A stretch of 38,455 bases of DNA, from contig WFXD01000099.1 in the NCBI GenBank assembly GCA_015490795.1, forward strand, positions 1 through 38,455, in the 5' to 3' direction. The notes beneath the pieces were generated by a model, which was not told the DNA's origin, ran no database searches, and worked only from the letters and a program-made list of their open reading frames with translations. Position 1 is the stretch's first letter, and each line of letters begins with the position of its first letter. Origin of the DNA: Gammaproteobacteria bacterium (GTDB taxonomy: Bacteria; Pseudomonadota; Gammaproteobacteria; Chromatiales; Chromatiaceae). Positions 1 to 38,455 of the stretch are shown in pieces. Position numbers and translations under genes: made by a program.

Positions 1-1740
1 GGCCAAGGGCAAGGGGTGCTGGTATTAAGAAATGGCCTGCCGGTTAAAGAATCTATTATTGGCAGTGTACCCAGCCCATTCAGGGCACCCGTCGCCAATA
101 TTGCTCGTATTGAGGTGATCCGTGGCCCTGGCTCAGCGGTACATGGTGCAGATGCCTTTGCTGGCGTGATCAACATCATCACCAAGGATGCCCATGAGAT
201 AGATGGCATAAACCTGGGCGGTCGAACGGGTTCTTTCAATAGCAACAGCGCCTGGGTTCAGTACGGTAAAAAATATGAGGATTGGGAGGTCGCCTTTAAC
301 CTGGAACACATCCGAACCGGCGGCGACCCGGGTCGGATGGTTGATGCTGATGCTGCAGCACCTGCCATTTCATATGCGCCAGACCACCTGGAGACCGGGT
401 ACGAGTACTTCGAGACCTCTCTCTATCTGCGTAATGATAACTGGGATATCGACTTCTGGCACTGGCAGCAGAGAAACGGCGGCACAGGCCCAGGGATAGC
501 GCAGGCATTAGACCCCGTGGGCAATGAGGATTTTCAATACTACCAATTTGATATCAGCTACACCTTCAAAAACCTTCTACTCCCTAGCTTAGAGCTAATG
601 CCCAATTTTAGTTATGTCTACCAGGATATGCAGCGCAATTTTGTCATCTTCCCACCGGGTTTTGGCGGTGGCGCTTATCCCAACGGCATGATTGGCAAGC
701 CAGGTTTTGAAGATCGAACCTATACCGCAAATATCACAGGCACCTATAGCGGTTTTGAAGGCCACACGCTACGGATTGATGCAGGTTATAGCCGCCAGGA
801 GATGGACACGATTGAAATCAAGAACTTTGATGAAAATTTTGCGCCTCTTATTGGTGGCATAACCGATGTAACAGATACTGCATTAATCTACACCCCTGAT
901 ACAGACCGTGATCGTCGTTTCCTCTCCGTTCAGGATGAGTGGCGAATTTCAAAAGGGTGGATCTTCACGGCAGGTCTTCGCTACGATCACTACTCCGATT
1001 TTGGTGAAACCATTAACCCACGCCTCGCCCTGGTCTGGTCACCACCAATGCCTCTGACTACCAAACTACTGTATGGCAGCGCCTTTCGCGCCCCCTCCAT
1101 ATCCGAAATGTATTTGCAAAACAACCCCGTACTGCTTGGCAAAGCAGACCTGGACCCAGAGACTATTGACACCCTGGAGTTGGCATTTGAATACTTTCCA
1201 CTGCTTGAGCTGAACTCCCGATTGAGCCTCTTCTATTACAACATGGATGACACCATTGAGATTGTCCCTACAGCCACCCCTGGCGTTAACCAATATAACA
1301 ACACAGCAGGTCAGCGCGCCTATGGCTTTGAGTTTGAGATAGAGTGGGACGCCACCAACGAGCTTGAGCTACGCAGCAGTTTTGCCTGGAACCGTGCTGA
1401 AAGAAAAGATGATGAGAGCCGGGTTGGCAAAGCTCCAGGGCGGGAGTTCCATTTTGCTGCTAATTGGAAATTTATGCCACTCTGGACAATTAATACACAG
1501 GTTAACTGGGTTGGTGGCATTAAACGCCCAAGCAATGACACCCGCGGCAAGCTCGGTAACTTTACCTTTGTTGACCTGACACTACGCAAAAAAAACCTGA
1601 GTAGAAGCTGGGAGCTTGCCGTTTCTGCCAAAAATCTATTCGACAGGCAAGCCTTTGAATGGAGTGACTTAACAAACCCTTCAGATTATGAGCTGCAAGG
1701 GCGAAGCCTCTATGCCGAGGTCAGCTATCATTTTCGCTAA
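1..1740 (+). CDS. TonB-dependent outer-membrane receptor, 3' part (5' end outside window)
   Basis: This is the plug C-terminus and whole barrel of a TonB-dependent receptor, which imports scarce ligands such as ferric siderophores or cobalamin across the outer membrane using TonB energy. The reading frame is open from base 1, so the signal peptide, TonB box and start of the plug lie upstream of the window. Visible plug signatures are IEVIRGPGSAVHGADAFAGV followed by INIITK, the usual end of the plug. The remainder alternates amphipathic strands and turns, with the SAFRAPSISEMY and ELAFEY motifs of siderophore/colicin-receptor-like barrels and a final strand ending YHFR. The 580 visible codons suggest a receptor of roughly 650-700 residues. 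It converges on the citrate-synthase-like gene, with 15 bases between stops. The substrate cannot be read from sequence. Family call firm; ligand unknown. Confidence 0.93.
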   Translation, partial: GQGQGVLVLRNGLPVKESIIGSVPSPFRAPVANIARIEVIRGPGSAVHGADAFAGVINIITKDAHEIDGINLGGRTGSFNSNSAWVQYGKKYEDWEVAFNLEHIRTGGDPGRMVDADAAAPAISYAPDHLETGYEYFETSLYLRNDNWDIDFWHWQQRNGGTGPGIAQALDPVGNEDFQYYQFDISYTFKNLLLPSLELMPNFSYVYQDMQRNFVIFPPGFGGGAYPNGMIGKPGFEDRTYTANITGTYSGFEGHTLRIDAGYSRQEMDTIEIKNFDENFAPLIGGITDVTDTALIYTPDTDRDRRFLSVQDEWRISKGWIFTAGLRYDHYSDFGETINPRLALVWSPPMPLTTKLLYGSAFRAPSISEMYLQNNPVLLGKADLDPETIDTLELAFEYFPLLELNSRLSLFYYNMDDTIEIVPTATPGVNQYNNTAGQRAYGFEFEIEWDATNELELRSSFAWNRAERKDDESRVGKAPGREFHFAANWKFMPLWTINTQVNWVGGIKRPSNDTRGKLGNFTFVDLTLRKKNLSRSWELAVSAKNLFDRQAFEWSDLTNPSDYELQGRSLYAEVSYHFR

Positions 1741-1755
1741 CCAATGTGACTTGTG

Positions 1756-2586
1756 TTATTTGGAAAGCCCTCTTGCAGGCTTTCCGTGGTACTCAATATC
1801 CTCACACTGCAGTGGCATAAAAGCCCCGCCAGCACGGCCATAAGCATCCAGATAACAGGCTGTTACCCCGCTGTTCACAAGAACAGCACAGATTTGGTAC
1901 ACCTCCTCTGGCGTCAGGCCTTGATCAGATAAAAAAGCTGACATATAGCCATTAATATTCATACTCTCGTTGAACTTATCCAATAGCATTTGCTCTATCT
2001 GGTAAGCTAAATCCAGGTGCGGCCCAACAGAATAGCCAAGCGATTTGGATACCCGCTCCATCGCTTCAATTCGTTCATCACCCTTCGCTATAGGGCGGGC
2101 ATACCCCATGATTATTGGTTTCCCACCATACTTGGCGCACTCTTCACTTACAATTTCTGCAACAGACAAACCATCTGTATACGCAGCCAGAGCCTTCTGG
2201 ATAAAAGAGACACCAGCAACAAGCGGTTTTGTCCCATAGCCTTTTGAATCTGCAGCTAAAACACCAGCAACAGTAGCACTGACAACGGAAGTTTGCATAG
2301 TACCGCCTAAGGCACCAATCTGATTACACCATATCCTTGGATCAGGCCAGCTGAGACAAATATGCACAGCTTCAAACCAATCTGCCAACTTTCGGTCCGG
2401 CAGGCGGCCTGTCGCATTTAAAATTATCACCTGCATATATGACTTTTCACCAACAAGGTCATGCATCATGTCATAGCCGCAGTTAAATACACCCTTTCCT
2501 ATTACCCAGCCACCTCTCTTACTGAAGACCTTATTTCTATGCTTATCCCAAAAGGATGTATCCCGTTTATTACTCTTCGATGACAT
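1756..2586 (-). CDS. Citrate synthase/citryl-CoA lyase-like protein A, catalytic residues missing
   Basis: This 276-residue protein resembles the citrate synthase superfamily, closest by eye to the citryl-CoA lyase part of ATP-citrate lyase. Residues 36-64 (CGYDMMHDLVGEKSY...GRLPD) match the fold's N-terminal region. Residues 161-176 (GYARPIAKGDERIEAM) align with the family's GxGHxxxxxxDPR segment. Residues 210-231 (NINGYM...GLTPEEVY) align with NVDGxxxxxxxxxGxxPEEV. The catalytic positions are altered: the GxGH histidine is Ala163, the NVD aspartate is Asn212, and the HGG motif is GYG (117-119). Its ATG lies inside the end of the upstream homologue (17-base overlap), so the two are co-translated and may form a heteromer. 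This is known fold plus inference; the reaction, if any, is unknown. It could be a pseudoenzyme or bind an acyl-CoA or citrate-like ligand. Confidence 0.72.
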   Translation of the reverse strand: MSSKSNKRDTSFWDKHRNKVFSKRGGWVIGKGVFNCGYDMMHDLVGEKSYMQVIILNATGRLPDRKLADWFEAVHICLSWPDPRIWCNQIGALGGTMQTSVVSATVAGVLAADSKGYGTKPLVAGVSFIQKALAAYTDGLSVAEIVSEECAKYGGKPIIMGYARPIAKGDERIEAMERVSKSLGYSVGPHLDLAYQIEQMLLDKFNESMNINGYMSAFLSDQGLTPEEVYQICAVLVNSGVTACYLDAYGRAGGAFMPLQCEDIEYHGKPARGLSK

Positions 2587-3382
2587 AATCTTTATCCTCT
2601 GGAAACGGGTATGAACTCATGGGTTTTTTACAATACTCCAACCCATGAGCCAATAATCCTGGCGCACTGATCAATTGATAGAGTGAGGCGCAGGCAAAGG
2701 GTAAAAAGCCAAGATCAGCCAATACTGCCGCTGCTACTCCCGTCTTTAACCACCCCATTTGGTGGTCATGCAGTGCACGGGAAAACTCATCCCCCCATGA
2801 CAATAATTTTCCGCACCCTGGAAGAGCCACCAACTGCTGCGCAAGCTGCTCTGCCATCAGATCCACACCGCCATAGTAGCTGCCAAACCCTGGGGCTATA
2901 GACCAATCGCCCTCTGCTGGTTTTGCAGCCCCATCCAAAAGAGCAAGCGCTGCTTGCTCAGGCGGCTTTTTTGCATTTTTTCTTAGGAACCGTACGGCAG
3001 GCTCTACTTCACCTGCACCTTGAAAATTGCCACTCAGGGTAGACAAGGCAATAGGGAGAATATGTACGGGGTCAGTTTTACCTACACCCGCAATGATTGC
3101 ACTTCGGGTTGCCGGGTGTCTGGGACCTGGGTTAATAAATGAGATCAGTAGCTGCTCAAATATCACAGCCTCTTCTTTTGTTGGAAGTTCACTTCTGAAT
3201 AACAGATATAAGACGTCTATATAACTGCGCTCTTTCACCAGCTCAATCAGATCATACCCATGACACCTGCTTTGCTGTGCAATATATGGATTTTGTTCAC
3301 TTGGTTGCTCATGCCAGATTTTGGTTGATATTTTTTTGGCATACGGGTCATCTCGTCTTATTACTTTTTTTGCTTTTTTCAC
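2570..3382 (-). CDS. Citrate synthase-like protein B, catalytic residues missing
   Basis: This 270-residue protein is a second, divergent citrate-synthase-fold protein, first in a two-gene operon with protein A. Residues 41-68 (HGYDLIEL...ELPTKEE) match the family's YRGYDIxEL...GELPT region. SGNFQGAGEVEPAV (117-130) sits where citrate synthases have LHGGANEAV, and PGFGSYYGG (164-172) where they have GFGHxVYK. MGWLKTGVAAAVLADLGFLP (209-228) replaces the NVD...ALGIP segment. Both catalytic histidines and the aspartate are therefore absent (Gln121, Ser168 and a Lys/Thr region). It begins at GTG; an AGGG lies 11 bases upstream and no ATG occurs near the N terminus. At 270 residues it is much shorter than a normal citrate synthase (370-430). 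Function unknown; a paired non-catalytic or re-tasked complex with protein A is inferred from the 17-base overlap. Confidence 0.68.
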   Translation of the reverse strand: MKKAKKVIRRDDPYAKKISTKIWHEQPSEQNPYIAQQSRCHGYDLIELVKERSYIDVLYLLFRSELPTKEEAVIFEQLLISFINPGPRHPATRSAIIAGVGKTDPVHILPIALSTLSGNFQGAGEVEPAVRFLRKNAKKPPEQAALALLDGAAKPAEGDWSIAPGFGSYYGGVDLMAEQLAQQLVALPGCGKLLSWGDEFSRALHDHQMGWLKTGVAAAVLADLGFLPFACASLYQLISAPGLLAHGLEYCKKPMSSYPFPEDKDYVIEE

Positions 3383-3676
3383 TATCTAAGTCACCCTCTA
3401 TGTGATGCGTACGCACAGATAGCGGCTTTGCATCAGTTTTACTTCAGTGGCAGGCTGGAGCAGCTCCGGCAAAGCATTTCAAAAAACACCCACTAACCGT
3501 ATTGTAGAATCAAATCGCCTCTTTGCCCCAACTCAGACCATGCAAAGTACCTTAATTTACAGCAAGGCGCTAAATTCACACCGAACATGACTAAATTGGT
3601 CAGTTTTTATCTGAACCCGCTATCATAGCCCCCTTTTTTGCCCTCCCCCCGGGTCATGGCAGGATCGGTTTTGCTT
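3383..3676. other. AT-rich intergenic region upstream of the citrate-synthase-like pair
   Basis: No convincing gene is seen on either strand. The region should hold the promoter of the minus-strand citrate-synthase-like pair. On the plus strand it carries a partly palindromic motif (3589-3601) followed by TATCAT at 3621-3626, described separately. A run of cytosines and thymines just before 3640 precedes the doubtful small ORF. Confidence 0.4.
3583..3607 (+). promoter_or_regulatory. Possible Rrf2/IscR-type operator
   Basis: The core GACTAAATTGGTC (3589-3601) resembles the centre of the IscR type 1 consensus (GACT-N6-GTC with an AT-rich middle). The outer positions match poorly. It lies just upstream of a TATCAT (3621-3626) that could be a -10 box for plus-strand transcription. 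Rrf2-family regulators sense Fe-S status or nitric oxide. No regulator gene is in the window and the downstream ORF is itself doubtful, so this is a weak call. Confidence 0.2.
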
Positions 3677-3910
3677 ATGGGCAAATTTCTTCTTACTGAT
3701 ATTATTCGTCAAATGTGTGCTGGCAACAACCCTGAGAAGGAGATTCAGCAGTTTATAGATAATTGCGAAAGCCTAACGGGGGATGAGATCACAGCAGTAT
3801 TCAACCGAATGCTGGAACCGGATTTTGGCAAAAGCTATGGAGAAACTCAGGGTCGATATGGGGGCAGATCACCAAATTGGACTGCCTTCATCTGCGTAGC
3901 CTGTCGCTGA
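3677..3910 (+). CDS. Hypothetical small protein (doubtful)
   Basis: This is a 77-residue ORF that I do not recognise. The first half (from MGKFLLTDIIRQM) is mostly helical in composition, with acidic stretches and ESLTGDEI. The end (RSPNWTAFICVACR) has two cysteines and looks like out-of-frame readthrough rather than a domain. I chose the ATG at 3677 because AGGATCGG lies about 8-15 bases upstream; an ATG at 3656 is in frame without a ribosome-binding site. It could be a decayed gene fragment, because the surrounding kilobase contains repeats and no other coding signal. Confidence 0.28.
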   Translation: MGKFLLTDIIRQMCAGNNPEKEIQQFIDNCESLTGDEITAVFNRMLEPDFGKSYGETQGRYGGRSPNWTAFICVACR

Positions 3911-4203
3911 TCCAAATTTGGATGATTTTATGCCAGATCAACCCTCTCGGCAGGGGGAACTGATTTTTTTAGCATCACCCAAATAGCCCATTCTTTGCCG
4001 ACCATCCCAGCTTGTTGCTTGTTAATAGAGAGGAACTATCAGATACTAGAGCAAGAGAAGAGCCACCTGAGCCAAAACTCTAATTTTCATCAGTGATAAT
4101 TTTGAAATCTATTTTTCATTCTACGTACCCGGCATGGATTATCTGATTCCAGGATCTCCCGTTTATTTTGCACAACCCTTAGATTTATCTTGGTGTGTAG
4201 CAT
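3911..4203. other. Non-coding stretch, nothing recognised
   Basis: This is about 290 bases of AT-rich sequence with frequent stops in all frames. A short reading frame from the ATG at about 3930 ends within 20 codons. I see no RNA gene, insertion-sequence end or clear promoter. It ends at the first copy of the family A palindromic repeat. Confidence 0.5.
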
Positions 4204-4240
4204 CCAGTACACCGTCAAGGTTATATTGACGGTGTACTGG
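4204..4240. repeat. Palindromic repeat A1 (minimal copy)
   Basis: This is a perfect inverted repeat: 15-base arms CCAGTACACCGTCAA (4204-4218) and its reverse complement (4226-4240), separated by GGTTATA. The arms match the terminal repeats of the longer copies A2 (24413-24697) and A3 (38093-38201), whose ends read CTAGTACACCG. This copy looks like two ends fused after loss of the middle. Its outer bases are CCAG/CTGG rather than CTAG. Confidence 0.85.
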
Positions 4241-4251
4241 GTTTACAGCTG

Positions 4252-4419
4252 CTAGGAGCCTGTCGGACTTAGGATGAACTGGCTGCGGAAGTGGGAGAGC
4301 GGCGCAAATATCCCCGGTTTTTCGTTGCGTAGGCCCACTATGCGCCTCAAAACCGGGAATATTTGCGCTCACTCTCCCACTCCCTCACTACAATCCACCT
4401 AAGTCCGACAGGCTCCTAG
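4252..4419. repeat. Palindromic CTAG-bounded element B1
   Basis: This 168-base element has perfect 22-base terminal inverted repeats (4252-4273 and 4398-4419) beginning CTAGGAGCCTGTCGG. An inner near-perfect palindrome follows: GTGGGAGAGCGGCGCAAATA from about 4291, with its complement ending at 4380. No reading frame of note lies inside. The structure is that of a non-autonomous MITE-like element. Its right end is only a few bases before the ribosome-binding site of the Hpt gene, so it could affect that gene's transcription. A short relative (B2) lies at 37946-37984. Confidence 0.85.
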
Positions 4420-4437
4420 GATGGAGAGGCTAACTGT

Positions 4438-4833
4438 ATGAAAAACATTCCACTGACCTCCAGTGTCATGGAGCAGCAGTCCCACAGGGCCTCCAGCCTG
4501 CCTGTACGCGATATGGAACATGCTCTAAACGTGGCGGGTGGGTCAAAGAGGCTGGCCGATAAGATATTTTTTGAGCTTCAGCAGGAGCTGCCAAAACAGC
4601 TGGATTCAATGCGCCAGCAGGCTGCCGAAAATAACCGGGACGCGCTGTGGAACATTGCCCATCGAATGCATGGCTCTACCGCCCTTTGCGGTGTGCCTGC
4701 CCTCAATCAGGCGGTGGAAAAACTGGAGCATGCAATCAAGGGGGCAAGGGCGGAAGAGATCGACCGGGAGCTGGAGCAGGTGGCTGCTGAAATCAACCGG
4801 CTGCGGCGCAGTCAGCCATTGCACATGGCGTAG
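4438..4833 (+). CDS. Histidine phosphotransfer (Hpt) domain protein
   Basis: This 131-residue cytoplasmic protein carries an Hpt domain, the helical bundle that relays phosphate between a hybrid sensor kinase and a response regulator. The signature [13 protein letters not shown] (residues 73-85) matches the family's xAHxLKGsaxxlG, with His75 as the predicted phospho-acceptor; the usual Lys is His78. Helices before ([20 protein letters not shown]) and after ([12 protein letters not shown]) fit the bundle. The domain resembles the C-terminal Hpt of BarA-type kinases, but no kinase or receiver domain is attached or adjacent. The ATG has GGAGAGG 8 bases upstream. The 3' end overlaps that of pdxJ by 22 bases (convergent). 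Element B1 occupies its upstream region. The partner kinase is unknown. Confidence 0.83.
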
Positions 4834-5561
4834 CGTTGTAGCAGGGCCTTCATTTCAGAGACGGCTCCGGCCAGCCCGGAGAAGAGCGCACGGGCAATGA
4901 TGGCATGGCCAATATTCAGCTCTCTTATCCCCGCTATGCCGGCTATATTCTGTACATTATGATAGTGCAGGCCATGTCCCGCATTCATCTGCAGCCCAAG
5001 CTGCTGCCCGCAGGTGACGGCTCTGCGCACCTTCTCCAGCTCAGATAACGCCTCTTCACTGCCCTGTGCATCGGCGTAGTGGCCGGTATGGATCTCAACA
5101 ACCGGGGCGCCAACCGCTACAGCGGCCTCCAACTGGGTTGGGTCGGCATCTATAAACAGCGAGACCCGAATGCCCGCCGCTTTCAGTTGCGCGCAATAAT
5201 CCTTCAGATAGGGTATGTTGCCCACAACATCCAGCCCGCCTTCCGTGGTCAGCTCCTCCCGGCTCTCTGGAACCAGGCAGCAGTCAGCCGGCTGGATACG
5301 ACTGGCAATGGAGAGCATCTCCTGGGTTGCTGCCATCTCAAGATTCATCCGCGTCTGCAGCACTTCGGACAACAGCTCAATATCCCTCTCCTGGATATGC
5401 CGCCTGTCTTCACGCAGGTGTACGGTAATCGCATCCGCACCCGCCTGCTCTGCGGCCAAAGCGGCATGCACCGGCTCTGGATAGTTGGTACCGCGCGCCT
5501 GGCGCAGCGTGGCCACATGGTCGATGTTCACGCCAAGGAGAATCTCACCACTCGTTGTCAT
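4812..5561 (-). CDS. pdxJ: Pyridoxine 5'-phosphate synthase
   Basis: PdxJ condenses 1-deoxy-D-xylulose 5-phosphate with 3-amino-2-oxopropyl phosphate to give pyridoxine 5'-phosphate, the ring-closing step of the DXP-dependent vitamin B6 route. It is a cytoplasmic TIM barrel. The 249-residue length is normal. Family signatures are the N-terminal [25 protein letters not shown], ArgMet-Asn-Leu-Glu (MNLEMA), [15 protein letters not shown], and the C-terminal [11 protein letters not shown] and [14 protein letters not shown] phosphate-binding segment. AGGAAT lies about 8 bases before the ATG. It follows recO at a short distance, as in many gammaproteobacteria. The acpS gene that often comes next is not present here; the Hpt gene converges instead. 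Confidence 0.97.
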
Positions 5562-5585
5562 TGTATATTCCTGCAGTAGGTCAAT

Positions 5586-6284
5586 TTATTGCATCTGAAA
5601 CAGCTCACGGCTCTTGATTGGTCTGCCGCCAAGGTAGTGCGCCAACACTCTGCGCATTAGCTCCCTGGCTTCTCTGCGTCCCTCTCTGCTCAGCTGTCGA
5701 TCATGTTCCAGCGCTAACAGCGTCCTCCCGGATATGGAGCATTTTGCATCAGAAGTTGTCGCTACAGGACCATGTTCCAGATCATAACGGTAATGCTTTT
5801 CAGGGTCGACAGGCTCTCCTGTCTCAGCCTCCTGACCAAGGATTAGACCATAACCCAGCTCAGACAGCAGCACCCTCTCATATTGGCGCAGCACCGGCTC
5901 AATCTCCTCCGCCCCGGCAAGTTTGTGGAGTGAGGCGCTGTAAAGCTCAAACAGCCTGGCGTGCGGACCCTGACGCTCAAGCAGCCGCATCGTCAGCTCA
6001 TTGATATAAAATCCGCAAAATAGCGATTTTTTATTCAATGCAATAGCGGGGGCCGCCGCTTCACAGCAGGTCAGTGTCTTGACCTCTCCCTTTCCGCGCC
6101 AATCAATCAAAAGGGGGGAGAAGGGCCGCAACAGGCCTGCCGTCTCTGAGCGTTTGCTTTTTACCCCTTTTGCTATCACAGGGAAGCGGCCGTTCAAAGC
6201 GGTAAAACACTCCAGTAACAAGCTGGTGTTGGAGTAGGGCCTGCTGTGCAGAATAAAAGCGGGATGCAGACTGCTGTGGGTCAT
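5586..6284 (-). CDS. recO: DNA repair protein RecO
   Basis: RecO acts in the RecFOR recombination-mediator pathway: it binds SSB-coated single-stranded DNA, anneals strands and helps RecR load RecA at gaps. The 232-residue length fits the family. The N terminus (AFILHSRPYSNTSLLLECFT) forms the OB-fold, followed by GRFPVIAKGVKSKRS and LLRPFSPLLIDWRGKGEVKTL, both typical. The helical C-terminal domain includes FCGFYINELTMRLLER and LRQYERVLLSELGYG. It lies 44 bases after era and 24 before pdxJ in the conserved rnc-era-recO-pdxJ string. No zinc-finger cysteines are evident, as in other gammaproteobacterial RecO proteins. Confidence 0.94.
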   Translation of the reverse strand: MTHSSLHPAFILHSRPYSNTSLLLECFTALNGRFPVIAKGVKSKRSETAGLLRPFSPLLIDWRGKGEVKTLTCCEAAAPAIALNKKSLFCGFYINELTMRLLERQGPHARLFELYSASLHKLAGAEEIEPVLRQYERVLLSELGYGLILGQEAETGEPVDPEKHYRYDLEHGPVATTSDAKCSISGRTLLALEHDRQLSREGRREARELMRRVLAHYLGGRPIKSRELFQMQ

Positions 6285-6328
6285 GTTGTATCACAATTCA
6301 GAGAGAGGCGGGCACCCTGGATGCCGGT

Positions 6329-7237
6329 TTACTCGCTGTAGCCCAGTCTGGCCAATGCCCCCTCATCGCTTGACCAGCTCTTTTTCACTTTTACCCAGAT
6401 GCCAAGGTGCACCTTTTTATCGAACAGCTTCTCCATCTCTATACGCGCCTGGGTGGCTGCTGCTTTTATCGCCTCGCCTTTGTTCCCTATGATGATATTC
6501 TTCTGGCCTTCCCGCTCTACCCACACCAGCGCCCCAATGCGATACATGCTTCCCACATCTTCAAACTGCTCTATCTCAACCGTCAATGCATAGGGGATCT
6601 CTTTGGCATAACGCCGGGTAAGCTGTTCTCTAACCAGTTCGGCGGCAAAGAAACGCTCTGAGCGGTCTGTGAGTTGATCCTCGGGAAAGATGTTCTCGCC
6701 CTCTGGCATCAACTTTATCACCTGCTTTTCCAGTCGGGATACGTTTTTTCCCGTCTTTGCCGACAGCGGAATAATCTCACGAAACGGATATTTTGTTGAG
6801 AGATCCTGAATGTATGGCAACAGCATCTCTCTGTTTTCGATCTGATCCAGTTTGTTGATTACAAGGATTGCCGGCACCTTGATATTATCCAGCAGCTCCA
6901 GTACTGCTGCATCTTCAGCCGTCCACTTCATTGCATCCACAACAAAAAGTATCAGATCGACATCGTTCAGCATGGTTTTTGCTGTTCGATTGAGATAGCG
7001 GTTCATTGCCTGTTCGCCACGCTGGTGAATCCCTGGCGTATCGACGTAGATGATCTGCCCCTGATCATCTGTTTTAACGCCAAGGATGGCATGCCGTGTT
7101 GTCTGGGGTTTGCGCGATGTAATGGCCAGCTTCTGGCCAATCAGGCAATTCAGGAGTGTCGACTTGCCCGCATTCGGGCGGCCGATGATGGAGACATATC
7201 CGCTGCGGTTATTGCTGTTAGCTGCCATCGCTGTCAC
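6329..7237 (-). CDS. era: GTPase Era
   Basis: Era is an essential Ras-like GTPase that binds the 3' end of 16S rRNA and helps mature the 30S subunit. The GTPase motifs are complete: GRPNAGKS (19-26), the switch region with PQTTRH, DTPG (66-69), NKLD (128-131) and SAK in PLSAKTG. The C-terminal KH domain carries IIGNKGEAIKAAATQAR and LGIWVKVKKSW. The length, 302 residues, is normal. Its start overlaps the rnc stop by 4 bases, so the two are probably translationally coupled; the ATG four codons in (MAANSN) is a possible alternative. Era and RNase III both act on rRNA, which fits their joint operon. Confidence 0.98.
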   Translation of the reverse strand: MTAMAANSNNRSGYVSIIGRPNAGKSTLLNCLIGQKLAITSRKPQTTRHAILGVKTDDQGQIIYVDTPGIHQRGEQAMNRYLNRTAKTMLNDVDLILFVVDAMKWTAEDAAVLELLDNIKVPAILVINKLDQIENREMLLPYIQDLSTKYPFREIIPLSAKTGKNVSRLEKQVIKLMPEGENIFPEDQLTDRSERFFAAELVREQLTRRYAKEIPYALTVEIEQFEDVGSMYRIGALVWVEREGQKNIIIGNKGEAIKAAATQARIEMEKLFDKKVHLGIWVKVKKSWSSDEGALARLGYSE

Positions 7238-7917
7238 TTTTCTCTTTGGAATATTTGAGCCAGCATTTTCTCTGCGGCATCCTGTTCGGCTCTGCGGCGA
7301 CTGCTGCCACTGCCTTCACACTCCAGCTGAAGCTCGGCAACAGTACACTGTACTATAAACTGCTGGTCATGCTGCTCTCCGGCAACATTCGCAACACAGT
7401 ACTCTGGAAGCGGGTGCCTGTGTGCCTGAAGGTGTTCTTGAAGGCGGGTTTTGGGATCTTTTTTTTGCGCATCCAACGATAGTTTTTTCAGCTTGCCCTG
7501 GAAAAGATTGTGAATAACCTGCCGAACGGCCCCGTATCCACCATCCAGATAGATAGCTGCCAGTATAGCCTCCATCGCATCCGCAAGGATGGAGTCGCGG
7601 CCCTGGCCGCCACTGCGCAGCTCGCCCGCGCCCAAGGTAAGGTAGAGGCCAAGATCCAGTTCGCGCGCCAGCAGGGCCAAGGCTTCACCCTTGACCACCT
7701 CTGCCCGCAGCCGGCTCAACTGCCCTTCATTGGCGCTGCTGAATTGCTGGTACAGTTCATCTGCTATGACAAACCCAAGTATGGCATCACCAAGAAATTC
7801 AAGCCGTTCGTTATTGACACTTCCGGCGCTGCGGTGGGTCAGTGCATTTTCAAACAGACTCAGATCATTAAAAACGTACCCAATGGCCTTTGATAGGTGT
7901 TCGATGGGTTGTCTCAA
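7234..7917 (-). CDS. rnc: Ribonuclease III
   Basis: RNase III cleaves double-stranded RNA in rRNA precursors and structured mRNAs. The catalytic signature ERLEFLGDAIL (37-47) supplies the metal-binding Glu40 and Asp44. A second acidic cluster, DSILADAMEAILAAIYLDGG, holds the remaining catalytic residues. The C-terminal double-stranded-RNA-binding domain (from about residue 155, KDPKTRLQEHLQA...) ends with GSSRRRAEQDAAEKML. The 227-residue length is typical. It overlaps DUF4845 upstream and era downstream by 4 bases each, so the three are tightly coupled. Confidence 0.98.
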   Translation of the reverse strand: MRQPIEHLSKAIGYVFNDLSLFENALTHRSAGSVNNERLEFLGDAILGFVIADELYQQFSSANEGQLSRLRAEVVKGEALALLARELDLGLYLTLGAGELRSGGQGRDSILADAMEAILAAIYLDGGYGAVRQVIHNLFQGKLKKLSLDAQKKDPKTRLQEHLQAHRHPLPEYCVANVAGEQHDQQFIVQCTVAELQLECEGSGSSRRRAEQDAAEKMLAQIFQREK

Positions 7918-8297
7918 CGGCTAGCCAACTCAAATTCATCTTTAAATGACATGACTGCATCCATGTTTCCAAACAGGGGTTTGCGCACTTCATACTCGAT
8001 CTTTACCGATAGCACGCCGGCAAATTTTTTGATGCTGATATGCTCTTTTTTAATATCACGGATACCATTAATAAGCAGACGCTTATTTATTAGTGCACGC
8101 ACTGCAGCTGCACTTTTTTTAGCTATATTCGGTTCTTGTTTTACTGCTTTAATAATGCTTTTTACTGAATAGTTTTCCATATACACGGGGAGCAGTTTGA
8201 TGCCTACAAAGGCAAAAAAGCATATCAAAAAGATAACGGTCATCCATCCCAGCCCAGTCATTCCCTGCTGTTTTTTTGGACCATGAAACATATTCAA
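7914..8297 (-). CDS. DUF4845 small membrane protein
   Basis: This 127-residue protein belongs to the DUF4845 type found between lepB and rnc in many beta- and gammaproteobacteria; its function is not established. One N-terminal transmembrane helix (about residues 15-37, GLGWMTVIFLICFFAFVGIK) is followed by LLPVYMENYSVK, typical of the family, and a small periplasmic alpha/beta domain. The KKQQGMTGLG start resembles type IV pilin-like leader sequences (a Gly-Met junction before a hydrophobic helix), which may be coincidental. Its stop overlaps the rnc start by 4 bases (ATGA). The location suggests cotranscription with lepB. Confidence 0.88.
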   Translation of the reverse strand: MNMFHGPKKQQGMTGLGWMTVIFLICFFAFVGIKLLPVYMENYSVKSIIKAVKQEPNIAKKSAAAVRALINKRLLINGIRDIKKEHISIKKFAGVLSVKIEYEVRKPLFGNMDAVMSFKDEFELASR

Positions 8298-8329
8298 CGC
8301 TCCTCGTGTTTAATCACAATGGTGGGCAG

Positions 8330-9181
8330 CTACTCTATGCCTTCACCCAGGCGCTCCCATGCAATGGGAAAGCCAGGGCGCTGGGAGTCCCAGCTCATCC
8401 AGATTGCAAAGGCCTTGCCTACCAGGTTCTCTTCCGCCACCAGCCCCCAGCAGCGGCTGTCATTGCTGTTATCGCGATTATCGCCCACCACAAAATATTG
8501 CCCGTCAGGCACCTTGATCGGCCCTCGCAACAGCACCTGGCATCCGGGTGGAAAATCGGGTGAGCCAACCTGAATCAGTATAGAGTGCTCTACATCATCA
8601 ATCTTCTCTATACTGTGCAACAATCCAGTGGCCCTTATCCCTGAGCCAATGCCTGTATAACGGCCAACCGGCGTCTGCGGCATGGGCTGCCCATTCACAT
8701 ACAGCACCTTATTGCGGTATGAAATCTCATCACCAGGGATGCCAACTATACGTTTAATATAGTCTACCGCCGGGTCACGCGGATAACGAAATACAGCCAC
8801 GTCACCCCGCTTCGGGCTACCCACTTCCACTATTTTGGTGTGAAGCACCGGCAGGCGGACACCGTAGGCAAATTTGTTGACCAATATAAAATCACCAATC
8901 AGCAGTGTTGGCATCATTGAGCTTGACGGAATACGGAATGGTTCCACCAGAAACGAGCGCAGCAGCAGCACAATCAGAATCACAGGGAAGAATGAGCGGG
9001 CATATTCGACCAATATTGGTTCGCGCGTTCGCCGTGCGATCTCTTCCGGGTTGGCGCCTCTTTTGCTCTCATCGGCGGCCATCGCACGCCTTCGGGGAGC
9101 AAACATCAAGCTGTCGATGAGCCAGATTCCACCGGTAACCAATACGGCCACCACCAATATTGCTGGAAAATTAAGATCCAT
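8330..9181 (-). CDS. lepB: Signal peptidase I
   Basis: LepB removes signal peptides from Sec- and Tat-exported proteins on the periplasmic face of the inner membrane, using a Ser/Lys dyad. Two membrane segments are visible, residues 6-26 and about 62-78, as in E. coli LepB. Box B, PSSSMMPTLLIGDFILVNK, contains the nucleophile Ser88. Box D, DYIKRIVGIPGDEI, contains the general base Lys143. Box E, GDNRDNSNDSRCWG, is also intact. The length, 283 residues, is close to typical. It lies 74 bases after lepA and 32 before DUF4845. Confidence 0.97.
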   Translation of the reverse strand: MDLNFPAILVVAVLVTGGIWLIDSLMFAPRRRAMAADESKRGANPEEIARRTREPILVEYARSFFPVILIVLLLRSFLVEPFRIPSSSMMPTLLIGDFILVNKFAYGVRLPVLHTKIVEVGSPKRGDVAVFRYPRDPAVDYIKRIVGIPGDEISYRNKVLYVNGQPMPQTPVGRYTGIGSGIRATGLLHSIEKIDDVEHSILIQVGSPDFPPGCQVLLRGPIKVPDGQYFVVGDNRDNSNDSRCWGLVAEENLVGKAFAIWMSWDSQRPGFPIAWERLGEGIE

Positions 9182-9255
9182 AAGTCATCTTCAAAAATAG
9201 CTGTTTAAATTATTAAGGCCAAACCTGTAAATCGTTGCGCTTGCCGGGGGCAGAG

Positions 9256-11058
9256 CTACTCTTTGCCAACCCGCAGCACTGCAAGAAAGGCATCCTGGGG
9301 GATCTCAACCTTGCCGATCTGTTTCATGCGCTTTTTTCCTGCCTTCTGTTTTTCAAGCAGTTTGCGTTTGCGGCTTACATCGCCACCGTAACATTTTGCA
9401 GTCACGTTTTTGCGCAGCGCCTTGACTGTGGTGCGCGCAATAATCTGTGAACCAATCGCGGCCTGGATGGCAACCTCAAACATCTGCCGGGGTATGATCT
9501 CTTTCATCTTTACCGTCAGCTCACGTCCCCGGCTTTGAACATGATCCCGGTGTACGATGGCCGAGAGCGCATCCACGCGATCACCATTGATCAGGATATC
9601 CAGTTTGATCAATGGGGCGGCCTGAAAGCGTTTGAATTCATACTCAAATGAGGCGTAGCCGCGACTGACCGATTTGAGCCGGTCAAAAAAGTCCAGCACC
9701 ACCTCATTCATCGGCAATTCATAGGCTAACTGAACCTGTCCGCCCAGGTACTGCATATTTTTCTGCACGCCGCGCTTTTCAACACAGAGTGTAATAACTG
9801 CACCCAGGTGATTTTGTGGCACCAGGATGCTGGCCTCAATAATCGGCTCGCGCACCTCTTCAATCCTGCCGGAATCCGGCAGGTCGGCCGGATTATCAAT
9901 CTTGAGGATCTCACCGCTGGTCGTCAGCACTTCATAGATTACGGTTGGCGCTGTGGTGATCAGGTTCAGACTGTATTCGCGCTCCAGCCGCTCCTGCACA
10001 ATCTCCATGTGCAGCATGCCGAGAAAGCCACAGCGAAAACCAAAACCCAGGGCCTGGGAGGTTTCAGGTTCAAAATGGAGCGCTGCGTCATTCAGACACA
10101 ACTTTTGCAGCGCCTCACGAAATGCTTCGTAATCATCCGAGCTGACCGGATAGAGGCCAGAAAAGACACGCGGCTGAACCTGTTCAAAACCTGATAGCTG
10201 GCTATCTGCCTTGCGATCCAGATGGGTGATGGTATCACCAACAGGGACGCCATTAATCTCTTTGATGCCTGCAATAACGTAACCCACCTCGCCCGTTTCA
10301 AGCACGGAACAGTCTTCCCGTTTCGGGGTGAAGCGCCCCACCTTTTCCACCTGGTAGCTGCGCCCGGTGGACATGACATACATCTTGTCTTTGGGGCGAA
10401 TGGAGCCGTCCATCACCCGCACCAGCGAAATCACGCCCACATAGTTGTCAAACCAGGAGTCAATGATCAGCGCCTTTAGCGGCTTGTCTGCATCACCTTC
10501 GGGAGGTGGTATGCGTGCTACCAGCATCTCCAGCAGATCAGGGATGCCTGTGCCCGTTTTGGCACTGACATGCAGTGCATCACTGGCATCCAGCCCGATG
10601 ATCTCTTCAATCTCGGTGACCACTCGCTCCGGCTCTGCTGCGGGCAGGTCAATCTTGTTGAGTACCGGCAGCACCTCCAGTCCCTGTTCAATGGCGGTAT
10701 AGCAGTTACCAACGCTTTGCGCCTCTACGCCCTGTGCTGCATCCACTACCAGCAGGGCCCCTTCACAGGCGGCCAGCGAACGGGAGACCTCATACGAGAA
10801 ATCGACATGGCCTGGTGTATCAATAAAATTCAGCTGGTAGCACTCTCCATTGTGCGCTTTGTACTCAAGGGTTACGCTCTGCGCCTTGATGGTGATGCCG
10901 CGCTCGCGCTCCAGATCCATCGAGTCCAGCACCTGCGCCTCCATCTCTCGCTCTTCAAGCCCGCCACAGATCTGGATGAAGCGATCTGCAATGGTGGATT
11001 TGCCATGGTCAATATGGGCAATAATGGAAAAATTGCGTATATGTTGTAGATCCGTCAT
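9256..11058 (-). CDS. lepA: Elongation factor 4 (LepA) GTPase
   Basis: LepA is a ribosome-binding translational GTPase implicated in 30S assembly and in translation under ionic stress. The G-domain motifs are AHIDHGKST (14-22), DTPGH (80-84), NKID (134-137) and SAKTG. Domains II, III and V follow the EF-G pattern, including [15 protein letters not shown]. The C-terminal LepA-specific domain carries [36 protein letters not shown], quoted here only to identify its basic, Lys/Arg-rich stretch (shortened key: [14 protein letters not shown]). The length, 600 residues, is standard. It is first in the run lepA-lepB-DUF4845-rnc-era-recO-pdxJ. The ribosome-binding site before its ATG is weak. A strong hairpin lies about 100 bases upstream. 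Confidence 0.98.
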
Positions 11059-11161
11059 CTATTATTCTAGCCGCCATCGGTATCTACAGCTGATTGGATG
11101 GCTGTTCAGCCAACGCCAGTAGAGACTCAGTGTTGCAAAAAAAAGCCCTTAACCTATTGAA

Positions 11162-11192
11162 AACGGAGCTTTTCTTTATGAAAAGCTCCGTT
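11162..11192. other. Inverted repeat between the mucD block and lepA
   Basis: This is a perfect 12-base stem, AACGGAGCTTTT (11162-11173) with its complement (11181-11192) and a 7-base loop. Transcription here runs minus, from the glutaredoxin gene towards lepA. Reading minus, an A/T-rich stretch ending in eight Ts follows only about 15-25 bases after the stem, so this is not a textbook rho-independent terminator. It could still separate the stress operon from lepA or act as a mRNA end-stabilising hairpin. Confidence 0.5.
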
Positions 11193-11276
11193 CACACTAC
11201 GCATCTGGGCAACAAAATCGCGTCGCGTATCATACCTTAGATGGAGTACTAGAAACAGCAACGGCCCATGGGGTTT

Positions 11277-11528
11277 TCAGCTGTTCAGATAATCCAGCAG
11301 ACCCCGCTCATCCAGATAGTAGTTGCACAGCTCTCTGCCCTCTTCCGTCTCAAGGACCGGAATGCGCGTGCCATGCTGCGTCTCTAACTCGGCACTGCCC
11401 GCTATGTCGATAGTGACAACCTGAAAGGCATGCTCCTTCCGTATCTCCTGCAGATGCGCCCACATATCCTCACAAAGGTGACAGTTTTGGCGGTAATAGA
11501 GATTTAGAACCGGCCCTGAATCACTCAT
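11277..11528 (-). CDS. Glutaredoxin-like (DUF836 type) protein
   Basis: This 83-residue cytoplasmic protein has the glutaredoxin fold. LYYRQNCHLCEDMWAHL places a CxxC (Cys-His-Leu-Cys) at the start of helix 1. TRIPVLETEEGRELCNYYLD gives the cis-proline (IPV) and the following strand. The family is small thiol-disulfide proteins next to degP/mucD in many gammaproteobacteria. I start it at the ATG at 11528 because it overlaps the mucD stop (ATGAGTGA), indicating translational coupling; a longer frame to 11564 adds 12 residues unlike the family. Its redox partner is unknown. Confidence 0.85.
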   Translation of the reverse strand: MSDSGPVLNLYYRQNCHLCEDMWAHLQEIRKEHAFQVVTIDIAGSAELETQHGTRIPVLETEEGRELCNYYLDERGLLDYLNS

Positions 11529-12987
11529 CTTTTGGTAACTTGAAGGCGAGAAAGATGGGGCCATGGCGACGGTAGATCAAGACTGCCACAGATTTTCCGG
11601 TCGGCAGCTCCTTTACCTGCTGGTTGAAGCTGGCAACATCCTTCAACCGGACATTGTTGATCATCTGAATCACATCACCCTTGCGAACACCCGCCTCCTG
11701 GGCTGGCCCCGCCTTCACCTCTTCGACCAGTACTCCGCCCTCTGCCTCAAGCCCCAGCTTATCTCTCTCTTCTGCCGTCAACTCTCGCACCTTTACGCCG
11801 ATCCGGTTGCCCTGTGCGGTATTTGACGCTGTACTATCAGTGCTGGATTTGCTATCTGGCAATACCCCGATAACCACCTCGATCGTCTGGCGCTTGCCCT
11901 GGCGCAATATCTCCACCTTGGCTGGATGATCAACCAGGCTGGAGCCTACCATCGGCGGCAGTGCCGCTGAGTTGGCCACCTCTTCACCATTGAAGCTGAG
12001 GATGACATCACCCGTTTTCAGACCCGCCTTTTCAGAGGGGCTTCCAGGCTGAACCTGGGATACCAGGGCACCGTAAGGGCGAGAGAGGCCAAAAGATTCC
12101 GCCAGCTCCCGGGTGACATCCTGGATCAGGACGCCCAGCCAGCCACGGGTCACAAAGCCTTTCTCCTTGATCTGATCGACAACGTTCATTGCCATATCGA
12201 TGGGTATCGCAAATGACAGCCCCATAAACCCGCCTGTGCGGCTGTAGATCTGGGAGTTGATTCCGACCACCTCGCCCTCCAGATTAAACAGCGGCCCGCC
12301 CGAGTTGCCCGGATTTATGGCCACATCCGTCTGAATAAACGGGACATAGTTTTCACGCGGCAGGCTGCGCCCCTTGGCGCTTACAATGCCTGCCGTAACC
12401 GAGTGGTCAAAGCCAAAGGGTGACCCTATCGCCAGCACCCACTCCCCGACCTTAAGCTCTTTCTGGCTGATAGTGACAACCGGCAGATCCTCCGCTTCGA
12501 TCTTCAGCAGCGCAATATCACTGCGCTTGTCTGACCCGATCAGCTCTGCCTTGAACTCTCTGTGGTCGCTCAGACGCACGATGATCTCAACTGCCCCATC
12601 AACCACATGGTGATTGGTCATCAGATAGCCATCTTCAGAGATAATAAAGCCCGAACCCAACGACTGCCCCTCAAACCCGTATCCATGTGGCGAACCACCA
12701 TCTGGTCCACCCTGGCCGTGGGGAGGGGCGCCAAAAAAGTGCCGAAACAGATCATTCAATGGACTATCTTTAGGCAGCTCAGGAATCTGGTACTTGGGCG
12801 GGAGCCGATCCATCATCGACTTCCTGGGTTTCTGTTTGGTGCTGATGTTGACCACAGCGGGGCTATACTCCTCCACCATCTGGGTAAAATCCGGCAACGA
12901 ACCGGCCTGTAGATTCATCATGCCCAACAGCAATAAACTGCCAACAACCAGCATGGCCCTGCGGCCCTTTAACTGGAACATACACAT
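11521..12987 (-). CDS. mucD: Periplasmic serine protease, Do/DegP family (MucD)
   Basis: This is a periplasmic protease/chaperone that degrades misfolded envelope proteins and sits in the sigma-E operon. The trypsin-like triad is His127 (TNHHVVDG), Asp157 (RSDIALLKI) and Ser229 (GNSGGPLF). Two PDZ domains follow: the first around GYLGVLIQ-like RGWLGVLIQDVTRELAESFG, the second starting RIGVKVRELTAEER. The length is 488 residues from the ATG at 12987, which has AGGAG 7 bases upstream and yields a signal peptide (MCMFQLKGRRAMLVVGSLLL...LQA). Longer frames upstream lack this context. It is preceded by rseC and overlaps the glutaredoxin-like gene by 8 bases. Confidence 0.96.
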   Translation of the reverse strand: MCMFQLKGRRAMLVVGSLLLLGMMNLQAGSLPDFTQMVEEYSPAVVNISTKQKPRKSMMDRLPPKYQIPELPKDSPLNDLFRHFFGAPPHGQGGPDGGSPHGYGFEGQSLGSGFIISEDGYLMTNHHVVDGAVEIIVRLSDHREFKAELIGSDKRSDIALLKIEAEDLPVVTISQKELKVGEWVLAIGSPFGFDHSVTAGIVSAKGRSLPRENYVPFIQTDVAINPGNSGGPLFNLEGEVVGINSQIYSRTGGFMGLSFAIPIDMAMNVVDQIKEKGFVTRGWLGVLIQDVTRELAESFGLSRPYGALVSQVQPGSPSEKAGLKTGDVILSFNGEEVANSAALPPMVGSSLVDHPAKVEILRQGKRQTIEVVIGVLPDSKSSTDSTASNTAQGNRIGVKVRELTAEERDKLGLEAEGGVLVEEVKAGPAQEAGVRKGDVIQMINNVRLKDVASFNQQVKELPTGKSVAVLIYRRHGPIFLAFKLPKDE

Positions 12988-13018
12988 ATACCCACTCCTG
13001 ATTTTGGTCTTTGCAGAC

Positions 13019-13501
13019 CTATGATGAAACATCGATATCCAAAGAGCACTCGGGAGCCTCCCGAGCCTCGGTAATCCGGCGCAGCACAACAGCTTGGTAA
13101 TGCTCATTTCCGCTCACTTTGGTTGCAAAGTAACGTAGCCACAGCAACCCGATCGCCAGCCCCAAAATACCGCCGAGGGCGGCCATGGCTTCTGATAAAA
13201 AGAGCCACTGCCCCAGCAGCGCAAACAGGATAAAAGTAACCAGCGGTACAGCATAGAGAGCCATGGAGGCCTTGACCAGGGCATGCTCCTCAAAACCGAT
13301 TACAACACGCTCGCCGGGCTGGGCAGCAATCGGGTTCAACACTCGCAGCACAGCATCCGGGGGACGATCCGCCTCCTCCTTCAACGATGCTGTCTCGCAG
13401 GCTGATCTTGATGAACATCCACCACAGGCCGAGGATCTCTCCGTTTGGGCCTGCGCATATTCACCCGCACACTCAAGGATAACTGCGCTCTCTTCAATCA
13501 C
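13019..13501 (-). CDS. rseC: SoxR-reducing system / sigma-E regulatory protein RseC (MucC)
   Basis: RseC is a small inner-membrane protein of the rpoE operon; homologues affect sigma-E control, SoxR reduction or thiamine metabolism. The 160-residue protein has an N-terminal cytoplasmic Cys-rich segment (Cys11, Cys26, Cys29, Cys35; ACGGCSSRSAC), typical of the family and a possible metal or Fe-S site. Two transmembrane helices follow at roughly 78-96 and 104-124. It starts at GTG, with GTGA overlapping the rseB stop, so translation is coupled. Confidence 0.93.
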   Translation of the reverse strand: MIEESAVILECAGEYAQAQTERSSACGGCSSRSACETASLKEEADRPPDAVLRVLNPIAAQPGERVVIGFEEHALVKASMALYAVPLVTFILFALLGQWLFLSEAMAALGGILGLAIGLLWLRYFATKVSGNEHYQAVVLRRITEAREAPECSLDIDVSS

Positions 13502-14484
13502 TTTGGTATTGCCGCCACGGAATATTCCATGGAATTTGCAATTGTACGCACCGTCTGCCCGGGCACCTCACCCACAACCGTTATCTGATGCCCTGAAACC
13601 TGGGTGCCATACGCATTGATCGCCCCCATCCTTGATGCCTCATGCAGACCATCGCCATCACCCGCCTTTTCAATATAGACAGAGAAGGTGGCCAGCCCAT
13701 CGGAAAAGACAAAGTGCTCTACCTCCTGACCGCCTGGTGAGAGGGACTGCTTTGTCCTGGCCTGTAGCTGAAATCCATCCGGCACCTGTCTGAACTGCCA
13801 GTTGGCAGGCAGTGAGGTGGGGAGACTCTGCGCCGGTTTAGGGTAGACCCATGCGTAGTCACTTTTACCATGCGTGACGGAGGATATGCTCTGGATTGAT
13901 GGATCAACCCGTAGCGAGGTAAACATAATCTGCGACACCACCTCTCCCTCCTCATTGATGGCATCCGTTTTTAAAGGCAAGGCATGATCCACATCGAGAA
14001 ACAGGCGGTAGCCGTAACGATAGGCATCACGGGGGATCACGCCAATAACAACCGCCTCCCGATCAGCAATCCGGGCATCACCCAACATACGAAACTCATA
14101 ATAGTTTGAGAGCCGGTTGAGATTCATCGGCAGAACGGCAGGAAAATCACGATCATCTGCCTCAGGCTTCATGACGGATACCGTCTTCACATCGGGCAAA
14201 ACACAGATGACTGAATCAGGGCTGCGGATCACCTCCCGCGCTGCACCATTCAGGGAGAAGATACGCTCCTGCTCCTGATTATCGTTTGCCGTGTGGGTGA
14301 TCTGCATGGTCTCCAGCTGCATGTTGTGGAGGTAGACAAAGGTTCCTTCGTACGACAAGGTGCGCACTGACTGCACCATCTGCTCCAGCCAGGCCTCCAC
14401 GTTTTTTTCACTCTCCCCGGCCATGGTGGCCTGCGCCACAGCCAGCAGAAAGCAACCGACCCACGCACGACAGCTCGGGAGCAT
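13498..14484 (-). CDS. rseB: Sigma-E regulatory protein RseB (MucB)
   Basis: RseB is a periplasmic protein that binds the anti-sigma factor RseA and shields it from DegS until lipopolysaccharide or other envelope signals displace it. The sequence shows the LolA-like N-terminal domain (VEAWLEQMVQSVRTLSYEGTFVYLH is the family start; key motif SYEGTFVY). DPS/V-rich linkers follow, then the small C-terminal domain (VEHFVFSDGLATFSVYIEK). I start at the ATG at 14484 because it gives a standard signal peptide (LPSCRAWVGCFLLAVAQATMA) just after the rseA stop. An ATG at 14523 with a very strong AAGGGGGG ribosome-binding site is a real alternative and would overlap rseA by 35 bases. It is coupled to rseC by a 4-base overlap. 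Confidence 0.92.
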   Translation of the reverse strand: MLPSCRAWVGCFLLAVAQATMAGESEKNVEAWLEQMVQSVRTLSYEGTFVYLHNMQLETMQITHTANDNQEQERIFSLNGAAREVIRSPDSVICVLPDVKTVSVMKPEADDRDFPAVLPMNLNRLSNYYEFRMLGDARIADREAVVIGVIPRDAYRYGYRLFLDVDHALPLKTDAINEEGEVVSQIMFTSLRVDPSIQSISSVTHGKSDYAWVYPKPAQSLPTSLPANWQFRQVPDGFQLQARTKQSLSPGGQEVEHFVFSDGLATFSVYIEKAGDGDGLHEASRMGAINAYGTQVSGHQITVVGEVPGQTVRTIANSMEYSVAAIPK

Positions 14485-14488
14485 AGCG

Positions 14489-15172
14489 CTATTGCCTTGC
14501 GTCATATCCCACAAAAGTGGCATAGGGAACAACCCCCCTTACCGGGCCTCGCGTGGCATATTGGCTGTGATCCACCAGATATTTATTGAGCTTGCTCTCT
14601 GTAGCAGGCTTGGCCAGATTCTTCCAGCGCATCCCCGGATACTGGGTAGACCAGCCAGTTGCTGGCCGGGCAACCACAACAGGCCGCACCCTGTACTGGG
14701 CGCTACTGTATGGAGTACCGCTCACCAGCTGATAATTTTGAGCAACGGGCGCCGGAGCCAACTGGACATAGTTTGACTGGGGCGCCACCTTTGCAGTTGC
14801 AACCTGAGGGGTGCCCTTGTTGGCTTCAGGATTGAGCAGCTGCGGCGCTGCGATAACAGCCAGAATGGCCACAGAGGCCGCAAGCGCACTGCCCGCAAGG
14901 GGGCGCACCCATGCCGGAGTGGTATTAACCGGCTTTGGCGCTGCCAGAATGGCAGGCTCGGCCTCCAGCTGCGCTCGCACCCGATCAGCCAGGCTGGGAG
15001 AGGCACGCTCTCCTGCATCGCCGCGGATCAGATCGCTCATCAGGTGATAGCGGTCCCAGGTATCCCGCAACTGCTTTTGCTCACTCAGCCGCTCAACCGT
15101 CTGGCTCATCTCATGCTGGGGCAGCTCACCATCCAACAGGGCGGAAATCTGTTCACGAATATTTTCAGTCAT
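14489..15172 (-). CDS. rseA: Anti-sigma-E factor RseA (MucA)
   Basis: RseA is a single-pass inner-membrane anti-sigma factor that holds RpoE inactive; envelope stress triggers its proteolysis by DegS and RseP. The 227-residue protein begins with the characteristic MTENIREQISALLDGELP and EQKQLRDTWDRYHLMSDLIR of the sigma-binding domain. A transmembrane helix spans about 91-113 (PLAGSALAASVAILAVIAAP). The periplasmic tail is Gln/Pro/Ala-rich and would contain the RseB-binding region. It lies 15 bases downstream of rpoE, in the usual order. Confidence 0.95.
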   Translation of the reverse strand: MTENIREQISALLDGELPQHEMSQTVERLSEQKQLRDTWDRYHLMSDLIRGDAGERASPSLADRVRAQLEAEPAILAAPKPVNTTPAWVRPLAGSALAASVAILAVIAAPQLLNPEANKGTPQVATAKVAPQSNYVQLAPAPVAQNYQLVSGTPYSSAQYRVRPVVVARPATGWSTQYPGMRWKNLAKPATESKLNKYLVDHSQYATRGPVRGVVPYATFVGYDARQ

Positions 15173-15187
15173 CGTTCAACTCGATAG

Positions 15188-15769
15188 TTAACTGGATTCA
15201 AGCAAAGGTTTTAGCCTGACATCAATCGCCTCTCGTGCCCGGAATATCCTGGATCTTACAGTACCCACCGGACATGACATGGTATTTGCAATCTCCTCGT
15301 AGCTGAGGCCTTCCAGCTCCCGCAGGGTTATTGCCGTACGCAGATCATCCGGAAGGTCATCAATGGCCTGGCGCACCGTCTGCGCAATCTCCTCTTCCAG
15401 CAGGAAGTTCTCTGGCGTCGCATGCTCCTGCAAACGTATCCCTGCATCCATCTGCTCTGCCACTTCCGTCTCCACGCCGCTGCTGGGCGGCCTGCGACTC
15501 TGCGATACGATATGGTTCTTCGCCGTATTGATCGCAATCCTGTACAGCCAGGTATAGAAGGCGCTGTCACCACGAAACCTCGGCAGCGCACGGTAGGCTT
15601 TGATAAAGGCCTCCTGGGCAACATCCTGTGCCTCACTGCTATCGCGAACATAGCGGGAGATAAGATTGACAACCTTTTGCTGATATTTCACAACCAGCAG
15701 ATCAAAGGCCCGCTTGTCGCCACGCTGCACCCGGAGAATCAGCTCCTGATCAACCTCGCGCTCACTCAT
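15188..15769 (-). CDS. rpoE: RNA polymerase sigma factor RpoE (sigma-E/AlgU)
   Basis: This is an ECF sigma factor for the extracytoplasmic stress response. Region 2 contains DLLVVKYQQKVVNLISRYV, DSSEAQDVAQEAFIKAYRAL and the -10-recognition stretch with FYTWLYRIAINTAKN. Region 4 contains LPDDLRTAITLRELEGLSYE, EIANTMSCPVGTVRSRIFRA. The length is 193 residues from the ATG at 15769 (MSEREVDQEL), preceded by GAGAGGTG at about 9 bases. Upstream codons in the same frame are not family-like. A sigma-E-type promoter lies at 15819-15845, implying autoregulation. Confidence 0.98.
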   Translation of the reverse strand: MSEREVDQELILRVQRGDKRAFDLLVVKYQQKVVNLISRYVRDSSEAQDVAQEAFIKAYRALPRFRGDSAFYTWLYRIAINTAKNHIVSQSRRPPSSGVETEVAEQMDAGIRLQEHATPENFLLEEEIAQTVRQAIDDLPDDLRTAITLRELEGLSYEEIANTMSCPVGTVRSRIFRAREAIDVRLKPLLESS

Positions 15770-15818
15770 CCACGACACCTCTCGGGATAGCAGCAAGCCA
15801 TTTTCCTGGCACAAAAGA

Positions 15819-15845
15819 GTTGACCATTTGCAGCCCGTTTAGTTC
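15819..15845 (-). promoter_or_regulatory. Candidate sigma-E-dependent promoter of rpoE
   Basis: Reading the minus strand, GAACTA (15845-15840) is followed after exactly 16 bases by TCAAC (15823-15819). The sigma-E consensus is GAACTT-N16-TCTGA, and AlgU promoters tolerate TCCAA-type -10s. The predicted start would leave an untranslated leader of about 40 bases before the rpoE ATG. Autoregulation of rpoE by sigma-E is established in the family; this site is inferred from sequence. Confidence 0.55.
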
Positions 15846-15963
15846 GCAGCAGTGACAATATTTATTCCAGATAACAATTACGTTAGGATGGACGCCTGAC
15901 CCAATATTTTTCATTAGCGGATTATGGCTTTAATCCACTACCCGGTAAACAGCTGCCACACCT

Positions 15964-17589
15964 ATGGGAAACAATTATCTGCATGATGTTCTGATTATAG
16001 GCAGCGGCGCTGCCGGCTTAAGCCTGGCGCTGCGCCTGCCCTCAGAAACCCGCATTGCCGTTATTGCCAAGCGCAGCCTGAGCGAAGGCAACACCCTGTA
16101 CGCACAGGGCGGCATCTCTGCTGTATTGGACGAACAGGACAGCATCGCATCGCATGTGGCTGACACACTGGCCGCCGGAGCAGGGCTCTGTGATGAAGAG
16201 ATCGTGCGCCTGGTAGTGGAAAACGGCCCGCGAAATATCCACTGGCTGCTGCAAGAGGGGGTTCAATTCACCCGCGAAGAGGGGACAACATCCAGCTCTG
16301 GCTTCCACCTGACAAGAGAAGGGGGACACTCGCACCGCCGGGTCATTCATGCTGCCGACTCTACCGGCTACTCCGTTGAGACCACACTGGAGGCGCAGGC
16401 CAGACGCTGCAAGAACATCTCCCTGTTCGAACACCATATCACCGTTGACCTCATCACCAGCGGCAAGCAGAAAGGCTCACCCAACCGCTGCACAGGGGCC
16501 TACATCCTGGATCTTGAAACAGAGCTTGTGAACACCTTCAACGCCCGCATCGTAGTGCTTGCCACAGGCGGGGCCAGCAAGGTCTATCTCTACACCAGCA
16601 ACCCTGATCTCTCCACCGGAGACGGCATCGCCATGGCCTGGCGGGCCGGCTGCCGGATCGCCAACATGGAGTTCATCCAGTTTCACCCCACCTGCCTCTA
16701 CCACCCGCAGGCCAAATCCTTCCTGGTTACCGAGGCGTTGCGCGGCGAAGGGGCCTATCTCAAACGTCCTGATGGCAGCCGGTTCATGCCCGACTTTGAC
16801 GACCGCGCAGAGCTGGCGCCACGCGACATCGTTGCCCGCGCCATCGATCACGAGATGAAACGGCTCGGCATAGAGTGCGTCTACCTCGACATCACCCATA
16901 AATCGGCCGACTTCATCAAAGAGCACTTCCCAACCGTCTACTCACACTGCCTCAAATTTGGCATCGACATCACACGCGAGCCGATCCCGGTTGTGCCCGC
17001 CGCCCACTACACCTGCGGCGGCGTAATTACAGACCGGCGGGCGCAAACCGATATCAAGGGGCTCTATGCCATCGGCGAGACCGCCTACACCGGCCTGCAC
17101 GGCGCCAACCGCATGGCCAGCAACTCACTGCTGGAGTGCCTGGTCTTCGGAGACCTGGCCTGCCAGGACATTCAGCGCGAACTGGCCAACACCCCCCCAC
17201 CGCCAAAAGCCCCCAAATGGGATGAGAGCCGGGTCACCGACTCCGATGAAGAGGTTGTCGTCTCCCACAACTGGGAGGAGCTGCGGCACTTCATGTGGGA
17301 CTACGTTGGCATCGTCCGCAGCAACAAGCGGCTGGAGCGGGCCAAACGCCGCCTGAACCTGCTGCGCCACGAGATCCGCTGGTACTACGGCAACTTCCGG
17401 GTCACCAACGACCTGCTGGAGCTGCGCAACCTGGTCGATGTGGCCGACCTCATCATCCGCTCTGCCCAGCGCCGCCGCGAAAGTCGCGGCCTGCACTACA
17501 CCATCGATTTTCCGCAAACCGATGATGTCACCCAGAAAAAACCCACCATTCTGATACCTGATAACTACACCCCAAGAACCTCTGATTAG
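15964..17589 (+). CDS. nadB: L-aspartate oxidase
   Basis: NadB is the FAD flavoprotein that oxidises L-aspartate to iminoaspartate, the first step of de novo NAD synthesis, feeding NadA. The 541-residue length is normal. The N-terminal dinucleotide-binding motif is [15 protein letters not shown] (10-24). [26 protein letters not shown] and the FQFHPTCLY-like [12 protein letters not shown] are family signatures. YTCGGVITD and [20 protein letters not shown] form the FAD/substrate region. The C-terminal helical domain carries RLERAKRRL and [13 protein letters not shown]. It is divergent from rpoE with a 194-base gap, as in other gammaproteobacteria. Confidence 0.98.
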
Positions 17590-17759
17590 ATTCGAAGAGC
17601 TGCCCCACAGGCAGTAAACCCAGGCTCCCACACACCTGCGACATAACGCCGCGCGACCTTTTACCACATTCCCAGACCCTACCTCTTGCTCTAGCATCGC
17701 CCCGCAATCTGGTGGCCACAACCACCCCCTGCGATACAAACCACTTAGGCAAGAAGTTT

Positions 17760-20033
17760 ATGACATACAAAAAAACACCCTTGGCGTTTGCGCTCTCCCT
17801 TGTGCTCTCTCCCTGTTTATCTGTGGCCGCCGAAGCGGCAGCCGAGCTGGATGAACTGGTTGTGGAAGGCAGCTCTACCCAAGCCCCAACCACCCACTAC
17901 ACCAGCCCAACCACACGCATTACCGATATTGAAGCGGAAAGCATCAGCGTCACCACCGTAGAAGACTTTATAAAATATGAGCCCGGCATGGTCGTACGGC
18001 GGCGCTATATCGGCGACTCCAACGGCGTCGTCGGCATGCGCGGTTCAAACATGTTCCAGACCACCCGCACCATGGTTTATGCCGATGGCCTGCCACTGCA
18101 CTACCTGTTGCAGACCCGCTTCAGCGGCGCACCCCGCTGGTCGCTGGTTGCACCAGACGAAACCAAGGCAGTCGAAGTGGTCTACGGCCCCTTCTCTGCC
18201 GAATACAGCGGCAACGCCATGGGTGGCGTCATCAACATCGAGACCAAACTGCCACAAAAGCGGGAGTTTCACGCCGAATCCAGCTTTTTTGCGCAGGACT
18301 ACAACCACCTGGGCACCGATAAAACCTTTGAGGGAAACCGCCAGTTTTTCTCCTATGGCGACAAATATAACGACCTGAGTCTCTACCTCTTCCACAGCCG
18401 CCTGGAGAACGAAAGCCAGCCTCAGAGCATCCGCTACAACACCAGCAAGCCACTTGCCGGTGGTGAAACCGTCGTTACAGGCGCCTATACCGGGCAGACC
18501 TCAACCGGAGGGGACATCATAAACTATGCCGACTCCGGTGGTGAGGATGTCATCACCAACCTGACCAAACTCAAGCTTGGCTACGAATTTGGCGACTGGC
18601 TGGCACGCCTGACCCTGGCCTACGAAGACAGAGACAAGGAGACCGACCCCAACAACTACCTTCTCGATGCCAGCGGCAACCCCTTCTGGAGTGGTGAAGC
18701 CTCATTCAACGGCAGAGCCGTCACCGTCAGGCGCAGCCACTTCTCTGTCAGCGAACAGAATCGTGAAACCATGCTGGTCGGTGTTGGGCTGGAGGGGCCA
18801 ATCGGCACGAATGGCTGGATAATGGAGGCAAATTTCAGCTACTTCGATGTAATGGAGGATGAAAACCGCCAGTCTGACGAAAACCCTGACGACCCCACCT
18901 ATGACCGCTCTGGCCGCGTAACGGAATATGACGATACCGGCTGGGAGACCCTCGACCTCAAGGCGCATACCGAACGCTTTCTGGGCCGCAATGACATGAG
19001 CTTCGTTGCAGGCTACCACTACGACCACTACAGCCTGGAGATTCACAGCTACAACTCCAGCGACTACACGACAGGCGAAAAAACCTCACGCAGACAATCC
19101 ACCGGCGGCGACACCTTCACCCACGCCATCTTTGGCCAGTGGGGCTGGGACTTTGCCCCGGCATGGGATCTCGCCCTGGGCGCACGCTACGAACAGTGGA
19201 AGATGGAAGATGGCTTCTACTATAAGTATTCAACAAGCGAGATGGAGAACTACAAAGACCGCACCGAGCGCGGCTTCTCACCCAAAGCATCCCTTGGCTT
19301 CACCCCGGAGGGGCCATGGAAATACCGCTACTCAGTGGCCAGGGCCTACCGCTTCCCCATTGTGGAGGAGCTCTACAAAAACGAAGAGGCGACCAACAGC
19401 ACCAGCATTGCCGATGCCGACCTGGAGCCAGAGATCGGCATCCACCACAACCTGATGGCAGAGCGCAGAATCCCCGGTGGCTTCCTGCGATTCAACCTCT
19501 ACCGCGAGGTGATCGACGATGTCATCTTCCAGCAACGAATCACCCTGCCCAGCAGCACCACCGTATCCTCCTTCCTGCCGATTGATGAGGTCACCACCAC
19601 CGGCCTGGAGTTCATGTTGCAACAACAACGGGTGCTCAACACCAACCTGGATATCCGCTTCAATGTCACCTACACCGACAGCGAAGTGACCCAGCACGAT
19701 GCCGACCCCAGCGTGGAGGGCAACACCATGCCACGCATGCCAGAGTGGCGCAGCAACCTGCTGCTGAGCTATCACATCAACACCATGTGGGACAGCTCCG
19801 TCGGTATCCGCTATGCCAGCAACAGCTACGGCCGACTGGACAACACCGATGATGAAGAGCAGGTCTTTGGCGCACAGGACAGCTACACCTTCGTTGATCT
19901 GAAGCTCAACTTCCGGCCCACCAAAGAGAGCCGTATCGGTTTTGGCATCGACAATGTTACAGACGAAAAGGCCTTTGTCTACCACCCCTGGGCACAGCGC
20001 TCTTTCTATGTGGAAGGCAGCATTGGTTTCTAA
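17760..20033 (+). CDS. TonB-dependent outer-membrane receptor of the TonB2 locus
   Basis: This 757-residue receptor has a signal peptide (MTYKKTPLAFALSLVLSPCL, cleavage near VAAEA), a TonB-box-like DELVVEG (31-37), and a plug. The plug runs to about residue 160 with VVRRRYIGDSNGVVGMRG and VEVVYGPFSAEYSGNAMGGV, then INIETK. The 22-strand barrel ends with the classical aromatic residue (VEGSIGF). I use the ATG at 17760 because the signal peptide begins there. It heads the run of nine plus-strand genes and probably feeds substrate to the neighbouring beta-propeller and thioredoxin. No haem-receptor FRAP/NPNL motif and no Fur box upstream were seen. The ligand is unknown; a metal chelate is suggested by the neighbours. 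Confidence 0.93.
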   Translation: MTYKKTPLAFALSLVLSPCLSVAAEAAAELDELVVEGSSTQAPTTHYTSPTTRITDIEAESISVTTVEDFIKYEPGMVVRRRYIGDSNGVVGMRGSNMFQTTRTMVYADGLPLHYLLQTRFSGAPRWSLVAPDETKAVEVVYGPFSAEYSGNAMGGVINIETKLPQKREFHAESSFFAQDYNHLGTDKTFEGNRQFFSYGDKYNDLSLYLFHSRLENESQPQSIRYNTSKPLAGGETVVTGAYTGQTSTGGDIINYADSGGEDVITNLTKLKLGYEFGDWLARLTLAYEDRDKETDPNNYLLDASGNPFWSGEASFNGRAVTVRRSHFSVSEQNRETMLVGVGLEGPIGTNGWIMEANFSYFDVMEDENRQSDENPDDPTYDRSGRVTEYDDTGWETLDLKAHTERFLGRNDMSFVAGYHYDHYSLEIHSYNSSDYTTGEKTSRRQSTGGDTFTHAIFGQWGWDFAPAWDLALGARYEQWKMEDGFYYKYSTSEMENYKDRTERGFSPKASLGFTPEGPWKYRYSVARAYRFPIVEELYKNEEATNSTSIADADLEPEIGIHHNLMAERRIPGGFLRFNLYREVIDDVIFQQRITLPSSTTVSSFLPIDEVTTTGLEFMLQQQRVLNTNLDIRFNVTYTDSEVTQHDADPSVEGNTMPRMPEWRSNLLLSYHINTMWDSSVGIRYASNSYGRLDNTDDEEQVFGAQDSYTFVDLKLNFRPTKESRIGFGIDNVTDEKAFVYHPWAQRSFYVEGSIGF

Positions 20034-21282
20034 ATCAGGCAACCTTGCCAAATGGCTGACAGGGCTGGCACTGCTGCTGGCCCTGTCACCTCCTGTTCAG
20101 GCGGCCAAAGATAAGCGCGCCAGCCACAGCCTGCTTGAGGCGTGCCAAAAAGCATCCACCCTGCCATCACCCGACTGCGGCCTGACCCCAACCCCGGCCT
20201 TCGACAAGGATGGCAAACTGTGGCTTGTATTTGTACAGAATAACCACCTCTATCTGACCCACTCCACTGATCTTGGGAAACACTTTGCACCACCTGTTGC
20301 CGTCAACCGGGTGCCTGAAGCGATCTATCACGATGGCGAAAACCGGCCCAAGCTGCTGATCGGCCCGCAGGGCCAAATCTACATCTCCTGGAGCCAAAAG
20401 GGCGCAGCCCGCTTTACCGGGCATATCCGCTTCGCCCGCTCCCTCGATGGCGGCCGGAATTTCAGTGAACCACAGACAGTCAATGACGATCTTGCACCCA
20501 TTGGCCACCGCTTCGACAGCATGGCCACAGACAGCCAGGGGCGCATCTATATCGCCTGGGTCGATAAACGCGACCTGGTCAAGGCCAAGCAGTCTGGCAA
20601 GCCCTACGCCGGCGCAGCCATCTACTATGCGCTCTCAGAGGATCAGGGCAAAAGCTTCACCCCCAACCGCAAGGTGGCAGACCACAGCTGCGAATGTTGC
20701 CGCATCGCCATGGCAGCAGACAGTGATGACCAGATCGTAACGCTCTGGCGTCATATCTACCCGGTCAACATCCGGGATCACGCCATCGCCCGGCTGGGGA
20801 TGGAGCCCCCTCCGGCCAGTGGCCAGCCCACCCGTGCAACAGATGACAACTGGATGGTCGAAGGGTGCCCGCACCACGGGCCGGATCTGGCACTGGATGA
20901 CAACAGAAAGGCGCATATCACCTGGTTTACCCAAGGCGAAAAGAACCGGGGCATCATGTACGGCCGCTTTGACCTGGCCCGCAACACCCTCGAAACCCAG
21001 CAGAGCATCGACACCTCCAGCACCGCCTCCCGCCCCCAGATAGCCACAGCTGCCGGCCAGCTCTTTATGCTCTGGAAATCATTCAACGGCACCTCTACCG
21101 AACTGCGGATGAGGATCTCCCGCGACAATGGCAACAGCTGGGGCACACCACACACCCTGGCAGAGACCACCGATGGCTCAGACTACCCCCTGCTGATCAC
21201 CCATGGAAAGAGCCTTTTCGCCTCCTGGCACACCCGCGCCGAAGGATACCGCCTGATCCCGGTGACAACTGATGCACCATAG
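20008..21282 (+). CDS. Secreted BNR/sialidase-like beta-propeller with CECC and CPHH motifs
   Basis: This 424-residue exported protein has a signal peptide (LAKWLTGLALLLALSPPVQAA) and at least four Asp-boxes, STDLGKHF (86), SLDGGRNF (145), SEDQGKSF (210) and SRDNGNSW (371), which mark a sialidase-type propeller. Annotation pipelines would probably call it exo-alpha-sialidase, but I see no clear sialidase arginine triad or N-terminal RIP motif. Two Cys/His clusters stand out: HSCECCR (226-232) and CPHH (287-290), which look like metal ligands or redox thiols. It overlaps the receptor by 26 bases and the thioredoxin by 11, so it belongs to this operon. The start is uncertain: ATG at 20008, or a TTG at 20023 with GGAAGG before it. 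Inferred role: periplasmic or surface ligand binding, possibly of a metal. Confidence 0.85.
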   Translation: MWKAALVSKSGNLAKWLTGLALLLALSPPVQAAKDKRASHSLLEACQKASTLPSPDCGLTPTPAFDKDGKLWLVFVQNNHLYLTHSTDLGKHFAPPVAVNRVPEAIYHDGENRPKLLIGPQGQIYISWSQKGAARFTGHIRFARSLDGGRNFSEPQTVNDDLAPIGHRFDSMATDSQGRIYIAWVDKRDLVKAKQSGKPYAGAAIYYALSEDQGKSFTPNRKVADHSCECCRIAMAADSDDQIVTLWRHIYPVNIRDHAIARLGMEPPPASGQPTRATDDNWMVEGCPHHGPDLALDDNRKAHITWFTQGEKNRGIMYGRFDLARNTLETQQSIDTSSTASRPQIATAAGQLFMLWKSFNGTSTELRMRISRDNGNSWGTPHTLAETTDGSDYPLLITHGKSLFASWHTRAEGYRLIPVTTDAP

Positions 21283-21760
21283 ATTGATAAGCAAGTGCAG
21301 CCTGCTGCTTCTGCTACTGCTCCCGGGGCTGGCTGCGGCGGAGTTCCGCCCCTTCACCAGTGGCAGCCTCAAAGAGATCACAACCGCTCACACAGGGCGG
21401 CCCTTCTTGCTGGTGCTCTGGTCAGTCGACTGTCCGCCCTGCCTGAAAGAGCTGAAGGAGATCGGCCAGCTATACCCCCAGTTTCCGCCTGACGGACTGG
21501 TTCTTATCTCAACCGACAGCGCAGATTATGCCGATGAGGTACAGAAGATCCTCAACCGATATGGGTTAGCTGATGCCGAAAGCTGGCGCTTTACAGATGG
21601 TTTCCCCGAGCGCATGCGCTACCAGATTGATCCCAACTGGTATGGCGAGCTGCCCAGAACCTACATCTACAACAGCCAGCACCAGCGGATAGGCCGAAGC
21701 GGCATACTGAGCCAAAGGATATTGCAACAATTCATTACCATGAGTAACCACATTGAATAG
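21272..21760 (+). CDS. TlpA/redoxin-like periplasmic thioredoxin
   Basis: This 162-residue protein has a signal peptide (SKCSLLLLLLLPGLAAA) and a thioredoxin-fold domain whose active site is WSVDCPPCLKEL (Cys54-Pro-Pro-Cys57). LVLISTDSADYADEVQKIL is the TlpA-type second strand and helix, and ELPRTYIYN supplies the cis-proline. It is likely a periplasmic thiol-disulfide oxidoreductase. Its ATG overlaps the end of the beta-propeller gene by 11 bases. The natural client candidate is that propeller's CECC motif, or a receptor-bound metal chelate that must be reduced (inference). Family call good, client unproven. Confidence 0.88.
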   Translation: MHHRLISKCSLLLLLLLPGLAAAEFRPFTSGSLKEITTAHTGRPFLLVLWSVDCPPCLKELKEIGQLYPQFPPDGLVLISTDSADYADEVQKILNRYGLADAESWRFTDGFPERMRYQIDPNWYGELPRTYIYNSQHQRIGRSGILSQRILQQFITMSNHIE

Positions 21761-22538
21761 GCCACCCAAAAAAAGAGATCACTGCTTTGCCGCCCTGCTG
21801 CTCATCACCTTCAGTGTCACAGCAGCAGCCATTGACGACCCGCTCAAGGCATCCATCGAGACCAGCATCCGCAACAACCAGCAGGAGGCCAAAACCCAGG
21901 GGCGCATTGAAAACCTGAGCGACAAGACCCGTGCGATGCTGGAAGAGTACCAGCAGCTGAGCCGGGAGCTGGAACTGCTTACCACCTATAACGACCAGCT
22001 ACAGCGGCTGCTCGACCACCAGGAGGAGGAGAAGCACTCCATCCAGGGGCAGATGGCAGGCCTGGAGGCCACCCAGCGGGAGATCGTCCCCCTGATGCTG
22101 CAGATGACAGCTTCACTACAGGAGTTTGTAGCGGTGGACCACCCCTTTCTGCCAGAAGAGAGGAGACTGCGCGTGGCGCAGCTCCAGGAGCTGATGGATA
22201 GGGCAGACATAAGCATTGGCGAGAAGTACCGGCGCGTGCTTGAAGCCTACCAGATCGAGATGGAGTACGGACGCACCATCGAGGCCTATCGGGGCACACT
22301 CAAGGACGATGCCGACAACCGGACCGTCGACTTTCTGCGCATCGGCCGCATCGGCCTCTACTACCAGACCCTGGATCGCCAGGAGACAGGGGAGTGGAAC
22401 GCCTCCACAGGCAGCTGGCAGAGGCTGCCCGACCACTACAACCTGTCGATTCGCAAGGGGCTGCGCATCGCCCGCAAACAGTCTGCGCCCGACCTGCTCT
22501 ACCTGCCCATGCCATCCCCCCAAGAGGTGAAGCCATGA
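21753..22538 (+). CDS. DUF3450 periplasmic coiled-coil protein of the TonB2 system
   Basis: This 261-residue exported protein has a signal peptide (CFAALLLITFSVTAAA) and a long coiled coil at residues 40-100 (LEEYQQLSRELELLTTYNDQ). It then has the DUF3450 C-terminal half: VDHPFLPEERRLRVAQL, EKYRRVLEAYQIEMEYGR, FLRIGRIGLYYQTLD. In Vibrio a homologue precedes ttpC-exbB2-exbD2-tonB2. It begins at TTG (21753) overlapping the thioredoxin stop by 8 bases; no ATG is available in frame before the signal peptide. Its last codons overlap ttpC (ATGA). The role is probably structural in the periplasmic part of the energising complex. Confidence 0.88.
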   Translation: MNRPPKKRDHCFAALLLITFSVTAAAIDDPLKASIETSIRNNQQEAKTQGRIENLSDKTRAMLEEYQQLSRELELLTTYNDQLQRLLDHQEEEKHSIQGQMAGLEATQREIVPLMLQMTASLQEFVAVDHPFLPEERRLRVAQLQELMDRADISIGEKYRRVLEAYQIEMEYGRTIEAYRGTLKDDADNRTVDFLRIGRIGLYYQTLDRQETGEWNASTGSWQRLPDHYNLSIRKGLRIARKQSAPDLLYLPMPSPQEVKP

Positions 22539-23908
22539 TGCGCCTCACGCCGCTACTGATACTGACAGCAGCCATCAGCTGGCCGCTGCTGCTCTGCGCA
22601 GAGCCGGCCAACCATCTTGAGCAGCTGCTACAGCAGGTACAAAAAAGCCAGCAGCAGGAGGCCGCCACACGAAAGGCGCGCGAGGCACATTTCCTGGCAG
22701 CCCACAGCAACCAGAAGAAGCTGCTGGCCGCCATCAAGGCACAGCTGGCCGAAGAGCAAAAACGCAGCCAGCGGCTGCGGGAGCGCTTTGACCACAATGA
22801 ACAGCAGCTGATCGAGCTGGAGGCCGAACTGAAACGCCAGACGGGTGACCTCGGAGAGCTCTTTGGCACCGTACGCCAATCAGCCAAGGATCTTGCCATC
22901 CTGATCAAAGACTCCCTGGTTTCAGCCCAGTACCCGGATCGCACGCCATGGCTGCAAACCCTTGGCGAGAGCAAAAAACTACCCGATATCGGCGAGCTGA
23001 AGCAGCTCTGGCATCTGATACAGCAGGAGACGGTGGAGTCCGGCCGGGTAGCCCGCTTCCCGGCAACCGTGATCAACACAGACGGGCACGCCAGTGAACA
23101 GGAGGTCATCCGGGTCGGCCTGTTTAACGCACTGGCGCAGGGGCAGTACCTGAACTATCAGACCGAGACCGGCCGCTTCGTGGTGCTGGCCCGGCAGCCG
23201 GCCCAATCTGAAAACCTGCTGGCAGCCTACCTTGGGATGGATGATGAACAGAGCAACAATCTTGCAGTAGACCCCACCCGGGGCGTGCTGCTAAGCCTGC
23301 TGGTAGAGACCCCGGACCCGCTGGAGCGAATCCACCAGGGGGGCATTGTTGGCTATGTCATCCTGGCGCTGGGGCTTTTGGGGCTTATCATCGTTATCAT
23401 CCGGCTCATCTACCTGGCAATAACCGGGCGCGCAATACAGCAACAGCTGCTCCACCCCGCCTCACCCTCCCTCAAAAACCCCCTGGGGCGCATTCTGGCA
23501 GTGGCCGCAAAGAACCCGGATGCCAGCCCGGAGAGCGACCCAAAACAGGGGCACAAGCTGGAGCTACAGGTCGATGAGGCCATCCTGCGGGAGCTGCCCC
23601 GCCTGACCCAGGGCGAAGGGCTGGTCAAACTACTGGCCGGAGTGGCACCGCTGCTGGGGTTGCTGGGCACCGTAGTGGGCATGATCGCCACCTTCCAGGC
23701 CATCACCCTGTTTGGCACCGGCGACCCCAAGATGATGGCCAACGGCATCTCCCAGGCACTGGTTACCACCGCACTGGGGCTGATCGTGGCCATTCCGCTG
23801 CTCTTTATGCACACCCTGGTCACCAGCCGCAGCCAGGCACTGATACAGATCCTGGATGAGCAGTCCCTGGGGCTGGTGGCCGCCAGCAGGGAAAACCCTG
23901 ATGCATGA
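22535..23908 (+). CDS. TtpC-like MotA/TolQ/ExbB family protein with extended periplasmic coiled coil
   Basis: TtpC is the extra component of Vibrio-type TonB2 systems, needed with ExbB2/ExbD2 to energise TonB2. This 457-residue protein has a signal peptide (LLILTAAISWPLLLCA) and a Gln/Glu-rich coiled coil (about 25-105). A periplasmic domain follows, then a transmembrane helix near residue 270 (VGYVILALGLLGLIIVIIRL). The MotA/TolQ/ExbB channel domain runs from about 360 to 445 (LAGVAPLLGLLGTVVGMIAT, QALVTTALGLIVAIPLLFMH). I start at the ATG at 22535, with AAGAGGTGA just upstream and an ATGA overlap with DUF3450; the frame upstream is not real. Its end overlaps exbB by 8 bases. Confidence 0.92.
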   Translation: MMRLTPLLILTAAISWPLLLCAEPANHLEQLLQQVQKSQQQEAATRKAREAHFLAAHSNQKKLLAAIKAQLAEEQKRSQRLRERFDHNEQQLIELEAELKRQTGDLGELFGTVRQSAKDLAILIKDSLVSAQYPDRTPWLQTLGESKKLPDIGELKQLWHLIQQETVESGRVARFPATVINTDGHASEQEVIRVGLFNALAQGQYLNYQTETGRFVVLARQPAQSENLLAAYLGMDDEQSNNLAVDPTRGVLLSLLVETPDPLERIHQGGIVGYVILALGLLGLIIVIIRLIYLAITGRAIQQQLLHPASPSLKNPLGRILAVAAKNPDASPESDPKQGHKLELQVDEAILRELPRLTQGEGLVKLLAGVAPLLGLLGTVVGMIATFQAITLFGTGDPKMMANGISQALVTTALGLIVAIPLLFMHTLVTSRSQALIQILDEQSLGLVAASRENPDA

Positions 23909-24416
23909 GCATCTGGACGGCATGCTGCGGTTCCTGGAGACCGGCGGCCCGGTACTCTGGCCCATCGGGCTGACCGCCTTCGCCCTGGGTGCCATCATCA
24001 TAGAGCGCTACTGGTACTTTCAGCTGGATTTTCCACGCAAGATGGCCCAACTGGTATCACAGTGGAGCGCACGGCCCGACCTCAGCTCCTGGTGCGCAGT
24101 ACAGATCCGTGAGGCGATAATTGCCGAGACCAAGATCAGCCTGAACCGCGGCATGCCACTGATCCGCATGCTGGTTGCCCTCTGTCCCATGCTGGGGCTG
24201 CTGGGCACCGTCACCGGCATGATGGAGGTGTTCGACGTGATGGCAATACTCGGCACCGGCAACGCCCGCGCCATGGCCTCCGGCATCTACCAGGCCATCA
24301 TCCCCACCATGGCCGGCATGATGGTCGCCCTGCCCGGACTCTACTTCAGGGCCGAGCTTCAGCGGAAGGTGGAGCGCCGGATAGAGCGGCTCACACACCA
24401 TCTGGTGCTGACCTAG
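23901..24416 (+). CDS. exbB: ExbB2-like proton-channel subunit
   Basis: ExbB forms the pentameric inner-membrane stator that, with ExbD, couples the proton gradient to TonB. This short form (171 residues) has three predicted membrane segments: 18-40 (VLWPIGLTAFALGAIIIERY), about 88-115 (CPMLGLLGTVTGMMEVF) and 128-150 (QAIIPTMAGMMVALPGLYF). The start at 23901 overlaps the ttpC stop (ATGCATGA). The stop codon TAG (24414-24416) is part of the CTAG that begins palindromic element A2, which separates this gene from exbD by 293 bases. In Vibrio the two are nearly contiguous. Confidence 0.94.
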   Translation: MHEHLDGMLRFLETGGPVLWPIGLTAFALGAIIIERYWYFQLDFPRKMAQLVSQWSARPDLSSWCAVQIREAIIAETKISLNRGMPLIRMLVALCPMLGLLGTVTGMMEVFDVMAILGTGNARAMASGIYQAIIPTMAGMMVALPGLYFRAELQRKVERRIERLTHHLVLT

Positions 24417-24697
24417 TGCATCGTCAAGGTTATATTGATGGACTCAGCATTCCTGTGGCGTTTCGCTGCAAGGCGCAGTGCGCAGGCAATGGCCTTAGTC
24501 CTTGTCAAGCACTGCAACGCAGCAGCGGGACACCACAGGAGCGCCCGAAGGGGTGGCCTGTCAGCGTCCATGGCCGCGCCGCATCTCTTGGTCTCTTATT
24601 AGCGGCGAGACGCGTCTCGCCTAAATCGCCTACTTTTGGTGCCATGGATGCTGACAGGCCAACTGAGTCCGGCAATATAACCTTGGCGGTGTACTAG
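24413..24697. repeat. Palindromic CTAG-bounded element A2 between exbB and exbD
   Basis: This 285-base element has imperfect terminal inverted repeats of about 35 bases: CTAGTGCATCGTCAAGG... at the left, and a right end whose complement reads CTAGTACACCGCCAAGG (5 mismatches). It is nested with further inverted repeats: GGCCTGTCAGC near 24555 against its complement at 24642-24660, and a perfect 18-base palindrome GGCGAGACGCGTCTCGCC at 24604-24621. It contains no credible gene. It shares ends with A1 and A3. CTAG at both ends supports a 4-base target duplication. It splits an operon, so either transcription reads through or exbD-tonB needs a new promoter. Confidence 0.87.
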
Positions 24698-24709
24698 AGA
24701 AAAGCAATC

Positions 24710-25117
24710 ATGCGCAGACATCGTGTATATAACAGCAGCAGCGCCGACTCCGAGGTCAATCTGACCCCGATGCTGGATGTGGTCTTCATCATGCTGATCT
24801 TCTTCGTGGTAACCACCTCCTTCGTCAAGGAGTCAGGGGTGGAGGTCAACCGCCCCAACGCCAACACCACTCAGCAGCAGGAGTCTGCCAACATCCTGAT
24901 TGCCATCCGCCCCAATGGCGAGATCTGGATAGATGGCCGTGCCGTGGATGTGCGGGCAGTGCGCGCCAATGTAGAGCGGCTCCGGGCAGAGTTCCCCGAG
25001 AGCAGCGTCGTCATACAGGGCGACCAGAATGCCCAGATCGGCTCACTGGTGCGAGTGATGGATCAGGTACGGATGGCGGGCATCACCAATGTAGCCATAG
25101 CGGCTGAAGCCCAGTAA
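24710..25117 (+). CDS. exbD: ExbD2-like proton-channel subunit
   Basis: ExbD is the single-pass partner inside the ExbB pore. This 135-residue protein has the family signature DSEVNLTPMLDVVFIMLIFF, with Asp23 in the membrane helix as the predicted protonatable residue. VVTTSFVKESGVEVNRP follows, then a periplasmic domain (ILIAIRPNGEIWIDG ... VVIQGDQNAQIGSLVRVMDQ). AGAGAAAAG precedes the ATG. Element A2 ends 12 bases upstream, so the ribosome-binding site lies in or just beyond the repeat edge. The stop overlaps the tonB start by one base (TAATG). Confidence 0.96.
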   Translation: MRRHRVYNSSSADSEVNLTPMLDVVFIMLIFFVVTTSFVKESGVEVNRPNANTTQQQESANILIAIRPNGEIWIDGRAVDVRAVRANVERLRAEFPESSVVIQGDQNAQIGSLVRVMDQVRMAGITNVAIAAEAQ

Positions 25118-25767
25118 TGCCCTCCAGCTCCTATCTTTTCAGGCTGACCCTTTCAGGCGCAGGGGGCATACTCATCGCCCTGGCACTGCTCTGGCTGATG
25201 CAGCTGATGGTGATCAATGATGACACTCAGATGATGGAGAAATCCAAGCGCCAGGTGATGGAGTTTGTACGCCTTAAACGCCCATCCGAGACCCGCCTCA
25301 AGCAGCGGGAGAAGCCAGAGGAGCCACCGCCACCCGACAAACCACCCCCTCAGCTGCCCGAGCTGGAGCTGGCAGTTACCAAACCCACCCTCAAAACCCC
25401 CAATATCGCTATGGCGATGCCGGAGCTGTCCAGCTCCTCCATGCGTTTTGATGGCCCCTACATCGGCGCAGTAAGCCAGGGGCCGCCAGACCGGGATTTC
25501 ATGGTACTTTCGCGCATTCCGCCACGCTACCCCTACCGGGCAGAGCGCAGGAAGATTGAGGGGTGGGTCAAGATCTCATTTATCATCACCGAGCAGGGCT
25601 CGGTGCAGGATGCCGTGGTGATCGACGCCCAGCCCAAAGGGGTCTTTGACATGGCAGCGCTACAGGCCATCCTCAAGTGGCGATTCAAGCCCCGGATCGC
25701 CAATGGCAAGCCGGTGGCAACACGCGCCGATCAGATCATAAATTTCAAGCTAAACAAAAGAGACTGA
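25117..25767 (+). CDS. tonB: TonB2-like energy transducer
   Basis: TonB spans the periplasm and transmits energy from ExbB/ExbD to outer-membrane receptors. This 216-residue protein has an N-terminal membrane anchor (residues 12-34, LSGAGGILIALALLWLMQLM). A short Pro/Glu/Lys-rich segment follows (KPEEPPPPDKPPPQLPELE, about 66-84), much shorter than in E. coli TonB and typical of TonB2 forms. The C-terminal TonB domain runs from PPRYPYRAERRKIEGWVKIS to ILKWRFKPRIANGKPVATRA. Its start and stop each overlap a neighbour by one base, so exbD-tonB-TPR are coupled. It is the likely transducer for the receptor at 17760. Confidence 0.96.
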   Translation: MPSSSYLFRLTLSGAGGILIALALLWLMQLMVINDDTQMMEKSKRQVMEFVRLKRPSETRLKQREKPEEPPPPDKPPPQLPELELAVTKPTLKTPNIAMAMPELSSSSMRFDGPYIGAVSQGPPDRDFMVLSRIPPRYPYRAERRKIEGWVKISFIITEQGSVQDAVVIDAQPKGVFDMAALQAILKWRFKPRIANGKPVATRADQIINFKLNKRD

Positions 25768-26978
25768 TGAAGAAACAGCACATAGGGCTATTGATCGTAC
25801 TGCTATGGGGCATCAGCAGCGTCACCTCCACAACACATGCCGCCAAGAAAAAGAGCCTCTCCCAGCATACCTATAAAATGCTGATGGCTGCACAGGAGTC
25901 GCTTGGCGCAGGGGATACCGGCAGGGCCATATCCAGCCTGCAAAAACTGCTGGCCGAGCTGGAATCCAGACCCTACGAGCAGGCTATCGTGTTGCAGGGG
26001 CTCTCCCATGCCTATATCTCGCAGGAGAAGTACCGCTCCGCCATCCCCCCGCTCAAGCAGAGCGTAGCGCTGAGGGCGCTGCCTGATGAGCCACAGCAGC
26101 GGGCGCACTACAATCTGATACGGCTCTATATGGCAACAGAGGATTTTGCCGAGGCGATCAGCCAACTGGAGATCTGGCTTGACCAGGTGAAAACACCCCC
26201 GGCAGAGGCCTATGTGATGCTGGCCACGGCACACCTGCAACTGGAGCATTATCAATCTGCCATCGAGCCATTGCGCACCGCCATCAAGATCAGCAAGACG
26301 CCAAAAGAGAGCTGGTATCAAAGCCTGCTGGGGGCCTACAACGAGCTGGAACAGCATGACCACTGCGCAACCCTGCTGCACACCATGTTGCAGCGCTTTC
26401 CAGACCGCCCAAACTACTGGCGGCAGTTGGTGGGTATCCAGCTGACCCAAGAGAGATACCATGATGCCCTGGCCACTATGGAGCTGGCATATCTGCGAGG
26501 GCACATCAAGAGCGAGAAGGAGCTGCTCAACCTGGCCCAGCTCTACCTGCACCTCAACGCCCCTTACAAGGCCGCAGCACTGATTGAGCGTGAGATAAAA
26601 CAGGGTCATATTGACAAGAGCGAGAAGAGCTGGGAGCACGTTGCCAATGCCTGGCTACTGGCGCGCGAGACCAGCAAGGCGATTGCTGCACTGGAGAGCG
26701 CCGGGATTACAGCGCGCAACCCGCAACTGGGGCTCCAGCTTGCCCGGCTCTATATCGAGTCCAGGCGCTGGGCCGAGGCGGATGACACGCTAAGCGCCAT
26801 CATCGACACCGGCAAACTCGATGCCGCAGATACCGGACAGGCATGGATGCTGCTGGGGATCGTGCGGCATGAGACCAAATCAACTGAGGCGGCTCGCACT
26901 GCATTTATTCAGGCAGGAAAATATCGCAAGACAGCCAGCAGCGCCAGGCAGTGGCTGGCCTTTCTTGATCAAACATAA
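25767..26978 (+). CDS. TPR-repeat periplasmic protein of the TonB2 system
   Basis: This 403-residue protein has a signal peptide (KKQHIGLLIVLLWGISSVTS, cleavage near THAA) and tandem tetratricopeptide repeats along most of its length (for example YEQAIVLQGLSHAYISQEKY, AEAYVMLATAHLQLEHYQSA, AWMLLGIVRHETKSTEAARTA). The last gene of Vibrio TonB2 clusters is likewise a TPR protein whose loss impairs TonB2-dependent uptake; the same role is inferred here. The ATG at 25767 overlaps the tonB stop (TGATG). Element D1 begins 2 bases after its stop codon. Confidence 0.9.
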   Translation: MKKQHIGLLIVLLWGISSVTSTTHAAKKKSLSQHTYKMLMAAQESLGAGDTGRAISSLQKLLAELESRPYEQAIVLQGLSHAYISQEKYRSAIPPLKQSVALRALPDEPQQRAHYNLIRLYMATEDFAEAISQLEIWLDQVKTPPAEAYVMLATAHLQLEHYQSAIEPLRTAIKISKTPKESWYQSLLGAYNELEQHDHCATLLHTMLQRFPDRPNYWRQLVGIQLTQERYHDALATMELAYLRGHIKSEKELLNLAQLYLHLNAPYKAAALIEREIKQGHIDKSEKSWEHVANAWLLARETSKAIAALESAGITARNPQLGLQLARLYIESRRWAEADDTLSAIIDTGKLDAADTGQAWMLLGIVRHETKSTEAARTAFIQAGKYRKTASSARQWLAFLDQT

Positions 26979-26980
26979 AC

Positions 26981-27153
26981 CTAGAAAAATCAGTTGAGCC
27001 TACTGCGAACGTCTAATGCACTCAATCTACAGGATTTTTTCCCACATTTTGAACTCACCGTATGGGTGATACGCAATCGTTCAAAATGTGGGAAAAAATC
27101 CTGTATCTTAAGCACCTTAGCCGCTCTCGCTACGGCTCAACTGATTTTTCTAG
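26981..27153. repeat. Palindromic CTAG-bounded element D1
   Basis: This 173-base element has perfect 20-base terminal inverted repeats (26981-27000 and 27134-27153) starting CTAGAAAAATCAGTTGAGCC. A perfect 24-base inner hairpin follows (27031-27054 and 27079-27102), with intervening sequence that is also partly self-complementary, so the whole element can fold into one long hairpin. The loop region holds TCACCGTATGGGTGA. It sits between two convergent genes (TPR protein and chemoreceptor) and could serve as a terminator there. D2 at 32879-33072 is the second copy, in opposite orientation. Confidence 0.88.
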
Positions 27154-27176
27154 GATAAAACGAGGCTGTTTTCAGA

Positions 27177-28853
27177 CTACACCTTGAATCGTCCCACCAG
27201 CTTCTGGAGCTGGTGAGCCATCGACGAGAGCTGCTCACTGCTGGTTGCAGCCTGCTGGCTTAGCTGGCCATTCTCGATCGCCACGCCATTGATCACCTCC
27301 ATGCTCTGGCTGATCTGCTCCGTTACCGTACTCTCCTCCTCTGTGGCGCATGCAATCTGGGACACCAGCTGCTTTATCCCCGCTACCGAGGAGGTGATTT
27401 CTACCAGAGCGGTTCGGGCCTTGTCTGCCTGCTGCACACTCTCGTGAGCCTGGCTGCGGCCGTGCTCCATAACCTTGACCGCCTGTGCCGTACCAGACTG
27501 AACATGCTCAATCATCTCCTGTATCTCCTGGGTTGCCTGCTGGGTACGCCCCGCAAGGGTGCGAACCTCATCAGCCACCACGGCAAAACCCCGCCCTTGC
27601 TCCCCTGCCCGGGCAGCCTCGATGGCGGCATTGAGCGCAAGCAGGTTTGTCTGTTCAGCAATCCCTTTTATCACATCGAGAACATCTCCGATCTTGTCAC
27701 TCTCCTGGCCCAGCCGCAGGATAACATCGGCTGACTGCTCTACCTCCCGGGCCAGCGCATTGATGGTATCCGTAGTCTGATTGACAACCTGCGCCCCCTC
27801 ATTGGCATACTCATCGGCCTTTGTCGCAGCTTGCTCAACCTGAGCCACATCATGGGTCACGTTCTGCACTGTAGAGGCCAGTTCAGTAAGCGCTGTTGCC
27901 ACCTGCTCGGTCTGCATCTGTTGATGCCGGATTCCCTCACTGCTTTTGTGATTGATCTGCGAAAGCTCCTGCACAGCACTGAGGCAATCATTTGAAGAGC
28001 CCTGAACCTCCTTGATCAGTGTTTGAAGCCTGCCAACAAAGATGTTGAACCAGTGAGCCAGCTCACTGATTTCATCCTGGCCAGACTCAACAAGGCGCTT
28101 GGTCAGATCACCCTCCCCCTCTGCAATATCCTGTGCAATATCGGTCACTTTTGCCAGCGGCCTGGTGATGGTAATAATCAGTGTGATGGCACCAGCAAAG
28201 GAGAGTACGATAACCGTCAGCAAAAACAGGCTGATGGTAAGACTTGAGCTGCCGATCCTCTCTTTAAAGGCTTCTGACAGGGTGCTGACACCCTGGCTTG
28301 CGGAGGCAGCTTCAGTGCTAAGCCGCTTGACCCCGTTGAGTACCTCTGTGAGCCTGCCCACCCCGTCAACCTGCGCCTCGATGCTTGCGGTAGAGTGATC
28401 CATCCTTTTGATGGTATCGGAAAGAGCTGCCAGCGCCTCCCTGTGCATGGCCTCTTTGATATCTCCAACCGACCTTGCTGCACCCTCCAGACTGTAACGC
28501 GCCTCCCCCGCAGGCATCCCCTCTATTGCCCCTTCCATGTTTACTGCCAGCTCTTCAAGCCTGCTGGAGATGGCTGTTATCTTTTGCGTCAGGCTCTTCA
28601 CTGTCTGGCTGTTGTGTGCAATATCCTCCGCAATGGTTGACATGCCACGGGACAGCTCAGACAGGTTGTTGCCCGCATGGACAACCATTGATTCTGTCTG
28701 TTGCGCACTGCTCGCCCCTGTAGCAGCCTTCTCAACAATCTCACCAAAACCATCGTTAAGATCTCCAAAAGAGAAGTTGGCAATCATCAGTGCAGCCAGA
28801 AGCAGAGCGCCTGTGGTGGCACCCCCCATGATCAGTTTGGTTTTGATTTTCAC
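27177..28853 (-). CDS. Methyl-accepting chemotaxis protein
   Basis: This 558-residue chemoreceptor has an inner-membrane helix at about 8-29, a periplasmic helical region of about 170 residues, and a second membrane helix at 204-230. A HAMP domain follows ([20 protein letters not shown]), then a long signalling coiled coil. The hairpin tip is present: [20 protein letters not shown] followed by [18 protein letters not shown], the CheA/CheW-binding region. The periplasmic part contains no recognisable Cache or 4-helix ligand signature beyond amphipathic helices. There is no C-terminal CheR/CheB pentapeptide (the end is KLVGRFKV). No che genes are nearby, so it is an orphan receptor and its ligand cannot be predicted. 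Confidence 0.94.
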
Positions 28854-29027
28854 AAGCCTATCCTTTGAGTCTGTGTTATGGGATAGGTATCGGCAGCCTG
28901 TTGAAAAAGTTTACTGACGAATGGATCAATGGCCTTTCAGCACAAAGGGGGCCGGCAAGAGGTGTTATAGTGGCCTGCCTTCCAGCAGCTGTGCAGCCAA
29001 AAGACCGGCATGGCACCCTCTGTTTTT

Positions 29028-30413
29028 CTATGGTTTGTTCAGGGGCTCCTTAACAATGCAGTAACAAGGCGTATAGGTCTTGCCCGGTAGTTTCATGCGG
29101 TGCTGACTGACGAACGATGCCAGCAGATCATCCATTGGCCTCATGATCTCTTTATCCCCGCGCATTTCAAAATGACCATATTGTTCGATCGCACGAATGC
29201 CGTCATCTTTTACATTGCCTGCAACAACCCCTGAAAAGGCCCGCCTCATATTTGCAGCCAACAGGTGGCTCTCCTGGTTTTTATGTAACTCCAACCCCAG
29301 CATATTTTCGTGCGTTGGGATAAATGGCTCCTGAAATGCACGATCTATCTTTAACAGCCAGTTGAAATAGTATGCATCACCTGTTTTTTGACGAAACTGG
29401 CGCACCTCCTTTATCCCCTGCAAGATTTCACGCGCCGCAAGGGCCGGATCGTTGATTATAATTTTATAGCGCTTGCGGGCCTCATCCCCCAGGGTGTCTG
29501 CAATAAATTTATCAATCGACTCAAAATACCCTTTTGCTCCTGCCGGCCCCGTAAAAATCAAGGGAAACGGCATATTTCTGTTATCCGGGTGCAAAAGAAT
29601 CCCCAGGAGATAGAGTATCTCCTCTGCTGTACCGGCACCTCCGGGAAAAACAATAACGCCATGACCAGTGCGAACAAACGCCTCAAGGCGCCGCTCTATA
29701 TCCGGTAAAATAACAAGGTCATTAACGATAGGGTTGGGGGACTCGGCGGCAATAATGCCTGGTTCAGTAATGCCGATATAGTGGCCACTATTGATGCGCT
29801 GTTTTGCGTGGCCAATGGTTGCCCCTTTCATTGGTCCTTTCATTGCGCCGGGGCCGCAGCCTGTGCAAACATCCAGCCCTCTAAGCCCCATCTCATGCCC
29901 CACCTCCTTGGAATATTCGTACTCTTTACGGGATATTGAGTGACCACCCCAGCAGACGACGAGATTGGGTTTTATTCGGGGCTTGAGTATATTGGCATTT
30001 CGCAAGATATAAAAAACAGAATTTGTAACGCCAGCCTCTGTTTTCAGATCAAAATTCGGGCTATCCATGATCTCGTTACTGGCATATACGACATCTCTCA
30101 ATACGGCAAAAAGATGTTCACTGATGCCTTTGATCATCTTCCCATCAACAAATGCACTTGCTGGCGCATTTTTTACTTCCAGTTTTAAACCACGCGCCTG
30201 CTGTATGACTCGAATGTCAAATGCCCTGTATCGCTCCAGCAGCTCCTTGCCATCATCCAGATGGTTTCCGCAATTCAACACCGCTAAAGAGCAGTTGCGG
30301 AATGTTTCATATATGCCTCCCTGGCTGGTATCTAAAAGTTTGCTTACTTCAACTTCAGCAAGGATATCCAAATGGCCATTAGGTGTAATTCGCGCATCGA
30401 CTACATCATGCAT
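29028..30413 (-). CDS. ppnN: Nucleotide 5'-monophosphate nucleosidase (YgdH/PpnN, LOG family)
   Basis: PpnN hydrolyses purine and pyrimidine nucleoside monophosphates to base plus ribose 5-phosphate and, in E. coli, is controlled by (p)ppGpp. The central Rossmann-like LOG domain is clear: VVCWGGHSIS (152-161), DVCTGCGPGAMKGPMKGA and the signature PGGAGTAEEILYLLG (257-271). N- and C-terminal extensions characteristic of the long YgdH form are present, including MHDVVDARITPNGHLDILAE at the start. The length, 461 residues, matches E. coli PpnN. It lies 12 bases downstream of the PilZ gene, suggesting cotranscription. Confidence 0.95.
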   Translation of the reverse strand: MHDVVDARITPNGHLDILAEVEVSKLLDTSQGGIYETFRNCSLAVLNCGNHLDDGKELLERYRAFDIRVIQQARGLKLEVKNAPASAFVDGKMIKGISEHLFAVLRDVVYASNEIMDSPNFDLKTEAGVTNSVFYILRNANILKPRIKPNLVVCWGGHSISRKEYEYSKEVGHEMGLRGLDVCTGCGPGAMKGPMKGATIGHAKQRINSGHYIGITEPGIIAAESPNPIVNDLVILPDIERRLEAFVRTGHGVIVFPGGAGTAEEILYLLGILLHPDNRNMPFPLIFTGPAGAKGYFESIDKFIADTLGDEARKRYKIIINDPALAAREILQGIKEVRQFRQKTGDAYYFNWLLKIDRAFQEPFIPTHENMLGLELHKNQESHLLAANMRRAFSGVVAGNVKDDGIRAIEQYGHFEMRGDKEIMRPMDDLLASFVSQHRMKLPGKTYTPCYCIVKEPLNKP

Positions 30414-30425
30414 GGTGCAACACCC

Positions 30426-30812
30426 TCAATCATTGAAGCCATACTCATCGATTACGTCGCGGATGGGGGTTAATATCTCTACCGCCTGATCCAGGATTTT
30501 AAACCCGGTATCATAGAACGAGGCATTAATATCCCTATCCTCCCATCGGCTTTCTGCTTCAAAGCAGATGCGCCTGGCCTCACCATCATCACTCTGCCAC
30601 TGCATCTCCAGATTAAATCTTTTATTGAGCTCTATTGGTTTTTCGCTGACCAGCATTAGCCCTTCCGTGGTTATGTCAACAATATGCCCGAGCAGTTTTT
30701 TTGTATCCCTGTCCCATACGCGCAGGTAATAGATCAGGTGCCGGCGACGGATTGCGCGTCTGCCATTAGCCCCCTGTATCTCTTTATTATCAAGCAGCTT
30801 TCTTGTGTACAT
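30426..30812 (-). CDS. PilZ-domain protein
   Basis: This 128-residue cytoplasmic protein has a PilZ fold, usually a receptor for cyclic di-GMP. An arginine-rich patch, GRRAIRRRHLIYYL, matches the RxxxR motif, and DITTEGLMLVSE matches the D/NxSxxG motif with Thr in place of Ser. The rest forms the six-stranded barrel and a C-terminal helix. I choose the ATG at 30812 with an AGAGAG upstream; a GTG 8 codons earlier is possible. It precedes ppnN. No cyclase or phosphodiesterase is in the window. Binding is likely but untested. Confidence 0.85.
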   Translation of the reverse strand: MYTRKLLDNKEIQGANGRRAIRRRHLIYYLRVWDRDTKKLLGHIVDITTEGLMLVSEKPIELNKRFNLEMQWQSDDGEARRICFEAESRWEDRDINASFYDTGFKILDQAVEILTPIRDVIDEYGFND

Positions 30813-30863
30813 GAGAGTCTCTCTGTTTCTAACCACGGCATGGCCATTGGCCCGGCCCCATTA

Positions 30864-31391
30864 TTATGTTGAATTTTTCTTCCCGCCTTTCTGATATACC
30901 TTTCGCTGAAACAGATCCGTGCGACGGCTGACTACCCGGTCAAGAAACAGCAACCCGTCGAGGTGGTCAACCTCGTGTTGCAGCACACGCGCCTCATAGC
31001 CCGTCATCTCATATTCATGGGTCTCGCCCTGGGAATCCTGCGCCACCAGCTTGATCTGTTCAGCCCGGATCACATTACCAGTATAGTCAGGCACCGAGAG
31101 GCACCCCTCCCGCCCCAACACAAAACCATCCCAATGGGTAATCTCCGGGTTTATCAATATCAGATGACCATGGTTGGGAACCGGCCTGCGTGCCTGTGAG
31201 CAATCAAGGATCACAATGCGCTGAAAGCAACCCACCTGTGGCGCCGCGATACCCACTGCCGCCGGGCCTGCCAGCCGGGTCTCTTCCAGCTCTGCAATAA
31301 AGGCGTGCAGCTCATCGCCAAAGCGCTCAACCGGCTCGGAACACTGCTTCAGCCGTGCATCCGGGATCTTGAGGATTTCGAGTATGGCCAT
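30864..31391 (-). CDS. def: Peptide deformylase
   Basis: This metalloenzyme removes the N-formyl group from nascent proteins. All three motifs are present: GIAAPQ (47-52, motif 1 GxGLAAPQ with Ile for Leu), EGCLS (95-99, Cys97 metal ligand) and QHEVDHLDG (138-146, HExxH with two metal-binding His and catalytic Glu). The length of 175 residues is standard, and the start at MAILEILKIPD is typical. It is not beside fmt as in E. coli. Instead it follows the ACT-domain gene with only 2 bases between, so they are cotranscribed. Confidence 0.97.
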   Translation of the reverse strand: MAILEILKIPDARLKQCSEPVERFGDELHAFIAELEETRLAGPAAVGIAAPQVGCFQRIVILDCSQARRPVPNHGHLILINPEITHWDGFVLGREGCLSVPDYTGNVIRAEQIKLVAQDSQGETHEYEMTGYEARVLQHEVDHLDGLLFLDRVVSRRTDLFQRKVYQKGGKKNST

Positions 31392-31393
31392 AA

Positions 31394-31906
31394 TCAGGCA
31401 AACAGTGTATCAATGGCTGAAACACTTACATCGACCCCCTCTTCGCCCAAGCCATCTACCGCCTGCTGCAAGGTCTCTACCGCTGCTTCAGAGATGCCCT
31501 GGATGGTCATGATGTAGACCGGGTTTTGTGCCGTGCCCGCTACATCGGACTCCAGCTCAAGGATATTGAAGCCAGATGCCGCCAGCGCCCCGGTGACCCT
31601 GGCCACGATGCCCGGCTGGTCTGCCCCCATAACCCGGATCTGAACATTGGGAGCCAGATGCTGATGCAGCCTGCCAGCAATATCGTCTATATGCAGACGC
31701 AGGTTCAACGCTCGTGCAACCGGCACCAGGGCTGCATTCAGATCACCCTCGCCCGATACCATCATCATCATGCTGAAGTTGCCGCCCAGCCGCATCATGG
31801 AGGTCTCCCCCAGGGTCAGGCCATTTTGGTAGAGGGCATCGGTGGTCTGCGCCACAATGCCGGGCTGATCTTCGCCCACCAGGGTTACCATTTTCCAGTC
31901 ACTCAT
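31394..31906 (-). CDS. GcvR-like ACT-domain regulatory protein
   Basis: This 170-residue protein consists of two ACT domains, residues about 5-80 (VTLVGEDQPGIVAQTTDAL) and 92-165 (IRVMGADQPGIVARVTGALA), each with the DxPGIVA ligand-binding turn. The arrangement matches GcvR, the repressor partner of GcvA in glycine cleavage control, but also other tandem ACT proteins without a known role. There is no DNA-binding domain, so it would act by protein contact. The start ATG at 31906 has GGAG 9 bases before it. Pairing with def is seen here; no glycine-cleavage genes are in the window. Confidence 0.85.
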   Translation of the reverse strand: MSDWKMVTLVGEDQPGIVAQTTDALYQNGLTLGETSMMRLGGNFSMMMMVSGEGDLNAALVPVARALNLRLHIDDIAGRLHQHLAPNVQIRVMGADQPGIVARVTGALAASGFNILELESDVAGTAQNPVYIMTIQGISEAAVETLQQAVDGLGEEGVDVSVSAIDTLFA

Positions 31907-31952
31907 AGCGTTCAGCTCCAATCATTGCAGGCGGGTCAATGGCGCACCCGGT

Positions 31953-32768
31953 TTACCAGTAGCGTTCGAGATGAACCATCCCTTTCTGTTTTCGGGAGTC
32001 CTCTATAAATCCACTCTTTTTCACCAGGGCGAGCATTGAGGTGATCATGTCGGGATGGCCGCAGAGAAAGATGTGTGTATTTTCAGGCGTGGGGGCAAAG
32101 CCCCACTCATCTGCAACAATGCCCCGGCTCCAGATATCCTGTACATAACCCACCTCCCCTCCCCAGCTGATGACCTCTTCCGAGGGGCGGCTGATGGTGG
32201 GCAGGTAGTGAAAGTTTTTGCTCAGCCTTGCCAGCGTTGAAAGCTCGGAGCGAAAGCCCAGATCCCATGAGTGGCGGGCGCCCTGGATAACGGTAAACTT
32301 ACGTTTTCTGTTTGCCGAGAGGCTGGTTCTGATCATGCTGATATAGGGGGCAACACCTGTGCCTGTACCTATCAGAATCAGGTTTGAGTCATCAGGGATC
32401 TTGTCCAGGGTAAACAGCCCTCGAATATTGGGACCAAGAAGCACCCGGTCGCCCTCTTTGAGGGCAAACAGGCGGGGGGTCAAGGCCCCTGATCGAACCA
32501 GCGAGATATAAAACTCCAGGTACTCACTCTGCCTGGAGGAGGATGTGATGGAGTAGGCCCGGCGAATGATTTTATCTCGCAGGGGTGCATCGCTCTCCAG
32601 ATCCGAGATGGGTGTCCGCTGTGCCTTGCCAGGCAGTCCCAGCACCGCAAACTGCCCCGGGATAAACTCCGGCAGCGCCCAACCATCGGTGCGAACCCGT
32701 AAAATCATCGTTTCAGAGGTGATAAAGAGCGGCTCGCTAACGATGGCATTCAACTCATTTTCTGACAT
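31953..32768 (-). CDS. fpr: Ferredoxin-NADP(+) reductase
   Basis: This is an FAD enzyme exchanging electrons between NADPH and ferredoxin or flavodoxin, used in Fe-S and redox homeostasis. The FAD-binding RAYSITSS (70-77, RxYS motif) and the preceding PGQFAVLGL are present. The NADP-binding GTGTGVAPYISMIR (134-147) and the C-terminal CGHPDMITSM region also match. It ends HLERYW, the terminal aromatic residue that stacks on the flavin. The length is 271 residues from the ATG at 32768, with AGGAG immediately upstream; a longer frame to 32858 is not family-like. It stands alone, 46 bases upstream of the ACT-domain gene. Confidence 0.93.
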   Translation of the reverse strand: MSENELNAIVSEPLFITSETMILRVRTDGWALPEFIPGQFAVLGLPGKAQRTPISDLESDAPLRDKIIRRAYSITSSSRQSEYLEFYISLVRSGALTPRLFALKEGDRVLLGPNIRGLFTLDKIPDDSNLILIGTGTGVAPYISMIRTSLSANRKRKFTVIQGARHSWDLGFRSELSTLARLSKNFHYLPTISRPSEEVISWGGEVGYVQDIWSRGIVADEWGFAPTPENTHIFLCGHPDMITSMLALVKKSGFIEDSRKQKGMVHLERYW

Positions 32769-32878
32769 GTCCTGCTCCTTTCCTGTAGCTATGAAGATGG
32801 CGCTCAAGCCATCATGATCCAGCCGATGGAGAGCACCTTGGTTATTATATACAGTCAAGCCGCTGCCTGCTCTTCAAC

Positions 32879-33072
32879 CTAGAAAAACCAGTTGAGCCGT
32901 AGCGAGAGCGGCTAAGGTGCTTAAGATACAGGGTTTTTTCATATATTTTGAACGAAGTCGTATCACCCATACGGTGAGTTCAAAATATATGAAAAAACCC
33001 TGTAGATTGAGTGCATTAGACGTTCACACTTGTGCCCGCTTTTTGGGTAGTAGGTTCAACTGTTTTTTCTAG
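32879..33072. repeat. Palindromic CTAG-bounded element D2 (overlaps the end of pgeF)
   Basis: This 194-base inverted-orientation copy of D1 has terminal repeats of 20 bases with two mismatches (32879-32898 and 33053-33072) and a perfect 25-base inner hairpin (32929-32953 and 32978-33002). Compared with D1, the inner hairpin differs at four positions in each arm, all compensated. The left part of the element, as read from the D1 direction, has about 20 extra bases. Its right end overlaps the last 17 bases of pgeF and supplies that gene's stop codon. Confidence 0.88.
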
Positions 33073-33811
33073 GTTCAATCCAGATCAGGGTAGCCATGCG
33101 CCCCGTTCGGCCATCCCGCCGGTAGGAGTAGAAGCGCGCCTTATCTGTAACCGTACAGCACTCTCCACCCCAGACAGCGGCCACACCACGTCTTCGCAAA
33201 CATAGCCGGGCAAGCTGGTAGATATCCGCCAGCCAGTGGCCTGGCCGGTTGCGCTTAAAGGCCATCTCTGCTTCAGGGGCGCGCTGTAGAAAGGTATCAC
33301 GCACCTCTGCACCCACCTCAAAACATGCTGGCCCAATGGCGGGGCCGAGCCAGACCATGAGCTCATCTCCGGGAAGCGCAAGCCGATCCAGTGTCGCTTC
33401 AATCACACCCGCCGCCAAACCACGCCAGCCTGCATGCACGGCAGCGACCCGGTCACCTGTTCGGCTGCACAGCAGCAGGGGCAGACAGTCCGCGGTGAGA
33501 ATGGCACAGACCTGGCCAGGGGTGCATGAAAAGAGCGCATCGGCCACCCACCCCTCCGGCACGCTACTCGCTTCGGCCACATCACGGCCATGTACCTGGG
33601 TTAGCCAGACCGGCTCAGATGGCAGTTGCAGGGATTGGGACAGCAGCGCTCTGTTACGCGCCACGGCAGCCGGATCATCACCGACATGATCCCCCAGATT
33701 CAGGCCGTCAAAGGGTTGTTCGCTGTAGCCGCCTCCGCGTAGTGTAGTCAGCGCCCGGACACCCGGCGGGGCGGGCCAGTTGGGCTCCACCCAGCCACAG
33801 AGCTCACCCAC
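33056..33811 (-). CDS. pgeF: Multicopper-oxidase-like purine nucleoside phosphorylase (YfiH/PgeF family)
   Basis: This is the YfiH/Pgef family, described as a laccase-domain protein with purine nucleoside phosphorylase or peptidoglycan-editing activity. Metal-ligand motifs are intact: TQVHG (71-75), TADCLPLLL (107-115) and HAGWRGLAAG (126-135). The length is 251 residues. It begins at GTG (33811) sharing a base with the rluD stop (TAGTG), so translation is coupled. The last five codons (encoding PRKNS) and the TGA come from element D2, meaning the native C terminus was altered or extended. The conserved core is complete and the enzyme is probably functional. Confidence 0.93.
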   Translation of the reverse strand: MGELCGWVEPNWPAPPGVRALTTLRGGGYSEQPFDGLNLGDHVGDDPAAVARNRALLSQSLQLPSEPVWLTQVHGRDVAEASSVPEGWVADALFSCTPGQVCAILTADCLPLLLCSRTGDRVAAVHAGWRGLAAGVIEATLDRLALPGDELMVWLGPAIGPACFEVGAEVRDTFLQRAPEAEMAFKRNRPGHWLADIYQLARLCLRRRGVAAVWGGECCTVTDKARFYSYRRDGRTGRMATLIWIEPRKNS

Positions 33812-34764
33812 TAATCTGCACCCGTCCGCAACACTTCCAGCAGCCCGGCCATATCTTGCGGCACAGCCACCTCCCACTCCTGCCACTCGCCGGATGCAGG
33901 GTGAGTCAGCCCCAGGCGCCTGGCATGCAGCGCCTGCCGCCTGAATCTGCGCAGTGCATTCTGCATTTCAGGCGATGCTCCTGCGGGTATCTGCAGCCGC
34001 CCGCCATAGAGGGGATCACCCACCAGGGCATGCCGAATATGCGCCATGTGGACGCGGATCTGATGGGTTCGTCCGGTCTCCAGGTTAACGCGCAGATAGC
34101 TGTGGTGCGCAAAGCGCTCCAATATGCGGTAGTGGGTAACGGCAGCTTTTCCACCCGGCACTACCGCCTGCTTGACACGCTGCACAGGGTGACGGCCAAT
34201 GGGCGCTTCAACCGTGCCGCCGGCGACCAGCTCCCCCCTTACAATCGCCCGGTACTCCCGCTTCACCTCTCTGGCCTGTAGCTGTTCGACCAGGGCTTTA
34301 TGCGCCATCGGCGTGCGCGCCACAACCAGCAGGCCACTGGTCTCTTTATCCAGGCGGTGCACAATGCCGGCCCTGGGCAGTTGAATCAGGTTTGGATCAT
34401 GGTTCAGCAGGGCATTTTGCAGGGTGCCATCCCGATTACCCACCGCCGGATGCACAACCAGCCCGGCAGGTTTGTTGATGACCAGCAGCTGCTCATCTTC
34501 AAAGAGCAGATCCAGCGGAATGGCTTGCGGGTTGCACTCAACCTGCTCTTCCAGCCGCGCCTCAAGCTCGATCTGCTCACCCCCTTGCAGCTTGTCCCGC
34601 GGGCGGCGTCCCTGACCATCCACCTTGACCCGTCCCTCTTTCACCCATTGCTGCAAACGGCTGCGCGAGTAGTCAGGGAACAGTTGCGCCAGCACTTGAT
34701 CCAGACGCTGCCCAGCCTGTTCTGGTTCAACCTGCGCATGCAGCACTCTGATTTCAATCGTCAC
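33811..34764 (-). CDS. rluD: 23S rRNA pseudouridine synthase D
   Basis: RluD makes pseudouridines at positions 1911, 1915 and 1917 in helix 69 of 23S rRNA. An S4 RNA-binding domain occupies residues 18-75 (GQRLDQVLAQLFPDYSRSRL). The catalytic motif GIVHRLDKETSGLLVVAR (133-150) contains Asp139. RTHQIRVHMAHIRHALVGDP is the family C-terminal signature. I start at the GTG at 34764, preceded by AAGG at 8 bases; the longer TTG frame lies in the promoter of bamD. Divergent from bamD and coupled to pgeF, the same three-gene arrangement as in many gammaproteobacteria. Confidence 0.96.
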   Translation of the reverse strand: MTIEIRVLHAQVEPEQAGQRLDQVLAQLFPDYSRSRLQQWVKEGRVKVDGQGRRPRDKLQGGEQIELEARLEEQVECNPQAIPLDLLFEDEQLLVINKPAGLVVHPAVGNRDGTLQNALLNHDPNLIQLPRAGIVHRLDKETSGLLVVARTPMAHKALVEQLQAREVKREYRAIVRGELVAGGTVEAPIGRHPVQRVKQAVVPGGKAAVTHYRILERFAHHSYLRVNLETGRTHQIRVHMAHIRHALVGDPLYGGRLQIPAGASPEMQNALRRFRRQALHARRLGLTHPASGEWQEWEVAVPQDMAGLLEVLRTGAD

Positions 34765-34769
34765 CGTCT

Positions 34770-34803
34770 GAACCTTACTTGGTATGTGATTACTGATTAT
34801 AAC
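34770..34803 (+). promoter_or_regulatory. Candidate bamD promoters (sigma-E-like overlapping sigma-70-like)
   Basis: GAACCT (34770-34775), a 16-base spacer and ACTGA (34792-34796) fit a sigma-E promoter (GAACTT-N16-TCTGA). Overlapping it, TTACTT (34775-34780), a 17-base spacer and TATAAC (34798-34803) fit a sigma-70 promoter. In E. coli the bam genes include sigma-E targets, which supports the first reading. Either would give a leader of roughly 45-50 bases before bamD. This is inferred from sequence alone. Confidence 0.45.
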
Positions 34804-34853
34804 CTGCAAAAGGTGAAGCCACTGTGCCTGTTTTACTGCTTTAAGGTATACTC

Positions 34854-35717
34854 ATGACCTCTGTTTTCCAGCAACCCCAGTACACCATGGCCATTACCCG
34901 CACCCTCTCTCTGCTCCTGGCAATATCCCTGCTCGCCGGCTGCTCCTGGCTATCCACTAAAGACAAGAACGAAACCCGTAACTGGAGCGCCAGCAGATTC
35001 TACGCCGAGGCCTCAACCGCCATGAAGGAGCAGGACTATGAGCAGGCCATTGAGTATTACGAAAAGCTGGAGGCGCGCTACCCCTTTGGCCGCTATGCCA
35101 CCCAGGCCCAGCTTGACGTGGCCTACGCCTATTATAAGTATGATGAGCCGGAATCCGCGCTGGCGGCGCTGGATCGTTTTATCAAACTGCACCCGCGCCA
35201 CACACATGTTGACTACGCCTACTACCTGAAGGGCATCGTCAACTTCAACCGCAGTATCGGGTTTATTGACCGCTTTCTCCCCACTGATGTCTCCCAGCGG
35301 GATGCCGGGGCGGCGATGGATTCATTTGATGATTTCTCCGAGCTGGTGCGCAAATTCCCGGACAGCAAATACTCTGAAGATGCCCGTAAGCGGCTGCTCT
35401 ATCTGCGCAACAACATCGCCAGACATGAGCTGCATATTGCCCGTTACTATCTGGAGCGCGGCGCCTATCTCGCCGCAGCCAACCGTGCTGCCTATGTCGT
35501 TGAGAACTACCAGCGCGCACCCGCTGTCAGGGATGCGCTAAAGATCATGGCCGAGGCATACGACAAGCTGGGGCTGGAGAAGCTGTCAGCCGATGCCCGT
35601 CGCGTGCTTGCTCTCAATGAGCAACAGGGGAAGTTTGACTACATTGACGAGGCCGAAGCCGACTCAAAACCTTTGGGGCGCAAGGTTTGGGAGTATCTGG
35701 AGCTGGATGAAAATTAG
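34854..35717 (+). CDS. bamD: Outer-membrane assembly lipoprotein BamD
   Basis: BamD is an essential lipoprotein of the BAM complex that inserts beta-barrel proteins into the outer membrane. The lipobox LLAGC places the lipidated cysteine at residue 30 from this start. TPR-like helices follow: YAEASTAMKEQDYEQAIEYY, AQLDVAYAYYKYDEPESALA, FSELVRKFPDSKYSEDARKR and RAAYVVENYQRAPAVRDALK. The length is 287 residues. The ATG at 34854 has TAAGG 7 bases upstream. A second ATG at 34887 gives a more typical short signal sequence (MAITRTLSLLLAISLLAGC) but no ribosome-binding site. Confidence 0.97.
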   Translation: MTSVFQQPQYTMAITRTLSLLLAISLLAGCSWLSTKDKNETRNWSASRFYAEASTAMKEQDYEQAIEYYEKLEARYPFGRYATQAQLDVAYAYYKYDEPESALAALDRFIKLHPRHTHVDYAYYLKGIVNFNRSIGFIDRFLPTDVSQRDAGAAMDSFDDFSELVRKFPDSKYSEDARKRLLYLRNNIARHELHIARYYLERGAYLAAANRAAYVVENYQRAPAVRDALKIMAEAYDKLGLEKLSADARRVLALNEQQGKFDYIDEAEADSKPLGRKVWEYLELDEN

Positions 35718-35732
35718 GGGAGTCCGCTTCGA

Positions 35733-35768
35733 AAGCGGGGCTTCGCCTGCCTTTGGTAGCCCCCGCTT
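35733..35768 (+). terminator. Possible weak terminator hairpin after bamD
   Basis: GC-rich arms AAGCGGGG-CT (35733-35742) and AGCCCCCGCTT (35758-35768) pair with one bulge. The following TCCTGTTTCTG is only moderately T-rich, so termination would be inefficient or factor-dependent. The site lies between the convergent bamD and glnB genes and could act in either direction. Confidence 0.35.
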
Positions 35769-35780
35769 CCTGTTTCTGCT

Positions 35781-36152
<372 letters not shown>

Positions 36153-36169
36153 TTATTCCAGCAGCATGC

Positions 36170-36198
36170 ATTATAAAGATGCTTTGTAACTATTTCAG
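36170..36198 (-). promoter_or_regulatory. Candidate glnB promoter
   Basis: Reading minus, CTGAAA (36198-36193), a 17-base spacer and TATAAT (36175-36170) make a sigma-70 promoter with a perfect -10 and a 4-of-6 -35. The leader to the glnB ATG would be about 45 bases. A sigma-54-like TGGC...TTGC pair further upstream has the wrong spacing. Confidence 0.45.
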
Positions 36199-36248
36199 TA
36201 TCCTTGGAAAAAACGCCTGCAACTGTTCATGTTGCCATGCCTTTCTCT

Positions 36249-37853
36249 TTAAAACCCACTGGTCAGCGGATAGCGCCGGTCACGCCCAAATGCCCGCCGG
36301 GTTATCTTGATCCCCGGCGGCGCCTGCCGCCGCTTGTACTCATTGCGATCTACCAGGCGGGCAACCCGCCGCACGGTGGCCTCATCATAGCCCAGTGCAA
36401 TAATCTGCTCCACGCTCTGATCCTGTTCGACATAGCGCATCAGTATGGCATCCAGTATATCGTAGGGGGGGAGGCTGTCAGAATCTTTTTGATCAGGGGA
36501 GAGCTCGGCTGAGGGTGGGCGCTCAATCACCCGCCGGGGGATCACAGGGGAGAGGCTGTTGCGATACTCAGCCAGCCGGTAGACCATGGTCTTTGGCACA
36601 TCCCGGATCGGGGCAAAGCCACCGGCCATATCACCATAAAGGGTGGAGTAGCCGACCGACATCTCACTCTTGTTGCCGGTTGTCAGCAGGATCTTTCCCT
36701 TTTTGTTGCTGATGGCCATCAACAGGATACCGCGGCAGCGTGCCTGTATATTCTCCTCTGTCACATCCTTTGGCAGGCCGGCAAACTCCTCTGCCAGCAT
36801 CTGCTGAAACGCAACAAAGGCCGGCTCAATGGGGATGGAGCGATACGGCACACCCAGCAGTTCGGCCTCCTCCAGCGCATCCTCATTACTCATATCCGCC
36901 GTATAGCGGGATGGCATCATGACCGCTTCAACCTGATCGGCGCCCAGGGCATCGACCGCAATGGCCAGTGTGAGGGCAGAGTCGATGCCCCCAGACAGCC
37001 CCAGCACAGCCCCCTTGAAGCCATTCTTGGTGATATAGTCTCGCACCCCCAGCACCAGGGCTGAGTAGATGGCGGCCTCTTCACCGGGAGGTGCCTCGAT
37101 CTTCCCGGGCTTGATCGCCCCTTCGGCATCAACCTCTACCAGGGGTTGGTGCTCACAAAAAAAGCCACTGCGCTGCATCAGCTCACCCTGGGCATTCACC
37201 ACGAAAGAGCCACCATCAAAGACCAGCTCATCCTGCCCTCCCACCAGGTTGACGTAGATAATGGGCAGGCCATTTTCACGGGCGCGCTGTTGCAGCAGCT
37301 GCTCCCGCTCCGGTGCCTTGCCGCTATGATAGGGTGAGGCATTGAGATTCAGCAGCAGCCGTGCACCTGCAGCTGCCGCCTGGGCTGCCGGCGCCTTTTC
37401 CCAAATATCCTCACATATCGTCAGCCCTGTCGGGAGGCCTTTGATCTCAAACAGGCAGGGTTCAGAGCCCGCCTCAAAGTAGCGCTTTTCATCAAATACA
37501 CTGTAGTTTGGGAGCAGTTGCTTGTGATACTCCGCCACAACCTCTCCGCCCCGAATCACGCCTGCCGCATTAAACATCTGCTCAGCCTGCCTCTTCGGAT
37601 AGCCCAGAATTACGTCGATGCCTGCCGCAGCTGCACCAATCTGCACCAGTGCATCTTCAACCCGCTGCATCAGTTCAGGCCGTAGCAGGAGATCTTCCGG
37701 CGGATAGCCCGTCAGGGTAAGTTCAGGAAAGAGAACCGCATCCGCATGCTGCTCATCACGGGCATAGCGGGCCGCCTGGATCACCCGCCTTGCATTACCG
37801 GCAATATCACCCACCAACAGATTAAGCTGCGCTAATGAGAGACGAAGGTTCAA
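36249..37853 (-). CDS. nadE: Glutamine-dependent NAD synthetase
   Basis: NadE amidates nicotinic acid adenine dinucleotide to NAD with ATP, here using glutamine. The N-terminal nitrilase-type glutaminase domain has the triad Glu44 (FPELTLTGYPPEDLL), Lys111 (EYHKQLLPNY) and Cys147 (TICEDIW). The C-terminal synthetase domain has the P-loop LGLSGGIDSALTLA (SGGIDS at 287-292), GNKSEMSVGYSTLYGD and the C-terminal RRAFGRDRRYPLTSGF. The length is 534 residues. It starts at TTG with AGGA 7 bases upstream; no ATG is close. The glutaminase domain forms a two-enzyme NAD pathway with nadB elsewhere in the window. Its neighbour is glnB. Confidence 0.97.
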   Translation of the reverse strand: MNLRLSLAQLNLLVGDIAGNARRVIQAARYARDEQHADAVLFPELTLTGYPPEDLLLRPELMQRVEDALVQIGAAAAGIDVILGYPKRQAEQMFNAAGVIRGGEVVAEYHKQLLPNYSVFDEKRYFEAGSEPCLFEIKGLPTGLTICEDIWEKAPAAQAAAAGARLLLNLNASPYHSGKAPEREQLLQQRARENGLPIIYVNLVGGQDELVFDGGSFVVNAQGELMQRSGFFCEHQPLVEVDAEGAIKPGKIEAPPGEEAAIYSALVLGVRDYITKNGFKGAVLGLSGGIDSALTLAIAVDALGADQVEAVMMPSRYTADMSNEDALEEAELLGVPYRSIPIEPAFVAFQQMLAEEFAGLPKDVTEENIQARCRGILLMAISNKKGKILLTTGNKSEMSVGYSTLYGDMAGGFAPIRDVPKTMVYRLAEYRNSLSPVIPRRVIERPPSAELSPDQKDSDSLPPYDILDAILMRYVEQDQSVEQIIALGYDEATVRRVARLVDRNEYKRRQAPPGIKITRRAFGRDRRYPLTSGF

Positions 37854-37945
37854 TAAAAATTCCTCGGTTATGGAGCGTTTTACAGGCTGCTTTTAGCCCG
37901 CTGCATATATCTTGAAACATAAAAACAGTGCTATCCTGATTTTTT

Positions 37946-37984
37946 CAGGAGTCTGTCGGGCTTAGGATGAAAACAGGCTCCTAG
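37946..37984. repeat. Truncated family B element B2
   Basis: The left end CAGGAGTCTGTCGGGCTTAG matches the B1 left terminal repeat with few changes. It is followed within a few bases by a right-end fragment ACAGGCTCCTAG, so the middle is lost. Its terminal CTAG (37981-37984) is also the first CTAG of element C1. Confidence 0.7.
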
Positions 37985-38096
37985 GAGGCTGTCCGAGAAC
38001 TCGGCTTTTTACGAAATGCAATTTCTAACTCATTGATTCGTAAGGAGTAAATTATTGACAAATTGCATATTTACCTATTCTCGGACAGCCTCCTAG
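37981..38096. repeat. Palindromic CTAG-bounded element C1
   Basis: This 116-base element has terminal inverted repeats CTAGGAGGCTGTCCGAGAA and their complement, and a second pairing ATGCAATTT/AAATTGCAT inside. It is the inverted twin of C2 (38198-38313), with one mismatch over the whole length. The CTAG at its right end (38093-38096) is shared with A3. Its terminal repeat resembles that of family B. Confidence 0.88.
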
Positions 38097-38201
38097 TACA
38101 CCGACCACTTTATATTGACGGATAACAAATATAGCCGAGAGCAATGAAATACCCAACTCAAAGCCTTCCTATCCGTCAATATAACCTGGACGGTGTACTA
38201 G
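38093..38201. repeat. Palindromic CTAG-bounded element A3
   Basis: This 109-base family A copy has 32-base terminal inverted repeats starting CTAGTACACCG (3 mismatches) around a short unique AT-rich centre. It lies exactly between the inverted pair C1 and C2 and shares its boundary CTAG with each. It is shorter than A2 and without A2's inner hairpins. Confidence 0.87.
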
Positions 38202-38313
38202 GAGGCTGTCCGAGAATAGGTAAATATGCAATTTGTCAATAATTAACTCCTTACGAATCAATGAGTTAGAAATTGCATTTCGTAAAAAGCCGAGTTCTCG
38301 GACAGCCTCCTAG
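38198..38313. repeat. Palindromic CTAG-bounded element C2
   Basis: This 116-base element is the inverted copy of C1, identical except for one base. Its right end, CTAG (38310-38313), lies 15 bases before the stop codon of tpx on the minus strand. With C1 and A3 it forms a 333-base cruciform-capable structure downstream of tpx. Confidence 0.88.
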
Positions 38314-38328
38314 GCTTGGCTAAACTTT

Positions 38329-38455
38329 TTAGCTGAGTGCGGCCAGTGCGGCATCATAGTCAGGCTCTTGAGTGATCTCAGGAACCTGCTCGGTGTAGAT
38401 CACCTTGCCGGCTTCATCAATGACGACAATGGCGCGTGACAGCACGCCTGCAAGA
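38329..38455 (-). CDS. tpx: Thiol peroxidase, C-terminal part (5' end outside window)
   Basis: Tpx is a periplasmic or cytoplasmic peroxiredoxin reducing lipid and other hydroperoxides with thioredoxin. The last 41 codons are visible. They encode [20 protein letters not shown], then [20 protein letters not shown], matching the Tpx C-terminus (LLARAVVVID, EITxEPDYEAAL). The peroxidatic and resolving cysteines lie outside the window. The stop is TAA at 38329-38331. The repeat cluster follows immediately downstream in transcription direction. Confidence 0.9.

Follow-up and report, generated by a model that had tools for sequence, protein, structure and literature searches.

A four-cysteine beta-propeller encoded beside TonB-dependent receptors and its probable part in a copper-uptake module

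Background

Bacterial copper import, as opposed to copper expulsion, is poorly known. A described system close to the one reported here is the CruR-CrtA(BfrG)-CrpH operon of Bordetella pertussis, in which CruR acts as the copper sensor (PMC9426467) and CrtA as the importer of chelated copper; in more than 75% of crtA loci, a PepSY_TM gene follows that of the receptor (PMC12914433). The CrtA family is recognised by the ligand-site residues Y130, W265, E337, Q356, H358 and R395. According to one report, not every DUF2946-like protein is specific for copper, and efflux genes lie downstream of many of them (PMC9973294). Other receptors tied to copper supply are Caulobacter TccA (PMC12617631) and those of the OprC type (TIGR01778). 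A further parallel comes from the thiocyanate dehydrogenase clusters of Thioalkalivibrio, where a BNR gene adjoins that of an outer-membrane receptor, with copCD and the gene of a copper enzyme in the vicinity; the roles of both receptor and BNR gene were called unknown, and a strain without the two was the hardest to adapt to thiocyanate (PMC5328954).

We report the analysis of a stretch of 38,455 nucleotides (the window; forward strand of contig WFXD01000099.1, Gammaproteobacteria bacterium, assembly GCA_015490795.1), which carries a gene for a secreted propeller whose expected annotation would be 'sialidase'. This widespread propeller seems to accompany copper-type receptors regularly, and it points to a possible recipient of copper entering the periplasm at loci whose receptor gene has no PepSY_TM reductase gene after it.

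Results

Organisation of the locus

An earlier note on this DNA described a receptor, a propeller with HSCECCR and CPHH motifs and a CPPC thioredoxin lying head-to-tail before a TonB2-type set, nine genes in one direction mostly overlapping by 1-26 bases, and ORF coordinates together with Pfam domains bear out this description. The TonB-dependent receptor (757 amino acids, positions 17760..20033, with plug and barrel domains by Pfam) overlaps by 26 bases the ORF of the secreted Asp-box propeller, here called the C-x-C-C / CP propeller (424 amino acids, 20008..21282, Pfam BNR_2, its signal peptide judged by eye), and this in turn overlaps by 11 bases that of a TlpA/ResA-like secreted thioredoxin (162 amino acids, 21272..21760, Pfam AhpC-TSA). 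All nine genes lie on the + strand and 7 of the 8 junctions overlap by 1-26 bases; the sole exception is the exbB2-exbD junction, which holds a 293-base repeat element absent from the earlier note.

Vibrio TonB2 genes run in the order DUF3450, long ExbB-like, ExbB, ExbD, TonB and TPR. The same order of Pfam domains is found here, in a DUF3450 protein with a TTG start (21753..22538), a long ExbB-like protein with a MotA_ExbB domain (22535..23908), an ExbB2-like protein, also MotA_ExbB (23901..24416), an ExbD-like protein (24710..25117), a TonB-like protein with TonB_C (25117..25767) and a TPR protein (25767..26978). The set is thus of the TonB2 type by its architecture only, the exbB2 equivalog model scoring 40.8 bits where its cut-off is 135.35.

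The receptor falls below the cut-off of every named NCBIfam subfamily, its best match being to a model of the heme/hemoglobin type, at 139.6 bits where the cut-off is 323.75. It differs from the OprC type in that the NCBIfam search (E 0.001) returned no TIGR01778 row, and there is no PDB match at E 1e-10. Among ten relatives' receptors tested against TIGR01778, that of locus L092 alone matched (158.3 bits, cut-off 472.45). The thioredoxin scores 26.5 bits with AhpC-TSA (cut-off 26), is closest to ResA by sequence and carries its CPPC at residues 54-57 (nt 21431-21442, + strand); in relatives CxxC is found in 34 of 34 and P128 in 32 of 32. Fold family, CxxC and conserved proline are those of a TlpA/ResA-like thioredoxin.

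Conservation and fold of the propeller

The propeller exceeds the BNR_2 cut-off slightly (33.4 against 31.4 bits), gives no match in NCBIfam and has Asp boxes (S-x-D-x-G-x-x-[FW]) at residues 86, 145, 210 and 371. HSCECCR (residues 226-232) is encoded at 20683..20703 and CPHH (residues 287-290) at 20866..20877, both on the + strand. Alignment of 89 sequences (from 92 loci, with L010, L011 and L013, scoring at most 200, left out) shows C228, C230, C231, R232, C287 and P288 to be invariant, although 80 of these homologues came from a scan steered by patterns that included CECCRIAM and NWMVEGCP. Profile searches that were not so steered retain C-x-C-C in all 15 full-strength whole-profile matches of a first draw, the present propeller included; nine weak rows of that draw, from seven reading frames, contained neither motif and were not counted as members. 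C-x-C-C is likewise kept in all 31 further matches of a second draw (29 + 2), where CP..G is absent from two of the 29 (L174 and L173, the latter a partial match). Since the cysteines persist both in the 89 aligned homologues and in these unsteered matches, their conservation lies above chance. The full-strength matches stem from 15 of 398 genomes of the host's phylum, its own included.

The earlier note had asked whether CECC and CPHH are conserved: all four cysteines are, and CPHH as such is not, since 23 of the 89 homologues, all of them from Burkholderia, have E or D in place of H289, and two have Q at position 290. The invariant core consists of the four cysteines, P288 and G291. Arginines 113, 232, 248 and 256 are likewise present in 89/89 and R188 in 88/89, and the group R113, R232, R248, R256, D257 and H258 is kept in 88-89 of 89. 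Sialidases of family GH33 use a catalytic arginine triad with Tyr/Glu and Asp; the earlier note saw no sialidase active-site arginines, but invariant arginines are present in this family. In distant relatives the four cysteines are retained while R256-D257-H258 and the CPHH histidines change.

An AlphaFold model (pLDDT 88.6) has a propeller fold, nearest to seven-bladed lectins. Structure 8q82_A, from the group of PLL lectins and sialidase-type propellers, aligns over 308 residues (Z 30.6, rmsd 2.8) at about 10% identity. Among the fold neighbours are lyases and lectins, together with CylK, an alkylating enzyme. By the strand order of the model, HSCECCR and CPHH both occupy D-to-A loops of neighbouring blades, a topology that puts them on one predicted face and so answers, at the level of the model, the earlier question of whether they lie together; H258 is near the four-cysteine cluster in the chain topology.

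Gene neighbourhoods in relatives

Thinning the 89 propeller sequences at 75% identity left 42 loci, seven of which were replaced by longer stretches from the same genomes. In 34 of them the gene of a TonB-dependent receptor lies upstream of the propeller and stops no more than about 300 nt before it (31 called by HMM; L084, L091 and L092 by NCBIfam); two more loci (L022, L069) have one within 1.1 kb, which leaves six of the 42 with no same-strand receptor within 1.1 kb. A CxxC thioredoxin follows the propeller in 34 of 42 loci and is missing from eight, mostly Methylophilaceae. The three genes therefore co-occur widely, as the earlier note had anticipated, and an uptake module, its proposed dedicated pathway, is the natural reading of such conserved linkage; the loci lacking a thioredoxin or a near same-strand receptor show that the set is not obligate. 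The TonB2 set, which the earlier note had tied to the module, belongs to it in the host locus and not as a general rule, ExbD matches occurring in 9/42 loci.

Copper-type genes recur in these neighbourhoods. The HMMs used to count them were built from members of these very loci. With them, DUF2946/CruR was found upstream of the propeller in 14 of 42 loci (none in the other 28), and seven loci have PCuAC, a copper chaperone, close by; each was confirmed by Pfam in single loci. Across 658 kb there were 17 CruR matches of at least 20 bits, all upstream of a propeller and 15 on its strand. On a tree of the propellers, the distribution of the CruR label requires five changes; the link thus extends beyond a single clade. 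Two loci (L100, L137) show the full row DUF2946-receptor-propeller-thioredoxin-PCuAC, and the distant C-x-C-C propellers of L132 and L133 also adjoin DUF2946 and a receptor. A tally of neighbouring Pfam families gave the same picture, copper families recurring beside the propeller and iron families not, among the 25 of 59 families listed. It covered 129 ORFs chosen from 147 (from 249), with mainly receptor and long frames left out, and included the already-seen DUF2946 frames of L084 and L075, so that at most two of its 10 DUF2946 counts are due to this choice.

The host genome has no DUF2946 anywhere, and its operon thus lacks the DUF2946 first gene of a CruR-headed one; nor was a CruR match found in the nearest relatives (L014, L016, L019). 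The copper link consequently reaches the host locus by homology only. PCuAC and heme-copper oxidase genes are present elsewhere in the host genome.

Discussion

We consider that receptor, propeller and thioredoxin probably form a copper-uptake module in which the propeller handles the imported metal. The earlier note left the metal unspecified; we replace this with copper as the most likely candidate, because of the DUF2946/CruR and PCuAC neighbours. In the model that we favour, with somewhat better than even confidence in the whole of it, the receptor, powered by its own TonB2-type complex, would carry chelated copper into the periplasm, where the secreted propeller would receive the copper species on one face. 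There R113, R188, R232, R248 and R256 might serve to bind an anionic chelate, while the cluster of C228, C230, C231 and C287, with H258 near, would take over the metal, probably in the form of Cu(I). The thioredoxin would re-reduce propeller cysteines oxidised during reduction of Cu(II), and copper would then pass to PCuAC-type chaperones and heme-copper oxidases. Metal binding, reduction, the substrate of the thioredoxin, the chelate and the hand-over are the steps that we infer. More tentatively, and with rather less than even confidence, we suggest that the propeller represents a new class of copper protein in the periplasm, whose four-thiolate face site would strip Cu(II) from the imported chelate, reduce it to Cu(I) and be reset by its own thioredoxin, taking the place that the PepSY_TM reductase, which depends on heme, has in CrtA operons. 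PepSY_TM-like ORFs occur some kb away in three loci (L077, L080, L082), so any such replacement is not strict.

The same module might instead contain a metal-free propeller, its cysteines forming disulfides that the thioredoxin keeps in order while the arginine/histidine face acts either as a lyase that breaks a copper chelate or as a binding protein for it. The lyases, lectins and CylK among the fold neighbours and the near-invariant R113, R232, R248, R256, D257 and H258 fit this reading, which we nevertheless think unlikely: it leaves unexplained why the four cysteines survive in distant relatives where R256-D257-H258 and the CPHH histidines have changed. An iron/heme uptake module, with iron, heme or a siderophore as the ligand of the propeller, would agree with the receptor's best, sub-threshold NCBIfam score, and is improbable given that copper and not iron families, among those listed, recur as neighbours.

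It seems a little more improbable still that propeller and thioredoxin serve the maturation of a cuproenzyme in the periplasm, for instance at the CuA site of an oxidase, with the receptor merely co-regulated. Periplasmic thioredoxins do reduce CuA cysteines before metallation, according to PMC13038864, and PCuAC genes are neighbours in seven loci; the nearest partner of the propeller, however, and its most frequent one, is the receptor. The expected label, a sialidase or other glycosidase, can draw on the marginal BNR_2 score, profile matches to sialidases over part of the chain (E 9e-05), glycoside hydrolases at ranks 2 and 5 in Foldseek and the putative neuraminidase 4irt in VIA-align (Z 27.6). 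With lectins as the nearest folds, no NCBIfam match, copper neighbours and invariant cysteines, we regard it as very improbable.

The copper-acquisition model invites comparison with the B. pertussis operon (PMC9426467, PMC12914433, PMC13038864). What the relatives have in common with it is a short operon that includes the receptor gene, often with DUF2946/CruR in first place, together with PCuAC and, in some cases, ExbBD-TonB. The host locus differs in that propeller and thioredoxin genes, and not PepSY_TM, follow the receptor. Neither propeller nor sialidase is mentioned in the parts searched of texts on CruR/CrtA copper operons, and the accessible sections on TccA report no propeller with it (PMC12617631). 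Word searches of the open-licence literature, with subscription papers outside their scope, found no paper that treats the propeller as a copper protein. The Thioalkalivibrio pair resembles the propeller/receptor pair in gene content, a likeness that does not imply family identity, and no cluster of that type was recognised in 12 regions from a class-wide search. A candidate link to blr7088, a second pcuC-like gene of Bradyrhizobium, was rejected, since the table, in the part of the source available, shows blr7088 in bsr7087-blr7088 only.

With PLL lectins and sialidase-type Asp-box propellers the protein shares its fold and its Asp boxes; at about 10% identity to these, the four invariant cysteines and the copper neighbours are features of the C-x-C-C propellers. 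Copper is also held in the periplasmic propellers of NosZ and thiocyanate dehydrogenase, whose catalytic sites are His-based, whereas the invariant residues of the C-x-C-C propeller are its four cysteines.

Gene order and neighbourhood of the propeller

Three overlapping genes on the forward strand lie at the centre of the window: a TonB-dependent receptor (17760-20033), a secreted Asp-box beta-propeller (20008-21282), whose gene overlaps that of the receptor by 26 bases, and a TlpA-like thioredoxin (21272-21760), which shares 11 bases with the propeller gene. Directly after this trio, Pfam assigns the window's ORFs to DUF3450, a long ExbB, ExbB2, ExbD, TonB and TPR genes.

Among 42 related propellers, less than 75% identical to one another, a receptor ends no more than about 300 nt upstream at 34 loci (31 by a local HMM, with L084, L091 and L092 by NCBIfam) and within 1.1 kb at two more (L022 and L069); no same-strand receptor was found within 1.1 kb at L062, L064, L082, L083, L086 and L099. 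A TlpA-like thioredoxin is likewise present at 34 of the 42, CxxC in every case, and was not found at L064, L069, L073, L082, L083, L084, L086 and L092. Within the short flanks of 20 strong loci from a second draw of genomes, a receptor was matched at 17 and a thioredoxin at 16. The trio is well supported as a conserved module. The earlier note had grouped the TonB set with it; receptor and thioredoxin hold as partners, but the TonB set does not as a general one, ExbD being found at 9 of the 42 loci.

Conservation of the propeller residues

Re-reading the ORF confirmed HSCECCR at residues 226-232 of the propeller and CPHH at 287-290. Scanning named genomes yielded 80 propeller loci, and within the window's phylum 12 of 299 genomes matched. 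An alignment of 89 propellers shows C228, C230, C231, C287, P288, G291, R113, R232, R248, R256 and D257 to be invariant, with H258 and R188 (88/89) and H303 (87/89) nearly so. Conservation of the two motifs is thus borne out for the cysteines of CECC and for C287 and P288, but not for the histidines of CPHH: 87 of the 89 keep H290 and 66 keep H289; the other 23 carry E (19) or D (4) at position 289, and all of these are Burkholderia loci.

Since the named-genome scan included two patterns containing the cysteine motifs, the test was repeated with the whole profile. In a first draw, which matched 22 of 398 genomes, C-[EQ]-C-C and CP[HE][HQ]G occur in all 15 full-strength matches (the window's own included), two weaker matches retain CP as well as C-x-C-C, and both motifs are lacking from seven weak reading frames. 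The second draw, from the window's class, matched 30 of 369 genomes at E 1e-15; C-x-C-C is present in 31 of 31 matches other than the window's own and CP..G in 29. As a weaker group of these alters the histidines, the four cysteines look like the old core of the family.

Five distant C-x-C-C/CPVNG propellers (L185, L187, L188, L189 and L194), several with lipoprotein-like beginnings, have no adjacent receptor-thioredoxin pair. A 198-residue relative lacking C-x-C-C (L134:7981-8577) lies beside clpB, divergent from a DUF2946-receptor-PepSY_TM operon.

Predicted fold and proposed role of the propeller

An AlphaFold2 model built from 50 sequences (pLDDT 88.6, pTM 0.86) can be read, from its strand list, as seven-bladed. 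The closest solved folds are the PLL lectins (Z 30.6, rmsd 2.8, 308 residues aligned), which are seven-bladed; after them come CylK, glycoside hydrolases, 4irt, a putative neuraminidase (Z 27.6), and lyases. In the model, CECC lies between strands 221-227 and 234-237, CPHH ahead of strand 293-296, and R256-D257-H258 opens strand 255-263. Because the D-to-A and B-to-C loops of a propeller share one face, this strand order would put CECC and CPHH in adjacent loops on that face, flanking H258.

It is a reasoned guess, to which we give about even chances, that copper is accepted and reduced by the four cysteines, aided by the thioredoxin. The strongest rival to this keeps copper as the cargo and has the propeller bind or break the chelate.

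Copper as the likely cargo

For the family as a whole, copper is the likely cargo. An ORF of the CruR type, the copper-responsive DUF2946 leader, lies upstream of the propeller at 14 of 42 loci, and all 17 CruR matches in the 658 kb searched are upstream of a propeller, 15 on its strand. The copper chaperone PCuAC is found at seven of the 42, in five just 3' of the thioredoxin. Both HMMs were seeded from the loci that they counted, so Pfam served as a check: among the families listed for 129 neighbouring ORFs, DUF2946 is commonest (10, up to two being frames swapped in by choice) and PCuAC second (5), and individual loci exceed the Pfam cut-offs for these copper-type families. PepSY_TM is absent among the 25 listed of 59 families; a single-sequence search found PepSY_TM-like ORFs at L077, L080 and L082, some kb from the propeller. 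At L090:1451-3956, three closely spaced CruR-like ORFs, one of them on the opposite strand, precede a single receptor-propeller pair.

A propeller tree with 43 rows explains the CruR label, given to 15 of them (L091 on its motif alone), with 5 changes, where shuffled labels need 12.7; both halves of the midpoint split contain labelled rows. No CruR label falls in the window's own clade, made up of the window, L014, L016 and L019, and DUF2946 was not found in the window's genome, so that for the window itself we infer copper from homologues, and hold it less firmly than for the family. The window's receptor shares about 400 bits with receptors of CruR-headed Burkholderia loci; its genome has one PCuAC, on another contig, and three COX1 matches. 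The titles of L022 (Klebsiella pneumoniae MAG) and L014 (Polarisedimenticolaceae MAG) clash with their position among gammaproteobacterial rows of the tree, and these are possibly mislabelled or mixed bins.

In the literature, CruR is a copper-sensing leader ORF whose operons also carry receptors, PCuAC and AhpC_TSA genes, the last read as peroxide detoxifiers (PMC9426467); as the window's thioredoxin matches PF00578, some of these may be the propeller-linked thioredoxin. Chelated Cu(II) enters through the receptor CrtA, whose gene has PepSY_TM after it in >75% of loci (PMC12914433), copper reduction being proposed for CrpH, encoded in its operon (PMC13038864). In Caulobacter, TccA serves the aa3 oxidase, and deletion of the Bradyrhizobium receptor PcuB gave no detectable phenotype (PMC12617631). 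Some DUF2946-like proteins are not specific to copper (PMC9973294). By word search, the main texts of these five papers mention neither propeller nor sialidase. A receptor and a gene labelled BNR, the sialidase-type repeat, stand unexplained near copCD and a copper enzyme in Thioalkalivibrio, where the strain without both had the hardest thiocyanate adaptation (PMC5328954).

Repeated elements in the window

The exbB2-exbD junction is the single one opened, by an inverted-repeat element of 293 bases (24417-24709, 44-base inverted ends); in relatives L014 and L016-L019 the two genes touch or lie <=20 bases apart. This element looks like a MITE, and has nine further long copies among 44 matching stretches in its own genome. 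A palindromic element of 186 bases with perfect 21-base ends occupies 26975-27160, with another copy at 32878-33028 and 83 matching stretches in the genome, both strands counted.
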